Below are positions 1-64,000 of a stretch of DNA of 64,000 nucleotides, one piece after another. This DNA comes from Blastococcus capsensis. Its GTDB lineage: Bacteria > Actinomycetota > Actinomycetes > Mycobacteriales > Geodermatophilaceae. Location: the NCBI RefSeq assembly GCF_030165005.1, contig NZ_JASNNW010000025.1:1-64000 (forward strand), in the 5' to 3' direction. The notes under the pieces are model-generated. The model saw only the letters and a list, made by a program, of their open reading frames with translations. It did not search any database and was not told the origin of the DNA. A program made the position numbers and the translations under genes. Each line of letters starts with the position of its first letter. Position 1 is the first letter of the stretch.

Positions 1-116
1 CCCCCCCCCGGCACCTGTCCGACGGCGGTCGTCAGCCCCCGCCCGGATTGCTCCTGCGCCTGACGTGACCGTTCAGGTGCCCGACAGACAGCCCTCGTCC
101 GTGATGGGGAGAAAAC
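1..116. other. Upstream non-coding stretch
   Basis: No convincing gene is seen. It ends in a ribosome-binding-like GGGGAGA just before the GTG at 117. ABC importers of this type normally carry a substrate-binding protein gene beside the permeases; none is present downstream, so it may lie to the left of the window. Confidence 0.5.
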
Positions 117-1061
117 GTGCTCGGTCTGTTCGTCCGCCGGTTGCTGGTGAGCATCCCTCTGCTGCTCGTCGTCAGCTTTCTCATCTTCAGTCTGATCGTC
201 CTCGTTCCCGGCGACCCGGCTGTCGCGCTCGCCGGTCCCCAGCCCACTCCGGAAGCCATCGAGGCGGTACGGGAACGGCTGGGGCTCAACGACCCGTTCC
301 TCGTCCAGTACTGGGACTGGCTCAGTGGCGCCCTGACCGGCGACCTCGGCAACTCCCTCTTCACCGGTCAGACCGTCTGGGAGTCGATCATCGCCCGACT
401 CCCGGCGACGCTGTCCCTCGCCGCGGCCGCCCTCGTGCTCGCCGTGATCCTCGGTCTCACGATCGGGGCTGTGGCCGGACTGCGCCCGGGCCGGCTGATC
501 GACCGACTGGCCACCTTCCTCGCCAGCCTGGGGGTCGCGATCCCCTACTTCTGGCTCGGCATGATGCTGGTGCTGTTCCTGGCCATCCAGAACCCCTGGC
601 TGCCGGCGGTGGGCTACGTACCCTTCTCGGATGACCCGGTGCAGTGGTTGCTGCACCTCGTGATCCCGGCGACAGCGCTGGCTCTCGCGCCCGCTGCCGT
701 CATCGCCCGACAGACGCGGGCTGCCGTATCCACGGTCATGGCCGAGGACTATGTCCGCACGGCGAGGGCCAAGGGCTTGAGCCCACGGCGCGTCGTCGGC
801 AAGCACGCCATGAAGAACGCGGCACTGCCGGTGGTCACGGTGTTCGGCATCGAGGCGAACCGGTTGATCGGCGGCACCGTCGTCATCGAGCAACTGTTCG
901 CGATGCCCGGCATCGGCCAGCTGGCCTACCAGGGGGTCTTCTCCCGCGACTTCCCGATCGTTCAGGGAGTCCTTCTCGTCACGGCCTTGATGGTGCTCTT
1001 CATCAACATCCTCGTCGACGTCTCCTACGGCTACTTCAACCCACGGATCCGACAGTCATGA
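117..1061 (+). CDS. Dipeptide/oligopeptide-type ABC transporter permease (DppB-like)
   Basis: Integral membrane subunit of a peptide/nickel-type ABC importer, 314 aa, the usual length for DppB. The N-terminal helix (about residues 9-31) is followed by further hydrophobic segments. The EAA-type coupling loop that contacts the ATPase is visible near residues 209-228 (EDYVRTARAKGLSPRRV). The GTG at 117 is preceded by GGGGAGA at good spacing. The stop overlaps the ATG of the second permease (ATGA), so the two are translationally coupled. Because CoA-transferase and beta-oxidation genes follow in the same run, the cargo may be an acid or small amphiphile rather than a peptide; this is inference. 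Confidence 0.93.
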   Translation: MLGLFVRRLLVSIPLLLVVSFLIFSLIVLVPGDPAVALAGPQPTPEAIEAVRERLGLNDPFLVQYWDWLSGALTGDLGNSLFTGQTVWESIIARLPATLSLAAAALVLAVILGLTIGAVAGLRPGRLIDRLATFLASLGVAIPYFWLGMMLVLFLAIQNPWLPAVGYVPFSDDPVQWLLHLVIPATALALAPAAVIARQTRAAVSTVMAEDYVRTARAKGLSPRRVVGKHAMKNAALPVVTVFGIEANRLIGGTVVIEQLFAMPGIGQLAYQGVFSRDFPIVQGVLLVTALMVLFINILVDVSYGYFNPRIRQS

Positions 1062-2080
1062 ATCTTCCTAGTGCGGGGCGCCGGAGCCGGACGGACCAGG
1101 CGCAGACCGCCGTTACTGACGACGGATCGCTCTCGCCCGGCGTGGACCCCCATCAGCCGTCGGGGAGCGAGTCGCCCCCCAGCGCCCCGTCGGACTCGGC
1201 CCCGGGAACCGGCGAGGCGGCCGCGCCGGTCCGGTCCCCCGGGCTCCGGCGGTTCCTCCGTCGATTCGCCAGCAATCGTGTCTCCGTGGTGGCGCTCGGC
1301 ATCCTTTTTCTCATCATCCTGGCGGCGGTGTTCGCCCCCTGGCTGGCGCCCTACGATCCCAACGCCATCGACGTCCGCAACCGGCTGAGTGCGCCGAGCG
1401 CCGTTCACTGGCTCGGGTCGGATGCGCTGGGCCGGGATACCTTCAGCCGCATCCTCTACGCAGGCCGGGCCTCGCTGTTCGCAGCGGCGACGGCCGTCGG
1501 TATCGCTGTTGCGGTCGGCGTCCCGTTCGGCCTCATCGCCGGCTACGTCGGCGGCCGGGTCGACTGGATCCTCGGCCGGGCCGCGGACGTGCTGATGACG
1601 TTCCCGGCGATCATCCTCGCGATCGCGATCATCGCCGCGACCGGTCCCGGGCTCACGAACGCGATGATCGCCCTGGGCATCGTCTACTCCCCCCGTCTCT
1701 TCCGGGTCGTACGCAGCGCGACGCTCGGCGTGCGGGCGGAGACCTACATCGAGGCCTCGGTGAGCATCGGGACGCCGGCGCACAGCATCATCGCGCGGCG
1801 GATCCTGCCGAACATCCTGTCACCCCTGCTGGTGCAGATCTCGCTCATGCTGGCGGCGGCTCTCCTGGCCGAGGCGGCTCTGAGCCTTCTTGGGCTCGGC
1901 GTGGTCCCACCGACTCCCAGCTGGGGAAACATGCTCGGTAACGCCTTCGGGGACATCCGAAGCTCGCCATTCCTCGTGTGGTGGCCAGGACTTGCGATCG
2001 CGGTGACGACTCTCTGCTTCAACCTCATCGGCGACGGGCTTCGCGACTCCCTCGGGCGCGAGGTAAGAAAGGGTGACTGA
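1058..2080 (+). CDS. Dipeptide/oligopeptide-type ABC transporter permease (DppC-like)
   Basis: Second membrane subunit of the importer, 340 aa. The open frame extends much further upstream, but the ATG at 1058 overlaps the previous stop, and the protein from there has DppC layout. A hydrophilic Ser/Pro-rich N-terminus of about 60 residues is followed by the first membrane helix, the OppC-type segment, and an EAA loop near residues 226-250 (YIEASVSIGTPAHSIIARR). The long low-complexity N-terminal extension is somewhat unusual. The stop is 2 nt before the next ATG. Confidence 0.92.
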   Translation: MNLPSAGRRSRTDQAQTAVTDDGSLSPGVDPHQPSGSESPPSAPSDSAPGTGEAAAPVRSPGLRRFLRRFASNRVSVVALGILFLIILAAVFAPWLAPYDPNAIDVRNRLSAPSAVHWLGSDALGRDTFSRILYAGRASLFAAATAVGIAVAVGVPFGLIAGYVGGRVDWILGRAADVLMTFPAIILAIAIIAATGPGLTNAMIALGIVYSPRLFRVVRSATLGVRAETYIEASVSIGTPAHSIIARRILPNILSPLLVQISLMLAAALLAEAALSLLGLGVVPPTPSWGNMLGNAFGDIRSSPFLVWWPGLAIAVTTLCFNLIGDGLRDSLGREVRKGD

Positions 2081-2082
2081 CC

Positions 2083-3129
2083 ATGCGCGATGACGTAGCC
2101 ACGGTCGAACCGTCGAGGTCGACGTCGCTCCCCGAGGATGCGGACCGCATTCTCCAGGTCGACGGATTGAGCGTCGACTTCGCTACCGACCACGGTTGGG
2201 CCAATGTCGTCTCCGACGTCTCGTTCAGCGTCGGGCAGGGAGAAATCGTCGGGTTGGTCGGTGAGTCCGGCTCGGGCAAGACAGTGACCGGTCTGTCCAT
2301 CCTCGGGCTGGTTCAGCGCCCGCCGGGGAGGCACGCGGGCGGACACATCTGGTTCGACGGCCGCGACCTGACCGCGATGTCCGACAAAGAGATGCGCGAT
2401 GTACGCGGCAACGAGATCTCGATGATCTTCCAGGAGCCGATGACGAGCCTCAACCCGGCATTCACCGTCGGCGATCAGATCGCGGAGACGGTACGCCGGC
2501 ACCGGGGTGGCAGCCGCAAGGCCGGGATGCAGCGCGCGGTGGAGGTGCTCGAACTGGTGGGCATCCCGAACGCCACCCAGCGTGTCCGGTCCTATCCGCA
2601 CGAGTTCTCGGGCGGCATGCGGCAGCGGGCCATGATCGCCATGTCACTGGCCTGCGAGCCGAAGATCCTCCTCGCCGACGAACCCACCACGGCTCTCGAT
2701 GTGACCATCCAGGCCCAGATCCTCGAGCTGCTCGGATCGATGCGGGAGGGGATCGGCATGGGTGTACTGCTCATCACCCACGATCTGGGTGTGGTCGCGG
2801 AGGTCTGCGATCGAGTCGTCGTCATGTACGCCGGCCAGGTCGTCGAGCAGTCCCCCGTGGCACCGATCTTCGAACGGCCGAGGATGCCCTACACCGAAGG
2901 ACTGCTCTCAGCCATGCCGCAGGTCGGCGCCCGAAGCGGACGCCTGGCCTCCATCCCGGGACGCACGCCGGAGCCCTGGAACATGCCGCCGGGATGCCGC
3001 TTCCACCCCCGTTGTCCCTACACGGAGCCCAAGTGCACCGAGGGACCCATCCCGCTGGAGCCAGTCGGAGCCGGGTGGCTGAGCCGGTGCGTGCGCACGC
3101 ACGAGCTCGAACTGAACGGAGCGAAGTGA
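2083..3129 (+). CDS. Dipeptide/oligopeptide ABC transporter ATP-binding protein (DppD-like)
   Basis: First ATPase subunit of the importer, 348 aa. Visible motifs are Walker A GESGSGKT (about residues 60-67), signature FSGGMRQR (about 176), Walker [12 protein letters not shown] (about 196-206) and the switch His in THD (about 233). The C-terminal oligo_HPY-type region contains CRFHPRCPY and a further Cys, typical of peptide and nickel ABC ATPases. The stop overlaps the GTG of the second ATPase. Confidence 0.95.
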
Positions 3130-4229
3130 CGGAGAACCTGCTGGAGGTCGAGCACCTGCACGTCACCTTCAGGAAGAAGCGCCTGTTCGGGCCGGAGCAC
3201 GCCGTCCGGGCAGTCAACGACGTCGGCTTCGAGATCGCGACCGGAGAGACTCTCGGCCTGGTGGGTGAGTCGGGGTCCGGCAAGTCGACAACCGGGCGTG
3301 CGGTCCTCCAGCTGGTTCCGGTCGAGTCCGGCGAGATCCGCATGGGAGGCCGCGATGTCGCCGGCTACAAGGGCAAGGCACTGCGGCGACTCCGCGCAGA
3401 GATGCAGATGGTCTTCCAGGACCCGTACTCCTCGCTCGACCCCTCGGCACCGGTCGGTGCCAGCATCGCGGAGCCGTTGCGGGTCCACCGGGGCCAGTCG
3501 AGGAAGGACAGCCGAGGGCGGGTCGCCGAGCTGCTGGACCTGGTCGGGCTCCGCCCGAGTCACGCCGACCGCTATCCCTACGAGTTCTCCGGTGGACAAC
3601 GCCAGCGGGTAGCGATCGCTCGAGCGCTGGCGCTGAATCCCAAGCTGATCATCTGTGACGAGGCGGTGTCGGCGCTGGACGTGTCGACGCAGAACCAGGT
3701 CATCAACCTGCTCGAGGACCTTCGGGAGCAGTTCGGGCTGTCCTACCTGTTCATCGCTCACGATCTGGCCGTGGTGCGGCACATCTCGCACCGGGTGGCC
3801 GTCATGTATCTCGGCCACATCGTCGAGGTCGGGCCGACGGAGCGCGTCTACACCCGCCCCGCGCACCCGTACACGCAGGCTCTGCTCTCCGCGATCCCCG
3901 TGCCGGACCCGACACATCGGAACAGGGATCGGATCCTGCTGCGGGGCGACCTCCCCGACCCCTCGAACCCACCGTCCGGTTGCCCGTTCCACACCCGCTG
4001 TGCCTACGCCATGGATGTCTGCCGCCAGGTGATGCCGGAGATGACGCCGATCGACGGTGGCGGGGCGACCGCGTGCCACCTGCAGACGTCCGGCCCGGTT
4101 CTGAAGGGTGCGTCGCTCGCCGAGCTGGGCATGCCCGGCCGGCAGCGTCTCGACGCGACTCAGGACGACCACCGTCCGAGCCTCCTCACCGTTTCCGACG
4201 GCGGGCGCACTATCGGTGACGAGAAGTGA
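3126..4229 (+). CDS. Dipeptide/oligopeptide ABC transporter ATP-binding protein (DppF-like)
   Basis: Second ATPase subunit, 367 aa. GTG at 3126 is chosen because it overlaps the preceding TGA and places the conserved [11 protein letters not shown] at the N-terminus; an upstream in-frame start at 2994 would lie inside the previous gene. It has Walker [10 protein letters not shown] (about residue 47), signature FSGGQRQR (about 154), Walker B with DEAVSALD, and a C-terminal oligo_HPY segment ([14 protein letters not shown]). The DppD/DppF pair forms the heterodimeric motor. The stop overlaps the CoA-transferase start, which ties uptake to CoA activation. Confidence 0.95.
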
Positions 4230-5524
4230 CCGGTCCCTTCGACGGCCTCACCGTGGTGGAGTTCGGTCAGTTCGTCGTCGTCCCCTTCTGCGCCCAGCTC
4301 CTGGCCGATGCGGGGGCCAGGGTCATCAAGGTGGAGCCGCCGACCGGCGATTCGTACCGGTCCGGGCCCGCGCAGCTCGCACCTGGGGAGACTCGTCAGT
4401 TCCTGATCAAGAACCGCGGCAAGGAAAGCATCGCCATCGATCTTGCCCACCCGGAGGCACCCGCGGTCGTCCACCGGCTCATCGAGGCGGCTGACGTCGT
4501 CCTCGTTAATCTCAGTCCCGCCGCTGTGGAACGCCGCGGGCTCGACTACGACAGCGTGGCCGGCATCAACCCCCGGGCCGTCTACGGCGCGGTCACGGCG
4601 TTCGGCCACGTCGGCCCGGAGGCCGGGCTGCCGGGTATGGACGTGGTCGTCCAGGCGCGGTCCGGCCTGATGACGTCCCTCGCGGCGGAAGAGGACGGCC
4701 TGCCTCGACACAGCGAGGTGCAGCTGGCGGACTACTCGACGTCCCTCCTCCTGTTCGGCGGCATCGCTTCGGCTCTGTACGTCCGCGAGCGGACGGGCGT
4801 CGGCCAGCGGGTCGATGCCTCCTTGCTCGGCACCGCCCTCACGATCCAAAACAACTCCCTGGCGCACGTCTACGGGGAGGACGACTGGCGGCACGAGTTC
4901 GTCGAGACACGTCTCCCGGAGCTCCGCCGCGCCGGGGCGCCGCACGCCGAGGTGGAACAGGTTCGCCGCAGCATGCGTCCCGATCCGCCCAGCCACACCG
5001 CCCACTACCGCGTGTTCCGCACGCAGGACGGCAGCATCTCGATCGGCGCCGGAAGCGGGCACGCCCGTCGACGCCTCGCCGAGGTGACGGGGCTCGACGG
5101 CTCCTTGGCGGACACCGACCCAGCAGGTTTCGGTGTCCGCCTGGCGGGGGTCCTGGCCAGCCGGACGAGCGCTGAGTGGGTCGAGCTGTTCCGGGCCAAC
5201 CAGGTCCCGGTCGCCGAGGTACGCCATCTCGAGGAGATGTTCTTCGATCCCCACATCGAGGCCGAGGGTCTGGTAGCCGACTACGACCACGAGACCGTCG
5301 GTCGCTACCGGGGTATCGGAGTTCCGCTCCGCTTCAGCGCAACACCCATGCGGGCTCACGCACCCTCACCGTCCTTCGCCCGCCACACCACGGCGCTGCT
5401 CACCGAGCTCGGGTTCGCCGAAGCAGATGTCACCGCCCTGATCGAGGCGGGCGCAGTCGTGGCCGGATCGCCGGTCGATGCGGCGGCCGATCCGTCTTCC
5501 GTTCCCGGCCCCTCAAGGAGGTAG
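4226..5524 (+). CDS. Type III CoA-transferase (CaiB/BaiF family)
   Basis: Moves CoA between an acyl-CoA donor and a carboxylic acid, which would activate the imported acid for the dehydrogenases downstream. 432 aa. The family N-terminus ([23 protein letters not shown]) is clear, and the presumed catalytic aspartate lies in [12 protein letters not shown] (Asp139). The GTG start overlaps the ATPase stop. The gene ends with two in-frame amber codons in tandem (TAGTAG, 5522-5527), the second sharing its G with the next start codon. Donor and acceptor cannot be read from sequence. Confidence 0.92.
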
Positions 5525-5526
5525 TA

Positions 5527-6663
5527 GTGGAGTTCGCCCCGACCACCCTGACCGCTGCAGAAGAGGAACTGCGGTCCGAGGTCCGGGAGTTCCTCGCCGA
5601 GGAACTCCCGCCCGACTTCCGACCGGGACTCGGCATGGCCGCCGGCCACAACCCCGGATTTTCGCGCAAGCTGGCCGCCCGAGGCTGGGTGGGGATGGCG
5701 ATCCCGCCCCAGTACGGCGGGCACGGACGGACCGCGGTGGACCGCTTCATCGTGACCGAGGAGCTGCTCGCAGCGGGCGCCCCTCTCGGGGCCCACTTCG
5801 TGGCCGACCGGCAGACCGGCCCCGCGTTGCTGCACTACGGCACGGAGGAGCAACGGCAGCGCTTCCTGCCCGCCATATCGGCGGGAGAGTGCTGGTTCTC
5901 CCTCGGCATGAGCGAGCCCGACTCCGGGTCCGACCTGGCCTCGGTCCGGACGGCGGCCACGAAGGTCGATGGAGGCTGGCTGATCAACGGCACGAAGATC
6001 TGGACCAGCGGCGCTCACCTAAACCACTACTTCGCCGTGCTGTGTCGCACCTCGCCCAACGAAGGGGACAGGCATGCCGGCTTGAGTCAGCTGATCGTCG
6101 ACCTGTCGGCACCGGGAGTGAAGATCTCGCCGATCCCCTACCTCGACGGTAGCCACCACTTCAACGAGGTCCTGCTCCAGGACGTGTTCGTCCCGGACGA
6201 CATGGTCCTTGGCGAGGTCGGTTCAGGGTGGCGGCAGGTGACGTCGGAGCTGGCCTACGAGCGGTCCGGGCCCGATCGCTACCTGAGCACCTTCAACGTG
6301 TACCGCGAGATGCTGCGCGAGCTGGCCGATCAACCACTGGATGACACCCAAACCCGAACGGTGGGATACCTGGCGGCCCGGTTCTGGACGATCCGGCAAC
6401 TCTCCCTGTCGGTCGCCCGGCTCATCGACGCGAGGAGAGCGCCCGCCATGGAGGCCGCGTTCGTGAAGGACATGGGCACCGTCTTCGAGCAGGAGTCCAT
6501 CGGCCTGCTGCGCGCCGCCGCGGACCGAGAACTCGACCCCGGTAGGGGTTCGCTGTTCGCTCGGCTGCTGGCAGAGGCAATCCTCACCGGTCCGTCCTTC
6601 ACCCTTCGCGGCGGGACCACCGAGGTGCTGCGTTCCGTCGCCGCGAAGGGTCTGGGCCGATGA
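5527..6663 (+). CDS. Acyl-CoA dehydrogenase, subunit 1 of a two-gene pair
   Basis: Flavin-dependent dehydrogenation of an acyl-CoA. 378 aa from the GTG at 5527, which has an excellent AAGGAGG 5 nt upstream; a longer frame opens at 5176 inside the previous gene and is rejected. ACAD signatures are present: FSLGMSEPDSGSDLASV mid-protein and a C-terminal GGTTEVLRSVAAKG. That C-terminal motif carries Gly where many acyl-CoA dehydrogenases have the catalytic Glu (EGT), so the catalytic base may come from another position or the partner subunit, as in actinobacterial FadE heteromers. The stop overlaps the partner gene. It is a close paralogue of the gene at 16870. Confidence 0.92.
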   Translation: MEFAPTTLTAAEEELRSEVREFLAEELPPDFRPGLGMAAGHNPGFSRKLAARGWVGMAIPPQYGGHGRTAVDRFIVTEELLAAGAPLGAHFVADRQTGPALLHYGTEEQRQRFLPAISAGECWFSLGMSEPDSGSDLASVRTAATKVDGGWLINGTKIWTSGAHLNHYFAVLCRTSPNEGDRHAGLSQLIVDLSAPGVKISPIPYLDGSHHFNEVLLQDVFVPDDMVLGEVGSGWRQVTSELAYERSGPDRYLSTFNVYREMLRELADQPLDDTQTRTVGYLAARFWTIRQLSLSVARLIDARRAPAMEAAFVKDMGTVFEQESIGLLRAAADRELDPGRGSLFARLLAEAILTGPSFTLRGGTTEVLRSVAAKGLGR

Positions 6664-7742
6664 ACGACGAACGACGGATGCTCGTCGACGCTGCCACGTC
6701 CATCTTCGAAGATCTGTGCTCGCCCGAAACCGTGCGTGCTGCCGAGCAGTCCGGCTGGCCGGGGCCCCTGTGGAGCGCGCTCGCCGAGGCCGGGTTCCCC
6801 TGGGTGTCGGTACCCGAGCAGCACGGCGGTTCCGGAGGCTCGGTCGCTGACGCCTGTGCGCTGCTGCGTGTCGCCGGCGCCTTCGCAGCGCCCGTACCGC
6901 TCGCCGAGACCGGCCTGCTGGCCGGCTGGGCGCTGTCGTCAGCGGGCCTGGAGCTCCCGTCCGGGCCCGCGACCGTGGGTGTCGGGAACCGCGACGACAC
7001 TCTCGGACTGACGGGCAGTCCCGGCTCGTGGCGACTGAGCGGACAGCTGCACCGAGTGCCGTGGGCCCGCGAGAGCGAGCGCATCGTCGCCATCGCGCAG
7101 CAGCACGGCCAGGCCTACGTGGTGTCGGTGAAACCGGATGACACGAGGATCGAGCCCGGCCGGAACCTCGCCGGTGAGCCACGGGACACCGTTCGTCTCG
7201 ATGGTGTGGCGACCTCCGACGATGCGGTGGCACCCGCCCCCGACGGGGTGTCCACGGACGCGCTGGTCCTGCGCGGTGCGCTCGCACGGGCCGCGCTGAT
7301 GTCCGGTGCGCTGTCCCGCGTCAGTGCGATCACGATCCGCTACACCAACGAGCGGCAGCAGTTCGGGCGGCCGATCGCACGCTTCCAAGCCGTTCAGCAG
7401 CATCTGGTCAAGATCGCCGAGCAGACGGAGGCGGCCATCATGGCGGTGACGGCGGCAGCCGGGAACGCCGTCAGAGCGTGCGACTTCTTCGACGTCGCCG
7501 CCGCCAAGATCGTGGCGGGCGAGGCGGCCAACATCGCGTCCGCCTCATCGCACCAGGCCCACGGAGCGATCGGTATGACGAAGGAGTACGAGCTCGGTCA
7601 GCTGAGCCGGCGACTGTGGTCCTGGCGGGACGAGTTCGGCAGAGCCGAGGACTGGAGCCGATTGCTCGGGCGGCAGGTGGCAGAGGCGGGATCCGACGCG
7701 CTCTGGCCCCGCATCTCCACGGGTCTGTTCAGCAACGCCTGA
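6660..7742 (+). CDS. Acyl-CoA dehydrogenase, subunit 2 of a two-gene pair
   Basis: 360 aa partner of the preceding gene, linked by an ATGA overlap. It has the ACAD fold with a degenerate N-terminal half and a conserved C-terminal half (RYTNERQQFGRPIARFQAVQ, then AHGAIGMTKEYELG). This short two-subunit arrangement is typical of actinobacterial heterotetrameric dehydrogenases acting on branched or cyclic acyl-CoA side chains. It is a close paralogue of the gene at 18006. The substrate is unknown. Confidence 0.92.
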   Translation: MNDERRMLVDAATSIFEDLCSPETVRAAEQSGWPGPLWSALAEAGFPWVSVPEQHGGSGGSVADACALLRVAGAFAAPVPLAETGLLAGWALSSAGLELPSGPATVGVGNRDDTLGLTGSPGSWRLSGQLHRVPWARESERIVAIAQQHGQAYVVSVKPDDTRIEPGRNLAGEPRDTVRLDGVATSDDAVAPAPDGVSTDALVLRGALARAALMSGALSRVSAITIRYTNERQQFGRPIARFQAVQQHLVKIAEQTEAAIMAVTAAAGNAVRACDFFDVAAAKIVAGEAANIASASSHQAHGAIGMTKEYELGQLSRRLWSWRDEFGRAEDWSRLLGRQVAEAGSDALWPRISTGLFSNA

Positions 7743-7770
7743 TACCACCTCACCTCGGAAAGGACTGGCC

Positions 7771-8556
7771 TTGCGCACTGAAAATGGTCTCTCGGTCGAG
7801 GTCGTCGACCGTGTCGCCCGCGTCACCATCGACCGGCCGGAGCGCCTCAATGCACTGAGCACGGGCCTGATGAAGGACATCGTCAGCACGTTCAGCGCAT
7901 TCGACACCGACGACGACGTGTGGGCGGTGCTGCTGACCGGCAGCGGCGACCGCGCCTTCTCCGCCGGCGTGGACCTCAAGGAGGTCAACCAGAACGATGC
8001 TGCGTCCCGGCCCCCGACGATGCCCATGGGCGGTGCCGAACGCAACGTCTTCGAGACGGTGCTCGAGTGCAGCAAGCCGGTGGTTGCCGCGCTGAACGGT
8101 GTCGCTGCCGGGGGTGGTTGCGAGCTGGCGCTCGCCTGCGACGTCCGGCTGGCTGCCGACCACGTCCGCATCGGCCTGCCGGAGGCCAAGCGCGGCATGG
8201 GGGCCAACTTCGGGTGCCAGTTGCTCCCGCGCATCGTGCCCCGCGGCATCGCCTACGAATGGCTGTACACGGGTGAACTCGTACCGGCCCAGGAGGCTCA
8301 TCGGTGGGGCCTGGTGAACCGGGTGATCCCGGCCGCTTCGCTGCTCGACGAGGCAGTCGCCCTGTGCCGGCAGTTGGTCGCCAATGCACCGCTGACCATC
8401 CGCCGTTACAAGGCGATGATCGGACGGGGCGGCGAACTTCCCCTGTCGGCAGCACTCCGCTTGAACGTCGGTCCGAACCCGTATCACAGCGAGGACCGCG
8501 CCGAGGGGGTAGCAGCCTTTGTGGAGAAGCGGGATCCGGTGTGGAGGGCACGGTGA
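7771..8556 (+). CDS. Enoyl-CoA hydratase/isomerase family protein
   Basis: Crotonase-fold enzyme, 261 aa, expected to hydrate the enoyl-CoA made by the dehydrogenase pair. Motifs include FSAGVDLKEV and NGVAAGGGCELALACD, which form the oxyanion hole, and LPEAKRGMG around the second catalytic-loop position. The start is TTG at 7771 with GGAAAGGA about 8 nt upstream, and there is a 28-nt gap after the preceding gene. It lies in the same direction and apparently the same operon as the importer and CoA-transferase. Confidence 0.93.
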   Translation: MRTENGLSVEVVDRVARVTIDRPERLNALSTGLMKDIVSTFSAFDTDDDVWAVLLTGSGDRAFSAGVDLKEVNQNDAASRPPTMPMGGAERNVFETVLECSKPVVAALNGVAAGGGCELALACDVRLAADHVRIGLPEAKRGMGANFGCQLLPRIVPRGIAYEWLYTGELVPAQEAHRWGLVNRVIPAASLLDEAVALCRQLVANAPLTIRRYKAMIGRGGELPLSAALRLNVGPNPYHSEDRAEGVAAFVEKRDPVWRAR

Positions 8557-8578
8557 GATCCGGCTTTTCCCTCCCCGC

Positions 8579-9781
8579 ATGAGAACGCCAGGCGCCGCGC
8601 AGGCTGTGGACGCGACGCGTCCGCCGTCGATCGCGGGGCCGAGCGCAGCGGCAGTGGCGGTGGCCACCATGACCGTGCTGCCGCTGTCGCTCGTGGGCGG
8701 GCTGGCCATTCAGCTGAGCGCCGACCTGGAGATACCGGTCAGCGCGCTCGGGGCGGCATCCGCGGCGTTCTTCGGCGCCGGGACGGTGATGTCGCCCTTC
8801 GCGGGCGTCCTGGTCGCCAAGTTGGGTTCTCGTACCGCGATGCGTGTGTCGGCTGTCGTGGTGGGCGCCGTTCTCCTGGTCACCGGGGCCTGGGTGAACT
8901 CACTGCCGATCCTGCTCCTCCTCCTTGCGTTCGGTGGAGCCGGCAACGCCCTGGCGCAGCCCGCGACGAACCTGTTCCTGGCACAGCGGGTCACCGTCGG
9001 CAGGCAGGGCACGGCGTACGGAGTGAAGCAGTCCGCCATCCCGGCATCGAGCCTGCTCGCCGGCGTCGCCGTTCCGGCGCTCGGCCTGACGGTCGGCTGG
9101 CGCTGGGCGTTCCTGCTGCTGGCGGTTCCCGCGATCGTCCTGGCGCTGTGGGCGCCTGGCGGCGGCGGCAGGGACCACTGGGCATCCGACGCCACGGCGC
9201 GCCGACGACTGCCACGCAAGACCCTCGTGGTGATCGCCGTGGGGGCCGGCGTGGCCGCAGCATGCGCCACGAGCCTGAGCATCTTCTTGGTGGCCGGCGC
9301 GGTAGAGGCCGGGTGGGGCGAGGCCCAGGCCGGGCTGCTCTTCGCCGGAGCGAGCGCGGTGGGGATCCTGGCGCGGCTGGGATCGGGTCTGCAGGCCGAC
9401 CGCCGAGGCGCGAGACACTTGGAGGTGGTGGCCCTCATGTTGGCCCTCGGAGCCCTGGGCTTCGCCACACTGGCCTCCGGGGATCACCTTCTGTATGCAC
9501 TTGGTGCCACGATCGCCTACGGCCTGGGGTGGGGCTGGCCAGGCCTCCTCATCCTGTCGGTGGTGCAGCTGAACCCACACGATCCGGCAGCCGCGACCGC
9601 CCTCACCCAGGTAGGGACCTCGAGCGGCGCCGTGCTCGGGCCCCTCGGATTCGGCCTCGTCGTCCAGCATTTCGGCTACGGCCACGCGTTCGGCGCAGGG
9701 GGAATCGGGCTGGCCATCGCGGCGGTGACCATTCTTCTGGCAGCCAAGCTCGCGGGAAGGGAGACGGCCGCCGATTCATAG
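8579..9781 (+). CDS. MFS transporter
   Basis: Major facilitator superfamily carrier, 400 aa, with about twelve hydrophobic segments. The ATG at 8579 is preferred over an in-frame start at 8519 inside the hydratase gene. The loop after the second helix (AKLGSRTAMRVSA) resembles the MFS loop 2-3 motif. Substrate and direction are unknown. Its place at the end of the operon suggests it moves the same compound or a product. It ends at TAG. Confidence 0.88.
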   Translation: MRTPGAAQAVDATRPPSIAGPSAAAVAVATMTVLPLSLVGGLAIQLSADLEIPVSALGAASAAFFGAGTVMSPFAGVLVAKLGSRTAMRVSAVVVGAVLLVTGAWVNSLPILLLLLAFGGAGNALAQPATNLFLAQRVTVGRQGTAYGVKQSAIPASSLLAGVAVPALGLTVGWRWAFLLLAVPAIVLALWAPGGGGRDHWASDATARRRLPRKTLVVIAVGAGVAAACATSLSIFLVAGAVEAGWGEAQAGLLFAGASAVGILARLGSGLQADRRGARHLEVVALMLALGALGFATLASGDHLLYALGATIAYGLGWGWPGLLILSVVQLNPHDPAAATALTQVGTSSGAVLGPLGFGLVVQHFGYGHAFGAGGIGLAIAAVTILLAAKLAGRETAADS

Positions 9782-9829
9782 TTGTTCCGCTGTCGACCAT
9801 CGACCCGTCGTCCCAACCCGGAGGCTTTC

Positions 9830-10243
9830 GTGAAGACCAATCGTCAACTCGTCGAGGACTATTTCGACGCCTGCACGCGGGGAGACGTGGAGGCGATCAC
9901 CAGGTCATTCTGCGCCGATGCCATCGTTTACGACTCCAACGCCCGCCCGGTTGCAGGAGCCGATGAGATCGGCCGATTCTTCGCGAAGGTACGTGAGCAG
10001 CGCGGCGACGCATCCTGGCATATCGACACATTCGTCGAGGGCGACAGTTCCGCTGCGTCCGAGTGGACCATGATCGACCGCAAAGAATCAGAGGCATTGG
10101 TCGTGCGCGGGTCTGAGCACTACGAGTTCCGGGACGGGCGGATCAGCCAGATCCGGCAGTACTGGACGCACGACCCGAAGGGCGCGCGAACGGGACTCCG
10201 CGACTACCCCTACGAGGCTGATCCCCGCTTTGTGAAGCCCTAG
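9830..10243 (+). CDS. SnoaL-like / NTF2-fold protein
   Basis: 137 aa, small cone-shaped NTF2/SnoaL-type fold: N-terminal NRQLVEDYFDACTRGDVEAI helix pair, then CADAIVYDSN and a C-terminal YEFRDGRISQIRQYW, the classic family pattern. The GTG at 9830 with GGAGG 5 nt upstream is chosen over an opening at 9782. Members are small-molecule binding proteins or isomerase/cyclase-like enzymes; no catalytic role can be assigned. It ends with TAG. Confidence 0.85.
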   Translation: MKTNRQLVEDYFDACTRGDVEAITRSFCADAIVYDSNARPVAGADEIGRFFAKVREQRGDASWHIDTFVEGDSSAASEWTMIDRKESEALVVRGSEHYEFRDGRISQIRQYWTHDPKGARTGLRDYPYEADPRFVKP

Positions 10244-10324
10244 GGACCGGGACCCGCAAGGCGGCAGTGCGGGGACCTCCTCTCGCCGGGTCGAGATCGA
10301 CCACCCCTCCCGGTCGCTCCGCGG

Positions 10325-10360
10325 GCCCGGGCGCCGGTACCGACGTGCCGGCGCCCGGGC
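10325..10360. terminator. Bidirectional hairpin terminator
   Basis: A perfect 13-bp stem (GCCCGGGCGCCGG at 10325-10337 and its complement at 10348-10360) encloses a 10-nt loop. It lies between two convergent genes, the SnoaL-like gene ending at 10243 and the VOC gene ending at 10372, so it can serve both. There is no U-tract, as is common in high-GC actinobacteria. Confidence 0.75.
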
Positions 10361-10371
10361 GACGGTTGTGC

Positions 10372-10773
10372 TCAGGCTTCGCTGAGCAATTCGACCCAGT
10401 TCCCGTCGGGGTCCTCCACCATGGCGATGCGCACTCCCGGCCGCAATTCAGTCGGCGCTACCGGGATGCGCCTGCCCGCCGCCTCGCAGTCCGCGACCAC
10501 CTGTTCGAGGTCGGCGACTGACAAAGTCCAGTAGCGGTATCCCGTCGCACCCCTCAGTCCGCCCGGAGCGGCATTGTCGGCAGGAGGTTTCCGGAGCGAG
10601 ATGATTTTTACAATGCTGCCGCCGCAGCCCAGTCGGTGCATGGTGCCACCGGGCATCTCCGTCTGCCCGAGATCCTCCAATCCCAGAACGTCACGGTAGA
10701 AGGTCAGGCACCCATCCGGGTCCGCCGCGACGATGCCGAGGTCGATCGATTCCTTGGTGAGCTTGATAGCCAT
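10372..10773 (-). CDS. VOC family protein (glyoxalase/dioxygenase fold)
   Basis: 133 aa, a single vicinal-oxygen-chelate module pair: KESIDLGIVAADPDGCLTFYRDVLGLE at the N-terminus and RIAMVEDPDGNWVELL at the C-terminus, the latter carrying the usual metal-ligand Glu region. These proteins are glyoxalases, epimerases, extradiol dioxygenases or resistance proteins; the specific role is unknown. The ATG at 10771-10773 is preceded by a TAGCCT box with exactly six intervening bases, indicating leaderless transcription. Confidence 0.88.
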   Translation of the reverse strand: MAIKLTKESIDLGIVAADPDGCLTFYRDVLGLEDLGQTEMPGGTMHRLGCGGSIVKIISLRKPPADNAAPGGLRGATGYRYWTLSVADLEQVVADCEAAGRRIPVAPTELRPGVRIAMVEDPDGNWVELLSEA

Positions 10774-10779
10774 GGCGGA

Positions 10780-10785
10780 AGGCTA
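10780..10785 (-). promoter_or_regulatory. -10 box of a leaderless promoter (VOC gene)
   Basis: TAGCCT on the minus strand matches TANNNT and ends six bases before the ATG, so transcription would begin at or next to the start codon. Confidence 0.6.
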
Positions 10786-11105
10786 GTGGAGACCGGCCCT
10801 CATTTCCTCGACCAGGTACGCCGTCCGTCCGATATGCCGCGACCGGGGGCCGGACAATCCGGAGAACTCGCCGCCGAGCGACCCGAGCCGGCGTGGCGGC
10901 CGGGTCGGCGGCGGAGCGACTGGACCCTCAGGCGGGGAAGCGCCGACAGCGCCATGGCCACAGGCGCGGGTCTTCGGTCGGTCGGGTGCGGCAGTGGTCG
11001 ACGAACGGCTCGGACAGGCCCGGGCCGGCCGAGGCTCGGATCGCGTTCTACACCGCTGGGACACCAAGGCTCAACGTCGGCCATGACCGATCGAGGGACA
11101 CCTAA
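10786..11105. other. Non-coding flank of the insertion sequence
   Basis: About 320 nt between the VOC promoter and the IS left end. Open frames exist on both strands, but none shows a ribosome binding site or a recognisable protein family. The region may include remains of whatever the IS landed in, but no interrupted reading frame could be rebuilt across the element. Confidence 0.4.
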
Positions 11106-12411
11106 GGGCTTGGCAGCGAATTACATCGATGTAGTTAGCAGTCGACGGTGACGTGCGGAGTGATGGTGTAGTTCCACTCCGGGTGGAACGGATCGCCGTG
11201 GAGTCGGACGGCGCCGAGTTCGGCGTCGGTGACCTTGATCTTGTCGGGGTAGGCGCCCTCGTCGAGGCGGGCGTAGACCTTCAGCCCGGTGCCGGTGGTG
11301 GTCGAGGTGATCAGGTCGATGATCACCTGGCGGCTTTCCAGCGGTTTGCCACGCCTGTTCATCGTGATGAAGCTGAACAGCCGGTGCTCGATCCTGTTCC
11401 ACTTGCTCGTCGCCGGCGGAAGATGGCAGACCCGGATGGTCAGGCCGGTGGTGTCGGCCAGTCGCTGCAGTTCGGTCTTCCACAGCCGGGTGCGGTTGCC
11501 GTTGGAGCCGCCGCAGTCGGCGGTGATCGTCAGCGTCGTCGCGGACGGGAAGCGCGCCCTGCCGAGGTGCTCCCACCAGGACTGGATCGAGGCGACGGCG
11601 AACTGCGCGGTGTCGTGGTCGACGCCGACGCTGACCCAGCCCTCGTTGTTCGCCAGGTCGTAGATCCCGTAGGGGATCGCCTTGCCCAGTTCCGGGTCCT
11701 TGAAGTCGTGGGTGCGCACCTCGACGGGCTCACCCTTCGGGTGCCACTCGCGGCCGGCGTTCTTGAAGTCGCCGACCAGTTCCTTCTTCTTGGTGTCGAC
11801 GCTGATCACCGGCTGGCCGGCATCGAGAGCCTCGCTGACCGCGGCGTTGATGTGCCGGAACTGGGCGTCGCGGTCCGGGTGCTGGCGGCCCTCTCGAGCT
11901 TTGACGTTGGCCTGCAGGCTGAAGCCCAGCTGGTGCAGCAGTTGCCCGACCACGAAGTGACTGACCCGATGCCCTCGCTCGCCCAGTGCGGCGGCCAGCT
12001 CGCGGGTGGACTTGGCCGTCCAGCGCAGCGGCCGCTCGGGATCCCCACGAGCCTCGTCGTCAACCAGCCGCTGCAGGTCCGACAGCAGCGTCGGGTCGGT
12101 CTCGGTCAACGGCTTGCGCCCGCCCCCGGTGCGACGCACCCGGTCGGTCACCGGCGCGCCGCCCGCCAGTTCGGCCATGCCCGCGGTCACCGTCTCCGGA
12201 TGCAGCCCGCTGGCCCGAGCAACCTGGGCGACTCCGCCCCGACCCAGCGCCCGCGCCTCGGCCCCGGCCAGCAGCCGCCGCTGCCGTTCGTTCAGGTGTG
12301 GGAACACGCTGGCGTACTTCTCGGCCAGCACCTCATCGGAAACCCCGGTCGTCGCCACTCACCAACCTTGGCCCTCCACCGCTCAACCTGGAGTTGATCC
12401 CTGCCGGGCCC
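11106..12411. mobile_element. ISAzo13-family insertion sequence
   Basis: About 1.3 kb with one transposase gene on the minus strand. The ends form imperfect inverted repeats: GGGCTTGGCAGCGA at the left, and GGGCCCGGCAGGGA read inward from the right, 11 of 14 matching. Both ends are flanked by TAA (11103-11105 and 12412-12414), consistent with a 3-bp target duplication. The element sits just upstream of the acyl-CoA dehydrogenase at 12477 and could alter its expression. Exact ends are inferred by eye. Confidence 0.7.
11135..12358 (-). CDS. ISAzo13-family transposase
   Basis: 407 aa, apparently full length. The N-terminal helix-turn-helix region (LNERQRRLLAGAEARALG, then VAQVARASGLHPETV) and the RRTGGGRKP linker are characteristic. 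The DDE-type catalytic region includes VISVDTKKKELVGDFKN and LTITADCGGSNGNRTRLWK, then HLPPATSKWNRIEHRLFS. The GTG start is preceded by a GGTGA-type ribosome site. The stop is TAA, rare among neighbours. The intact frame suggests the element could still be active. Confidence 0.9.
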   Translation of the reverse strand: MATTGVSDEVLAEKYASVFPHLNERQRRLLAGAEARALGRGGVAQVARASGLHPETVTAGMAELAGGAPVTDRVRRTGGGRKPLTETDPTLLSDLQRLVDDEARGDPERPLRWTAKSTRELAAALGERGHRVSHFVVGQLLHQLGFSLQANVKAREGRQHPDRDAQFRHINAAVSEALDAGQPVISVDTKKKELVGDFKNAGREWHPKGEPVEVRTHDFKDPELGKAIPYGIYDLANNEGWVSVGVDHDTAQFAVASIQSWWEHLGRARFPSATTLTITADCGGSNGNRTRLWKTELQRLADTTGLTIRVCHLPPATSKWNRIEHRLFSFITMNRRGKPLESRQVIIDLITSTTTGTGLKVYARLDEGAYPDKIKVTDAELGAVRLHGDPFHPEWNYTITPHVTVDC

Positions 12412-12476
12412 TAAGGTAGTCAGGGATTCGCCGACGGCGGCGCGGCGGACGCTCCTTCGCAGAGAAGGCCGCGCAG

Positions 12477-13700
12477 ATGAATGCGTTCCACGGTGTGGAT
12501 CTACCGCCCGAGCTCCGGTCCCTGTACGAGACCGTCGGGCGGTTCGTGCACGACGAGATATCGCCCGCCGAGGCCGGTCTCGATCCGACGGCCCGGGCCC
12601 TTCCGGACGAGGTGCTGGTGCCCCTCCAGGAGAAGGCGCGGCGCAGTGGCTTCTGGTGCATGGACGCGCCGGCGGAGCTCGGCGGGGGCGGACTGTCGAC
12701 CTTCGAGATGACGTTGGTGTGGGAACAGGCGAGCCGCCACCGGTTCGCCTTCCCGGTCCCCGGTGGTGGGGTGTTCGGCTACAGCCCCCCGGTGCCCCTC
12801 TACCGAGGCAGCCGGGACCAGATCGACCGCTTCGTCAGGCCGACAATCGAGCGGGGACTCAAGACCTTCACCGCGATCAGCGAGCCATCGGGCGGCTCGG
12901 ACCCGGCTCGGGCCATGCGGACCACGGCCACCCGTCGCGGCGATCGATACGTCCTCAACGGTCGGAAGATGTGGTCGACGAACGCCGACGAGGCATCCTT
13001 CGGCGTGATCTACGCCCGGACCGACCCCGCCCGGGGGCGCAAGGGCATCAGTGCCTTCGTCGTCGAGTCGGGGACGCCGGGGATGCAGGTCTCGCCGGTT
13101 CCCGTCATGCGCAACCACTGGACCACCGAGATCGCCCTCGATGGTTGCGAGATTCCGGTCGAGAACCGGATCGGCGCAGAGGGCGAAGGCTTCGCCCTGG
13201 CCGAGCGGTGGATGGTCCGGGGGCGGCTGATGCTGGCGGCGCAGGCGCTCGGGGTCGCCGCGGAAGCGATCGCGATGGCGGTCGCCTGGGCGAAGGAGCG
13301 TGAAACGTTCGGAGCCCTCCTCGCCACTCGTCAGGGGATCCAGTTCCCTCTGGCCGACTCGCTGGTCGAGCTCAACGCGGCTCGACTCCTGACCTGGCAG
13401 GCCGCCCGGAAGGACGATGCCGGCCAGGACGCGCGACTGGACGCGTCGATGGCGAAGCTCTACTCGAGCGAGATGGGCTTCCGGGTGGTGGACCGCGCCA
13501 TCCAGATCCTCGGCGGGATGGGGTTGAGCAAGGAGCTCAACCTCGAGCACTGGTTCCGGGACCTGCGGACCATGCGCGTCGTCGAGGGGGGCAGTGAGAT
13601 TCAGCGTTTCCTGATCGCGCGGGACATGCTCGGTTCGGCTGCGATGGGACGGCCGGCTGCCGACGGGCGCGGCCCTGCAGCGGGCGGAAGCAATCCCTAG
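12477..13700 (+). CDS. Acyl-CoA dehydrogenase
   Basis: 407 aa single-gene acyl-CoA dehydrogenase. It has FTAISEPSGGSDPARAM (FAD/substrate region), then GGMGLSKELNLEHWFRD and RVVEGGSEIQR, which holds the conserved catalytic-region Glu missing from the paired subunits elsewhere in this window. The ATG at 12477 follows AGAGAAGG. The gene is separated from the upstream operon by the insertion sequence, and its own promoter is not obvious. It ends at TAG. The substrate is unknown. Confidence 0.9.
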   Translation: MNAFHGVDLPPELRSLYETVGRFVHDEISPAEAGLDPTARALPDEVLVPLQEKARRSGFWCMDAPAELGGGGLSTFEMTLVWEQASRHRFAFPVPGGGVFGYSPPVPLYRGSRDQIDRFVRPTIERGLKTFTAISEPSGGSDPARAMRTTATRRGDRYVLNGRKMWSTNADEASFGVIYARTDPARGRKGISAFVVESGTPGMQVSPVPVMRNHWTTEIALDGCEIPVENRIGAEGEGFALAERWMVRGRLMLAAQALGVAAEAIAMAVAWAKERETFGALLATRQGIQFPLADSLVELNAARLLTWQAARKDDAGQDARLDASMAKLYSSEMGFRVVDRAIQILGGMGLSKELNLEHWFRDLRTMRVVEGGSEIQRFLIARDMLGSAAMGRPAADGRGPAAGGSNP

Positions 13701-13770
13701 CAACGTCCGACCGGGCAGGGGAGGGCGGCGCACGCACCGGGATCGGTACCGTGCCGGGCGCGCGGCCGTT

Positions 13771-13800
13771 GTTGACACTGACGTCTATGTCACCTTAGCT
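13771..13800 (+). promoter_or_regulatory. Candidate promoter with overlapping operator
   Basis: A consensus -35 TTGACA (13772-13777) is followed at 17 bp by a weaker TTAGCT. The -35 is part of an interrupted inverted repeat, TGACA at 13773-13777 and TGTCA at 13787-13791. This layout would let a repressor occlude the polymerase. The regulator is not identified; TetR-type control of acyl-CoA genes is common in actinobacteria. The region probably drives the long run of genes from 13836 to 22622. Confidence 0.45.
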
Positions 13801-13835
13801 GCTGATGATTTCCCCTCACGCCGGAGGCGTCGCCG

Positions 13836-16034
13836 ATGACCGTGCCGCTGCCCACTTCCATGCCATCCGCGCCGTCGGCGGATCCGCGTCCGGAGCCGCC
13901 GGGGCAGGACCACGGCCTCTCCGGGCTCCAGGGCTTCCTCCGCCCGCGGGGCATCGCACTGCTGGGCATCTCCGGCCGCTCGGAAAACCTCATGGCCCGG
14001 CCGCTGCGCTACCTGGTCGAGCACGGCTACACCGGCGGCATCTACCCGGTGAACCCGAACTACGAGGAGCTGGTCGGGCAGCGGTGCTACCCGGCGCTGG
14101 CCGACGTGCCCGGGCCGGTCGACCTGGTGCTCGTGCTGGTCGCCGCCGACCGGGTCGAGGACGCCATCCGGCAGGCGGCCGCGGCCGGGGCGTCGGCCGC
14201 CGTCGTCTACGCCTCCGGCTTCGCCGAGGTGGGGCCCGAGGGGCTGGCCCTGCAGCAGCGCCTGGCGGCGGTGGCCCGGGAGACCGGCGTCCGAGTGCTC
14301 GGCCCCAACTGCCAGGGCTTCCTGTACGCGCCGACCGGCGTGGTCGCCACGTTCACCGCGGCGGCCGACCGGCCGCTCACCTCCGACAGCGGCGTGGCCT
14401 ACGTCGGGCAGAGCGGCGCCGTCGGTGGCTCGGTGCTCGACCTGGCCACCGACATGGGCCTGGGCCTGTCGTTCTGGGCCAGCACCGGAAACCAGGCCGA
14501 CCTGGACCTGGTCGCGGTCTCGCAGGAGCTCCTGGAGGACCCGGCCATCCGGGTCCTCATGCTCTACGTGGAGGCCACCGACGACGGGCAGGCCTACGCC
14601 TCGCTCGCCCGCCGGGCGCGCGAGACGGGCAAGCAGCTCGTGGTGCTCCGCTCGGGCCGCTCCAGCGCCGGACGGCGCGCGGTGGCCAGCCACACCGGCT
14701 CCATGCTGGGTGACGACGTCGCCTTCGTGCTCACGTCCGAGGAGCACGGCGTGGTGCTGGTCCACGACATCGACGAGCTGCTGTCGGTGGCCGCGCTGCT
14801 GTCCACCGGCAAGCGGTCGGAGGGGCGGCGGGTCGCCGTCGTCACCACCTCGGGCGGGGCCGGCAGCCTCGCGGCCGACCAGTGCGAGGACCTCGGCCTG
14901 GAGATGCCCGAGCTCTCCGCCGACACCCAGGACCGGCTGCGCCCGCTCATCCCGGCGTTCGGCGCGCTGGCCAACCCGGTCGACGTCACCGCCCAGCTGT
15001 TCAACCGGGGTGCGCACGCGTTCGGCGATGTCTGCCGGATCGTCGCCGACGACCCCTCGGTCGACGCGATCGCGGTCTTCGTGACGATGGTGGTCGGCGA
15101 CGCCGGCGCGCGGCTGGCCGAGGACCTCGTGGCGACGGCGGCCAAGCTGCCGGTACCGCTGCTGGTGGGCTGGATCGCCGGCCAGGAGCTGACCACCGAG
15201 GGCCGGCGGGTGTTCCGCGAGGCGGGCATCCCGGTCTTCGGCTCGGTCGGCGACGTCGCCCGCGCCGCCGCGCGCATGGCCGCACCGGCGCACCGGGGCA
15301 CCGCGCCGGCCCTGCCACCGTCGCCCGAAGTGCCGGCCGCCCGGGTCCGCGAGCTGCTCGGCGCCGATGCCGTCGACGGACCGGAGCTGCTGCGCGCGAT
15401 CGGCATCGCCCAGCCGTCCTCGACGCTCGTCACCACACCGGAGGCCGCGCGCGACGCGGTCGCGGCGCTCCCGGGGCCGGGCGTGCTCAAGCTCGCCGCC
15501 GGCGATCTGGCGCACAAGAGCGAGGTCGGCGGCGTGCGGGTCGGCGTGGCGGCCGAGGAGGCGGCGGCGGTCTTCACCGAGCTGGTCGACGCCGCCCGCC
15601 GGCACCACGTGCCCGACGTGGAGGGCGTGCTGGTGCAGGAGCTCATCCCGCCGGGCACCGAGCTGATCCTCGCCGCGACCGCCGGCCGGGACGGCTTCCC
15701 GCCGGTGATCACCGTCGGCCTCGGCGGGGTCACCACGGAGCTGTACCGCGATCTCGCCTCCGGGCTGGCCCCGGTGAGCCCCGAGCGCGCCTGGTCGATG
15801 CTGCGTGGCCTTCGCGCGTGGCCGCTGCTCGCCGGCTTCCGCGGCGCCCCACCGGCCGACGTCGCGGCTGCCGTCGACGCGGTGGTGCGGCTGTCGCAGG
15901 CCGCCGTCGCCGGTGGCGAGCGGCTCGCGGAGTTCGAGGTCAACCCCCTGATCGTCGGGGCGCGGGGCGGTGGGGCGACCGCCGTCGACGTGCTGGTACG
16001 CACCACCGGGCACCGCGCCCCGCTCGGCGAATAG
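13836..16034 (+). CDS. NDP-forming acyl-CoA synthetase (CoA-binding/ATP-grasp fusion)
   Basis: 732 aa. Activates a carboxylic acid to its CoA thioester, or runs in reverse to make ATP. Domains in order are a CoA-binding Rossmann domain (residues about 30-160, LGISGRSENLMARPLRY, GPNCQGF), a succinyl-CoA ligase-like flavodoxin domain (about 170-460; SHTGSM precedes the expected phospho-His region) and an ATP-grasp domain (about 500-725; PGVLKLAAGDLAHKSEVGG). The ATG at 13836 follows CGGAGG. It opens the operon that ends in the selenoprotein locus and probably activates its substrate. Confidence 0.9.
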   Translation: MTVPLPTSMPSAPSADPRPEPPGQDHGLSGLQGFLRPRGIALLGISGRSENLMARPLRYLVEHGYTGGIYPVNPNYEELVGQRCYPALADVPGPVDLVLVLVAADRVEDAIRQAAAAGASAAVVYASGFAEVGPEGLALQQRLAAVARETGVRVLGPNCQGFLYAPTGVVATFTAAADRPLTSDSGVAYVGQSGAVGGSVLDLATDMGLGLSFWASTGNQADLDLVAVSQELLEDPAIRVLMLYVEATDDGQAYASLARRARETGKQLVVLRSGRSSAGRRAVASHTGSMLGDDVAFVLTSEEHGVVLVHDIDELLSVAALLSTGKRSEGRRVAVVTTSGGAGSLAADQCEDLGLEMPELSADTQDRLRPLIPAFGALANPVDVTAQLFNRGAHAFGDVCRIVADDPSVDAIAVFVTMVVGDAGARLAEDLVATAAKLPVPLLVGWIAGQELTTEGRRVFREAGIPVFGSVGDVARAAARMAAPAHRGTAPALPPSPEVPAARVRELLGADAVDGPELLRAIGIAQPSSTLVTTPEAARDAVAALPGPGVLKLAAGDLAHKSEVGGVRVGVAAEEAAAVFTELVDAARRHHVPDVEGVLVQELIPPGTELILAATAGRDGFPPVITVGLGGVTTELYRDLASGLAPVSPERAWSMLRGLRAWPLLAGFRGAPPADVAAAVDAVVRLSQAAVAGGERLAEFEVNPLIVGARGGGATAVDVLVRTTGHRAPLGE

Positions 16035-16066
16035 CACCACCGACACAGAGAGGCAGGACTTCCCCC

Positions 16067-16804
16067 GTGGGACAGGTACACCTGGAGAAGCAGGGCGGCG
16101 TCGCCGTCCTAACCGTCGACAACGTCGAGGTGAAGAACGGGCTGACGCCCGAGATGGGGATGCAGCTGTCGGAGCTGTGCGACGACATCGACGGCGACCC
16201 GGCCATCGGTGCCGCCGTCGTGTTGGGCAAGGGGGGCACGTTCTGCTCCGGTGCCGACCGCCGACGCTGGACGGCGGGCTCGGACCAGGCCGAGGACAAG
16301 ACCTACAAGGAACTCGGCGCGGTCTACCAGGCGTTCAAGCGGGTCGGGACGCTGCAGGTGCCGACGATCGCCGCCGTCCGCGGCGCCGCCGTGGGCGCCG
16401 GCATCAACCTGGCGCTCGCCACCGACCTGCGGATCGTCTCCGAGACGGCCCGGCTGATGGCCGGCTTCCTCCGCATCGGTCTGCACCCCGGCGGCGGCTA
16501 CTTCACGATCAGCTCCCGGACGGCCGGCCGCGAGGCGACTGCCGCGATGGGGCTGTTCAGCGAGGAGATCGACGGGGTGCGCGCCGCGGAGATCGGCCTG
16601 GCCTGGAAGGCCGTGCCGGACGACCAGGTCGAGGACCTGGCGCTGGAGCTGGCCGGGCGCGCGGCCAAGGACCCGGAGCTCGCCCGCGAGGCCGCCCGCT
16701 CCTTCCGCACCGAGGCCGGCCCCCCCGGGATCGGCTGGGAGGCCGCGCTGCACTTCGAGCGGGCCACCCAGATGTGGTCGCAGCGGCGGCGCGAGACTGC
16801 CTGA
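16067..16804 (+). CDS. Enoyl-CoA hydratase/isomerase family protein
   Basis: 245 aa crotonase-fold protein. The frame is open far upstream within the synthetase gene; GTG at 16067 is chosen because the family N-terminus (GQVHLEKQGGVAVLTVDN) begins there and an AGAGAGGCAGGA stretch precedes it. Visible motifs are GGTFCSGADRRRW and RGAAVGAGINLALATDLRI. The residues at the usual catalytic Glu positions (Gly-Ala-Gly-Ile-Asn, then RIGLHPGGGYF) do not follow the canonical hydratase pattern, so it may be an isomerase, hydrolase or another crotonase type. Confidence 0.85.
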   Translation: MGQVHLEKQGGVAVLTVDNVEVKNGLTPEMGMQLSELCDDIDGDPAIGAAVVLGKGGTFCSGADRRRWTAGSDQAEDKTYKELGAVYQAFKRVGTLQVPTIAAVRGAAVGAGINLALATDLRIVSETARLMAGFLRIGLHPGGGYFTISSRTAGREATAAMGLFSEEIDGVRAAEIGLAWKAVPDDQVEDLALELAGRAAKDPELAREAARSFRTEAGPPGIGWEAALHFERATQMWSQRRRETA

Positions 16805-16869
16805 CCGTCCCCGCCGGGCCGCCCTCCACCGGCGGCCCGGCGGGCACCCCGACCGGAGGAGGTCCGGCG

Positions 16870-18009
16870 ATGCAGTTCGGCGCCACCACGCTCAGCCCCG
16901 CCGAGGAGTCGTTGCGCGCCGAGGTGCGCGAGTTCCTGGCCGAGCAGCTGCCCCCGGACCACCGCCCCGCGCTGGGGTTCGCCGGTCGGCACGACCCCGG
17001 GTTCTCCCGCACGCTCGCCGCCCGCGGCTGGGTGGGCATGGCGCTCCCGCCCGAGTACGGCGGCCACGGCCGCAGCGCGGTGGAGCGGTTCATCGTGGCC
17101 GAGGAGTTGCTGTCCGCCGGGGCCCCGATCGGCGCGCACTTCGTCGCCGACCGGCAGACCGGGCCGGCCCTGCTGCACTACGGCACCGAGGAGCAGCGGC
17201 GCCGGTTCCTGCCCGGCATCGCGGCCGGCGAGATCTACTTCTCCCTCGGCATGAGCGAGCCCGACTCCGGCTCCGACCTCGCCTCGGTGCGCACCCGCGC
17301 GACGAAGGTCGACGGCGGCTGGACGGTCACGGGCACCAAGGTGTGGACCAGCGAGGCGCACCGCAACCACTTCTTCGCGGTGCTGTGCCGGACCTCGCCG
17401 ATGGAGGAGGGGCGCAAGCACGCCGGGCTGTCCCAGCTCATCGTCGACCTGCAGGCCCCGGGGGTGCGGATCTCGCCGATCCCGTTCCTGGACGGCTCGC
17501 ACCACTTCAACGAGGTCGCGCTCGAGGACGTCTTCGTGCCCGACGACATGGTGCTCGGCGAGGTCGGCTCGGGCTGGCGGCAGGTGACCAGCGAGCTGGC
17601 CTACGAGCGCAGCGGCCCCGACCGGTGGCTGTCGACGTTCCCGGTGCTGCGGGCGTTCGTCCGCGAGCACGCCGGCCCGGCGGTCGCCGACGACGAGGCG
17701 ACGGTGATCGGGCGGTTCGCCGCCCGCTTCTGGGCGATCCGGCAGCTGTCGCTGTCGGTGGCGCGCGCCCTGGACGCCGGGGAGGCGCCGGCGGTCGAGG
17801 CAGCGCTGGTCAAGGAGGTGGGCACCCGGTTCGAGCAGGACCTGGTCGAGGCGCTGCGGGTGGCCGCCGAGACCGAGGTGGACCAGGGCACCGGCACGCT
17901 GTTCCAGCAGCTGCTGGCCGAGGCGGTGCTCACCTCGCCGAAGGTCACCCTGCAGGGCGGGACGACGGAGATCCTGCGGTCGGTGGCCGCGAAGGGGTTG
18001 GGCTCGTGA
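16870..18009 (+). CDS. Acyl-CoA dehydrogenase, subunit 1 (second copy of the pair)
   Basis: 379 aa, closely similar along its whole length to the protein at 5527 (shared FVADRQTGPALLHYGTEEQ, FSLGMSEPDSGSDLASVR and LDGSHHFNEV). The ATG at 16870 has GGAGGAGG about 7 nt upstream. The C-terminal GGTTEILRSVAAKGLG again has Gly at the usual Glu site. It is linked to its partner by a GTGA overlap. In this copy the pair is followed directly by the flavoprotein-UGSC selenoprotein gene rather than by a hydratase. Confidence 0.92.
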   Translation: MQFGATTLSPAEESLRAEVREFLAEQLPPDHRPALGFAGRHDPGFSRTLAARGWVGMALPPEYGGHGRSAVERFIVAEELLSAGAPIGAHFVADRQTGPALLHYGTEEQRRRFLPGIAAGEIYFSLGMSEPDSGSDLASVRTRATKVDGGWTVTGTKVWTSEAHRNHFFAVLCRTSPMEEGRKHAGLSQLIVDLQAPGVRISPIPFLDGSHHFNEVALEDVFVPDDMVLGEVGSGWRQVTSELAYERSGPDRWLSTFPVLRAFVREHAGPAVADDEATVIGRFAARFWAIRQLSLSVARALDAGEAPAVEAALVKEVGTRFEQDLVEALRVAAETEVDQGTGTLFQQLLAEAVLTSPKVTLQGGTTEILRSVAAKGLGS

Positions 18010-19088
18010 GCGAGGACCGGACCATGCTGACCGAGGTCGCCACCGGCGTCTTCCGCGATCTGTGCACCCCCGAGGACGTGGTCGCCGCCGAGACCTCCGG
18101 CTGGAGCGACCGGCTGTGGGCGGCGCTGGGGTCCTCGGGCTTCCCGTACGTATCGGTGCCCGAGGAGGCCGGCGGCTCGGGCGGCGACGTCGCGGACGCC
18201 TGCGCTCTCCTGGCCGTGGCCGGCCGGTTCGCCGCGCCGGTGCCGCTGGCCGAGGCCGGGCTGCTCGGCGGCTGGCTGCTGGCGGCGGCGGGGCTGGAGC
18301 TGCCGGTGGACGGGCCGCTGACCGCCTCGGCCGGCCGGCCCGACGACGTGGTGGAGCTCTCCGGCGGCCCGGGCGCATGGCGGCTGACCGCGCGGGTGCA
18401 CCGCGTGCCGTGGGGCGGCCGCAGCGCGCGGGTGGCGCTGCTGGCGCCGGCCGGCGGGAGGGCCTGCGTGGTCTCGGCGCCGACCGCCGCGGCGCGGGTG
18501 ACCCCGGGCCGCAACCTCGCCGCGGAGCCGCGGGACGCCCTGGCATGGGACGACGTCCCGCTGGCCGACGAGACCGTCGCTTCCGCACCGGCGGGCGTGG
18601 ACGACGATGCGCTGCGGCTGCGCGGCGCGCTGGGCCGGGCGGCGCTGATCTCCGGCGCGCTGGCCCGGGTGAGCGAGCTGACGTTGCGCTACACCGGCGA
18701 GCGGGAGCAGTTCGGCCGGCCGATCGCCCGCTTCCAGGCGGTGCAGGCGCACCTGGTGACGATCGCCGAGGAGGCCCAGCTGGCCGGCCTGGCGGTCGAG
18801 GTGGCGGCGCGCAACGCGCGGCCGGAGCCGGGGTTCTTCGACGTCGCGTCGGCCAAGGCGGTGGCCGGCGAGGCGGCGACCGTGGCAGCCCGGGCCTCGC
18901 ACCAGGCGCACGGCGCCATCGGCATGACCAAGGAGTACGAGCTCGGCCAGCTGACCCGGCGGCTCTGGTCGTGGCGGGACGAGTTCGGCAGCGAGCGGTA
19001 TTGGAACCGGGTACTCGGGCGGCGCCTGGCCGACGCCGGCGCCGACGAGCTGTGGCCGCGGATCTCGACGGGGCTGGTGAACGCATGA
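18006..19088 (+). CDS. Acyl-CoA dehydrogenase, subunit 2 (second copy of the pair)
   Basis: 360 aa paralogue of the protein at 6660, with the shared C-terminal half (RYTGEREQFGRPIARFQAVQ and HGAIGMTKEYELGQL). GTG at 18006 overlaps the upstream TGA. The stop overlaps the ATG of the flavoprotein-UGSC gene at 19085, so translation of the selenoprotein is coupled to this dehydrogenase. That supports a shared pathway or electron-transfer link. Confidence 0.92.
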   Translation: MSEDRTMLTEVATGVFRDLCTPEDVVAAETSGWSDRLWAALGSSGFPYVSVPEEAGGSGGDVADACALLAVAGRFAAPVPLAEAGLLGGWLLAAAGLELPVDGPLTASAGRPDDVVELSGGPGAWRLTARVHRVPWGGRSARVALLAPAGGRACVVSAPTAAARVTPGRNLAAEPRDALAWDDVPLADETVASAPAGVDDDALRLRGALGRAALISGALARVSELTLRYTGEREQFGRPIARFQAVQAHLVTIAEEAQLAGLAVEVAARNARPEPGFFDVASAKAVAGEAATVAARASHQAHGAIGMTKEYELGQLTRRLWSWRDEFGSERYWNRVLGRRLADAGADELWPRISTGLVNA

Positions 19089-20533
19089 ACAGCGACTGGG
19101 ACCTGGCCGTCGTAGGTGCCGGCGTGGCGGGCCTGACCGCCGCGCGGGTGGCGGCCGAGGCGGGGCTGCGGGTGGTGGCCTACGACCGGATGACCCCGGG
19201 CGGGCAACTGGTGAATCTCACCACGCTGCACGACGTGCCGGAGCCGGGCGAGGTCACGTCCTCGGCCGGGCTGCTGGGCCGGCTGGTGGCCGAGGCCGAG
19301 GCGGCCGGGGTGACGATGTCCTTCGCCGAGGTCACCCGGGTGCGTGCCGGTGCCGCGCCGCGGCTGGAGACCTCCGAGGGGGAGGTCGGCGCCCGCGCGG
19401 TGGTGGTGGCGACCGGGTTGACCGCCGGGCGGCTGGGGCTGCCGGGCGAGGAGCTGCTCGTCGGCCGGGGGATCTCCACCTGCGCGGGCTGCGACGGGCC
19501 GCTGTTCCGCGGGCGGGCGGTGGCGGTCGTCGGCGACGACGACTGGACCGCCGAGGAGGCGCTGGAGCTGGCCGAGGTCGCCACCGCGGTCACCGTGCTG
19601 GTGCCCGGGCAGCCGCGCTGGTCGGGGGAGCGGGTCGGGCGGCTGGCTGCGTCGGCCCGCGTCGAGGTGCTGACCGGGGCGACGGTGACGGCCCTGCGCG
19701 GCGAGGGCGTGCTGTCCGGCGTCGTCGTCGCCACGGCCGGGAGCGAGCGGGAACTGGCCGTCGACGGGCTGTTCCCCTACGTCGGACGGCGGGGGCCGGG
19801 CGCCCTGGTCGACGGGCTGCCCACGGACGAGGCGGGCCGGCTGCGCACCGAGGGCGGCGTGCGCACCGCCGTCCCCACGGTCTTCGTGGCCGGTGACGCC
19901 CGTTCCGCGGCGACCGGGTCGGTGCCGTCGGCGGGAGCCGACGGCGAGGCCGCCGGTGCGGCGGCGGTGGCGATGCTGCGCCCGGCGGGGGGCCCCGGCC
20001 TCCGGATCGTGGACCCGACCTTCGGTGTCCAGCCGGCCGACTCCGCGGCGGAGGCGCAGGCCGGGGGGACGGCGGACTGGTCGGAGGTGGCGCTGTTCTC
20101 GAATTCGAAGCCGAACGCCACGGAGCTGTTGCGCGGGGTGGGGGAGCGGCTGCAGGAGCACTGGGAGCTGCCCGAGCTCGGTTTCGCCAGCAAGCCCAAC
20201 GCCTCCGCGGCTGCCGACAAGGACGTCATCGACTGGCTGTCGCAGCGTTACAAGATGGTGCTCGTGGCGGTCGGTGACTAGGGCTCGTGCTCGTCGTGGA
20301 GTCTCCACGACTCGGTGGAACTGGAGAAGCGTGGCGCCGTGGCACCGCTGCTGGTGACCTCGACGTTCCTGCCGCTGGTGGAGGCGCAGGCGAAGGCCCG
20401 GCGGGTGACGCCGCGGATCGTCGTCGTGCCGCACCCGGTCGGTGGGCTGAACGAGGCAGAGCTGGCCGAGCGGATCGAGGCCGCGGCCGGTGCGCTGCTG
20501 CCGCTGGCCGACGAGGCGCGGGGTAGCGCATGA
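19085..20533 (+). CDS. Thioredoxin-reductase-like flavoprotein fused to a UGSC-family domain; predicted UAG-encoded selenoprotein
   Basis: 482 aa if the in-frame TAG at 20279-20281 is read as an amino acid (residue 399). Residues 1-320 are a TrxR-type FAD domain: VVGAGVAG near 9-16, a redox-active CAGC at 133-136 and a C-terminal FAD motif VFVAGDA. The second nucleotide motif is VVGDDDWTAEEA instead of GxGxxA, and no HRR-type NADPH site is seen, so the electron donor may not be NADPH. Residues about 330-482 are a UGSC-family domain: VALFSNSKPNATELL, FASKPNAS, then VAVGD-[TAG]-GSCSSWSLHD and VVVPHPVGGL. The TAG sits exactly at the selenocysteine position of UGSC. Frame, similarity and the ATGA overlap with 20530 all continue past it. 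The alternative is an inactive or truncated gene. Confidence 0.88.
20279..20281 (+). other. In-frame TAG, predicted selenocysteine codon
   Basis: TAG occupies the first position of the family-defining U/C-G-S-C motif: the codons after it are GGC TCG TGC. In known members this position is UGA-encoded selenocysteine or cysteine. Conversion from TGA or TGC to TAG needs two base changes, which makes a simple sequencing error unlikely. TAG also ends at least seven ordinary genes in this window, so local signals must mark this one. Confidence 0.85.
20293..20311 (+). promoter_or_regulatory. Predicted bacterial SECIS hairpin
   Basis: The mRNA 3' of the TAG contains a perfect 7-bp stem, GTCGTGG (20293-20299) with CCACGAC (20305-20311), closed by the loop AGTCT (20300-20304). 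The helix begins exactly 11 nt after the TAG. Known bacterial SECIS elements, such as that of E. coli fdhF, have a short helix at about this distance with GU in the apical loop (GGUCU); here the loop is AGUCU. Such a hairpin recruits SelB carrying Sec-tRNA. The fit is by inspection only. Confidence 0.8.
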
Positions 20534-21564
20534 CGGACACGGAGGTGATCGAGCTCCCCGGCGTCACCGAGGAGACCTGGCACGAGGTCGCCTGGGAGCG
20601 CGGCTGGGGTGACGGGCTGCCGACGGTGCCGCCCACGCCGGCGCGGGTGGCGGCGGCGTTGACGGCGCTCGAGGGCATCGACCTGGAGTTGGGTCCGGTG
20701 CCGCCTTCCGGGCTGGTGCCGACCCGGGAGAGCTTCGCGGCGAACGCGGTGATGGCCGGGTGCCGCCCGGCGGACCTGCCGGTGGTGCTGGCGGCGGTGC
20801 GGGCGATGCTCGCGCCGGAGTACAACCTGCACGGCGTGCTGGCGACGACGCACCCGTGCGCGCCGCTGGTGGTCGTCGGGGGGCCGGTGCGGACTGCGGT
20901 CGGTCTCAACTCCGGCGGCAACTGCTTCGGGCAGGGCACGCGGGCCAACGCCGTCATCGGCCGGGCGGTGCAGCTGGTCACCACGCACATCGGGGGCGCG
21001 CGGCCGGGGTCGATGGACCGGTCGACGCAGGGCACCCCGGCGAAGTACTCGTGGTGCTTCGGCGAGAACGAGGAGGAGAGCCCCTTCGAGCCGTTCTCGG
21101 TGCGCCGCGGGTTCGCGCCGGGGGAGTCGATGGTGACGGTGGCGGCCTGCGAAGGGCCGCACAACATCAACGACCACGGGTCGACGACGGGTCTGGGCCT
21201 GCTCATGACGATCGCCGGCACGATGACCGACGCGGGGTCCAACAACGTGTACGTCAAGGGCCCGCACTTCCTGGTGCTGGGCCCGGAGCACGCGGCGACG
21301 CTGCACCGCGACGGGTGGACGGTCGACGCGATCCGCGACTGGCTGTGGGAGCGGGCGCGGATGCCGGTGTCGCAGTTCTCCGAGGAGAACCGCCGGCAGT
21401 TCGAGGACTGGGGAGTGAAGCCCGACGGCGACATGTACACGGTGAGCACCGGGCCGGAGATGCTGCACGTCCTGGTGGCCGGCGGGGCCGGGAAGCACTC
21501 GGCGTGGATCCCGTCGTTCGGCGCGACGGCGGCGGTGTCGCGCCCGGTGCCGGTCGCGCGGTGA
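20530..21564 (+). CDS. Uncharacterised protein next to the UGSC selenoprotein, paralogue A
   Basis: 344 aa, no function recognised. It begins at an ATG overlapping the TGA of the UGSC gene and ends in a GTGA overlap with its paralogue. Shared with paralogue B are GDGLP-VPPT-ARV at the N-terminus, a central stretch with S-GG and GT-RAN-A-IGRAV, D--T-G-PAKY-WC and a C-terminal glycine-rich VAGGAGKH. Cysteines lie in AGCRPAD, HPCAPL, NCFGQG, SWCFGEN and ACEGPH. No signal peptide or membrane helix is evident, so it is probably cytoplasmic. Position suggests a partner, substrate enzyme or electron acceptor of the selenoprotein. Confidence 0.85.
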   Translation: MTDTEVIELPGVTEETWHEVAWERGWGDGLPTVPPTPARVAAALTALEGIDLELGPVPPSGLVPTRESFAANAVMAGCRPADLPVVLAAVRAMLAPEYNLHGVLATTHPCAPLVVVGGPVRTAVGLNSGGNCFGQGTRANAVIGRAVQLVTTHIGGARPGSMDRSTQGTPAKYSWCFGENEEESPFEPFSVRRGFAPGESMVTVAACEGPHNINDHGSTTGLGLLMTIAGTMTDAGSNNVYVKGPHFLVLGPEHAATLHRDGWTVDAIRDWLWERARMPVSQFSEENRRQFEDWGVKPDGDMYTVSTGPEMLHVLVAGGAGKHSAWIPSFGATAAVSRPVPVAR

Positions 21565-22622
21565 CCTCGCCGGACCTGCCGCTGGTCGCCGACGACGCCG
21601 ACCCGGCCGCGGTGCTGGCCGACCTGCTGGCGGGCGGGCACGGGGACGGGCTGCCGGTGGTGCCGCCGACCGCGGCCCGGGTGGAGGCGATGCTGGCCGG
21701 GGTTGCGGCGCCCGACGAGGAGTTCGGTCTGGTGCCGCCGCTGTTCGGGGCGCTCAGCGTGCGGGCGGTGGCCTGGTACGCGGTGCTGGCCGGCTGCCGG
21801 GTCGACGAGCTGCCGGTGGTGATCGCCGCCTGCCGGGCGGCGCTGGCGGACTCGTTCAACCTGCTGGGGATCTCGACGACGACCGGTGCGCCGGCGGTGG
21901 CGGTGCTGGTGCACGGGCCGGGGGCGCGCCGGCTGGGCATGACGTCGGGTGCGGGCGGGCTCGGGACGGGGAACCGGGCGAACGCCTGCATCGGTCGGGC
22001 GGTGTCGATGGCGCTGGCGGGGATCGGGGGCGCGACCGCGGGGCTCACCGACATGGCGACGATCGGCCAGCCGGCGAAGTACACCTGCTGCACGGCGGAG
22101 AGTTCGCGCCCGCTGCCGTCGCTGGCCCAGCGCCGCGGGCTCGGGGTGGACGTCGACGCGGTGACGGTGATCGGGGTCGGTGCCACTGTGGAGGTGCTGC
22201 CGGGGGAGGGCTACCGGGAGCCACCGTCGGTGCTGGGGCCGGCCGCGGCGGCGATGGCCGGGATGGTGCTCGCCATGGGGGATCCGGCGCGCGGCGCCCT
22301 CGGGGAGCAGTTCCTGCTGCTGCCGCCGGAGCCGGCGGAGCTGCTGGCGATGCACGGGTGGGGTTACGAGCGGATCGCGGAGTTCCTGTTCGAGCAGGGC
22401 ACTGCGCTGCTGCAGGGCGCGGCGGCGTCGCTGGCCTTCCGGGCGGGGGTGCCGGCGTATGCGGCCTCGGGGCTGGCGGTGGCGGGGTCGCCGGCCGACG
22501 TGCACGTCGTCGTCACCGGGGGAGCAGGGGTGAAGATGCTCCTGCTGCCGACCTGGATGGGCGGGTCCCGATCGGTGACCGCGCCGGTGCTGCCGCTGGA
22601 ACCGGTTTCCCGGGCGGGTTGA
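21561..22622 (+). CDS. Uncharacterised protein next to the UGSC selenoprotein, paralogue B
   Basis: 353 aa, unknown function and clearly homologous to the preceding protein. The frame is open well upstream; GTG at 21561 is chosen because it overlaps the previous stop and places GDGLPVVPPTAARV at the matching N-terminal position. It conserves TSGAGGLGTGNRANACIGRAV and QPAKYTCCTAE, with a CC pair where paralogue A has WC. The two may form a heterodimer. The gene is the last of the run that starts at 13836. Confidence 0.85.
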   Translation: MTSPDLPLVADDADPAAVLADLLAGGHGDGLPVVPPTAARVEAMLAGVAAPDEEFGLVPPLFGALSVRAVAWYAVLAGCRVDELPVVIAACRAALADSFNLLGISTTTGAPAVAVLVHGPGARRLGMTSGAGGLGTGNRANACIGRAVSMALAGIGGATAGLTDMATIGQPAKYTCCTAESSRPLPSLAQRRGLGVDVDAVTVIGVGATVEVLPGEGYREPPSVLGPAAAAMAGMVLAMGDPARGALGEQFLLLPPEPAELLAMHGWGYERIAEFLFEQGTALLQGAAASLAFRAGVPAYAASGLAVAGSPADVHVVVTGGAGVKMLLLPTWMGGSRSVTAPVLPLEPVSRAG

Positions 22623-22651
22623 CCACGGCTCGGTGCGCCTCGGTGCCGTGG
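22623..22651. terminator. Hairpin between convergent genes
   Basis: CCACGGC (22623-22629) pairs with GCCGTGG (22645-22651) across a 15-nt loop, immediately after the stop of paralogue B and 4 nt before the end of the convergent ABM-like gene. It could end transcription from both sides. Confidence 0.5.
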
Positions 22652-22654
22652 CGC

Positions 22655-23275
22655 TCAGACGGTCTCGGGCACGTGCAGGTGGGCGACGGCCAGGTCGAAG
22701 GTGGCCACCTCGAGCAGGTGGGCGCCCATGAGCCGGCTGAATTCCTGGCGGAGGTCGGTGGCCCGGTCCAGGGACGCCCGCATGGCCTCCCGGCTCTCGT
22801 AGGTGACGGCGGTGGCGCTCCGGCCCTCCGTCGGATCGACGAGCATGCTCACCGAGCAGAAGCCGGGGATGTCCTCGAGCCGGGGCACGAGGCTCACGCC
22901 GAAGGCGTCGACCATGGAGTCGAGCCGGTCGGGCCGGCCGCGGGTCCAGGTCACCCGGGCGCAGGCACCCTCCGGTGCCGGACGCACGCGGTGCAGCACG
23001 GCGATGGACCACTCCTCGACCATGGACGGCCCGCCCAGGGTCTCGGCGGCGCGAGCGCGCATCGCCTTCACCTCGTTGGCGCTGCGGTGCAGGGCGGCGC
23101 GGTCCTCCCAGGCGGTCGTGACGATGCAGCGGCCGGAGTGCCGGTCGGCCAGCATGGACAGCCCGACGAAGCCGTCCATGCCGAGGACCGCGGGAAGCAC
23201 CCGGTCGCGGATGTAGACGATGCCGCGGTCGGCGTTCACCGGGGTGCCGGTGATGGTGGTGGAGCGCGCGTACAT
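22655..23275 (-). CDS. Tandem ABM-like (antibiotic biosynthesis monooxygenase fold) protein
   Basis: 206 aa that reads as two related dimeric alpha-beta barrel halves. Each has a GF--VSML-D pattern (residues about 35-45, GFVGLSMLADRHSG; about 140-150, GFCSVSMLVDPTEG) followed by a sequence like TAWEDRAALHRS or TYESREAMRASL. This matches ABM/heme-degrading-type stress-response folds. No catalytic residues can be assigned. AGGAAC lies just before the ATG. It faces the selenoprotein operon and is not co-transcribed with it. Confidence 0.7.
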   Translation of the reverse strand: MYARSTTITGTPVNADRGIVYIRDRVLPAVLGMDGFVGLSMLADRHSGRCIVTTAWEDRAALHRSANEVKAMRARAAETLGGPSMVEEWSIAVLHRVRPAPEGACARVTWTRGRPDRLDSMVDAFGVSLVPRLEDIPGFCSVSMLVDPTEGRSATAVTYESREAMRASLDRATDLRQEFSRLMGAHLLEVATFDLAVAHLHVPETV

Positions 23276-23434
23276 GCGACGGTTCCTCTCGCGAGCAGGC
23301 GAGCCCAGGACGGCATCGCCGCCCCGCTCACTGTCCTCGCTCGGGCACCGGTTGTCACCGGTTCCGGACGCGCCGGTTCCGTCGGTCGGCAGCCCAGCTG
23401 GCCAGGCTGCGCTCGGGCGGGGTCTTCCGCGCGG
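23276..23434. other. Intergenic region with CCGGTT repeats
   Basis: Contains three CCGGTT copies (about 23350-23390: ACCGGTTGTCACCGGTTCC, then GCCGGTTCC). No gene is seen. It may hold regulatory sites for the minus-strand ABM-like gene's upstream region, but spacing gives no clear operator. Confidence 0.3.
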
Positions 23435-24679
23435 TCAGGCGGCGGCCAGCCAGGTGCGGGCGGCGCAGACGAGTGCGCGGATGCCGAGGTCGAGGGTGGG
23501 CTCGATGACCGGGGCGAAGTGGGGGGAGTGGTTGGAGGGCAGCCGACGCACTATCTGGCCCATGTCCCCGGGGCCACGGGCGGTCGCGAACGCGGCGGGA
23601 TCACTGCCGCCGAGCAGCCAGTAGACACAGGGCGCTCCGGCCGCGGTGGCGAGCAGCCCGACGTCCTCGCTGCCGGTGACCGGTCCTGGGTCGATCACGC
23701 GTCGCGGCTCGAGGAGCCGGTCGAAGCTCGCCCGCGTGCGGGTGCAGGCGTCCTCGTCGTTGACGAGGACCGGGAACGACTCGAGTGCCTGGATCTCGGG
23801 TTCGCGGGGAGCGCCCGAGGCGGCGGCCTCGGCGCGGACGATCCGTTCGACGGCGGCCAGGACGCGGTCGCGGACGGCGGGGTCGAAGGTGCGCACGTTC
23901 AGCAGCAGTTCCGCCCGGTCCGGGATGATGTTCGCCTGGGTTCCGGCGTGCATGGCGCCGACGGTGACGACGGCGGTCTCGGTCGCTGCGGTCTCCCGGG
24001 CGACGATCCCCTGCAGTCGGAGCACGGTCGCCGCGGCCATCAGGACCGGGTCGATCGACGTCTCCGGCCGCGACCCGTGCGCGCCCGTGCCGTGCAGGAC
24101 GATGCGCAGCGAGTCCGCCGCGGCGAAGGCCGGACCGGGTCGCAGCGCGAGCATGCCCGCCGGCAGGGGGCCGACGTGCTGGCCGAGGACCACGTCCGGC
24201 CGGCCGAACCGGTCGAACAGGCCGTCGTCGATCATCGCCTGCGCGCCGCGCCCGACCTCCTCGGCGGGCTGGAAGACGAGCAGCAGCGTGCCGCTCCAGG
24301 CCGAGCGCTCGTCAGCCAGCACGGCTGCGGCCCCGAGCAGGCAGGTGACGTGCACGTCGTGGCCACAGGCGTGCATCACCGGTACCTCCCGGCCGCCGGC
24401 GTCGGTCGCGCGTGCGGTGCTGGCGTACGGCAGGCCGGTCTGCTCGAGGACCGGCAGGGCGTCCATGTCCGCGCGCAGGAGAACCGTGGGCCCGGGTCCG
24501 TTGCGCAGGACGCCGACGACGCCGGTGCCACCGACCTCGGTGGTGGTCTCGTAGCCCAGTGCTCGCAGCCGGGCGGCCACCACCTGTGCGGTGCGCCGCT
24601 CCTGGAAGGCCAGCTCCGGGTGCGCATGGAGATCCCGGTAGAGCGCGACCAGATCGGCGTCGACGGCGACTGAGCTCAT
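23435..24679 (-). CDS. M20 family amidohydrolase/peptidase
   Basis: 414 aa zinc-dependent amidohydrolase of the hippurate/indole-acyl amino acid hydrolase type. Metal-site motifs are visible: RADMDALPV, HACGHDVH with the first His and Asp ligands, FQPAEEVGRGA with the catalytic Glu, and SEDVGLLA near the C-terminus with a further ligand. The ATG at 24679 has a purine-rich AAGGGGAAG upstream. Likely reaction: release of an acid from an N-acyl amino acid; substrate unknown. It is cytoplasmic, with no signal sequence. Confidence 0.92.
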   Translation of the reverse strand: MSSVAVDADLVALYRDLHAHPELAFQERRTAQVVAARLRALGYETTTEVGGTGVVGVLRNGPGPTVLLRADMDALPVLEQTGLPYASTARATDAGGREVPVMHACGHDVHVTCLLGAAAVLADERSAWSGTLLLVFQPAEEVGRGAQAMIDDGLFDRFGRPDVVLGQHVGPLPAGMLALRPGPAFAAADSLRIVLHGTGAHGSRPETSIDPVLMAAATVLRLQGIVARETAATETAVVTVGAMHAGTQANIIPDRAELLLNVRTFDPAVRDRVLAAVERIVRAEAAASGAPREPEIQALESFPVLVNDEDACTRTRASFDRLLEPRRVIDPGPVTGSEDVGLLATAAGAPCVYWLLGGSDPAAFATARGPGDMGQIVRRLPSNHSPHFAPVIEPTLDLGIRALVCAARTWLAAA

Positions 24680-25134
24680 TCATCTTCCCCTTCTGCGGAC
24701 TCCTCGCCCCGTGCCTCGGCGGGTGACGGACCCGATGTCGCGCGGGTGCGGGCACCCTCTCCCGCGCGACTATGCCGCACCGCGAGGCCGGCCTCCGCGG
24801 AAGTCGTGCGCGCGCCGGGGACCGGCCCTACGCGCTCCGCCACGGCGCCGCACGCCACTTCTCGGGGTGCTGGTCGCGCTGACGGTGTCGTCAGCGGTGG
24901 CGTTCGTGCAGCGAACGGCCCTTCCGGATGGCGGGCTCCCGGCCGCCGTCGCCGCCGTGACGGTGGGACTCGGCGTGATGGAGCTGCAGTACCTGCTCAC
25001 GGTCGTTCGATCGAGTCGTCGACAGGCGCGCGGCTTCGTCGGCCAACGGGTGTCCTGCTGCGGCGGCGGGCGACCGACTGCGCGAGGCCAGGACCGCGGG
25101 GAACCGGCAATCGCAGCCGCGCCGCTTCCACCGG
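24680..25134. other. Intergenic region with a possible decayed membrane-protein fragment
   Basis: Most of this 455-nt stretch shows nothing. From the GTG at 24867 a plus-strand frame runs into the HNH gene's 3' end and encodes about 50 hydrophobic residues (VALTVSSAVAFVQRTALP, then AVAAVTVGLGVMELQYLLTVV) with strongly GC-rich third positions. There is no ribosome site, and its C-terminal half is low-quality Arg/Gly-rich sequence, so it is more likely a fragment than a working gene. Confidence 0.3.
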
Positions 25135-26676
25135 TCACTGGCGCAGCCGGTCGGGTGGGAACTGCTCTTCCAGCCACGGGGGAACGGGCTCCGGGTCGTG
25201 ACACCACCCCGGTGGGCGGGTTTCCCGGATGACGCCGCTGGGGGTGCGGACGATGAGCCGTCCGTCGTCGAGCAGTTGGAAGGACCAGTCGCGGGCGAAG
25301 GTCTTGATCCGGTGGTGCCGTCGGCACAGGCAGCAGAGGTTCCAGCAGTCGGTGGGGCCGCCGTCGGCGTGGGCGGTGACGTGGTCGATGTCGCAGCGGG
25401 CGGCGCGCCGTCGGCAGCCCGGCATCCGGCAGTGCCGGTCCCGGGTGCGGATGAATCTGTCCTGCCTGTTGCTCGGCTCGTATGCGGTTGTGGGTGGTGG
25501 GGGACCGATCCCGGGGCCGTCGGCGGCTCCGCTGTCCGGTGGCGCGTCCCCGTGGGCGTGGGCGCTGCTCCGCCGGGCGCTGCTCCGCCGGGTGCGGCGT
25601 CGGCGCGTGCCGGCCCCGCGACGCAGTTGGTCGAGCGTGGCGACGGCGAGGAGCCGGCCGCTGACCGGGTCGCCGACGGCGATCTGGACGTAGCCGCCGG
25701 TGGGTGCGTCGCCGACGCCGAGCATGTCCAGTTCGCGGAGCAGCTCTCGGCACTGGGCGGCGGTGACGATCTCGCCGGCGATCTCGGCAGCTGGCTGCGG
25801 CGTCGACTCGGCGCCGTTCGGTTCCCGCAGGGAGGCGATGGGCGCCTGCACGTCCAGGCGGGCGGTGACCGGCGGCCGGGAGGTGTCCCAGGGGCGCAGG
25901 ATGAGGTCGGCGGCGATGGCCGCCCGGATGACGCCGATCGGTCGCCGGTCGCCGTCGGCCCGCAGCATCTGGGCGTACTGGTCGATGGCGTCGGCGCAGG
26001 CGGCGGCGAGTGGGACGGACAGGTCGACGACGAGCTGGCTCATCCCGTCACCGGTCGGGCGCGCGACGACGTCGGCGCGCCGGGCGGCCTCTTTCCGCCG
26101 GTTGTCCAGGGCTTCGGCGTCGAGCTGGGTCAGGGCGCGGCGCACCCGTTGCCGGAGTTGGGGGACGGTGAGCCGGCCGGCGTGGGGCAGGACGCGTTGC
26201 TCGATCTCGTGGATCACCGACGGTTTCGCCGGGCCGAGCAGGTCGACCAGCGCCCGCATCTTCCGGACGTCGATCTCGCCGGCGTAGAGGGCGTCCCACG
26301 TGCCGGTGAGGATGGTGGTGAGCAGGATCGATTCGACGGCGAGTGATTCGGCTTCGGCTTCGGTGCATCCGCGGATGAGTGCGAGCTCCGAGATGAAGGT
26401 GTCGCTGACCTGCGCCAGGACCGGCGATCGCCGGAGCCGGCTGTCGAGGCCCGGTCCGCCGAGCCGGCCGAATTCGCGGTCCCGCTCGACCGCCCGTCGC
26501 CGGGCGAGTGCCGCGATCGCCTCGGCCCGTTGGGCGGCGTAGCGGGATTCCCGGGCGTCGGCGGCCCAGATGTCGGCGACCAGTTCGAGATCGCTCAGAC
26601 CTGGGGCGACCGTGTCGGGCACGTCGCGGATCGGGACACCGTCGAGCGGTGGTCGTTCGGGGTCGGGGTCGATCAC
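25135..26676 (-). CDS. HNH endonuclease of the DUF222 (13E12 repeat) family
   Basis: 513 aa. The N-terminal two-thirds is the helical DUF222 region (about residues 60-320), and the C-terminus carries the nuclease: CRMPGCRRRAARCDIDHV followed by NLCCLCRRHHRIKT, with the paired Cys of a structural zinc site and HNH His residues. These genes occur in many copies in actinobacterial genomes and resemble mobile, repeat-like elements. The linker around residues 350-385 is Arg/Gly/Pro-rich. The GTG start is preceded by TACGGT with a six-base gap, a leaderless promoter. Confidence 0.93.
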   Translation of the reverse strand: MIDPDPERPPLDGVPIRDVPDTVAPGLSDLELVADIWAADARESRYAAQRAEAIAALARRRAVERDREFGRLGGPGLDSRLRRSPVLAQVSDTFISELALIRGCTEAEAESLAVESILLTTILTGTWDALYAGEIDVRKMRALVDLLGPAKPSVIHEIEQRVLPHAGRLTVPQLRQRVRRALTQLDAEALDNRRKEAARRADVVARPTGDGMSQLVVDLSVPLAAACADAIDQYAQMLRADGDRRPIGVIRAAIAADLILRPWDTSRPPVTARLDVQAPIASLREPNGAESTPQPAAEIAGEIVTAAQCRELLRELDMLGVGDAPTGGYVQIAVGDPVSGRLLAVATLDQLRRGAGTRRRRTRRSSARRSSAHAHGDAPPDSGAADGPGIGPPPPTTAYEPSNRQDRFIRTRDRHCRMPGCRRRAARCDIDHVTAHADGGPTDCWNLCCLCRRHHRIKTFARDWSFQLLDDGRLIVRTPSGVIRETRPPGWCHDPEPVPPWLEEQFPPDRLRQ

Positions 26677-26682
26677 ACCTGC

Positions 26683-26688
26683 ACCGTA
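26683..26688 (-). promoter_or_regulatory. -10 box of a leaderless promoter (HNH gene)
   Basis: TACGGT on the minus strand fits TANNNT and ends six bases before the GTG start. Confidence 0.55.
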
Positions 26689-26715
26689 GAGCCGGCCTAC
26701 GACAGTTTTCCCTGG

Positions 26716-27639
26716 TCAGTCGTAGGGGTTGGTGAGGACGGTCCGGGCTTGGAGGACGTCGAAGGTGACCGGTGGTCCGTCGGTGGTGGTGGTGCCGGGG
26801 ACGTCGGCTGGTGTGCCGCCGTTGACGGTGAAGGTGGCGCCCCAGGTGACGGTGAGGTGAGCGGTGTAGGTGCCCGACCGGTAGGAGTGCTCGACGGTCT
26901 CCTCTGGGTAGGGCCGGCCGGGGTCGGAGCTGGTGATCTGGCCGGTGGCGTCGCCGGTGTGCCAGGTGAACTGCTCGGCGGTGGCTTCGATGACGACCTG
27001 GAAGCCGCGGATGTCGACGGTGAAGGTCTGGGTGGTGGGGGAGTCGGTGTAGAAGATGACCGGCAGCCCGGTCAGGCCGTCCCCGGGTGGCTGGTGCTGG
27101 GTGGTCAGCTGAGGGAGCGGAAGGCGCTGGAAGAAGCTGAACACTTCGGCGGATGACGGCGGCGGGTTCAACGGGGTGATGTCGAAGCAGCCTTCGGAGT
27201 CGTACCTCCAGTCGCCGTATGGATCACCGGGCTGGTAGTCGCCTTCCACGTCGACGACGGTGGGACCGTCAGGCCCGTCGACGACGGCGGTGTAGTCGCC
27301 TTGGACGATCGAGCGGCGCTCTACGACGAAGAATCCGACGACCCTTCCTAGTTCGGCGGGTGGGCATTGGCGCACATCGGTGGGTGAGCAGTAGCCGTCG
27401 CTCTCGGCCGCCGCGAGACAGCGATCAAGTAGGCGCCACGCAAAGGTCACTGCCTCCGAACCCTGAACTCCGACGACTGTCGGTACGCCGGCCCCCTCGT
27501 GGGTCACAGTGACCGCACCGTCGCCCGTATCTACGCAGGCACCTTTGTACGGGCAGGCTTGTGCGGCTCCCGGACTGCCGATGACGAAAGCCAGAAGCAA
27601 GCCGGCGACCAGTGAGCCGCGGATGATCGTCGTGATCAT
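26716..27639 (-). CDS. Secreted protein of unknown function
   Basis: 307 aa with a clear N-terminal signal peptide (hydrophobic core about residues 9-27, ending near GAAQACPYK), so it is probably exported. The rest is polar and rich in Thr, Gly and Pro, with SSAEVFSFFQRLPLP mid-protein and a beta-rich C-terminal half (TVDIRGFQVVIEATAEQFTW, then YTAHLTVTWGATFTVNGG). That C-terminal region resembles a domain often found in actinobacterial secreted proteins, though the family was not identified. Its ATG overlaps the stop of the lipoprotein gene upstream, so the two are co-expressed. Confidence 0.8.
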   Translation of the reverse strand: MITTIIRGSLVAGLLLAFVIGSPGAAQACPYKGACVDTGDGAVTVTHEGAGVPTVVGVQGSEAVTFAWRLLDRCLAAAESDGYCSPTDVRQCPPAELGRVVGFFVVERRSIVQGDYTAVVDGPDGPTVVDVEGDYQPGDPYGDWRYDSEGCFDITPLNPPPSSAEVFSFFQRLPLPQLTTQHQPPGDGLTGLPVIFYTDSPTTQTFTVDIRGFQVVIEATAEQFTWHTGDATGQITSSDPGRPYPEETVEHSYRSGTYTAHLTVTWGATFTVNGGTPADVPGTTTTDGPPVTFDVLQARTVLTNPYD

Positions 27640-28217
27640 CCGAGCGTCATGCTCTTGACAAGCCAGCCCTGCTGCGCATTCGACCAGACAAGGGTGATGC
27701 CAGAGCTGAGACTGGGTTGGACCGGCAGACCTTGGTCGACCGTATTGCCTGCCAGGTCAACGAGGTGGACCGCCTCTTGTCTTACTGTGAAGGCGATTGT
27801 GGCCTCCTCGTCACCAAGCAGTGGTTCGGCGACGTCGTTAAGAGAGAGCTGGCCGCCCTCATAGCGATGTCCCTCCGCTTCGACGTCATCGAACGCCTTG
27901 GCGATGCGTGAACACTCGAGGCAGTCGGGCCCAAGCTCGCGAAGGGGCTGCCCGTCGAGTGCTTCCTGCTGGCGATCGGACAGCTCAAGGTAGTAGCGCA
28001 GAAACGCCTCGGCGCCGGCGGCATCCTTCGTGCGAGCCTCGTCGGGCACGGGGAAATCGGCCGGGCCGAGCGGCGGCAGCTCCGGCGTCGTCTCGCTGGC
28101 CGTAGCACTGGGCAGCGTGGTGCTCGCCTCCTGCTTCTCCGAGCAACCGGTCAGTGCCACGGCCAGCAGCAGACAGCCGAGCGTCGTCCGGACCAGGCCC
28201 CCACGGAGATCACGCAC
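27636..28217 (-). CDS. Lipoprotein, DUF6318-like
   Basis: 193 aa. A lipobox is visible after the hydrophobic stretch (LLLAVALTGCSEK, Cys about residue 25), followed by a Ser/Thr/Pro linker. The folded part carries EAFLRYYLELSDRQQEALDG, LGPDCLECSRIAKAF and a C-terminal WLVKSMTL, which resembles the actinobacterial DUF6318 lipoprotein family (from memory). The function is unknown. The GTG start lies six bases after TAGTCT, suggesting a leaderless mRNA. It is coupled to the secreted protein gene downstream. Confidence 0.85.
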   Translation of the reverse strand: MRDLRGGLVRTTLGCLLLAVALTGCSEKQEASTTLPSATASETTPELPPLGPADFPVPDEARTKDAAGAEAFLRYYLELSDRQQEALDGQPLRELGPDCLECSRIAKAFDDVEAEGHRYEGGQLSLNDVAEPLLGDEEATIAFTVRQEAVHLVDLAGNTVDQGLPVQPSLSSGITLVWSNAQQGWLVKSMTLG

Positions 28218-28223
28218 AGCGGG

Positions 28224-28229
28224 AGACTA
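28224..28229 (-). promoter_or_regulatory. -10 box of a leaderless promoter (lipoprotein gene)
   Basis: TAGTCT on the minus strand fits TANNNT and ends six bases before the GTG at 28217. Confidence 0.55.
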
Positions 28230-28366
28230 CGCAGCGTCCGGGCAAAATCGGTTCCGTAACTGTGGACAGCCACCAGGTGCCGCCGGATCGGGTGACCGGC
28301 CGGCCCGCAGAGACCTGGCACACCGGCGCACAATCCGGAGCCGGAACGGCCGGAGACGGGGGATGC

Positions 28367-29899
28367 ATGAGCACGGAGCAGGCGGCGGGGGAGCACCTCT
28401 TCGACACGAGCGGCATCGAGGTCGGTGCCGACGGCATCCGCCGCTACACCGGCCTGCCGGTCAACCTCGTCCGCGTGCTCCTGGCCCAGGCGGCGACCCG
28501 CGGTGACCGGACGGCGATCGTCGAGCTCGGTGGCGGGCAGCTCACCTACTCGGAGCTCTGGCAGCGGGCCATGCGCGTCGCCGGGGGACTCCGGGACGCC
28601 GGCGTCGGGACCGGCGACCGGGTGGCCGTGCAGCTCCCCAACGGTGTCGACTGGGTGCTCGCCTTCTGGGGCGCCCAGCTGGCCGGCGCGGTCGCCGTCC
28701 CGATGAACACCCGACTGGCCCCGGCGGAGGCCGGCTTCATCCTCGCCGACTGCGGTGCGGCCTACGTCGTCCGCCCGGGGGAGCCGCTGCCCGACGGCGA
28801 GCCCGGCGAGCCGCCCGATCCGGCACACACCGACGTCGCCGCGCTCTTCTACACGAGCGGGACCACCGGCCGGCCCAAGGGCGCCATGACCACCCACGAG
28901 AACTTCCTCAGCAACATCGAGTCGGTGATCCGCTGTCGCCAGCTCAGCCGGGACCCGGAGGCGGGCCACGCCACGCTGATCTCGGTCCCGCTGTTCCACG
29001 TCACCGGCTGCAACTCCCAGTTCCTGGGCCAGATCGCCCTGGGCGGCACCTCGGTGCTGATGCCACGCTTCGACGCCACCGCCTTCCTCGAGGCGATCCC
29101 GCAGCACGGCATCACGCTGCTCACGAGCGTCCCGACGATCTACGAGCTCGTCCTCCGCCACCCGGCGCTGGCGACCACCGACCTCTCCACCGTCCGCACG
29201 CTCAGCTACGGCGGCGCCCCGATAGCCCCGGAGCTGGTGCACCGGCTGCGGACGGCTTTCCCGAACGCGCGCCTGGGCAACGGGTTCGGCCTCAGCGAGA
29301 CCAGCGCGCTGGCCACCTTCCTCCCGCACGACTACGCCGAGACCCACGCCGACGCCGTCGGCTTCGCCACGCCCGTGAACGACGTCCGCCTCGACCAGCC
29401 GGACCCGGTCACCGGGGTCGGCGAGCTCCTGGTCCGCGGGCCCAACGTCGTCGCCGGGTACTGGGGCGACCCGGTGCGGACGGCGGAGACGTTCGTCGAC
29501 GGCTGGCTGCACACCGGCGACCTCGCGACGATCACCGACGGCGTCGTCCGGATCGTCGACCGCGCCAAGGACATGATCAACCGCGGCGGCGAGAACGTGT
29601 ACAGCGTCGAGGTGGAGAACGCCCTGGCAGAGCACCCCGACGTGCTCGAGGTGGCGGTCGTCGGCGTGCCCGACCCGGTGATGGGGGAGAAGGTGGGCGC
29701 GGTCGTCCTGCCGAAGCCCGGCACGGACGCCGGCCGGCTGGTGGCGGAACTGCACTCCTTCGCCCGCGAGCGGCTGGCCGACTTCAAGTGCCCGCAGTTC
29801 GTCCGGGTGATCGACGGCCCGCTGCCGCGCAACGCCGGGGGCAAGGTGCTGAAGAATCCGCTGCGCGTCGCGGAGGGCTGGGTGGCCGTCCCGCGGTAG
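28367..29899 (+). CDS. Acyl-CoA synthetase (AMP-forming)
   Basis: 510 aa ANL-superfamily ligase making acyl-CoA through an acyl-adenylate. Motifs are the P-loop-like YTSGTTGRPKGAM (residues about 164-176), GNGFGLSETSALATF, the hinge region GWLHTGDLATI, DRAKDMINRGGENV and the C-terminal catalytic Lys in GGKVLK. The frame is open from 28154; ATG at 28367 is chosen because of GGGGGA upstream and the family length. It ends at TAG and heads a three-gene operon with an LLM oxidoreductase and an acyl-CoA dehydrogenase. Confidence 0.92.
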   Translation: MSTEQAAGEHLFDTSGIEVGADGIRRYTGLPVNLVRVLLAQAATRGDRTAIVELGGGQLTYSELWQRAMRVAGGLRDAGVGTGDRVAVQLPNGVDWVLAFWGAQLAGAVAVPMNTRLAPAEAGFILADCGAAYVVRPGEPLPDGEPGEPPDPAHTDVAALFYTSGTTGRPKGAMTTHENFLSNIESVIRCRQLSRDPEAGHATLISVPLFHVTGCNSQFLGQIALGGTSVLMPRFDATAFLEAIPQHGITLLTSVPTIYELVLRHPALATTDLSTVRTLSYGGAPIAPELVHRLRTAFPNARLGNGFGLSETSALATFLPHDYAETHADAVGFATPVNDVRLDQPDPVTGVGELLVRGPNVVAGYWGDPVRTAETFVDGWLHTGDLATITDGVVRIVDRAKDMINRGGENVYSVEVENALAEHPDVLEVAVVGVPDPVMGEKVGAVVLPKPGTDAGRLVAELHSFARERLADFKCPQFVRVIDGPLPRNAGGKVLKNPLRVAEGWVAVPR

Positions 29900-29945
29900 T
29901 GCTCTACGTTGCCGGTGACCGCTCATCCGGCGACAGGAGCACCCC

Positions 29946-30995
29946 GTGCGCATCGGCATGCCCATCTCCTACAGCGGCGGGTTCGACCGCACGACGTCCG
30001 TGATCGCCGAGTACGAGAGCGCAGGACTCGACACGGTCTACGTCGCCGAGGCCTACTCCTTCGACGCCGTGAGCCACCTGGGCTACCTTGCCGCGAAGAC
30101 GACGACGGTGGAGATCGCCTCGGGGATCCTCAACATCTACTCGCGGACGCCGACGCTGCTGGCCATGACGGCCGCGGGCCTGGACTTCCTATCCGGTGGG
30201 CGATTCACCCTCGGCATCGGCGCCTCCGGCCCGCAGGTGGTCGAGGGCTTCCACGGGGTGCCCTACACCGCCCCGCTGGCCACGACCCGCGAGGTCGTGG
30301 AGGTCTGCCGCACGGTGTGGCGGCGGGAGAAGGTCGACCACCACGGGAGGCACGTCGACGTGCCGCTCACCGTCGAGCGCGGCGGCAGCGGGCTGGGCAG
30401 GCCGCTGAAGCTGATCAACCAGCCGGTGCGGCCGCGGATCCCGATGCTGCTGGCCGCCATCGGGCCGAAGAACGTCGCCCTCGCCGCGGAGCTGTTCGAG
30501 GCGTGGCAGCCGGCGTTCTTCCTGCCCGAGGGCAGCGCGACGGCGTTCGGGGCAGCGCTGGCCGAGGGGACGGCGCGGCGGGACCCGGATCTCGGCCCGT
30601 TGGAGATCTCCGTCGACACCCAGCTGCTGATCAGCGAGGACGCCGCCGAGCAGGCCGCCGCTCTGGACCAGGTGCGCGCGAAGCTGGCGCTCTACGTCGG
30701 CGGCATGGGCGCCCGGGGCAAGAACTTCTACAACGACCTGGCCGTGCGGTACGGCTACGCGGAGGAGGCCGCCACCGTGCAGGACCTCTACCTCGACGGC
30801 CGCAAGGACGCCGCTGCCGCGGCGCTGCCCGAGGACTTCGTGCGCGGCGTCGCCCTGGTCGGCCCACCCGGGCACGTCGCCGAGCGGGTCGCCGCCTTCC
30901 GCGAGGCCGGGGTGACCACGCTCAATGCCACCCCGCTGGCCGCCGAGCACGCCGACCGGCTGCACTCCATCGAGCTGCTCAAGAGCCTGGCATGA
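29946..30995 (+). CDS. LLM-class flavin/F420-dependent oxidoreductase
   Basis: 349 aa luciferase-like monooxygenase family member. Characteristic segments are YESAGLDTVYVAEAYSFDA, GILNIYSRTPTLLAMTAAGLD and RFTLGIGASGPQVVEGFHG, the last shared with F420-dependent oxidoreductases. GTG at 29946 follows an AGGAG. It sits between an acyl-CoA ligase and an acyl-CoA dehydrogenase, which suggests a redox step on a CoA-bound or related lipid intermediate. Cofactor choice (F420 or FMN) is inferred from family. Confidence 0.9.
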   Translation: MRIGMPISYSGGFDRTTSVIAEYESAGLDTVYVAEAYSFDAVSHLGYLAAKTTTVEIASGILNIYSRTPTLLAMTAAGLDFLSGGRFTLGIGASGPQVVEGFHGVPYTAPLATTREVVEVCRTVWRREKVDHHGRHVDVPLTVERGGSGLGRPLKLINQPVRPRIPMLLAAIGPKNVALAAELFEAWQPAFFLPEGSATAFGAALAEGTARRDPDLGPLEISVDTQLLISEDAAEQAAALDQVRAKLALYVGGMGARGKNFYNDLAVRYGYAEEAATVQDLYLDGRKDAAAAALPEDFVRGVALVGPPGHVAERVAAFREAGVTTLNATPLAAEHADRLHSIELLKSLA

Positions 30996-32143
30996 CGCCG
31001 CTGCCCGAGCACGAGCGCGAGATGGTCGCGCTCACCGCCGACTTCGTCGACCGGCGGGTGCGCCCGCGGGTGGCCGAGTTCGAGGCCGAGGACCGCTACC
31101 CGCAAGCCTTCATCGAGGAGATGAAGTCGCTCGGCTTCTTCGGTCTGCTGGTGCCCGAGGAGTTCGGCGGCAGCGCGGTGAGCACCGCCTGCTTCGCCCG
31201 CGTCACCGAGGAGCTGGCCCGCGGGTGGATGAGCCTGGCCGGCGCGATCGGCGGGCACTCGGTCATCTCCTACCTGCTGGCCACGTTCGGCACCGGGCAC
31301 CAGCGCACCACCTACCTGCCGCGCATGGCCGACGGCGGGCTGCGCGCCACCATGGCGCTGACCGAGCCCGGCGGCGGCAGCGACCTGCAGGCGATGCGCA
31401 CGCACGCCGACCGGGTGGGTGACGAGTACGAGATCACCGGCAGCAAGACGTGGATCTCCAACGCCCAGCACTCCGGGCTCATCGGACTGCTCTGCCGCAC
31501 CGACCGCGACGCCGTCCCGCCGCACGCCGGGATGAGCGTGCTGCTGGTCGAGCCGGGCGCCGGGTTGGCGGTGTCGGAGAAGATCCCCAAGCTCGGCTAC
31601 CGCGGGGTCGAGGCCTGCGAGCTGACCTTCGACGCGATGCGGGTGCCGGCCGGCGCCGTCCTCGGCGGTGAGCCCGGCCGGGGCTGGGCGCAGATGATGC
31701 GCGGGCTCGAGGTCGGCCGGGTCCAGGTCGCCGCCCGCGCGGTGGGGGTCGCGCAGGCGGCGCTGGCCGCCGCTACCCGGTACGCGCAGGAACGCGAGTC
31801 GTTCGGCAAGCCCATCTGGAAGCACCAGTCGGTCGGCAACCTGATCGCCGACATGGCGACCAAGGTGCAGGCTGCGCGGCTGCTCACCACCGACGCCGCC
31901 GAGAGGCTCGACAGCGGGGTGCGCGCGGACCTGGAGGCAGGGATGGCGAAGCTGTTCGCCTCCGAGGCGGCCATGCAGGTGGCGCTGGACGCCATGCGCG
32001 TGCACGGCGGCTACGGCTACTCCAAGGAGTTCGACGTCGAGCGCTACTTCCGCGACGCGCCGCTGATGATCCTCGGCGAGGGCACCAACGAGGTCCAGCG
32101 CAACGTCATCGCCGCCCAGTGGATCGCCCGGCACGCGATCTGA
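30992..32143 (+). CDS. Acyl-CoA dehydrogenase
   Basis: 383 aa standard acyl-CoA dehydrogenase: ATMALTEPGGGSDLQAM (FAD loop), MRVHGGYGYSKEFDVERYFRD and LGEGTNEVQRN, where the Glu of EGTNE is the catalytic-region residue. The ATG at 30992 overlaps the LLM gene's stop. It completes a compact ligase-oxidoreductase-dehydrogenase operon for activation and oxidation of an unknown acid. Confidence 0.93.
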   Translation: MTPLPEHEREMVALTADFVDRRVRPRVAEFEAEDRYPQAFIEEMKSLGFFGLLVPEEFGGSAVSTACFARVTEELARGWMSLAGAIGGHSVISYLLATFGTGHQRTTYLPRMADGGLRATMALTEPGGGSDLQAMRTHADRVGDEYEITGSKTWISNAQHSGLIGLLCRTDRDAVPPHAGMSVLLVEPGAGLAVSEKIPKLGYRGVEACELTFDAMRVPAGAVLGGEPGRGWAQMMRGLEVGRVQVAARAVGVAQAALAAATRYAQERESFGKPIWKHQSVGNLIADMATKVQAARLLTTDAAERLDSGVRADLEAGMAKLFASEAAMQVALDAMRVHGGYGYSKEFDVERYFRDAPLMILGEGTNEVQRNVIAAQWIARHAI

Positions 32144-32153
32144 GCGGCTACCG

Positions 32154-32579
32154 TCAGCGGCCCCACATGCCCGACGGCGCGTCGGCCAGCGGCAGCACGT
32201 TGCCGGCCGCGGCCAGGTGCAGGCTCCAGGATGCCTCGTCCAGCACCGAGCGCAGCGCCTCGGCCCAGGCCTCGTCGTCCGCGGTGATCTCAGGACCACC
32301 CGGCCGGCACAGCGCCAGGGCCAGATGTCCCTCGCCGCCCAGCTGGTCGCCGAGCACCGTGGCGTGCACGTCCCGTAGGCCGACCAGGAGAACCTGATCG
32401 GGGAGGGGCGGCAGGTCGTCGACCGGGATGACCACCGGTAGCTGGCGGCCGTCGGTGCCGAACCAGGTCAGCCAGAGGCTGCGGCCGGCGAATTCCGGTG
32501 TGCCGAGGACGGCCAGCCAGCGGTCGGTGAGGTCGGCGGTGGAGCGGACGGGCGCGTCGGTGGGCGGTGAGATCGTCAT
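32154..32579 (-). CDS. Conserved hypothetical protein
   Basis: 141 aa, function not recognised. The frame runs on upstream, but the ATG at 32579 gives a compact protein with RSTADLTDRWLAVLGTPEF, LWLTWFGTDGRQLPVVIP and a C-terminal amphipathic stretch ending MWGR. Neither a signal peptide nor a membrane segment is seen. It lies downstream of the GST-family gene on the same strand with about 50 nt between them and is convergent with the acyl-CoA dehydrogenase, 10 nt apart. Confidence 0.75.
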   Translation of the reverse strand: MTISPPTDAPVRSTADLTDRWLAVLGTPEFAGRSLWLTWFGTDGRQLPVVIPVDDLPPLPDQVLLVGLRDVHATVLGDQLGGEGHLALALCRPGGPEITADDEAWAEALRSVLDEASWSLHLAAAGNVLPLADAPSGMWGR

Positions 32580-32629
32580 GCCCGTCACCGTGTCAGCCCC
32601 ACCGACCCGATCCGGGGTTGTCCACAGGA

Positions 32630-33664
32630 TCAGCGGTGGCCGACGCCTCCGGGACCGTGGTCGGCCGGCACCTGCTCCGCCGCCGGCGGAGGCCCGGGCG
32701 GCGTGCCGTCGCCGAACGGCCGGTCGCCGAGCTGATCCCGGTCGTGCGGCAGCAACCAGCCCGAGGTGTCGGGGCCCTTCGGGATGATCTGCGTCGGGTT
32801 GATGTCGGCGTGCACCACGTAGTAGTGCTCCTTGATCTGCGGGAAGTCGGTCGTGTCGCCGAACCCCGGGGTCTGGAACAGGTCGCGCGCGTAGGCCCAC
32901 AGCACCGGCATCTCCGACAGCTTCTGCCGATTGCACTTGAAGTGGCCGTGGTAGACGGGATCGAACCGGGCCAGCGTGGTGAACAGCCGGACGTCGGCCT
33001 CGGTGATCTGCCCGCCCATCAGGAAGCGCTGGCTCTCCAGCCGCTCGCTGAGCCAGTCCAGCGTGGTGAACAGCCGGTCGTAGGCCTTGTCGTAGGCGCG
33101 CTGCGAGCCGGAGAACCCGCAGCGGTACACGCCGTTGTTGACCTCCTGGTAGACCCGCTCCATCACCTCGTCCATCTCGTCGCGCAGGTGCTCTGGGTAC
33201 AGGTCGGGCGCGCCCTCGCGGTGGTGGGCGGTCCACTGGATGGAGAGGTCGAGGGTGATCTGCGCGAAGTCGTTGGTGACGACGGCGCCGCTCGGGACGT
33301 CGACCATCGCCGGCACCGTGATGCCGCGCGAGTACTCCGGGTCGCGGGCGAGGAACGCCTCCTGCAGCCGCTCGTACCCCAGCACCGGGTCGCGGCCGCC
33401 GGGGTCGAGGTCGAAGGTCCAGCTGCGCTCGTCGTGCGTGGGCCCGCACATGCCCATGGAGATGGCGTCCTCCAGGCCCAGTAGCCGGCGCACGATCACC
33501 GACCGGTTGGCCCACGGGCAGGCGCGCGCGACGACCAGCCGATAGCGGCCGGGCTCGACCGGCCAGCGGCTCGAGCCGTCGGAGGTGATGCGGTCGGAGA
33601 TGTACTTCGAGTCGCGCGTGAACTCTGCTTCGACGTAGCCCGACCCGGAGTTGTCCTCAGCCAT
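32630..33664 (-). CDS. Xi-class glutathione S-transferase family protein (ECM4/YqjG-like)
   Basis: 344 aa. The reductive-dehydroquinone type has its nucleophilic Cys in a CPWA motif; here ARACPWANRSVIVR is present near residue 50. Other family marks are MGMCGPTHDERSWTF and the C-terminal all-alpha domain with VNNGVYRCGFSGSQRAYD and GGQITEADVRLFTTL. Such proteins reduce glutathionyl-hydroquinones; actinobacteria normally use mycothiol, so the physiological thiol is uncertain. The C-terminus has an extra Pro/Gly/Asp-rich tail of about 40 residues. Confidence 0.9.
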   Translation of the reverse strand: MAEDNSGSGYVEAEFTRDSKYISDRITSDGSSRWPVEPGRYRLVVARACPWANRSVIVRRLLGLEDAISMGMCGPTHDERSWTFDLDPGGRDPVLGYERLQEAFLARDPEYSRGITVPAMVDVPSGAVVTNDFAQITLDLSIQWTAHHREGAPDLYPEHLRDEMDEVMERVYQEVNNGVYRCGFSGSQRAYDKAYDRLFTTLDWLSERLESQRFLMGGQITEADVRLFTTLARFDPVYHGHFKCNRQKLSEMPVLWAYARDLFQTPGFGDTTDFPQIKEHYYVVHADINPTQIIPKGPDTSGWLLPHDRDQLGDRPFGDGTPPGPPPAAEQVPADHGPGGVGHR

Positions 33665-33715
33665 GCCGCCCAGCCTGACTCAGACCCGGGCGCGCTGCAG
33701 GTCGGTGCACCGCAG

Positions 33716-34498
33716 TCAGCCCAGCTGCTCCAGCACCTGCTGTGCCAACCGCCCCCGGTCGGACTCCCGGCCGAACTGTTCGGACGACAGAGCGGTCCGG
33801 ATCGCATCGCGCACCTGCCCGGTCCCGGTCGGCCGCGGGAACCGGTCCACCAGCGACTGGGCTGCGCGAAGGGCGTGGAACTGCTCGAAGGCGGTCCGGG
33901 GAGCGCTGATCGCCTTCGCGATCGTCTCCGGGTCGGCGAGAGCGGGGGCGGCGGCCATCATCCCGATCGCGACGATGCGGTAGCCCTCGTCGCCGGCGGA
34001 GAAGAGTTCCCGAACCGCCTCCGGGGAGTCGATGACGTCCGACAGCGCCTGGGCCTCGCTCTGGACCAGGTCCTTCAGCCGTTCCCGCCGCTGGGAGCTC
34101 GATTCCTCGGTCGCGCGAATGCTCTCGTAGCGGGTGGCCACCGAGCGCGATGCCTCGAGCAGCCGGGTCGCCTCACCCCGCAGCCGCGCAGCGGTGTCCC
34201 GATCACCGGCTGCGTCGGCGTCCTTGGCGGCTTCGAGCTGGGACGCGGCCGCCTCTTCCAGTTGCAGCTTCAGACCGCCGGCCTTCACCGTCTGGATCTG
34301 CTCGCCGTAGATCCCGATGGCCACGAGGGCGAACCCGGCGGCGACCAGCGCGGCTGTGCCGGCCGCGTTCGTGGACACGAAGACCGCGACCGCCCCGGCG
34401 GCGAGCAGCACCGCACCGCCGATCCCGGTGGCCAGGGAACCCGTCCCACGCGATCCCTGCGCTGGTCCCGACCGGGAGCGGACCGACGACGCCTTCAT
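33716..34498 (-). CDS. Membrane-anchored hypothetical protein with coiled coil
   Basis: 260 aa. Two adjacent hydrophobic helices near the N-terminus (about residues 22-64, GIGGAVLLAAGAVAVFVST and TAALVAAGFALVAIGIYG) are followed by an Ala/Glu/Arg-rich region (about 75-150) likely to form a coiled coil, then a mostly helical C-terminal domain. No known family is recognised. GGGGGATGAG precedes the ATG. It probably sits on the inner face of the membrane with the helical domain in the cytoplasm. Confidence 0.75.
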   Translation of the reverse strand: MKASSVRSRSGPAQGSRGTGSLATGIGGAVLLAAGAVAVFVSTNAAGTAALVAAGFALVAIGIYGEQIQTVKAGGLKLQLEEAAASQLEAAKDADAAGDRDTAARLRGEATRLLEASRSVATRYESIRATEESSSQRRERLKDLVQSEAQALSDVIDSPEAVRELFSAGDEGYRIVAIGMMAAAPALADPETIAKAISAPRTAFEQFHALRAAQSLVDRFPRPTGTGQVRDAIRTALSSEQFGRESDRGRLAQQVLEQLG

Positions 34499-34689
34499 GA
34501 CTCATCCCCCGTGGCTGTCTGCGACCTGTCGACTCAACGTAGGCGCAACGAGCGACCGCGGAGCCCGCGGTGTGGGCGAGGTGCGGGGTCCGTCCTGCTC
34601 GGTGACAGGAGCTCGCGCCAGCGCCGCAGGCACGCGACGACCTCGCCGGGCCGACCGCGCTCACGGGCGGGAAGCCAGCGGCGGAGCGA

Positions 34690-35109
34690 TCAGAGGCGGC
34701 TGGTCGTCGCGTCGTCCTCGGCGCTGCCGAAGAAGTGGTCGAGCACGTCGCGGAAGACCGGCTGATCCGGGCCGGCGCGGGCGAACAACGTCATCGACGA
34801 CCGGAGCTTCTGCGCGTCGATCGACCCCATGACCGCGACCGGGTCGTCGGTGTCCAGCGCGGTGAGCGCCCGGGCGGACTCGACCAGCCGGCGGCCCAGC
34901 ACCGGGTGCGCCAGGTAGGCGCGGGCCTCGTCGAGATCGGCGATCGCGAACCGCTGCGCCATTCCGCTGCGGCCCAGCCCCGCGATCTGCGGGAAGACGA
35001 ACCACATCCAGTGCGTGCGCTTCCTCCCGGCGCGCAGCTCGGCGAGCGCCTGGTCGTAGGTGTTCGTCTGCGCGTCGAGGAACCGGCGGAGGTCGGAGGG
35101 ATCGCTCAC
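34690..35109 (-). CDS. DUF1810 family protein
   Basis: 139 aa, full length for the family. Hallmarks are the N-terminal DLRRFLDAQTNTYDQALAEL, the HWMWFVFPQI motif and the late MTLFARA followed by LDHFFG. The frame opens further upstream, but GTG at 35109 gives the family N-terminus. The biochemical function of DUF1810 is unknown; it is usually a small cytoplasmic protein. Confidence 0.88.
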   Translation of the reverse strand: MSDPSDLRRFLDAQTNTYDQALAELRAGRKRTHWMWFVFPQIAGLGRSGMAQRFAIADLDEARAYLAHPVLGRRLVESARALTALDTDDPVAVMGSIDAQKLRSSMTLFARAGPDQPVFRDVLDHFFGSAEDDATTSRL

Positions 35110-35453
35110 CCCGGCAGCGTGCCCCAGGCGAGGCGTTCCACACCGGTCCGGCGCGGTGCCCACCGGGATCTGCTCCGGGCCGGCGCCCGGCAGTACCGGA
35201 TGCGCGTCGCTCATCGGCCGCTCGCCGCCAGGTGGATGCCCTGGAACCGGGCCCGTACGCGGTCGGGCTGCCGTACCAGCGGTCGATCCCCTCGCACCTC
35301 GTCGGCGGCGTCGGCGCCGATGCCCGGTCCGTGGTCGACCACCTGGTCGCCCGGCGGTAGATGTCGAAGCGGTGTCAGTTGCCGCCGTCGCCGTGTGACG
35401 ACGTCGCCGGTGGGCACGGCACCCGCCGACGATCCACCGCACGAGGAGGAGAC
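35110..35453. other. Intergenic region, possible gene remnant
   Basis: 344 nt between divergent genes. A plus-strand frame ending at about 35358 reads like a protein C-terminus (DALEPGPYAVGLPYQRS, then HLVGGVGADARSVVDHLVAR, stop), but no start or ribosome site is seen upstream, so it is probably a fragment. The last 20 nt carry the AGGAGGA ribosome site for the gene at 35454. Confidence 0.35.
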
Positions 35454-35891
35454 ATGCGCAGGAGCACACGGACGTTCGCCGGCGCGCTGCTCGCTACCGG
35501 CCTGGGCCTGAGCGGCTGCGCCTTCGGCGACGACGAGGCCGACCTGGAGGGCACCGGCATCCCGGCCGTCTTCGACGAGGAAGAAGTCGGCGGGCCGGAC
35601 CGGGTCGACGGCGGCGCGGAGGACGCGGACAGCGTCGATCCCGGCACCGGCGGGATCCAGGACGACGAGCAGACCGGCGCCGAGGGCGACGACCCCGACA
35701 CCGTCGAGGACGGCGGGGGCACCGACGGCGGCGCGGTCACGAACAGCGAGGCCGAGATCACCGACGACGACGGGACCGCCGACGACGAGGGGGCCACCGA
35801 CGGCGGCACGCCCTTCGAGAGCCCGGGCGACGACGGCGACGCCGGCCCGGACACCGGTCCCGACACCGTGGAGGACGGCAACGTCGGCTGA
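35454..35891 (+). CDS. Acidic lipoprotein, low complexity
   Basis: 145 aa. A signal peptide ends in a lipobox (LGLSGCAFG, Cys about residue 22), so the protein should be lipid-anchored outside the membrane. Nearly all the rest is Asp, Glu, Gly and Thr, with repeated stretches such as DTVEDGG, TDGG and DDGTADDEG; it carries a very strong negative charge and is probably disordered. AGGAGGA lies 8 nt before the ATG. Function is unknown; metal or cation binding or a spacer role is possible. Confidence 0.8.
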   Translation: MRRSTRTFAGALLATGLGLSGCAFGDDEADLEGTGIPAVFDEEEVGGPDRVDGGAEDADSVDPGTGGIQDDEQTGAEGDDPDTVEDGGGTDGGAVTNSEAEITDDDGTADDEGATDGGTPFESPGDDGDAGPDTGPDTVEDGNVG

Positions 35892-36013
35892 CGGCTGCGA
35901 CACCCCGGGCCCGGTAGCGAGATCGATCACGGTGCCGGCTCCTCTCCCGGACTGCCGATAAGCACCCGTGGGTGACGGTCCTTCGCGATCCCCGTCACCC
36001 GGGGGTGCACAGC

Positions 36014-37411
36014 ATGAGCGAGCGACGACGGCGGCTCGGGGACGGGCTGACGGTCCTGGCCGGCGCGCGTCCGGACGTGCTGGCGGCCGCGCCGGGAGCC
36101 CGGCCGCGCTTCGTGGCGCTGGGCGGCGTGCTGCTCAGCACGGGTGCGCTGGCCGCCGTCTCGGCCGCTTTCGCCGTCGGCATGGCGCTGGGTGTCTGGT
36201 GGCCGGTGGCGCTGCTCGTCGGGCTGGGATGGGGCGCGGTCGTGGTCAACCTCGACCGGATGATCCTGGTCGGGATGGCGCACGACGCCTCGCTGAAGCG
36301 GAACCTGGTCATGGCCGTGCCGCGGGTCGGCCTGGCGCTGGTGCTCGGCGTCGTCGTCGCGACCCCGCTCACCCTGCAGGTGTTCTCCAAGGAGATCGAC
36401 GCGGAGATGGTGTCGATGCAGGCGGAGGCCGCCGACGCCCACCGCCAGAGCCTGGAGGCGGACACCCGGTTCGCCGGCCTGCCCGAGTTGGAGGGACGGA
36501 TCGCCCAGCAGGAGGCGATCGTCGCCAGCGGGGGAGCGGCCGACACCGGCCTCGCGGTGGTGCGTGGCACGGTCGCCGAGAAGCAGGCGGCGCTGGACGC
36601 GGCGGTGACCGTCTCCCGCCAGCTGGAGGCCAAGGCGCAGTGCGAGCTGGACGGCACCTGCGGCACCGGTGACGCCGGCACGGGGCAGGCCTACCTGCAG
36701 GCGCGCGCCGCGGCCGACGCGCAGGCCGCGGTGGTCGACTCCACGCGGGCCGAGCTCGACGCCGCCGTCGCCGCGGTGACCGCGGCCGAGGGGCGCAGCG
36801 CCTCGCTGGCCGAGGGCTCCCTGGACCGCGACCGCGACGAGCTGGCCCGCCTCACCGCCGAGCTCGACCGGCTGCAGGCCGCCTTCGACGCCGAGAACGA
36901 GGGCTCCGGCGGCATCCTGCTGCGCCTGGAGGCGCTGGACCGGCTGGGCGACGAGAACGTGACCCTGGCCGCGGCGCAGTTCATGCTCTCGCTGCTGTTC
37001 ATGTGCGTGGAGGTCCTCCCCGTGCTCATGAAGCTGCTGCTCAACTTCAGCCCGCCCACGGCCTACGACCGGCTGGTCGCCCTGCGCGACTCCGGCGACG
37101 TGGATCTGGAGGAGATGGCCCAGGAGTCGCGGCGGACCGTGGCCCAGGCCAAGGAGGAGCTGCTGGTGCTGGCCGAGCGCGAGCGGGTCGACCGGCAGAA
37201 GGAGGCGATCCTGGCCCGGCGCCGCGCGGCGCTGGCCGAGGTCACCGCCCGCGCCGAGGCCGCCCGCGCCGAGCCGGAGACCGCGGCCGCCGAGGCCCCG
37301 GCCGAGCCGGCGCGGCAGATGTGGGACACCGGCCCGATCCGCGAGCTGGCTGCCCGCACCGTGCGGTCGGTCCGTCGCCGGCCCACCGACCGGGTGCCGA
37401 CGTCGGTCTGA
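36014..37411 (+). CDS. DUF4407 domain membrane protein
   Basis: 465 aa. The N-terminal part has three hydrophobic helices (about residues 35-58, 62-80 and 98-115; the loop has VNLDRMILVGMAHDAS). A long hydrophilic Ala/Glu/Asp-rich coiled-coil region follows (about 125-305), including a short Cys pair CELDGTCGTG, then another hydrophobic segment (about 320-345), and the tail is again coiled coil. This is the typical DUF4407 layout. Function unknown. ATG 36014 is preferred over an in-frame start at 35972. Confidence 0.85.
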   Translation: MSERRRRLGDGLTVLAGARPDVLAAAPGARPRFVALGGVLLSTGALAAVSAAFAVGMALGVWWPVALLVGLGWGAVVVNLDRMILVGMAHDASLKRNLVMAVPRVGLALVLGVVVATPLTLQVFSKEIDAEMVSMQAEAADAHRQSLEADTRFAGLPELEGRIAQQEAIVASGGAADTGLAVVRGTVAEKQAALDAAVTVSRQLEAKAQCELDGTCGTGDAGTGQAYLQARAAADAQAAVVDSTRAELDAAVAAVTAAEGRSASLAEGSLDRDRDELARLTAELDRLQAAFDAENEGSGGILLRLEALDRLGDENVTLAAAQFMLSLLFMCVEVLPVLMKLLLNFSPPTAYDRLVALRDSGDVDLEEMAQESRRTVAQAKEELLVLAERERVDRQKEAILARRRAALAEVTARAEAARAEPETAAAEAPAEPARQMWDTGPIRELAARTVRSVRRRPTDRVPTSV

Positions 37412-37563
37412 GGCTTCGCTGCGGGTCCGCTGTGAGTCCGGCCGGGACGGCGGCGGTGCGGCCGGGCGCTGTGGCAGTGTCGCGGGAACCGCCCGGCCGA
37501 TCTCGCCGGTCGCCGCCTGCGGGCGAGCGCTTCCCCCCGAACTGGACCGAAGGACGTACCGCC

Positions 37564-38031
37564 ATGAGCACCGACAACCCGAACCCGGCCGGCAGCAGCG
37601 CGAGCGGCTCCGGCGAGCCCGGGCCCGGGCCCGGCGAGACGACAGTGCCCCCGGTATTCCCCGCGGCCGGGGCAGCCGACGGCCTGGGTTACGGCGTCAT
37701 GCCCGGCGTGATCGCCTCCGGTCCGTCCGGTGAACCGGGCTGGGCGCAGCGGAACAGCGGGCTGCTGATCGCGGCGATGGTGGCCGTCGTCGTGGTCGCG
37801 ATCGCGATCGCCGGGCTCATCCTCTGGCGCGGCGGGATCGACGAGGGCAACGCCGCCACCGAGGCCGCCGTCACCCGTGCGATTGCCGAGCAGGGCGGTG
37901 AGGTGGAGACCGTCGAGTGCGACGACGACGTCTGCGCCGCGATCATCGGCGGGCAGGCCTACACCGTGCTGGTGCAGTTGGACGAGGACGGCGAGCGGCA
38001 CTTCGGGATCGGCGCGTACGTCGGCGACTGA
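37564..38031 (+). CDS. Single-pass membrane protein of unknown function
   Basis: 155 aa. A Gly/Pro/Ser-rich cytoplasmic N-terminus (about 60 residues) precedes one transmembrane helix (about 70-92, LLIAAMVAVVVVAIAIAGLIL). A small domain follows, with two cysteines in VECDDDVCAAIIGG that may form a disulfide if outside. GAAGGA lies upstream of the ATG. It lies 150 nt downstream of the DUF4407 gene in the same direction and ends before a strong terminator. Confidence 0.78.
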   Translation: MSTDNPNPAGSSASGSGEPGPGPGETTVPPVFPAAGAADGLGYGVMPGVIASGPSGEPGWAQRNSGLLIAAMVAVVVVAIAIAGLILWRGGIDEGNAATEAAVTRAIAEQGGEVETVECDDDVCAAIIGGQAYTVLVQLDEDGERHFGIGAYVGD

Positions 38032-38045
38032 TCGCCGGCCGCTCC

Positions 38046-38079
38046 GCGAGCCCCGTACCCGGTCGGGTACGGGGCTCGC
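38046..38079 (+). terminator. Strong hairpin terminator
   Basis: A perfect 15-bp stem (GCGAGCCCCGTACCC at 38046-38060 with its complement at 38065-38079) has a GGTC loop. It lies 15 nt after the stop of the single-pass membrane protein gene and is followed by TCGTCTCG rather than a U-tract. Confidence 0.8.
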
Positions 38080-38288
38080 GTCGTCTCGCGCGGGTGTGAT
38101 CTACACCACAGCGTCACCGTCCCTGACTCGCGCGTGACCACGCGCGGTGCCGCGGCGGGGGAACCGGCGCCCCGGTTGGCCGGCGTCCCGCGTTCCCCCG
38201 AGGCTCGGGGCGGGCGCCGTGCGCAGCGCGGCCCCGCCCAGCCGGGGGACCGGGCACGGTCCTCCCGACCGGAACCGGAGGGATCGCC

Positions 38289-38570
38289 ATGGTCGTATAC
38301 CAGTACCGGTGCGCCGGCCACGGCGTCCTCGAGGTCCACCGCCCGATCGGCACCGCGACCGACCGCGAGCCCTGCCCCGACTGCGCCGCTCCCGCGCCGC
38401 GGGTCTTCACCGCCCCGCAGCTGTCCTTCGGGTCGGTCCGCAACCGGGCGCTGCTCGACCGCACCGAGCGCACCGCCGACGATCCCGCCGTCGTCTCCGC
38501 CCTCCCGTCCCGGCGCACCGCGCCGCGGGCGGCGACGAACCCGGCGCTCGCCCGGCTGCCCCGTCCCTGA
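38289..38570 (+). CDS. FmdB-like zinc ribbon protein
   Basis: 93 aa. The N-terminus VYQYRCAGHG and CPDC (about residues 32-35) form the FmdB-type zinc-ribbon pattern, here with one Cys of the first pair replaced by the CAGH arrangement. The C-terminal half is Arg/Ala-rich and less conserved. FmdB-type proteins accompany formamidase genes, and this one lies 21 nt before the formamidase, so a regulatory or accessory role is likely. CGGAGGG precedes the ATG. Confidence 0.85.
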   Translation: MVVYQYRCAGHGVLEVHRPIGTATDREPCPDCAAPAPRVFTAPQLSFGSVRNRALLDRTERTADDPAVVSALPSRRTAPRAATNPALARLPRP

Positions 38571-38591
38571 CCCGTTCCCCGGAGGTCTCCG

Positions 38592-39845
38592 ATGCCCGAG
38601 GTCGTCTTCCCGCTCGACTCCAGCCGCTCGTTCACCGACCAGCAGCTGGTCGGCCACAACCGCTGGCACCCCGACATCCCGCCGGCGGTGACCGTGCGAC
38701 CGGGTGACGTGTTCCGCGTGCACTGCCGGGAGTGGTTCGACGGAGCGATCCACAACGACGACTCCGCCGACGACGTCCGGGACGCGCCGCTGTCGCGGGT
38801 GCACGCGCTGTCCGGCCCGATCCGGGTGGAGGGCGCCGAGCCCGGTGACCTGCTGATGGTCGACATCCTCGACCTCGGGCCGATCCCGCAGGAGGACTCC
38901 GGGCCGCTGGCCGGCCAGGGCTGGGGCTACACCGGCATCTTCGCGAAGCAGAACGGCGGCGGCTTCCTCACCGACCAGTTCCCCGACGCCTACAAGGCCG
39001 TCTGGGACTTCCGCGGGCAGACGGCGACCTCCCGGCACATCCCCGGGGTGTCGTTCACCGGCATCACCCACCCCGGGCTGATGGGGACGGCGCCCTCGGC
39101 GGACCTGCTGGCCCGGTGGAACCGGCGCGAGGGCGACCTGATCGCCACCGATCCCGACCGCAACCCGCCGCTGGCGCTGCCGCCGCTGGCCGACGACGCG
39201 ATCCTCGGCTCGCTGACCGGCGCGGAGTTCGACCGCGTCGCGGGTGAGGCCGCGCGCACCGCGCCGCCGCGGGAGAACGGCGGCAACCAGGACATCAAGA
39301 ACATCACCCGCGGCAGCCGGGTGTTCTACCCGGTCTTCGTGCCGGGCGCGAACTTCTCCGTCGGCGACCTGCACTTCTCGCAGGGCGACGGCGAGATCAC
39401 CTTCTGCGGGGCGATCGAGATGGGCGGATTCATCGACTTCCACGTCGACCTGCTCAAGGGCGGCATGGAGACCTACGGCGTCGACGCCAGCGCCATCTTC
39501 ATCCCCGGCAACGTCGATCCGCAGTACGACCGCTGGCTGGCCTTCGCCGGCACGTCGGTGACCCTGGACGACCGACAGTTGTACCTGGACTCGCAGATGG
39601 CCTACCAGCGGGCCTGCCTGCACGCGATCACGTACCTGACGAAGCTCGGCTACAGCCCCGAGCAGGCGTACCTGCTGCTGGGGGCTGCGCCGATCGAGGG
39701 CCGGCTGTCCGGCGTCGTGGACATCCCGAACTCGTGCGCGACGGTCTACCTGCCGACCGGGATCTTCGACTTCCCCGTCGAGCCGTCGGCGTCCGGGCCG
39801 GTGCAGATCGACCCGGGCATGGGGGCGCCGCACTCGACCTTCTGA
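38592..39845 (+). CDS. fmdA: Formamidase/acetamidase family protein
   Basis: 417 aa, matching the FmdA/AmdA family. It hydrolyses formamide to formate and ammonia. Characteristic stretches are GHNRWHPDIPP, the DILDLGPIP region, LMGTAPS and the long GGNQDIKNITRGSRVFYPV, GDLHFSQGDGEITFCGAIEM and IDFHVDLLKGGM run. CGGAGG lies upstream of the ATG. It pairs with the FmdB-like zinc-ribbon gene, so the two form a nitrogen-scavenging operon. Formamide rather than acetamide is suggested only by the neighbour. Confidence 0.92.
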   Translation: MPEVVFPLDSSRSFTDQQLVGHNRWHPDIPPAVTVRPGDVFRVHCREWFDGAIHNDDSADDVRDAPLSRVHALSGPIRVEGAEPGDLLMVDILDLGPIPQEDSGPLAGQGWGYTGIFAKQNGGGFLTDQFPDAYKAVWDFRGQTATSRHIPGVSFTGITHPGLMGTAPSADLLARWNRREGDLIATDPDRNPPLALPPLADDAILGSLTGAEFDRVAGEAARTAPPRENGGNQDIKNITRGSRVFYPVFVPGANFSVGDLHFSQGDGEITFCGAIEMGGFIDFHVDLLKGGMETYGVDASAIFIPGNVDPQYDRWLAFAGTSVTLDDRQLYLDSQMAYQRACLHAITYLTKLGYSPEQAYLLLGAAPIEGRLSGVVDIPNSCATVYLPTGIFDFPVEPSASGPVQIDPGMGAPHSTF

Positions 39846-39890
39846 CCTCGTTCCCGGCGGGGGCGCGCCGGCTGCCGGGGGTGCGTCGGC

Positions 39891-39896
39891 TAGACA
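39891..39896 (+). promoter_or_regulatory. Possible -10 box of a leaderless promoter (DUF4916 gene)
   Basis: TAGACA ends six bases before the ATG at 39903, the same spacing as other leaderless starts in the window, but the sixth base is A instead of T. Confidence 0.35.
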
Positions 39897-39902
39897 GTCC
39901 CC

Positions 39903-40436
39903 ATGACGGACGTGACGACGGCGACCGGTGCCGGCTGGCTCTCCCGCGAGGACATGGACGCCGCGCGCGAGCGGCTGCCGATCCTCTACGTCGACGTGGT
40001 GCCGGTGCGGGTGGACGACCACGGCGTGGTCACCGCGGTCGGGCTGCTGCTGCGGGCCGGTGCGGACGGGCAGATCAAGCGGGCGCTGGTCTCGGGGCGG
40101 GTGCTGTACCACGAGCGGGTGCGCGCAGCTGTGGTGCGGCACGTGGAGAAGGACCTCGGCCCGCTGGCGCTGCCGCGGATCCCGCCCGCGCCACAGCCGT
40201 TCACCGTGGCCGAGTACTTCCCGACGCCGGGGGTGACGCCGTTCCACGACCCGCGGCAGCACGCGGTGTCGCTGGCCTACGTGGTGCCGGTCGAGGGCGA
40301 CTGCGCGCCGCAGCAGGACGCCCTCGAGCTCACCTGGTTCGCACCCGACGAGGCCCGCGATCCGGGTGTGCTCGCCGAGCTGGCGAACGGGCAGAGCGCG
40401 CTGCTGCTGCAGGCGCTGGCGCACCTCGGGGTCTGA
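39903..40436 (+). CDS. DUF4916 / NUDIX-like hydrolase
   Basis: 177 aa with a NUDIX-like core: ILYVDVVPVRVDDHGVV, then GRVLYHERVRAAVVRHVEKDLG, where the usual GX5EX7REUXEEXGU box is eroded. The central REXXEE signature is replaced by RAAVVRHVEKD, so metal-dependent pyrophosphatase activity is doubtful. A conserved QHAVSLAYVVPVEGDC and DALELTWFAPDEA resemble the actinobacterial DUF4916 family. Function is unknown. Confidence 0.8.
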   Translation: MTDVTTATGAGWLSREDMDAARERLPILYVDVVPVRVDDHGVVTAVGLLLRAGADGQIKRALVSGRVLYHERVRAAVVRHVEKDLGPLALPRIPPAPQPFTVAEYFPTPGVTPFHDPRQHAVSLAYVVPVEGDCAPQQDALELTWFAPDEARDPGVLAELANGQSALLLQALAHLGV

Positions 40437-40481
40437 CGCGGCGTCCTCTGTGACGCATGTCGCCGGTGCCAGGTGTGGCGA

Positions 40482-40567
40482 CCGGATGGCCTCGGGGGCG
40501 CGCGCGCTCACCACACTCCTCGACGGCGACCCCTGGCTTCCCGCGCCTGCCTGACCCAGCCATCCGG
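40482..40567. repeat. Inverted repeat flanking an 86-nt segment
   Basis: Perfect 9-bp arms CCGGATGGC and GCCATCCGG enclose 68 nt of GC-rich sequence. Overall size resembles a structured RNA, but there is no T-loop TTCRA sequence or CCA end, so a tRNA (including tRNA-Sec) is not supported. Confidence 0.4.
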
Positions 40568-40639
40568 ACCTGAGTAGTTACGACGCACCATCCTTTGATG
40601 GAGCAGTCCCGCGTGCAAGGTTCCGTCTGACCCCCGCCG

Positions 40640-40797
40640 ATGCCGTTACTGCTGCTCGAGGCGAGCCTCTCGTCGACCAGCGGCCGCAGGTCGTCGGACG
40701 ACCAGGTGGCGCCGGAGGGCTGGGCGAGGAAGGCATCGGCGATCTCGTCGAGGTCGTCGTCGGACAGACGGCGGCTCGACGCCCTCGTCGAGCGCAT
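40640..40797 (-). pseudogene. Possible decayed gene fragment
   Basis: The minus-strand frame shows protein-like sequence, RRLSDDDLDEIADAFLAQPSG and DDLRPLVDERLASSSS, about 45 codons. Better-looking sequence upstream is in another frame (SGSNDVPHALDEGVEP), which suggests a frameshifted remnant. No family is recognised. Confidence 0.25.
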
Positions 40798-40892
40798 GCG
40801 GGACGTCGTTGGACCCGGACGGTCCGCCCCGGCTCTGCCATGTGGTGAGCCGGTCCCGCGAAGCTTCGTCAGGTTCTGGCCAGATTCCTGGC

Positions 40893-40898
40893 TAGAAT
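40893..40898 (+). promoter_or_regulatory. -10 box of a leaderless promoter (antitoxin gene)
   Basis: TAGAAT, a near-consensus -10 box, ends six bases before the ATG at 40905, so the transcript would begin at or beside the start codon. Confidence 0.65.
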
Positions 40899-40904
40899 GA
40901 TGTG

Positions 40905-41177
40905 ATGACGAGCATCCCGCTCAGCGAAGCGAAGGACAAGCTGTCGGCCCTCGTGGAGGCGGCCGAGACGACACACGAGATCGTCACCATCACCCGACAC
41001 GGGCGCGAGGCCGCGGTACTGATGGCCAAAGAGGATCTCGATTCGTTGCACGAGACGCTCTTCTGGCTTTCGCAGCCGGGCGTTCGACAGGACATCGACG
41101 CGGCGCGGGCAGACACTGCCGAGGGGCGCACTGTGTCGGGGGAGGAGCTGAGGGCCGAGTTCGGGCTCGCCGAGTGA
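40905..41177 (+). CDS. Phd/YefM-family antitoxin
   Basis: 90 aa. The N-terminus TSIPLSEAKDKLSALVEAAE and IVTITRHGREAAVLMAKEDLDSL form the Phd/YefM DNA-binding antitoxin fold. The ATG at 40905 is preferred over the GTG at 40902 because the TAGAAT box then lies exactly six bases upstream, as at other leaderless starts here. It overlaps the toxin start (GTGA). It is expected to neutralise the toxin and repress its own operon; no operator palindrome was identified with confidence. Confidence 0.9.
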   Translation: MTSIPLSEAKDKLSALVEAAETTHEIVTITRHGREAAVLMAKEDLDSLHETLFWLSQPGVRQDIDAARADTAEGRTVSGEELRAEFGLAE

Positions 41178-41464
41178 CCGACCGGTTCGAGCTCCGTGTC
41201 TCCTCAGCGGCCCGGCGGCAGCTCCGTCGGCTCCCCGCCAAGGTCGCCATCGCCATCGTCGAGTTCATCACGGCGGTACTGCCGGAAAATCCGCTGCGGC
41301 TCAGCAAGCCCCTCACGGGCCAGCTGACCGGCCTGCGAAGCGCTCGGCGGGGCGACTACCGGGTGTTGATCGAGGTGGACGACGAGGCGCGGCACATTCT
41401 CGTGGTGCGGGTAGCGCATCGTGCTGATGCCTACCGACCTCCGGTGCCGTCCGAGAGGGAGTGA
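41174..41464 (+). CDS. RelE/ParE-family toxin
   Basis: 96 aa. FELRVSSAARRQLRRLPAKVA at the N-terminus and GLRSARRGDYRVLIEVDDEARHILVVRVAHRADAY at the C-terminus are the RelE superfamily pattern, with the strong basic patch used for ribosome-bound mRNA. The GTG at 41174 overlaps the antitoxin's TGA. RelE members cleave mRNA; ParE members target gyrase. The conserved Arg-rich RGDYR and C-terminal His-Arg region favour RelE-type mRNA interferase action, though this is not certain. Confidence 0.9.
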   Translation: MTDRFELRVSSAARRQLRRLPAKVAIAIVEFITAVLPENPLRLSKPLTGQLTGLRSARRGDYRVLIEVDDEARHILVVRVAHRADAYRPPVPSERE

Positions 41465-41540
41465 AGGCCAGGGATTCACGGCAGCCGGTAGGCACGGCCT
41501 CGGACGGTTCGTCAGGGCCGGCCGTCGTCCGGGACGGACG

Positions 41541-42324
41541 TCACGGCACCGGGGGCTGCGCATCGAGGGCATCGAGCGCGGCACGGTAGGCATCCAGGTC
41601 GACCGGCCGGCGGTCGGCCAGCGCGTGCCAGAGGAATTCGGTCGCCACTCCGGCGAGCTCGTGGAGGACGTCGTGCCGCTCCATACCCGCCGCGAGCATC
41701 CGCTGGGCCGCCTGCCAGGCCTCGGGTGGGTCGTCGTCCCCTCACCGCCCGCACGTCGTCCGGGTCGTCGTCGAGGAAGGCACCGGCGGCGACACCGGCT
41801 TGCGTGTGGTCCACGAGAACGACGAGGGCGTGCGGTCGGTCGGGGCGGGCGAACTCGACCGCGACCGTCGCGGCGTCGCCGTAGACGTCGCGCAACGTCC
41901 AGGCCCCGGTCGGCGTGACGTCGTCCAGACCGGTGGCCCAGGCCGGGTCCTGGACGCCGGCCGCGGTCAGCCGGTCGATGCCGGCGGCGGCGAGGTCGCG
42001 CTCGCCCGGACCGCCGATGGCCGCGAGGCACCGCAGCAGACCGAGCGACGTCGGCCGGCGCACCTTACCGGCCTGCCGCGCCAGATCGGCCAGGAGATCG
42101 GCCGGTGGTCGCTCGGTGGCCGGATCGCCGTGGCGGGCCAGGCGGGCGGCGCCGAGCAGGGCGGACACCGTGACCTCGGCGGACAGCGTGTCGGCGTCCT
42201 GCAGCTCGAGCTCCAGTTCCTGGAGTAGTCGAGCACCCGGGGAGAGGCGCCCGGCGCCCGCCGAGCGGCGGTGCTGGCGACGGCTCGGGTTCCGCGGTGT
42301 CCGGCCTCTGCTCTTCGGGCTCAC
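41541..42324 (-). pseudogene. Frameshifted hypothetical gene
   Basis: On the minus strand a GTG at 42324 (VSPKSRGR) starts a coherent protein (ELELQDADTLSAEVTVSALL, then GPGERDLAAAGIDRLTA and LDDDPDDVRAVR). The frame is then lost at a run of four Cs (GGGG on the coding strand, 41738-41741). Removing one base restores protein-like sequence to the stop at 41541: DDDPPEAWQAAQRMLAAGMER, ELAGVATEFLWHAL and a final AQPPVP. It is either a sequencing or assembly error or a genuine disruption. The repaired product is about 260 aa and of unknown function, and is divergent to the SNF2 helicase. Confidence 0.7.
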
Positions 42325-42414
42325 GCCGTCAGCTTCGCAGCGGCTGCGCGGACAGAGAAAAGGGGAGGCGGTAGCCGCACTGTGGACGGTCGTCGCCGGG
42401 GCTGCGGTCGCCGT

Positions 42415-42420
42415 TAGCCT
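42415..42420 (+). promoter_or_regulatory. -10 box of a leaderless promoter (helicase gene)
   Basis: TAGCCT fits TANNNT and ends six bases before the GTG at 42427. Confidence 0.55.
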
Positions 42421-42426
42421 CGGGCG

Positions 42427-45400
42427 GTGCTGGAGGAGCTGCGGCCGATGCTCACCGACCCCGTCATCCGCCGGACCGTCGGTGACGAGGGGTTCCGGCG
42501 CGGGGCGGTCTACGCCGGCCAGGGCCGGGTGTCCGACATCGGCTACTCGCGCACGCAGCGCCGGTTCGCTGCCATGGTCGTCGGCAGCGGCGGTCGCCGG
42601 TACGCCACCACGGTCGAGTACGACCCCGTGTCCGCCAGCTGGTGGGGGCAGTGCAGCTGCCCGGTCGGTGAGGACTGCAAGCACGTCGCCGCCGTCCTCG
42701 TCGCCGCGCGGAACGGCGTGGCCGGCGCACCGGCGGCCGATGCCGCCCGCGCTCCGGACTGGGAAGCGGCGTTCGCCGAGCTGGTGCCCGCCCCGTCGTC
42801 ACGGCAGCGGCCGGGCGCTCCGCTCGGCCTGCAGTTCGGCGTCGAGCCGGCGAGCGGTGCAGGCCTCCCCTCATCGGTTCGGCTGCGCCCGGTCGTGCTG
42901 GGCAAGAAGGGCCGCTGGGTCCGCACGGGGGTGTCCTGGCGGAACCTGCAGTACGACTACCACTCCCAGCGCGATGCCGCCCAGGCCGCCGCGCTCCGCG
43001 CGCTGCACCGCGCCCACCAGGCTGCCGACGACGCCCCCGTGTACTACGGCTACGGCTACGGCTCCGCGGACACGCAGGTGCGGCTGGAGGACTTCGGCCC
43101 CGCGCTGTGGCCTGCCCTGCAGCAGGCGGTGGACGAGGGGGTCACCCTGGTGAGCACCCAGGGCGGTCCGGTTCGAGTGGCGGCCGAGCCGGCCTCCCTC
43201 GTCGTCGACCTGCGCCGGGACGGCGACGCCGACCTGCGGGTGGAGCCGGTGGTCGATCTGGGCTCCGGCGTCGTGGCCGGTGCGGCCGCGGTGGGGCTGC
43301 TCGGCAGCCCGCCGCACGGCGCGTTCCTGCTTCCCGGCGACCCGGCACTGCCGTCGGGCCTGGTTCCCGAGAAGGGGCTGCTGCTGGTTCCCTTGCAGCC
43401 GGTGCCCCGGCGCGTCGAGAAGCTGCTCACCGCGGGCCCACTGCGGGTGCCCGCGGCCGACCGCGGCCGCTTCCTGACCGGGTTCTACCCGGCGCTGCGC
43501 CGTGCGTTGCCGGTGCGCTCGTCCGACGGGTCGGTGGAGCTGCCGGAGATCCTTCCCCCGCAGCTGTGCCTGCAGGTCGAGCACGGCGGTGGCAACCGGA
43601 CCCGGCTTGCCTGGTCGGTCCAGTACCGGACGGGCGACGACGTCCGCCGACTGCCGCTGGCAGAGGACGGCGCCGCCCCGGACGCCGGGCGGGACACCGC
43701 AGCCGAGGCGCGGCTGGTGCAGTCCCTCCCGCTGCCGACGGACCGGTTGGCCCGGTTGTGGCAGGAAGGCCCGGAGCGGCGGCTGGCTCCGGCTGCCGAG
43801 CTGGGCGGCATGGACAGCGTCGTCCTCGCGACCGAGGTGCTGCCCCGGCTGGCGGATGCGGGCGTGCTGGTGGAGGTGACCGGCGAGCCGCCGGACTACC
43901 GGCACACCGAGGAGGCCCCCGTCGTGCACGTGTCGGCAACGGAGGCCGACGACAGCGACTGGTTCGACCTCGGCGTCACGGTCACCGTCGACGGCGAGGA
44001 CATCCCGTTCCCGCTGCTGTTCACCGCACTGGCCGCCGGCGACTCGCACCTGGTGCTGCCCAGCGGGACGTGGTTCGACATCCGCAGGCCGGAGTTCGAC
44101 CGCCTGCGCTCGCTCATCGAGGAGGCGCGGGCGCTGCAGGACGCCGAACGGCCGGGCCTGCGGATCAGCCGCTACCAGGCCGGGCTGTGGGACGAGCTGG
44201 TGGAGCTGGGCGTGGTGGCCGAGCAGAGCGAGCGGTGGGCGCGCGACGTCCGGGCGTTGCTCGACGTCGACGACGCCGCGCCGCCGCCGGCGCCCGCCGG
44301 GCTGGCCGCGGACCTGCGGCCCTACCAGCTGCAGGGCTACCAGTGGCTGTCGGTGCTCTGGGACGCCGGGCTCGGTGGTGTGCTCGCCGACGACATGGGG
44401 CTGGGCAAGACCGTGCAGGCCCTCGCCCTGGTGTGCCGGGCCAAGGAGGCCGGCGGCCTCACCGCACCGGTGCTCGTGGTGGCTCCGACCAGCGTGGTGT
44501 CGAACTGGGCGCGCGAGGCGGCCCGGTTCGCCCCCGGCCTCGTCGTCCGGACCATCGACGCCACCGGCCGCAAGCTGGGCGCGCCGCTGGCCGAGATGGT
44601 GGACGGCGCCGACCTGGTCATCACCTCGTACACGCTGCTGCGCCTCGGTGACGAGGACTACCGCGAGCTGCCCTGGAGCGGGCTGATCCTGGACGAGGCG
44701 CAGTTCGTGAAGAACCACGCCGCCAAGACCTACGCCGCCGCCCGGCGGCTGCCGGCCCGGTTCAAGCTCGCCATCACCGGCACGCCGGTGGAGAACAACC
44801 TGATGGACCTGTGGGCCATGCTCTCGATCGTGGCGCCCGGGCTCTTCCCCAGCCCGCAGAAGTTCACCGAGCACTACCGGACGCCGATCGAGCGAGGGAG
44901 CGATCCGGAGGTGCTGGCGGCCCTGCGCCGCCGGATCCGGCCGCTGATGCGCCGCCGGACCAAGGAGCAGGTCGCCGCCGAGCTGCCGCCCAAGCAGGAG
45001 CAGGTGCTGGAGGTGGTGCTCAACCCGAAGCACCGCAAGGTGTACGACACCCACCTGCAGCGGGAGCGGCGAAAGGTGCTCGGCCTGGTCGACGACCTGC
45101 AGCGCAACCGGTTCACCATCTTCCGCTCGCTGACCCTGCTGCGGCAGCTGGCCCTGGACGCGTCACTGGTCGACGAGTCCTACGCCGGTATCCGGTCGAG
45201 CAAGGCCGACACCTTCCTGGAGCACCTGCAGGAGGTGGTGGGGGAGGGCCATCGCGCGCTGGTGTTCAGCTCGTTCACCGGTTTCCTCCGTACGGTCCGG
45301 GAGCGGCTGGACGCCGAGGGGCTGCCCTACGCCTACCTCGACGGGCGGACGCGGGACCGGCAGCGGCGGATCGACGAGTTCCGCGACGGGCGCGCCCCGG

Positions 45401-45702
45401 TGTTCCTGATCAGCCTCAAGGCCGGCGGTTTCGGGTTGAACCTGACCGAGGCCGACTACGTCTTCGTGCTGGATCCCTGGTGGAACCCGGCGGTGGAGGC
45501 GCAGGCGGTCGACCGTGCGCACCGGATCGGCCAGGACAAGACGGTGATGGTGTACCGGCTGGTGGCCGCCGGGACCATCGAGGAGAAGGTCCTGGCGCTC
45601 CAGGCGCGCAAGCGCGACCTGTTCGCCCGCGTGATGGACGACGACGCCGGTGCCCTGTCGGGGACGCTGACGGCCGAGGACATCCGCGGCCTCTTCACCT
45701 GA
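42427..45702 (+). CDS. SWIM zinc-finger SNF2-family helicase
   Basis: 1091 aa. A SWIM zinc finger is seen early (CSCPVGEDCKHVAAVLV, about residues 75-92). A long central region is followed by the SNF2 ATPase: LADDMGLGKTVQALAL (Walker A, about 650-665), LDEAQFVKN (about 755) and the helicase C-terminal domain with QAVDRAHRIGQDKTVMVYRL (about 1025). The stop lies just past ALSGTLTAEDIRGLFT. Such proteins remodel DNA-protein complexes and are common in actinobacteria; no partner gene is obvious. The start is a leaderless GTG. Confidence 0.94.
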   Translation: MLEELRPMLTDPVIRRTVGDEGFRRGAVYAGQGRVSDIGYSRTQRRFAAMVVGSGGRRYATTVEYDPVSASWWGQCSCPVGEDCKHVAAVLVAARNGVAGAPAADAARAPDWEAAFAELVPAPSSRQRPGAPLGLQFGVEPASGAGLPSSVRLRPVVLGKKGRWVRTGVSWRNLQYDYHSQRDAAQAAALRALHRAHQAADDAPVYYGYGYGSADTQVRLEDFGPALWPALQQAVDEGVTLVSTQGGPVRVAAEPASLVVDLRRDGDADLRVEPVVDLGSGVVAGAAAVGLLGSPPHGAFLLPGDPALPSGLVPEKGLLLVPLQPVPRRVEKLLTAGPLRVPAADRGRFLTGFYPALRRALPVRSSDGSVELPEILPPQLCLQVEHGGGNRTRLAWSVQYRTGDDVRRLPLAEDGAAPDAGRDTAAEARLVQSLPLPTDRLARLWQEGPERRLAPAAELGGMDSVVLATEVLPRLADAGVLVEVTGEPPDYRHTEEAPVVHVSATEADDSDWFDLGVTVTVDGEDIPFPLLFTALAAGDSHLVLPSGTWFDIRRPEFDRLRSLIEEARALQDAERPGLRISRYQAGLWDELVELGVVAEQSERWARDVRALLDVDDAAPPPAPAGLAADLRPYQLQGYQWLSVLWDAGLGGVLADDMGLGKTVQALALVCRAKEAGGLTAPVLVVAPTSVVSNWAREAARFAPGLVVRTIDATGRKLGAPLAEMVDGADLVITSYTLLRLGDEDYRELPWSGLILDEAQFVKNHAAKTYAAARRLPARFKLAITGTPVENNLMDLWAMLSIVAPGLFPSPQKFTEHYRTPIERGSDPEVLAALRRRIRPLMRRRTKEQVAAELPPKQEQVLEVVLNPKHRKVYDTHLQRERRKVLGLVDDLQRNRFTIFRSLTLLRQLALDASLVDESYAGIRSSKADTFLEHLQEVVGEGHRALVFSSFTGFLRTVRERLDAEGLPYAYLDGRTRDRQRRIDEFRDGRAPVFLISLKAGGFGLNLTEADYVFVLDPWWNPAVEAQAVDRAHRIGQDKTVMVYRLVAAGTIEEKVLALQARKRDLFARVMDDDAGALSGTLTAEDIRGLFT

Positions 45703-45757
45703 CCCTGCTCGAGGTCGCCGTCAGGTCGTCTCGCCGGCGGGCGGCAGGAGTGGTCGG

Positions 45758-45920
45758 TCAGCGCGGAACGACCGTGATCGGACAGCGGAGCCCCGGTACG
45801 CGGCTGAGTCGAGCCGTCCGCCGTGAGGAGCGCGCAGCCGAGGGCCTCGGCGAGCGCGAGGTAGGAGGCGTCGTACGCGGAGACGTTCTCCCGCGCCGCG
45901 CTCCGGCGACGGGGCGGTCA
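45758..45920 (-). pseudogene. Remnant of a PIN-domain (VapC-type) toxin gene
   Basis: Only the last third remains: RENVSAYDASYLALAEAL and GCALLTADG are the VapC C-terminal signature, then a frameshift, then RLSRVPGLRCPITVVPR to a TGA at 45758. The two parts are in different frames and the N-terminal part is missing, replaced by the end of the PHA depolymerase gene. It is a decayed gene, not a working toxin. Confidence 0.7.
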
Positions 45921-45927
45921 CCCGGGA

Positions 45928-47172
45928 TCACCCGACGGACGCCGTCCGTTCGCCGGCGCGGGCGGACTCGATGAACTCCCGCACGACGGGGTAGACCTCG
46001 GCCTCCCAGCGCGAGCCGCTGAAGACGCCGTAGTGGCCCACCCCGTCCTGCAGGTGGTGGCGCTTGTGCTCCTCCGGGATCCCGGTGCACAGCTCGTGGG
46101 CCGCCTTGGTCTGGCCGGGGGAGCAGATGTCGTCGTTCGCCCCCTCCACGGTGAGCAGCGCGGTGTTCCGGATGGCGCCGGGGTCGACCCGCCGGCCCCG
46201 CCAGGTGAAGCGCCCGGTGGCGAAGTCGTGCTGCTGGAAGATGCGGGCGACCGTCTCCAGGTAGAACTCGGCGGGAACGTCCATCACTGCGCCGTACTCG
46301 TCGTAGAAGGCGCGGGTGGTGGCGGCCGCGGCCGTGTTGCCGGCCACGAGGTCGCGGTACAGCCGGGCGTGCGCGGTGAGGTGCCGCCTGGGGTTCATCG
46401 ACATGAAGGCCGTGAGCTGGACGACGCCGGGGTACACCCGCCGTCCGGCGCCGGCGTACCGGCCCGGCACCGTGTCGACGACCCGGCGCTCGAACCAGGT
46501 GATCGGCCTGGTGGTGGCCGAGGTGTTGACCCGGTTGGGGTTGATGCGGGTGTCGACCGGGCCGGCCATGAGGGTGACGCTGCTGGGCTGCGCGGGGTCG
46601 TCCGCTTCCGCGAGCAGCGCGACGGCGGACAGGACGGGGACGGCGGGCTGGCAGACGGCCACGACGTGGGTGTCGGGGCCGAGGTGGCGCAGCGCCTCCA
46701 TCACGTGCTCGATGTACTCGTCCAGCCCGAAGGGCCCGTGCTCGGTGGGGATGTCGCGGGCGTTGTGCCAGTCGATGACGTGGACGTCGTGGTCGGACAG
46801 CAGTGTGCGGATCGTCGGCCGGATGAGCGTGGTGAAGTGGCCGGACATGGGGCCGACGACGAGCACGCGGGGCTGGGGAGGGACCGACGGCTTGGCGAAG
46901 TGCAGCAGGGTGGCGAACGGCGTGGTCAGCGTGGAGCGCTCGACGACCTCCACGTCGCGGTCGCCGACCGGGACGACGTCGATGTCGAACGCCGGGCGGT
47001 CGTGCGTGGGCCGGGCCTTGGCGAGGATGTCGCAGGCCGCCCGCACGTGCCGGACGCCGGGCGTCCTGGCCAGTGGGGCGGGCAGGGCGTGCAGTGCCCG
47101 CGAGGTCAGCTCGGACGCCGCGACGACGGGCGCTCCCGCTCGGCGGTTCATCTCGTACGCGGTGTAGAGCAT
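45928..47172 (-). CDS. phaZ: Intracellular polyhydroxyalkanoate depolymerase
   Basis: 414 aa. The short-chain PHA depolymerase pattern is clear: MLYTAYEMNRRAGAPV at the start, HFAKPSVPPQPRVLVVGPMSGHFTTLIRPT, VHVIDWHNARDIP and FGLDEYIEHVMEAL. The nucleophile region is VVAVCQPAVPVLSA (Cys in a lipase-like box), followed late by EGANDDICSPGQT (Asp) and DGVGHYGVFSG (His). It mobilises stored polyester. The ATG at 47172 is the family start; the open frame extends 45 codons further. Confidence 0.92.
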   Translation of the reverse strand: MLYTAYEMNRRAGAPVVAASELTSRALHALPAPLARTPGVRHVRAACDILAKARPTHDRPAFDIDVVPVGDRDVEVVERSTLTTPFATLLHFAKPSVPPQPRVLVVGPMSGHFTTLIRPTIRTLLSDHDVHVIDWHNARDIPTEHGPFGLDEYIEHVMEALRHLGPDTHVVAVCQPAVPVLSAVALLAEADDPAQPSSVTLMAGPVDTRINPNRVNTSATTRPITWFERRVVDTVPGRYAGAGRRVYPGVVQLTAFMSMNPRRHLTAHARLYRDLVAGNTAAAATTRAFYDEYGAVMDVPAEFYLETVARIFQQHDFATGRFTWRGRRVDPGAIRNTALLTVEGANDDICSPGQTKAAHELCTGIPEEHKRHHLQDGVGHYGVFSGSRWEAEVYPVVREFIESARAGERTASVG

Positions 47173-47293
47173 CGGCCTGCCTGTCCGGAATCGGTGAGGA
47201 GTGACGGGCGTCACCTCATCGGACGGTAACCGCAACCGCGGACGGCGGCACGCAAGGGTGCAGCGGGGTGGCCGGCAGTGTCGTCCGGGGACG

Positions 47294-47461
47294 GTCGTCA
47301 TGGGCATGGAGGAGCCCGACCGGCGGGACGGGGACCAGGCCGGCGCCCGGCGGTGGGAAGGCGCTGCCGTCGCCGGTTCCGCGCGGGATGCGGGCTGCGG
47401 TCCTGACCCCCACGCCGGGCAGCGAGGTCAGGACCCGGGCGAGAGCGTGGTCATCGAGCCG
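47294..47461 (-). pseudogene. IS110-family transposase fragment
   Basis: The minus-strand frame reads RLDDHALARVLTSLPGVGVR, TAARI, GDGSAFP, then degenerates. VLTSLPGVGVRTAARI is the hallmark of the C-terminal IS116/IS110/IS902 transposase domain. About 55 codons survive; the normally following AAYAGLAP region is scrambled. This is a dead remnant of an insertion sequence. Confidence 0.75.
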
Positions 47462-47489
47462 CCCTACGACCTCGCCGGCACGGGCCGCC

Positions 47490-47523
47490 GACGGCCGAGG
47501 ACGTCCGCGGCCTGTTCAGCTGA
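47490..47523 (+). repeat. Duplicated 3' tail of an SNF2 helicase gene
   Basis: The bases encode PTAEDVRGLFS followed by TGA and match the end of the intact helicase gene (45668-45702, LTAEDIRGLFT, stop) at most positions. It looks like the last remnant of a second helicase copy, or a copied 3' end. Confidence 0.5.
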
Positions 47524-47542
47524 CGGCGCTGCTCCGGCTCCG

Positions 47543-47848
47543 TCAGTATCCGTACAGGTCGAAGGCCGCGTGGATGGCCTCGGTCAGGTCTGTCTCCTGG
47601 CCCGGGAGCAGGTAACCGATGTGCCGGCCGAGCGACGCGGTCGGCACGGTGACGATGTTGTCGAGGTTGACGACGCTTGGATGATCCAGGCCGTTGGCCG
47701 GTCCCACGGGCACCTCGGTCGAAAGACCCCGAACGGTGCTCGTGATGGGAGCGACCGTCACCCGGGTGAGGTGCGGCCGGACGACCCCTCGGGTGAGCAC
47801 GAGGACGGGGCGCACCTCGTCCAGCTGTGCGACATGGATCGGCCGCAT
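47543..47848 (-). CDS. MazF/PemK-family toxin
   Basis: 101 aa endoribonuclease-type toxin. The PemK fold is indicated by VRPVLVLTRGVVRPHLTRVTVAPITSTVRGLSTEVPVG, VVNLDNIVTVP and a basic C-terminal half. The ATG at 47848 overlaps the antitoxin's TGA. The usual Asp/Arg pair used for RNA cleavage is not certain from this reading, but length and pairing fit a MazF relative. Confidence 0.88.
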   Translation of the reverse strand: MRPIHVAQLDEVRPVLVLTRGVVRPHLTRVTVAPITSTVRGLSTEVPVGPANGLDHPSVVNLDNIVTVPTASLGRHIGYLLPGQETDLTEAIHAAFDLYGY

Positions 47849-48090
47849 CAGTCGAGATCGTCCAACGGCACGTCTGCGGCGTAGGCCGCGAGCGCGTCGA
47901 GATCGGCGTCGTCGCGCCGATCCGCGGCGGCCAGGATGGCGGCGTCGCGCGCAGCGACCTGGCGCCGCCGCTCCCGTTCCAGGGCGCGGCTGACGACGGC
48001 GGCTCGGCTGCTGGCCCTTCCTTGCGCCACCAGCGAGTCGATGAAGTCGACGATCTCGTCCGGAAGCCGGACCGCGATCTGCTTGCTCAT
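47848..48090 (-). CDS. Ribbon-helix-helix antitoxin (MazE-type)
   Basis: 80 aa. The N-terminal KQIAVRLPDEIVDFIDSLV and AVVSRALERERRRQ is the ribbon-helix-helix DNA-binding fold; the acidic C-terminus (DDADLDALAAYAADVPLDDLD) should wrap the toxin. ATG at 48090 is chosen over a longer opening at 48183 since TACCAT lies six bases upstream and the conserved domain starts here. Confidence 0.88.
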   Translation of the reverse strand: MSKQIAVRLPDEIVDFIDSLVAQGRASSRAAVVSRALERERRRQVAARDAAILAAADRRDDADLDALAAYAADVPLDDLD

Positions 48091-48096
48091 CCCACA

Positions 48097-48102
48097 ATGG
48101 TA
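48097..48102 (-). promoter_or_regulatory. -10 box of a leaderless promoter (MazE gene)
   Basis: TACCAT on the minus strand fits TANNNT and ends six bases before the ATG at 48090. Confidence 0.55.
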
Positions 48103-48222
48103 CCGGGTTGGGATGCAGCTCGACGGCCACACAGCTTCGGGGCGAGCCGTGGCAGGTACGGCCCTCGAGCAACGGCCGCCCACGTGTGGGCTGGTTGCCG
48201 TCCGGCTGCTCGCCGCCAGGAG

Positions 48223-51200
48223 TTACGAGGAAGCCGGCGCCGTTGCACCACTGCTGCCTGCGGACCGCCACCGGGCGACCAGGGGCGGCACCAGCTCCGC
48301 GCCCGCGGCGCCGACGGCGGCCGAGCCGAGCACCGTCGACCACGACACCGGGTCCAGCGGCGTGCAGCCGAAGAACCGGCTCAGGCCCGGGGTCTGCACG
48401 ATCGCCACGAGGGCGGCGAGCGAGCCGGCCACGGTGACCAGCACCAGGGGGCTGCGCCGTCCCGACCACGCGGTCTGCGCCAGCTGGGTGCTGATCAGCG
48501 CGGCGAGGCCCATCGTGCTCGCCCGGCCGGGAAGGATCGGCGTGGCCCGCCCGACGGCCCAGGCGCCGGTGGCGCCGGCCGCTGTCGCCGCGCCCCGGAC
48601 GAGCACCATGCGGCGGACCTCCCGGGTGAAGCCGCGGTGCGGGCCGGCGTGCAGCACGGCGGCGAGCGGGTGTCCGGCCAGCGGGCCGTCGTCGTCGCCG
48701 GCCTGGACCTGCCGGGGTGCGGCGACCGCGACGGCCAGCGCCGGGAACATGTCGGTCAGGAGGTTGACCAGCAGCAGCTGACGGGTGCCCAGCGGCGCCC
48801 GGCCGCCGACCGCGGTGCCGAGCACGGTGAACGCCACCTCGCCGGCGTTGCCGCCGACCAGGATCGCCACCGCGTCGCGAACCCGGGACCACATGGCCCG
48901 GCCCTCGGCGATCGCGTCGACCAGCCGGGTGAGGTCGAGGTCGGTGAGCACGAGGTCGGCGGCGGTGCGGGCGGCCGGGGACTCGGCGCCCTCGACCCCG
49001 ACGCCGACGTCGGCCAGCCGGATCGCCGCCGCGTCGTTCACCCCGTCGCCGGTCATGGCCAGCGTCGCCCCGGCCCGGCGCAGCGCGGCCACCAGGGTCA
49101 CCTTCTGCTCGGGGGAGAGGCGGGCGAACACCGCGGTCTCGGCCACCAGCCGGGCCCGTTCGGAGTCCGAGGCGCGGGCCAGCTGGGCGCCGGTGACCAC
49201 CAGGTCGGCGTCCGGGATACCGGCCTCCGCGGCGATCGCGCTGGCGGTCTCCGGGTGGTCGCCGGTGGCGACGACGACGCGAACCCCGGCGGCCCGCAGC
49301 TGCTCGACGGCGCGCACCGAGGACTCCCGCAGCGTGTCGGCGAGCCCGATGAATCCGCGGAGGGTGAGGCCGGTGGCGGCCTCGTCGAGGTCGTCGGGGA
49401 CGCCGTCGACCGCGCGATCGGCGACGGCGAGCACCCGCAGGCCCTCGCCGGCCAGCTCCTTGATGCGGTCATGGACCTGCGGGGCGTCGGCGCAGCGGCG
49501 GAGCACGGTCTCCGGGGCGCCCTTGACCACCAACCGCCCGTCCCGGACGGCGGCGGAGAAGCCGCGCCCGGCGGCGAAGGCGAGGCTCGCGTCGGGGGGT
49601 GAGTCCCAGGCGTCGCCGGCCGCGTCGAGGACGGCGCGGTCGGTCTCGTGGGCCCGGTCGTCGCCGTTGCCCATGCCGGCGGCCGCCAGGCGGAGCAGTT
49701 CCTCTTCAGTGCCGTCGAGCGGGACCAGGCGGGTGACCCGCAGCCGGTTCTCCGTCAGCGTGCCGGTCTTGTCGAAGCAGACGGTGTCGACGCGGCCGAG
49801 CGCCTCCAGCACCCGCGCGCTGCGCACCACCGCGCCGCGCCGGGACAGTCGCCGGGCCGCCGCCTGCTGGGCGACCGTGGCCACCAGCGGCAGCCCCTCG
49901 GGGACGGCGGCCACCGCGATGGCGACCCCGGCCGACACCGACTCGCGCAGCGGGCGGCGCCACAGCACGGACAGGACGGTGACCGCCGCGCCGCCGGCGA
50001 GGGTGAGCGGCAGGACGGCGCGGGTGAGTTCGGCCAGCCGGGCCTGGACGCCGGCCGGGGGAGCGGCCCCCCCGGCGGCGCGCGCGGCCCGCCCGGCCTG
50101 GGTGGCGGAGCCGACGGCGACGACGACCGCTCGGCCACGGCCGGCCACGACCGTGGTGCCGTCGAACAGCATGCAGGTGCGGTCGCCGACCTCGGCCCCG
50201 GGCGTCGCGGCCACCGACTTGGCGACCGACAGCGACTCGCCGGTGAGGCCGGACTCGTCGACCTCCAGGTCCGATGCCTCCAGCAGCCGGGCGTCGGCGG
50301 CCACGACGGTCCCGGCCTCGACGAGGAGGACGTCGCCGACGCGCAGCGCGGTGCCGGGCACCTCCTCGTGACCGCTGTCGGTCTCCCGGCGGGCGCAGGT
50401 TTCCTGCTCGAGCAGCAGCGCCTCCAGCGCGGACTCCGCCCGCAGCCGCTGCAGCCCGCTGACGACGGCGTTGATCGCCGTGACGCTGCCGACCAGCACT
50501 GCGTCGGTGACCTCGCCGAGGACGGCGGTCGCGCCGGCTCCGGTGACCAGGATCGGGGTGAGCGGGTCGGCGAGCTCGGCGGCGACCGTACGGGCGAACC
50601 GGGCCGGTACCCGCACGGGCGGGAGCGCGGCCGCGCGGCGGGCCAGGGCCGGCACGCGGCCGGGGCGGTGCTCGGGCTCGGCCGGGACGTCGGCCAGCCG
50701 GCGCAGGACGTCGTCGGGCTCGAGCGCGTGCCAGGGGGTGTGCACGGTCGGGGCGGGAACGGGGCGGCTCGCGGACCGGGCGGCGGTCCAGGTGGCGGCG
50801 GCCATGGTGCTCACCGTCGCGCCCTTGCCCGGCGTCGTCGCTTTTCGCTGGCCGTAGCGGGCGCTGCCGACGGCGGCGAGCAGGCCGCCGAGCACGTTGC
50901 CGGTCAGGGCGGTGGCGGCGGACCGCCGGCTGACCGCCTTCGCGTCGGGGACGGCGGCGACGATCCGGCAGGCGTCGGCCAGCCCGGGGGAGGTGACCAG
51001 GTCCGCGCCCCACGCCGGTGCCCGCCCGTCGAGGACCGGGGTGACCGCGATGTCGGCGGCCAGCAGCGCCGGGCCGTTGACGGCGGACACCAGCAGGACA
51101 CCGCGCCCGTCCTCCTGCAACTGCCGGACCGTGTCGACGAGCGGCACGTCTGCGGGCACGATGTCGTCGGTGAGGCCGGCGATCTCCCGGGCACCGACGT

Positions 51201-52749
51201 GCCGGGTGAGCACCAGCTCGAGGCCGGCGTCGGCGGCGGTGCTGAGCAGCGCCTCGGCGTGCGGGTCGAGCTCGGCGGCGACGGTGACGGTGCCGACCCT
51301 CCTGCGGCCTTCAAGGAGGGAGCGGACCTCGCCGCCGGGAGCGTCGTCGCTGCTGCGGACCGGGCCGAGGCGCAGCCGGCTCCCGTCATCGCTCGTCGTG
51401 AGCAGGCGGCTGGCGGCTGTCCAGACGGCGGCGTCGTCCCAGCCGTCGGCCTCGGCGGTGGCCTCGACGACCACCGGCGGGCCGGTGCAGAGCGTGGCGG
51501 CGTCGACGACGACGGTGTCGACGCGGTCGAGCCGGCGGTAGGCCGAGCCGTCGAGCGGGAGGATGCCGCGGCGGCACAGCAGCAGGTCGAGCGTGGCGGC
51601 GAAGGACTCTCTTCCCTGGACCGCGGCCTTGGGGGTGAGGGCCCGCAGCAGGTCGGCGGAGCGGCCGGGGCGGCGCGTCAGCGCGAGGAGGGTGAGGGCG
51701 GCGGCGAGCTCGCTGGGGGCGAGGCGGTCGCGGTAGGTCTCGACCGGGCCGTTCCGCAGTGGTGCCGGGCGGGGGCCGGGGGGTTGCTCGGGTGTGGCCT
51801 CGTCGTCGTCGGGTCCGGGGCGGCACAGCTCCCGTTCGCGGCGGCACCAGACCTGGCGGCGGGCGCGCATCTCCAGGGCCCGCTGGACGGCGGCGGTGGC
51901 GTTGAGCGCCGGCACGGTGGGGCTCTGGGTGAGGGCGTGCAGGAGTGCGCTGGTGCCCTCGAAGACGAGGTCGGTGCCGACGGGACCGATGCGGTCGGAC
52001 AGCGCCCGCTTGAGCCACTGCTGCGTGTCCAGCACGGACATGAGGAGGGTGGCGTGCCGGTGCACCGCGGGGATCGGCAGGTACTTGGCGGCGGTGGCGA
52101 CGCCGAACGCCGCGGTGTCGACCGCGGCGGCGAGGACAGCGGCCAGGAGGGGCTCGAGATCGGCCGGGTGGTCGGGGCGCTGCGGGAAGACGCCGGTGCC
52201 GCCGCGGGCCTGCTCGATCTCGGTGACCACGCCGACGACGTCCTCGACGGTGACCCGGCGCGCGTCGACGGCGATCATCACCCGGCCGACGACGTCGTTG
52301 ACCGTGGCCCACTCGACGCCCTCGAGCCGCTCCAGGTGGCTGCGCAGCGCGCGGCGGGCGCCCGGGGCGTCGTCGTCGGTGGGGTCCTCGACCTCGATCT
52401 GCAGGCGGTCGCGGTCGCCCCAGACCCTCCTCGTGTGGCGGGCGAGTGGCGGCTCGAGCATGCCCTTGGCGGCGTCGACGAGGTCGTGCAGGTGGCCGCC
52501 GGGGAGCGGGTCGGCACCGGTGACCAGGGTGCCGACCGCGCGGGTGGTACGTGTGGCGGCGCTCTGGGCCAGGTGCAGCGAGCCGTTGACCCCGGCGCGG
52601 GCGACGCTCCTCGTGAGCCCGGCCGTCTCGCCGAGCAGCCCGGCGCCGACGAGCACGGGGACGGCCGCCAGCCCGGCGATGCCGGCGGCGAGGCCGGCGG
52701 CCTCGCGTGCGGCCCTCCGGGCCGAGTCGAGCCGATCGAGCAGAGTCAT
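48223..52749 (-). CDS. Giant cation-transporting P-type ATPase, CtpI-like
   Basis: 1508 aa, far longer than a standard P-type ATPase (about 700-1000), matching the enlarged mycobacterial CtpI type. The first half (about 700 residues) is an extension with an early hydrophobic stretch (AGLAAGIAGLAAVPVLVGAG), metal-binding-like segments (EGVEWATVNDVVGRVMIAVD) and a degenerate HAD-like portion. The second half has the core: TGES (actuator), FDKTGTLTENR with the phosphorylated Asp, KGAPE and TGDGVNDAAAIRLADVGVG. The ATG at 52749 follows GGGGG. The transported ion is unknown. Confidence 0.9.
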   Translation of the reverse strand: MTLLDRLDSARRAAREAAGLAAGIAGLAAVPVLVGAGLLGETAGLTRSVARAGVNGSLHLAQSAATRTTRAVGTLVTGADPLPGGHLHDLVDAAKGMLEPPLARHTRRVWGDRDRLQIEVEDPTDDDAPGARRALRSHLERLEGVEWATVNDVVGRVMIAVDARRVTVEDVVGVVTEIEQARGGTGVFPQRPDHPADLEPLLAAVLAAAVDTAAFGVATAAKYLPIPAVHRHATLLMSVLDTQQWLKRALSDRIGPVGTDLVFEGTSALLHALTQSPTVPALNATAAVQRALEMRARRQVWCRRERELCRPGPDDDEATPEQPPGPRPAPLRNGPVETYRDRLAPSELAAALTLLALTRRPGRSADLLRALTPKAAVQGRESFAATLDLLLCRRGILPLDGSAYRRLDRVDTVVVDAATLCTGPPVVVEATAEADGWDDAAVWTAASRLLTTSDDGSRLRLGPVRSSDDAPGGEVRSLLEGRRRVGTVTVAAELDPHAEALLSTAADAGLELVLTRHVGAREIAGLTDDIVPADVPLVDTVRQLQEDGRGVLLVSAVNGPALLAADIAVTPVLDGRAPAWGADLVTSPGLADACRIVAAVPDAKAVSRRSAATALTGNVLGGLLAAVGSARYGQRKATTPGKGATVSTMAAATWTAARSASRPVPAPTVHTPWHALEPDDVLRRLADVPAEPEHRPGRVPALARRAAALPPVRVPARFARTVAAELADPLTPILVTGAGATAVLGEVTDAVLVGSVTAINAVVSGLQRLRAESALEALLLEQETCARRETDSGHEEVPGTALRVGDVLLVEAGTVVAADARLLEASDLEVDESGLTGESLSVAKSVAATPGAEVGDRTCMLFDGTTVVAGRGRAVVVAVGSATQAGRAARAAGGAAPPAGVQARLAELTRAVLPLTLAGGAAVTVLSVLWRRPLRESVSAGVAIAVAAVPEGLPLVATVAQQAAARRLSRRGAVVRSARVLEALGRVDTVCFDKTGTLTENRLRVTRLVPLDGTEEELLRLAAAGMGNGDDRAHETDRAVLDAAGDAWDSPPDASLAFAAGRGFSAAVRDGRLVVKGAPETVLRRCADAPQVHDRIKELAGEGLRVLAVADRAVDGVPDDLDEAATGLTLRGFIGLADTLRESSVRAVEQLRAAGVRVVVATGDHPETASAIAAEAGIPDADLVVTGAQLARASDSERARLVAETAVFARLSPEQKVTLVAALRRAGATLAMTGDGVNDAAAIRLADVGVGVEGAESPAARTAADLVLTDLDLTRLVDAIAEGRAMWSRVRDAVAILVGGNAGEVAFTVLGTAVGGRAPLGTRQLLLVNLLTDMFPALAVAVAAPRQVQAGDDDGPLAGHPLAAVLHAGPHRGFTREVRRMVLVRGAATAAGATGAWAVGRATPILPGRASTMGLAALISTQLAQTAWSGRRSPLVLVTVAGSLAALVAIVQTPGLSRFFGCTPLDPVSWSTVLGSAAVGAAGAELVPPLVARWRSAGSSGATAPASS

Positions 52750-52829
52750 GTCACCCCCGTGACGGCGGTCACGGGGAACGGTACGTGGACTGGGTGTGAA
52801 CCGCAGGGGGTGCGGGTCCTCGGTTCCCG

Positions 52830-53585
52830 TCAGGTGAGGAAGCCGCGCAGCAGGGCCGCGGTGCCGGCCAGGTGCTCGGCCATGCCGGAGCGCGCGCCTT
52901 CGGGGTCGCCGGCCAGGATCGCGGTGACGACCGCCGCGTGCTGGCGGTCCGAGTGCTCGATGTTCGGCGGCAGCAGCGGGATGGCGTCGAGCAGCTCGTT
53001 CACGCGGGTGCGGACGTCCGCGACCGCCGTCGTCAGGGACGGGGAGCCGGCCACCTCGGCGACCGCGAGGTGCAGGCGCGAGTCCAGCCTGCGGTAGTCG
53101 GCAGGACCGGCGCCGGTGCACCCGGCGAGCAGGCCGGTGAGGTGCTCGCGGTCCGCGCGGGTCAGCGATCGGGCCGCGGCGGCCTCGGCCGCGCCCGCCT
53201 CGAGCACGAGCCGGAACTGCAGGACGTCCTCGAGGTCCGCCGGCGGCCGGCTCCTGGCAGGGCCCGGTCGCGCACCCGCCGGCGGCGCCGCCACGACGAA
53301 CGTCCCGCCGTAGCGCCCACGCCGGGACTCCAGGTAGCCGGCCGACTGCAGGGTCGCGACCGCTTCCCGCAGCGTCGCGCGGCTCACCCCGAGCCGCGGG
53401 GCGAGCTCGCGTCCCGGCGGCAGCCGCCCTCCCGGCGCCACGACGCCGAGCCGGAGCGCCTGGAGCAGCCGCTCCACCGTCTCCTCGAAGGCGTTGCCGC
53501 CCCGGATCGGGCGGAAGACGGCCTGGTCGGCGCCGCGGACGGGCAGCTCGTCGCCCGCCGGTGGCGGGGCCGCCGATGACTTCAT
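52830..53585 (-). CDS. GntR-family regulator (FadR/FCD subfamily)
   Basis: 251 aa. The winged helix-turn-helix (about residues 27-95) contains LLQALRLGVVAPGGRLPPGREL and LGVSRATLREAVATLQSAGYL, the classic GntR pattern. The C-terminal FCD domain begins around DVLQFRLVLEAGAAEAAA and probably binds a small ligand through His/Asp residues. It sits next to the amine permease and gamma-glutamyl ligase cluster and very likely controls it. ATG at 53585 is preferred to an opening at 53819. Confidence 0.9.
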   Translation of the reverse strand: MKSSAAPPPAGDELPVRGADQAVFRPIRGGNAFEETVERLLQALRLGVVAPGGRLPPGRELAPRLGVSRATLREAVATLQSAGYLESRRGRYGGTFVVAAPPAGARPGPARSRPPADLEDVLQFRLVLEAGAAEAAAARSLTRADREHLTGLLAGCTGAGPADYRRLDSRLHLAVAEVAGSPSLTTAVADVRTRVNELLDAIPLLPPNIEHSDRQHAAVVTAILAGDPEGARSGMAEHLAGTAALLRGFLT

Positions 53586-53604
53586 CGGGGATCCCCGGCC
53601 GGGG

Positions 53605-55056
53605 TCAGTCGCCTGCGAGCTCGGCCTCGGCCCGCCCGATCGCCTCGAACTCCTCCTCGGGGGCGTCGGCCACGAGGCGGTGCCGGCTGTAGAACCAGAA
53701 GTAGGCCAGCGCCGCCACGAAGATGAGCGCGGTGATGCCGGCGGCCTTCTCGTCGACGAAGAAGGTGGCCACCACGGCGGCCGCAGCGAGCACGAGGGCG
53801 ATGCCCGTGGTGACGACACCGCCGGGCGTGCGGTACGGCCGGTGCAGGTCGGGCTCCCGCCTCCGCAGCACGATGTGCGACAGCATCATGAGCACGTAGG
53901 ACACCGTCGCGCCGAACACGGCGATGTTGATCAGCAGTGCGCCGTCCTGGGTGATCGCGGCCAGCAGGAAGCCGATCAGCCCCGGGACGATCAGGGCCAG
54001 GTGCGGTGTCTTCCGGGAGCTGGTGCGCGACAGCCAGCGCGGCAGGTAGCCCGCCCGCGAGAGCGCGAACAGCTGCCGCGAGTAGGCGAACACGATGGAG
54101 AAGAAGCTCGCCACCAGGCCGGCGAGACCGGCGTAGTTGACGAAGTCCGCCATCCAGGTGTTGCCGCCGTAGGCCTCCCGCAGCGCCAGGGGAAGCGGGT
54201 TGTCCGACTCGGCGATCGCGGCCGCACCGGCCCCGCCGGGGGCGGTGACCAGCATGAGGGCCGCGGTGACCAGCAGCACCATCATCGCGGCGATGATCCC
54301 GCGCGGCATGTCCCGCTTGGGGTCGCGCGCCTCCTCGGCCGCGAGGGGCACGCCCTCGACGGCGAGGAAGAACCAGATGCCGTACACGAAGGCGGCCAGC
54401 ACGCCGGCGAAGCCGAACGGCAGGAAGTCGCTGGCCCCGGCGGCGGTGGTGGGCTCGATGTCGAACAGGTTGGCCGCGTCGAACCGGGGCAGCATGCCGA
54501 TGACGAACACGGCCAGGGCGACGACGGCGATCGCGGTGATGCCGAACATCAGCTTCAGCGCCTCGCCGACGCCGTACAGGTGCACCCCGACGAAGAGCGC
54601 GTAGCAGACGAGGTAGACCGGCCAGCCGCTGGTCAGCCCGAACAGGCCCAGCGCCTCGACGTATCCGCCGATGAACACCACGATGGCGGCCGGGGCGATG
54701 ACGTACTCGATGAGGATCGCCGTGCCGGTGGCGAACCCGGCCAGCGGCCCCAGCGCCCGGCGGGCGAACCCGTAACCGGCGCCGGCGACCGGCAGCGCCG
54801 AGGCCAGCTCGGCCAGGCCGAAGACCATGGCCGTGTACATGATCCCCATGAGCACGGTGGCGATCAGCAGACCGCCCCAGCCACCCTCGGCCAGGCCGAA
54901 GTTCCAGCCGGCGAAGTCGCCGGAGATGACGTAGGCGACGCCCAGCCCGGCCAGCAGCACCCACCCGGCCGCGCCGCCCCGCAGCTGCCGCTGCTCCAGA
55001 TAATCTGCGTCGACCCGCTCGTAGTCGGCACCGTGTACGTGGCGGCGATCGGCCAT
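53605..55056 (-). CDS. APC-family amino acid/amine permease, ethanolamine permease-like
   Basis: 483 aa with about twelve hydrophobic segments. It resembles ethanolamine/amine permeases of the APC superfamily: WVLLAGLGVAYVISGDFAGW, VFGLAELASALPVAGAGYG and FFLAVEGVPLAAEEARDPK are typical. ATG at 55056 is chosen because GGAGG lies 6 nt upstream; a longer opening at 55272 is rejected. It is divergent to a GlnA-type ligase gene and may import ethanolamine, putrescine or a similar amine. Confidence 0.9.
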   Translation of the reverse strand: MADRRHVHGADYERVDADYLEQRQLRGGAAGWVLLAGLGVAYVISGDFAGWNFGLAEGGWGGLLIATVLMGIMYTAMVFGLAELASALPVAGAGYGFARRALGPLAGFATGTAILIEYVIAPAAIVVFIGGYVEALGLFGLTSGWPVYLVCYALFVGVHLYGVGEALKLMFGITAIAVVALAVFVIGMLPRFDAANLFDIEPTTAAGASDFLPFGFAGVLAAFVYGIWFFLAVEGVPLAAEEARDPKRDMPRGIIAAMMVLLVTAALMLVTAPGGAGAAAIAESDNPLPLALREAYGGNTWMADFVNYAGLAGLVASFFSIVFAYSRQLFALSRAGYLPRWLSRTSSRKTPHLALIVPGLIGFLLAAITQDGALLINIAVFGATVSYVLMMLSHIVLRRREPDLHRPYRTPGGVVTTGIALVLAAAAVVATFFVDEKAAGITALIFVAALAYFWFYSRHRLVADAPEEEFEAIGRAEAELAGD

Positions 55057-55351
55057 GCCGGCCTCCATGCTCGGGCCCGCCCAGCGGCGGGCTTTGGGCT
55101 TCACCTGGACCTTTGGGTGTGATCGGTGGCGCGAACAGTGGCCGTGCGCGCGGGCCCTGTCAAGGCTGTGGCGCCGCCCCCGTGCAATCGGTGCTCCGAC
55201 CTGACCTGCGAAGGCGCCGACTGCCGGCCGGTCCGGAAGCCGTTGACGCCGGGCCGGTCGGACGTGTTGCATCTGCCCGCAATGGACTCGTGCTGATCCC
55301 TTGACGCCCCCACCGTCCGCACGGAAGGGGTGCAGCGCCCGAGGAGGCTAC
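55057..55351. other. Divergent intergenic region of the amine cluster
   Basis: 295 nt between the permease and the ligase genes. It contains CTTTGGG direct repeats at 55092-55098 and 55111-55117, a TTGC-N8-GCAA inverted repeat at 55267-55282 and a TTGACG hexamer at 55301-55306. These are candidate sites for promoters and the GntR or IclR regulators, but no arrangement is decisive. GAGGAGG at 55341-55347 serves the ligase start. Confidence 0.5.
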
Positions 55352-56716
55352 GTGGAGCGACCCCCGGCACCGCTGTCGGTCGACGAGCTGGGCAGGCTGG
55401 TCGCCGACGGCCGGATCGAGACCGTGCTGGTCGCCATGACCGACATGCAGGGCCGGCTGCAGGGCAAGCGCTGCGGGGCCCGGTACTTCATGGAGGAGGT
55501 GCTGCCGCACGGGGCCGAGGCGTGCAACTACCTGCTCGCCGTCGACGTCGAGATGAACACCGTCCCCGGCTACGCCATGACCTCGTGGGAGAGCGGCTAC
55601 GGCGACTTCGCGCTGAGCCCCGATGTCTCGACGCTGCGGCTGGTGCCGTGGCACCCGGGGACGGCGCTGGTGCTCTGCGACGTCCGGTGGCTGGACGGCC
55701 GGCCGGTCGCGCCGTCGCCCCGGCAGGTGCTGCAGCGGCAGCTGGACCGGCTGGCCGAGCACGGTCTGACCGCCTACGTCGGCACGGAGCTCGAGTTCTT
55801 CACCTTCAAGACGTCGTTCGAGGACGCCTGGCGCCGCGGCTACCGCGACCTGGAGCCGGCCAACCAGTACAACGTCGACTACTCGCTGATCGGCACCGGC
55901 CGCATCGACGGGCTGCTGCGCGACATCGCCCGCGGGATGACCGGGGCCGGCCTGTACGTCGAGTCCGCCAAGGGCGAGTGCAACCTCGGCCAGCACGAGA
56001 TCGCCTTCCGGTACAGCGACGCGCTGAGCACGTGCGACAACCACGTCGTCTACAAGACCGGCGCCAAGGAGATCGCGGCGCAGCACGGCATGAGCCTGAG
56101 CTTCATGGCCAAGTTCGACGAGCGCGAGGGCAACTCCTGCCACATCCACCTGAGCCTGCGCGGCTCGGACGGCCGCTCCGCGATGGCCGGCGACGGCGAG
56201 CACGGGTTCTCGCCGCTGATGGACCACTTCCTGGCCGGGCAGCTGGCCTGCCTGGAGGAGCTGACGGCGCTGCTCGCCCCGAACGTGAACTCCTACAAGC
56301 GGTTCGCCGAGGGCAGTTTCGCGCCCACCGCGGTGGCCTGGGGCGTGGACAACCGCACCTGCGCGCTGCGCATTGTCGGGCACGGCGAGTCGCTGCGGTT
56401 CGAGAACCGCCTGCCCGGCGGCGACGTCAACCCCTACCTCGCGGTCGCCGCACTGATCGCGGCCGGGCTGCACGGGCTGGAGAACCGGCTGCCGCTGGAG
56501 CCGCCGGTCACCGGGAACGCCTATGCCTCGGACAAGCCGCGCGTGCCCACGACGCTGCGACAGGCAGCCGACCGGCTCGAGGCCAGCGAGATGGCCGTGC
56601 AGGCGTTCGGCGAGGAGGTCGTGCAGCACTACGTGCACGCCGCGCGGGTCGAGGTCGCGGCCTTCGAAGCCGCGGTGACGGACTGGGAGCGGGTGCGTGG
56701 CTTCGAACGGCTCTGA
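55352..56716 (+). CDS. Glutamine synthetase family gamma-glutamyl-amine ligase (GlnA4-like)
   Basis: 454 aa. Belongs to the GlnA-like ligases that join glutamate to an amine (gamma-glutamylation of ethanolamine or polyamines). Seen: LVAMTDMQGRLQGKRCGARYF at the N-terminus, the ATP/metal site GTELEFFTFK, NLGQHEIAFRYSDALSTCDN, the HIHLSL metal region and SYKRFAEGSFAPTAVAWG and FENRLPGGDVNPYL. GTG at 55352 follows GGAGG. The neighbouring PuuD-like hydrolase and aldehyde dehydrogenase support a Puu-type pathway rather than ammonia assimilation. Confidence 0.92.
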   Translation: MERPPAPLSVDELGRLVADGRIETVLVAMTDMQGRLQGKRCGARYFMEEVLPHGAEACNYLLAVDVEMNTVPGYAMTSWESGYGDFALSPDVSTLRLVPWHPGTALVLCDVRWLDGRPVAPSPRQVLQRQLDRLAEHGLTAYVGTELEFFTFKTSFEDAWRRGYRDLEPANQYNVDYSLIGTGRIDGLLRDIARGMTGAGLYVESAKGECNLGQHEIAFRYSDALSTCDNHVVYKTGAKEIAAQHGMSLSFMAKFDEREGNSCHIHLSLRGSDGRSAMAGDGEHGFSPLMDHFLAGQLACLEELTALLAPNVNSYKRFAEGSFAPTAVAWGVDNRTCALRIVGHGESLRFENRLPGGDVNPYLAVAALIAAGLHGLENRLPLEPPVTGNAYASDKPRVPTTLRQAADRLEASEMAVQAFGEEVVQHYVHAARVEVAAFEAAVTDWERVRGFERL

Positions 56717-57437
56717 CTCCGTGGGCGGGGGACATCGTCCGCGCATCGGCGTGACGACCTACCTGCAGAACGCCCGCCACGGGGTCTGGGACCACGAGGC
56801 CGCGGTGCTGCCGCGCTCCTACGTCGACGTCGTCGTCCGGGTCGGTGGCTCGCCGCTGCTGCTCCCGCCGGTGGACGAGGTCGATCCGGACGTGATCGGC
56901 GTGCTCGACGGCCTGGTGCTCAGCGGCGGCGGGGACGTCGATCCCGCGCGCTACGGCGCCGAGCCGCATCCGCGGACGGGCGGCACGTCCGCCGTCCGTG
57001 ACCAGGCGGAGGAGACGCTGCTGCGGGCGGCGCTGGCCGCCGACGTGCCCGTGCTGGGCGTGTGCCGCGGCATGCAGGTGCTGAACGTGGCGCTGGGCGG
57101 CACGCTGGCACAGCACCTGCCCGACGTCGTCGGCCACGAGGGGCACCGGCCGGCGCCGGCGACCTTCGGGCGGACGCGGGTGCGGCTCGACGAGGGCAGC
57201 CTGCTCGGCGGGGTGTTCGGCGCCGAGACCGAGGTGCACTGCTACCACCACCAGGCGGTGGACGTGCTGTCGCCGGAGCTGGTGGCCGTCGGCCGGGCGG
57301 ACGACGGGACACTGGAGGCCGTCGAGCTGCGCGGGCCGCGGTTCGCCGTCGGCGTGCAGTGGCACCCCGAGGTGGACGGGGACGACTGCCGGCTGTTCCA
57401 GGCCCTGGTCGACGCCTCGGCCCGTGCCTCGACCTGA
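56697..57437 (+). CDS. Gamma-glutamyl-gamma-aminobutyrate hydrolase-type class I amidotransferase (PuuD-like)
   Basis: 246 aa peptidase C26 family member. Catalytic features are the nucleophile GVCRGMQ (Cys123), HHQAVD and the C-terminal WHPE, with [16 protein letters not shown] and FGRTRVRL between. It cleaves gamma-glutamyl intermediates produced by the adjacent ligase and releases glutamate. Its GTG start overlaps the 3' end of the ligase gene by 20 nt; an in-frame GTG at 56721 is an alternative start. Confidence 0.92.
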
Positions 57438-57471
57438 CTGCCCTGACCACCCGACCTCGACGAGGAGACGC

Positions 57472-58839
57472 GTGACGACGACCATCCAGCTGGTCAACCC
57501 GGCCGACGAGCAGCTGCTGCAGGAGGTGGCGCTGACGTCGGCGGAGGAGGCCGATCTCGCGATCGAGCGCGCCGCTGCTGCGCACGCGTCGTGGCGCCGC
57601 GTCGCGCCCGCGGACCGGGCGCGGCTGCTGCGGCGCTTCGCGGCCGCCGTCGACGCCGAGGTGGAGAACCTCGCGTCGCTGGAGGTGCGCAACTCCGGCC
57701 ATCCGGTCGGTGCCGCGCGGTGGGAGGCGGGGCACGTCCGCGACGTCCTGGAGTACTACGCGGCCGCACCCGAGCGGCTGTTCGGCCGGCAGATCCCGGT
57801 GGCCGGGGGAGTGGACGTCACCTTCCAGGAGCCGCTCGGCGTCGTCGGCGTGATCGTGCCGTGGAACTTCCCGATGCCGATCGCGGCGTGGGGGTTCGCG
57901 CCGGCGCTGGCCGCGGGCAACTGCGTGGTGCTCAAGCCGGCCGAGCTGACGCCGCTGACGGCGCTGCGCCTGGCCGAGCTGGCGCGGGATGCCGGCATCC
58001 CGGAGGACGTCTTCCAGGTGCTGCCGGGGGAGGGGTCCGTCGTCGGCCGGCGGTTCGTCGAGAACCCGCTGGTGCGCAAGGTGTCGTTCACCGGCTCGAC
58101 GGCGGTGGGCAAGCAGGTGATGGCCGGCTGCGCCGACCAGGTGAAGCGGGTGACGCTGGAGCTCGGCGGCAAGAGCGCCAACATCGTGTTCGCGGACGCC
58201 GACCTGGAGAAGGCGGCGGCCACGGCGCCGTACGGCGTCTTCGACAACGCCGGTCAGGACTGCTGCTCGCGGTCGCGGATCCTGGTCGAGCGGTCGGTGT
58301 TCGACCGGTTCCTGTCGCTGATGGAGCCGGCGGTGACGGGGCTGCGGGTGGGGGACCCTTCGGACCCCGCCACGGAGATGGGGCCGCTCATCTCCGCGGC
58401 GCACCGTTCCAAAGTGGCCTCGTACGTGCCGTCGGATGCGCCGGTGGCGTTCCGGGGGAGCGCGCCCTCCGGTCCGGGTTTCTGGTTCCCGCCGACGGTG
58501 CTGACGCCCTCGCGCCCGGACGACCCGGTGCTGCGCGAGGAGGTGTTCGGCCCGGTCGTGGCGGTGGTGCCCTTCGACGACGAGGACGACGCCGTCCGCA
58601 TCGCCAACGACTCCGACTACGGGCTGTCCGGGTCGATCTGGACGCGGGACGTGGGGCGGGCGTTCCGGGTGTCCCGCGGGGTGGAGGCCGGCAACCTGTC
58701 GGTCAACTCGCACTCGTCGGTGCGCTACGGCACGCCGTTCGGTGGCTTCAAGCAGTCGGGGCTGGGCCGGGAGCTCGGCCCGGACGCGCTCTCGGCGTTC
58801 ACCGAGACCAAGAACGTCTTTCTCGCGACGGAGGAGTAG
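57472..58839 (+). CDS. Aldehyde dehydrogenase (NAD(P)-dependent)
   Basis: 455 aa. Complete ALDH marks: [34 protein letters not shown] (general-base Glu region) and the catalytic cysteine in GQDCCSRSR (Cys264 or 265), then [13 protein letters not shown]. Start GTG at 57472 follows GAGGAGAC. In this cluster it most likely oxidises the gamma-glutamyl aldehyde made after amine oxidation, as PuuC does, although the amine-oxidising step (PuuB) is not seen here. It ends at TAG, next to the SDR gene. Confidence 0.93.
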
Positions 58840-58841
58840 GA

Positions 58842-59606
58842 ATGCAGCGTCTGGAGGGTCGGGTCGCCGTGGTGACCGGCGGCGGGAGCGGGATCGGGCT
58901 GGCGTCGGTGCGCCGGCTCGCCTCGGAGGGTGCCCGGGTGGTCATCGCCGACGTCGACGAGCAAGCCGGTAAGAGCGCCGCCGACGAGGTGGGCGGGCTC
59001 TTCGTGCGCACCGACGTGACCAGCGAGACCGACGTGGAGGCGCTGTTCGCCGCGGCGAACGAGACCTACGGCTCGGTGGACGTCGCGTTCAACAACGCCG
59101 GCATCTCGCCGCCGGACGACGACTCGATCCTGGTGACCGGGCTCGATGCGTGGCGGCGGGTGCAGGAGGTGAACCTGACCTCGGTGTTCCTCTGCTGCAA
59201 GGCGGCGATCCCGTACATGCAGCGCCAGGGGAAGGGCTCGATCATCAACACGGCGTCGTTCGTGGCGGTGATGGGGGCGGCGACGTCGCAGATCAGCTAC
59301 AGCGCCTCCAAGGGCGGCGTGCTGTCGATGAGCCGGGAGCTCGGCGTGCAGTTCGCCCGAGAGGGCATCCGGATCAACGCGCTGTGCCCGGGGCCGGTGA
59401 ACACCCCGCTGCTGCAGGAGCTGTTCGCCACCGACCCGGAGCGCGCGGCCCGCCGGCTGGTGCACGTGCCGCTGGGCCGGTTCGCCGAGCCGGAGGAGAT
59501 CGCCGCGGCGGTCGCGTTCCTGGCCAGCGACGACTCGTCGTTCATGACCGCCTCGACGTTCCTCGTGGACGGCGGGATCTCGGGGGCGTACGTCACGCCG
59601 GAGTGA
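58842..59606 (+). CDS. Short-chain dehydrogenase/reductase
   Basis: 254 aa SDR. NAD-binding TGGGSGIG (about residues 12-19), NNAGISPPD, the catalytic Ser in SIINTASFVAV and YSASKGG with Tyr and Lys (about 152-156) are complete. The ATG at 58842 is 2 nt after the aldehyde dehydrogenase stop and has AGGAGTAGG upstream. It could reduce or oxidise an alcohol/ketone in the same pathway; substrate unknown. Confidence 0.93.
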   Translation: MQRLEGRVAVVTGGGSGIGLASVRRLASEGARVVIADVDEQAGKSAADEVGGLFVRTDVTSETDVEALFAAANETYGSVDVAFNNAGISPPDDDSILVTGLDAWRRVQEVNLTSVFLCCKAAIPYMQRQGKGSIINTASFVAVMGAATSQISYSASKGGVLSMSRELGVQFAREGIRINALCPGPVNTPLLQELFATDPERAARRLVHVPLGRFAEPEEIAAAVAFLASDDSSFMTASTFLVDGGISGAYVTPE

Positions 59607-59629
59607 CCGCCCGGCCGGGCGGATCACTC
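59601..59629 (+). terminator. Terminator of the amine-catabolic operon
   Basis: GAGTGA and the palindrome CCGCCCGGCCGGGCGG, followed by an unpaired A and TCACTC, make one long hairpin (8 + 6 bp) that includes the stop codon of the SDR gene. It is a likely transcription terminator. Confidence 0.65.
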
Positions 59630-59860
59630 CGGCGGCCGGCGCCTGACGCGCGGGGGAGCGGCCAGCGCGCCCCGACGGAACGTGAGCGCCGTGCTTCTCG
59701 GCGTCGCCTGGGGGGTCCGCCAAGCCGGGCGGTGGCGGTTCGACCGAACCCAGCCCGGAGCCCGATCCCCTCGACGGTGTGCAAGAGCTGCCCGCCGACG
59801 GCAGCCTATGGTGTCGGCGGAGCTATCGGCGCCCACCGACCGCGCCGCCGCGACCGCGGT
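59630..59860. other. Intergenic region, no gene seen
   Basis: About 230 nt between convergent genes. It contains GGTTCGACCGAACC (a 6-bp palindromic hairpin) near 59737, but no T-loop, CCA end or recognisable ORF. A second promoter is not seen. Confidence 0.4.
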
Positions 59861-61498
59861 TCAGCCGCCCAGCGCCCGCCGTCCGGCCGCGAGCAGCCCG
59901 GGCTTCGCGGCCCGGATCACCTGCTGCGCGGCCAGCAGCCCGCTGGCCCCACCCAGGCCCGGGCCGGGGTGGGTGGAGGCGCCGATGTGCCACAGCCCGT
60001 CGACGGCGGTGCGGTGCCCGCGGGTGCGCGGGGTGGGCCGCCAGAGCAGGAACTGGTCGATGGTGCAGGCGCCGGAGTACGGGTCGCCGTCGACCAGGTT
60101 GCGGTTCCAGGACTGCAGGTCCGCCGGTGAGAGCACCCGGCGGGCGGTCAGCGCGGAGTCCAGGTTGGTCACGTGGCGGGACAGCTCCTCGACCACGCGG
60201 TCGGCGTACCGCTCGCGCAGCTCCTCGGTCCAGGTGCCGTCGCCGACGTCGATGGTGCCGGCGGCGTCGCCCTGCGGCCGGCCCGGGGTCTCCTGCAGCT
60301 GCAGCCACAGGACGCCGGCGCCGTCCGGGACCCGGGTGGGGTCGAGCGCGGCGGGCTGCCCGGCGACGATCGTCGGGTGGACGGGCAGTTGGTGCCGCTG
60401 GGCCTCGTTGACCGCGCGGCTGACGCTGTCCAGCCCGTCGCTGACGTGCACGATCGCCGCCCGGGACAGCCGGTCGTGGTCCTCCGCCCACCGTGGCGGC
60501 TCGGACAGCGCCAGGTGGATCTGCATGTCGCCGCGGCCGTAGCGGTAGCCGCGGGCCGCCTCCCGCACCCGGTCGGGCACCGCCGCGACGCCGTCCAGCA
60601 GGTCCAGGTACAGCGACTGCGGGGTGACGCTGGCCAGCACCGCCTCCCGGGCGGTGACCACCTCGCCGTCGGCCAGCCGGACGCCGGTGGCCCGCCCGTC
60701 GGTGGTCTGGACGGCGACGACGTCGGCCTCGGTGCGGGTGCTGCCGCCGGCGTCGGTGACGATGCCGGCCAGCGCCTCGACGACCCGCACCCCGCCGCCC
60801 TCGGGCACCGGGCAGCCGCCCTGGGCGAGGGCGAGCGCGATCACCTTGTTGATGAACCCGCTGAACGCGTCGTCGGGCCCCAGGCCCTCGTGCCCGACCC
60901 ACGGGGAGAGCAGCCCGTGCACCGCGGGGGAGGTGAACGTGCCCGACAGCCAGGTGCGGGCGGACTCCAGGCCCTCGGCGCCGAACTGCTGCAGCCCGCG
61001 AGGGCCCAGCTGGCGGACCGCCTGGCCGGCGAGCTTCAGCCCGTCCAGCGACAGCAGCTCGGTGCCCAGCGCGCCGAACGCGATGCCGGCCTTGCTGCCG
61101 AACTCCTCGAGGAACGAGCGCCAGGCGTCGCCGTCGCCGGGGGCGAGCCGGTCGAACTCGGCGGCGGTGACGTCGGCGTCGGTGGACAGCACCGCCGTCG
61201 AGCCGTCGCGCAGCGCGGCCGCGGCGGGCAGGTCGGTGTTGCGGTAGACGACACCACGGGCGGCCAGGTCGTCGGCGAGCGCCGGATAGGCCGGACCGCC
61301 GACGAACAGCGGGTGCCAGCAGGAGAAGAGGTCGGTGGTGAACCCCGGCGCCGGTGTGTCGGTCTCGGTGCGGATCGCCCCGCCCAGGCGGGGGGCCCGT
61401 TCGTAGATGCCGACGTCCCGCCCGGCCTTGGCCAGGGTGGCGCCGGCGACCAGGGAGTTGATCCCGCTGCCGATGATGACGACGTCGTGTGCAGCCAT
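59861..61498 (-). CDS. Phytoene desaturase-like FAD-dependent oxidoreductase (CrtI family)
   Basis: 545 aa. The N-terminal dinucleotide motif DVVIIGSGINSLVAGATLAKAGRDVGIYER is the CrtI/amine-oxidase-type FAD fold. Other marks include RLGGAIRTETDTPAPGFTTDLFSCWHPLF and the C-terminal GLWHIGASTHPGPGLGGASG. Many actinobacterial relatives have no carotenoid gene nearby, and none is present here, so the substrate is unknown. The ATG is the family start. Confidence 0.88.
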   Translation of the reverse strand: MAAHDVVIIGSGINSLVAGATLAKAGRDVGIYERAPRLGGAIRTETDTPAPGFTTDLFSCWHPLFVGGPAYPALADDLAARGVVYRNTDLPAAAALRDGSTAVLSTDADVTAAEFDRLAPGDGDAWRSFLEEFGSKAGIAFGALGTELLSLDGLKLAGQAVRQLGPRGLQQFGAEGLESARTWLSGTFTSPAVHGLLSPWVGHEGLGPDDAFSGFINKVIALALAQGGCPVPEGGGVRVVEALAGIVTDAGGSTRTEADVVAVQTTDGRATGVRLADGEVVTAREAVLASVTPQSLYLDLLDGVAAVPDRVREAARGYRYGRGDMQIHLALSEPPRWAEDHDRLSRAAIVHVSDGLDSVSRAVNEAQRHQLPVHPTIVAGQPAALDPTRVPDGAGVLWLQLQETPGRPQGDAAGTIDVGDGTWTEELRERYADRVVEELSRHVTNLDSALTARRVLSPADLQSWNRNLVDGDPYSGACTIDQFLLWRPTPRTRGHRTAVDGLWHIGASTHPGPGLGGASGLLAAQQVIRAAKPGLLAAGRRALGG

Positions 61499-61538
61499 GG
61501 GGTACCGACTGCCCCGTTCCGTGGGGGAGTGAAACCGC

Positions 61539-61964
61539 TCAGGCCCTCGTGTCGGCGACGTGGAGCCCCTCGGTCCGCCAGGCGGCGAGCAGATCGCCGT
61601 CCGCCGAGGCGGCGACCACGTCGGTGTCGGCGATCCGCAAGGCTGCCGCGCAGTGCACGGCGTCGAAGCCGCGCAGGGCGTGGTCCCGCGCGAGCGCTGC
61701 TGCCTGCCGCACCAGTGACTCGTCCACGGGAACGACGGTCATCTCGTCCCAGACCTGATCCAGCTGGGCCAGCCCCCGCTCCTCCTGCTCGGCGGTCATG
61801 CGACCGAGGCGCGTGGCTCGCGCGAGGGCCGCCGCCGTCTCCACGTATCCCAGTTGGCTGCACACGACGTCGGCGGCAGCGCTCCACAGCGAGAGGCAGG
61901 TCGCGCTGCCCGGCTCCTCGATCAGGAGGGGGACGATCGCGGAGGTGTCTAAGTAGGTGATCAC
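61539..61964 (-). CDS. VapC-type PIN-domain toxin
   Basis: 141 aa. The PIN acidic residues are visible in ITYLDTSAIVPLLIEE, SQLGYVETAAALARA, DHALRGFDAVHCAAAL and DTDVVAASADGDLL. It cleaves RNA. GTG at 61964 overlaps the antitoxin's stop. It differs in sequence from the VapC remnant at 45758. Confidence 0.9.
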   Translation of the reverse strand: MITYLDTSAIVPLLIEEPGSATCLSLWSAAADVVCSQLGYVETAAALARATRLGRMTAEQEERGLAQLDQVWDEMTVVPVDESLVRQAAALARDHALRGFDAVHCAAALRIADTDVVAASADGDLLAAWRTEGLHVADTRA

Positions 61965-62218
61965 CCGCGCTGCTCGGCGACGAGGTCGCTGACCGTGCCC
62001 GTCACCCGCATCGGCTCGGGAAGCGATCCCCTGCGCTTCTTCGGCGATTGCACGACTCCCTCGGCGATGAGCCGCTCCAGGGCGGTCGGCTGGTCCACGG
62101 GGACGATCCGGGCCACCGGTCGGCCGTGGTCGGTGACGGTGATGGTGGCGCCCGCCGCGACCGTGGCGATGTGCTTGCTGAGCCCGTTCCGCAGCTCGCG
62201 GATGCCGATGTTCGCCAT
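61961..62218 (-). CDS. VapB/Phd-type antitoxin
   Basis: 85 aa. NIGIRELRNGLSKHIATVAAG and TITVTDHGRPVARIVPVD form the AbrB/Phd-like DNA-binding N-terminus; the C-terminus (SPKKRRGSLPEP) should hold the toxin. ATG at 62218 is preferred over a long opening at 62317 because the family start lies there and GGGGGG precedes it. An inverted repeat upstream fits autoregulation. Confidence 0.9.
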   Translation of the reverse strand: MANIGIRELRNGLSKHIATVAAGATITVTDHGRPVARIVPVDQPTALERLIAEGVVQSPKKRRGSLPEPMRVTGTVSDLVAEQRG

Positions 62219-62229
62219 GACGCCCCCCC

Positions 62230-62262
62230 TGTGGCCACACTTCTGTGAGAAAAGTAGCCACA
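62230..62262 (-). promoter_or_regulatory. Candidate VapB operator
   Basis: TGTGGCCACACTT (62230-62242) and AAAGTAGCCACA (62251-62262) form an imperfect inverted repeat about 12-44 nt upstream of the antitoxin start. The region is locally AT-rich and could hold the promoter. Autoregulation by VapB is inferred. Confidence 0.5.
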
Positions 62263-62334
62263 AGGTGCACCCACGCACAAGGATGGATGGTCCGGTGCCC
62301 GCCGGCGGGCCTCCCACCGGGTCACGTCCTCGGC

Positions 62335-62340
62335 TAGCGT
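62335..62340 (+). promoter_or_regulatory. -10 box of a leaderless promoter (IclR gene)
   Basis: TAGCGT fits TANNNT and ends six bases before the ATG at 62347. Confidence 0.55.
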
Positions 62341-62346
62341 TGCGTC

Positions 62347-63120
62347 ATGCGCAACGGTGCGGACGGCGACGGGCAACCTTCGCTCGTCCAGTCGGTCGAC
62401 CGGGCGCTGGCGATGCTCTCCGTCCTGGCCGACCGCGGCAGCGCCGGAGTCACCGACCTCGGCGCCGAGCTCGGCGTGCACAAGTCCACCGCCTCCCGGC
62501 TGCTGGCCACCCTGGAAGCCCACGGGCTGGTCGAGCAGCTGGGGGAGCGGGGCACCTACCGGCTCGGGTTCGGGTTGGTGCGCCTGGCCGGGGCGAGCGC
62601 TGCGCAGCTGGACCTGACCCGGCTGGGGCGCGAGGTGTGCGAGCGGCTGGCCGCCGAGCTCGACGAGACGGTCAACCTCGCGGTGCTCGACGGTGACAGC
62701 GCGGTCAACATCAGCCAGGTGCACGGGAGCGCCTCGGTGGGAGTGCTGAACTGGGTCGGTCGGCGGACCCCGCTGCACGCCACCTCCAGCGGCAAGGTGC
62801 TGCTCGCCTTCGGGCCGGCGGTCGCGCGCGCGGCCCTGTCCTCCTCGTCGCTGGAGCGGTACACCCCGTCGACGATCACCGACGTCACGCTCCTCGACGA
62901 GGTGCTGGCCGAGGTGCGCGAGCGGGGCTGGGCGGCCACCGAGGGGGAACTGGAGCTGGGCCTCAACGCGGTAGCCGCGCCGGTGTGCGCGCCGGACGGG
63001 CGGCTGGTCGCCGCGCTCAGCGTCTCCGCGCCGTCCTACCGGCTGCCCCGCGACCGGTTCGCCGACGTCGCGGAGCGGCTGTGCGCCGTCGCCACGGAGA
63101 CCGGCCGGCAGCTGGGCTGA
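62347..63120 (+). CDS. IclR-family transcriptional regulator
   Basis: 257 aa. The N-terminal winged helix (about residues 15-70: QSVDRALAMLSVLADRGSAG, then DLGAELGVHKSTASRLLATLEAHG) and C-terminal effector domain (TPLHATSSGKVLLAFGPAVA and AVAAPVCAPDGRLVAALSV) are complete for IclR. It is divergent to the VapBC genes and upstream of a flavoprotein gene. It likely responds to a small organic acid and controls the flavoprotein gene at 63276. Confidence 0.92.
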   Translation: MRNGADGDGQPSLVQSVDRALAMLSVLADRGSAGVTDLGAELGVHKSTASRLLATLEAHGLVEQLGERGTYRLGFGLVRLAGASAAQLDLTRLGREVCERLAAELDETVNLAVLDGDSAVNISQVHGSASVGVLNWVGRRTPLHATSSGKVLLAFGPAVARAALSSSSLERYTPSTITDVTLLDEVLAEVRERGWAATEGELELGLNAVAAPVCAPDGRLVAALSVSAPSYRLPRDRFADVAERLCAVATETGRQLG

Positions 63121-63192
63121 GGCACCGAGACGGCGTTCCGTGTCGGCGGTGTGAACACCGCGTCAGGACTCGCGCCGACACGCGGTCTCCTC

Positions 63193-63198
63193 TTGACG
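63193..63198 (+). promoter_or_regulatory. Candidate -35 element
   Basis: TTGACG lies 18 bp before GACCCT (63217-63222), a weak -10. If real, the inverted repeats just downstream (63224-63257) would lie where a repressor can block the polymerase. Confidence 0.3.
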
Positions 63199-63223
63199 GG
63201 GTGCTGAGCCGTTCCGGACCCTG

Positions 63224-63257
63224 TTGCGCATCCCGCGAGCGGTTGCGGGTGCCGCAA
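63224..63257 (+). promoter_or_regulatory. Candidate IclR operator pair
   Basis: TTGCGGGTGCCGCAA (63243-63257) is an inverted repeat with 6-bp arms. A related sequence, TTGCGCATCCCGCGA (63224-63238, 11 of 15 bases the same), lies 19 bp upstream. The position between the IclR gene and the flavoprotein gene suggests regulator binding. Confidence 0.45.
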
Positions 63258-63275
63258 CAAGCGAAGGGCGTGGCC

Positions 63276-64000
63276 ATGGACATGGCTCCCCGCAGGACGT
63301 CGCCCCGCGTCGTGGTGATCGGCGCCGGGATCGTCGGGTGCTCGCTGGCCGACGAGCTCACCGCGCGCGGCTGGACCGACGTCACCGTGCTCGACCGGGG
63401 CCCGCTGTTCGCGGCCGGCGGATCGAGCTCGCACGCCCCGGGCCTGGTCTTCCAGACCAACCCCTCGAAGACGTTGGCCGAGTTCGCGAGCTACACCGTC
63501 GGCAAGCTGGGCGGCCTCGCGCTCGACGGCGCACCGGTCTTCCGGCCGGTCGGCGGCCTGGAGGTGGCGACGACGCCGGAGCGCTGGGCCGACCTGGCCC
63601 GCCGGCACGGCCTGGCCACCTCGTGGGGCATCGAGGCCCGCCTGGTCGACCCGGGCGAGTGCGCCCGGTTGCACCCCTTGCTCGACCCGGGCGCCGTGCT
63701 GGGTGGGCTGCACGTGCCGAGCGACGGGCTGGCGCATGCGGTGCCGGCCGGGGAAGCGCAGGCGCGGCGGGCGATCGACCGAGGGGCCCGCTTCCTGGCC
63801 CGGCACCGGGTCACCGGGGTCGCCGAGGAGCACGGGCGGGTCAGCGGCGTGCACACCGACCAGGGCTTCGTGCCGGCCGACGTCGTCGTCTGCGCCGCCG
63901 GCTTCTGGGGCCCGGACGTCGGCGCGCTCGCCGGGCTGACCGTGCCGCTGCAGCCGCTGGCGCACCAGTACGCCACCACGGCGCCGGTGCCGGCGCTGGC
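63276..64000 (+). CDS. FAD-dependent dehydrogenase of the sarcosine/dimethylglycine type (partial)
   Basis: The gene runs off the window; about 241 aa are visible. The N-terminus VVVIGAGIVGCSLADELTARG is the GxGxxG FAD motif, then GSSSHAPGLVFQTNPSKTL, a hallmark of the dimethylglycine/sarcosine dehydrogenase family that often carries a C-terminal GcvT domain. DGLAHAVPAGEAQARRA and CAAGFWGPDV fit. The ATG at 63276 follows GAAGGGCG. It probably acts on N-methylated amino acids and may be controlled by the upstream IclR regulator. The C-terminus is not visible, so the family is tentative. Confidence 0.85.
   Translation, partial: MDMAPRRTSPRVVVIGAGIVGCSLADELTARGWTDVTVLDRGPLFAAGGSSSHAPGLVFQTNPSKTLAEFASYTVGKLGGLALDGAPVFRPVGGLEVATTPERWADLARRHGLATSWGIEARLVDPGECARLHPLLDPGAVLGGLHVPSDGLAHAVPAGEAQARRAIDRGARFLARHRVTGVAEEHGRVSGVHTDQGFVPADVVVCAAGFWGPDVGALAGLTVPLQPLAHQYATTAPVPAL

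Follow-up and report, generated by a model that had tools for sequence, protein, structure and literature searches.

The window analysed here, a stretch of 64,000 nucleotides from Blastococcus capsensis, carries a gene in which a thioredoxin-reductase-like domain is followed by a UGSC domain. The frame (19085-20533) consists of 398 codons, a TAG as codon 399 (20279-20281), the codons for Gly-Ser-Cys and a final TGA. Between the TAG and the TGA lie 83 codons in all, Gly-Ser-Cys included, and the TGA overlaps the start of the next gene, at 20530. The presence of a single in-frame TAG within the UGSC domain was confirmed, and the figures of the preliminary description, a product of 482 residues with selenocysteine (Sec) as residue 399, were found to be right on re-reading the frame. 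The genes and features of the locus are as follows.

13836..16034, forward strand: acyl-CoA/succinyl-CoA ligase-type protein, whose gene opens the conserved neighbourhood and has an ordinary TAG stop
16067..16804, forward strand: gene of the enoyl-CoA hydratase family
16870..18009, forward strand: acyl-CoA dehydrogenase-like gene 1, named by sequence reading and by its neighbour
18024..19088, forward strand: acyl-CoA dehydrogenase family gene 2, assigned by scanning the frame 17343-19085 against protein families, with a stop codon overlapping the fusion gene's start
19085..20533, forward strand: thioredoxin-reductase-like/UGSC fusion gene, 482 residues with the TAG read, final stop within the coordinates
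19100..19942, forward strand: FAD-dependent reductase domain (Pyr_redox_2, residues 6-286) with a CAGC motif and a degenerate second nucleotide-binding stretch
20006..20494, forward strand: UGSC domain (PF24696, fusion residues 308-470), a Pfam profile match
20279..20281, forward strand: in-frame TAG, codon 399, the proposed selenocysteine codon
20293..20311, forward strand: SECIS-like hairpin, an 8-bp stem (20293-20300 with 20304-20311) and the loop GTC (20301-20303), from structure prediction and pairing counts
20530..21564, forward strand: partner protein 1, without a Pfam or NCBIfam match, adjoining UGSC in related loci
21564..22622, forward strand: partner protein 2, a paralogue of partner 1 (37%), start codon provisional

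On the read-through protein the UGSC profile PF24696 scores 121 bits against a cut-off of 25, and the U/C-G-S-C motif is present. The profile spans the TAG, with positions 2-92 upstream and 94-165 downstream of it, and the two halves score 47.1 and 52.8 bits when taken separately. The NCBIfam UGSC equivalog NF041046 gives 107.4 bits, below its curated cut-off of 125. Residues 1-295 align over their whole length with solved thioredoxin reductases and retain the CxxC; the thioredoxin reductase model TIGR01292 scores 188 bits against a cut-off of 343.45, and this part is therefore named thioredoxin-reductase-like only. The GGGDSA and HRR stretches of thioredoxin reductases have a role in NADPH binding. 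The corresponding stretches of the fusion read GDDDWT and PGQPRW. The reductase retains its CAGC, but this stretch, the second nucleotide-binding one, is degenerate throughout the 11 fusion genes (that of the window and those of ten relatives), and the sequences therefore suggest that the electron donor may be other than NADPH.

The same codon was compared in 33 loci from named genomes, found by a search that was seeded with the fusion protein and is hence biased to its relatives; a weak unrelated second match in one locus (L025) was left out of the comparison. The nearest named relative is B. xanthinilyticus, at 90% identity. It was found that the aligned codon is TAG in all ten Geodermatophilaceae loci (Blastococcus, Modestobacter and Geodermatophilus) and TGA in the remaining 23, all of them outside the family and labelled Alpha-, Beta- and Deltaproteobacteria, Chloroflexi/Dehalococcoidia, SAR324 and other actinobacteria. 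Thus the alignment at residue 399, which had been proposed as a check, places TAG or TGA in one and the same column. Across 112 Geodermatophilaceae genomes PF24696 gave 95 matches in 54 genomes, of which 72 have exactly one TAG, 23 are stop-free and none has a TGA or TAA.

An ordinary stop would give a 398-residue protein with a decaying remainder, or the TAG could be a sequencing error. TAG is indeed a real stop elsewhere, both in the first gene of the neighbourhood and in a second UGSC gene of this genome, and as it ends other host genes, RF1-type termination must exist. Against such a reading, the recurrence of the TAG in ten out of ten related loci rules out an error of a single assembly, and truncation before the invariant second Cys would cost the UGSC domain its motif. 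Random stops and loss of the C-terminal domain, the signs that would have spoken for decay, are absent from the ten close relatives; apart from the shared TAG, the 11 fusion genes have no stop before their end. In the 75 codons 3' of the TAG, dN is below dS in all ten comparisons (ratio 0.13-0.68), and in the +1 and +2 frames of the same codons dN exceeds dS in 17 of 20, a substitution pattern which indicates that the frame downstream of the TAG is under purifying selection. Together with a tRNA-Sec of matching anticodon in the host genome, described below, this makes termination or error at the TAG extremely improbable. As a separate observation, dS is 0.10-0.32 over the 75 codons after the TAG (20282-20506) against 0.30-0.94 over the 60 before it. 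The lower value downstream holds in all ten comparisons, and the stretch is longer than the hairpin alone accounts for.

The host assembly (4.39 Mb, 51 contigs, completeness 99.95) contains one strong tRNA-Sec, at C48:129165-129256, which scores full-length as tRNA-Sec with 65.3 bits; five other matches of the tRNA-Sec search are Ser, Tyr and Leu tRNAs according to ARAGORN. The anticodon is CUA. The tRNA gene is followed, 32 bp 3', by selA (415.4 bits) and then by selB (274.6 bits), and selD (388.6 bits) lies divergently upstream, all three over their cut-offs. Both the CUA tRNA-Sec and the set of selA, selB and selD that the preliminary description had asked for are thus present, and its reading of the TAG as Sec finds support in them as well as in the TAG/TGA column of the relatives. 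Stop usage in the window is 22 TGA, 6 TAG and 2 TAA for 30 frames chosen by a composition rule, a rough count in which one or more of the frames coincide in part with a real gene of the opposite strand.

A further alternative is that the UAG is read as another residue, either pyrrolysine or, under selenium shortage, serine or cysteine carried by the tRNA-Sec. ARAGORN labels the CUA tRNA as tRNA-Pyl, by its anticodon. The best score for a pyrrolysyl-tRNA synthetase (PylS) in the host genome is only 22.7 bits against a cut-off of 178.15, and the tRNA itself scores along its full length as tRNA-Sec. As to cysteine, 23 of the 95 UGSC matches of the family are stop-free and the ten that were read at the motif have Cys, so that Cys is tolerated in related proteins. 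Nevertheless, complete selA and selD genes adjoin the CUA tRNA, and outside the family the aligned codon is the UGA of a known selenoprotein family. Insertion of another residue is accordingly judged highly improbable.

Five additional host genes have one TAG at redox-motif or formate dehydrogenase (FDH) Sec positions. One is the second UGSC gene (L105, on C49), with a single TAG and an NF041046 score of 146.7 bits, over the cut-off of 125. Two encode formate dehydrogenases with the TAG in NQARI-U-HS, a position which we take to be the FDH Sec site. The remaining two are an AhpC/TSA and deiodinase-like protein with the TAG in FGSGT-U-P and an AhpC/TSA-like protein with it in GDW-U-PYC; among the ten AhpC/TSA matches of this genome, two have one TAG and none has a TGA. 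It may be added that the second UGSC gene (L105:1495-2013) has TAG in two roles: at 1768-1770 it is the proposed Sec codon, and at 2011-2013 it ends the gene. In the family-wide FDH search, at least 45 of the matches listed with a stop have one TAG and at least one has a TGA. That TGA, in a genome with tRNA-Sec(CUA) (G079), was considered as a UGA-Sec codon and rejected: the match opens with this stop, at a point where the gene has no Sec region and shifts frame, so it was not counted as a Sec codon. The gene concerned (L225, G079:C12) is a formate dehydrogenase that has lost the Sec region and the frame, through a deletion or a misassembly.

A census of the anticodon was made across the family. 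tRNA-Sec was found in 108 of the 112 Geodermatophilaceae genomes, as 110 genes, and when these were read singly 102 had the anticodon CUA and eight UCA. CUA was read in 101 genomes, which belong to nine genera; only UCA was read in seven genomes, from three genera (g5, g6 and g7), namely G066, G068, G069, G070, G072, G073 and G074, of 190-550 contigs each; and one genome, G058, has both. As three genera keep UCA, the change from UCA to CUA may have taken place inside Geodermatophilaceae. A search of the seven UCA-only genomes for a UGA-Sec gene among the FDH, UGSC, AhpC/TSA and AhpD-like families found none: there was no FDH match among the matches listed, the three UGSC matches (in two genomes) and the AhpC/TSA matches had no stop, and neither had the AhpD-like matches among those listed. 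The UGA side of the codon-anticodon match is therefore shown only by genomes outside the family. Of 397 genomes sampled from the order, 63 matched an exact CUA pattern, 62 in Geodermatophilaceae and one elsewhere (G230); the pattern missed 13 Geodermatophilaceae genomes in which CUA had been read singly, and 63 is thus a lower bound. The match elsewhere (G230:C194:781-833) lies in a metagenome-assembled genome of another family and is nearly identical to the tRNA-Sec(CUA) of Geodermatophilaceae, for which contamination, transfer or misplacement are the options.

The predicted hairpin provides another line of evidence. Counting the codon as positions 1-3, its stem begins at position 15, 11 nt past the TAG, and its GTC loop occupies positions 23-25. 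The E. coli SECIS comprises nucleotides 15-31, 11 nt from the UGA, with fixed sites U17, G23 and U24, according to PMC8659212. The fusion hairpin matches this register and the apical-loop G23 and U24 but lacks the bulged U17; position 17 is U in both FDH hairpins of the host genome, as read by eye. Of eight possible pairs, TAG sites have a mean of 7.78 (9 distinct of 29; 8 of the 9 fully paired), TGA sites 7.50 (22 distinct of 25; 14 of the 22 fully paired) and Cys homologues 4.56 (9 distinct of 10, from 13 loci tried of which three had no motif match; none fully paired). With one side of the stem slid by 1-3 bases the means become 1.3-4.1 pairs for the two Sec groups and 2.3-5.0 for the Cys homologues, and synonymous resampling reaches eight pairs in 1.3% of cases for the window and 2.6% for the second UGSC gene. 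One TAG site (L088) misfits the register. It should be noted here that the register was picked on these same sequences, that the rows are related and that the stem also encodes conserved residues; moreover, the Cys controls belong to more distant UGSC subgroups, and part of the pairing gap may thus be divergence. On the relatives' codons, the hairpin counts, the PylS score and the excess of dS over dN, an ordinary stop, a pseudogene, a sequencing error and pyrrolysine were all rejected.

The reading that we prefer, with a probability of about 0.95 on the sequence evidence, is that Sec is inserted at residue 399 to give a selenoprotein of 482 residues. From the codon, the tRNA, the sel genes, the hairpin, conservation and the neighbourhood, all studied in silico, we infer selenium insertion, competition with release factor 1, an electron path and a substrate as follows. 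SelA and SelD would make Sec-tRNA-Sec on the tRNA with anticodon CUA, and SelB would deliver it to the ribosome at the UAG of the fusion gene, because a SECIS hairpin starts 11 nt past that codon. Insertion of Sec399 would compete with release factor 1 to yield the 482-residue protein, and UAG codons that have no SECIS would still terminate genes. Electrons could then pass from FAD to CAGC, on to the Sec399/Cys402 pair and finally to the substrate, the FAD/CAGC domain reducing the Sec399/Cys402 pair of the UGSC domain fused to it. The UGSC domain and the two partners may act together on a putative substrate of an acyl-CoA-linked pathway.

The neighbourhood bears on this last step. The order of ligase, hydratase, two dehydrogenases, fusion, partner 1 and partner 2 is kept in nine of ten Geodermatophilaceae loci, the sole exception (L030) being without matches to the two acyl-CoA dehydrogenases. 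A partner match lies near a UGSC match in every one of the 33 named loci and, among 30 further ones (L080-L109), in 29; the exception, L090, is near a contig end. The two paralogous partner genes (20530-22622) adjoin UGSC genes across several bacterial phyla. Neither partner matches a Pfam or NCBIfam family. In the second UGSC locus of the host the partner domain is preceded by an N-terminal segment that matches a thioredoxin-like family below threshold (20.5 bits against a cut-off of 27). The predicted model of the partner (pLDDT 91.3) gave no fold match among solved structures at E<=0.001, and the UGSC model (pLDDT 87.7) gave loose matches, chiefly to flavodoxin-like domains (lowest E 6e-5, TM near 0.5); by sequence, no significant hit to a solved structure was returned for either the UGSC domain or the partner. 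The predicted flavodoxin-like fold differs from the Trx-like fold suggested in 2008 (PMC2398784).

G058 deserves separate consideration. Its contig C17 (69 kb) has a G+C content of 0.61-0.68 over roughly its first 6 kb and mostly of 0.70-0.79 beyond; the lower-G+C part holds IS-type genes and matches. Here lie tRNA-Sec(UCA), at 1173-1263, and, 315 bp away and divergent, an AhpD-like gene of the CMD family at 1579-2157 (L189:1173-2157). This gene has an in-frame TGA at codon 98, in CFY-U, in a column that is Cys, the invariant redox cysteine, in five of five aligned homologues. It is the only AhpD-like match with a stop among the matches listed for 73 genomes. A 7-bp hairpin with the loop GTT follows the TGA. 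The same genome has one SelB over cut-off, and its genes for UGSC and FDH proteins contain TAG. It could be, as a tentative reading somewhat short of even odds, that G058 uses two Sec codons, UAG with tRNA-Sec(CUA) and UGA with the second tRNA-Sec(UCA), one SelB serving both. Misassembly at the island is possible; a 3-kb segment taken mid-contig from C17 has matches in each of the 25 other congeneric genomes searched, which makes the contig host-like. Searches for the tRNA-Sec(UCA) in phages and for the AhpD-like protein in viral contigs found no match. The tRNA has 78-83% matches on two actinobacterial plasmids, on which formate dehydrogenase genes adjoin complete selD-selA-selB sets and the AhpD cassette is absent.

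Much of this has precedent. PMC5330540 reports three tRNA-Sec(CUA) in Geodermatophilaceae, which bears out the mention of such actinobacterial tRNAs in the preliminary description; it credits UAG in FDH and UGSC-motif selenoproteins to Mukai et al. 2016 and adds AhpC. Recoding for Sec at UAG, UAA and sense codons has been reviewed (PMC10778597). UAG-Sec decoding via tRNA-Sec(CUA) in Geodermatophilaceae, UGSC proteins included, is thus already published, and what is described here, with the same family, anticodon and codon, is not a separate system. As the code variant has been described in the family, the fusion gene is a well-supported further case of it and the phenomenon is not new. Compared with canonical Sec insertion in E. 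coli, tRNA-Sec, SelA, SelB and SelD are in common and UAG replaces UGA. UGSC-containing selenoproteins with UGA are known (PMC2398784), and the fusion shares their domain and Sec-Gly-Ser-Cys motif but has UAG as its codon; in seven loci outside the family where both parts are adjacent, reductase and UGSC are separate neighbouring genes divided by stops, whereas here they are fused. The present study adds the fusion, its acyl-CoA neighbourhood, the partner family, the census of 112 genomes, the UCA genera and G058. By title and abstract, in mostly open-access literature that did not include the text of Mukai et al. 2016, neither a fusion with UAG nor a natural genome with two Sec codons was recognised.

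If the reading of G058 is true, specificity would lie in the tRNA and the SECIS and not in the codon, and this genome would be a natural test of codon dependence in selenocysteine decoding. Annotation pipelines that treat UAG as a stop would truncate proteins of this kind. With the gene described here a redox fusion enzyme probably joins the proteins of the natural UAG-selenocysteine code, and the partner family together with the acyl-CoA neighbourhood may offer a handle on the role of UGSC proteins.
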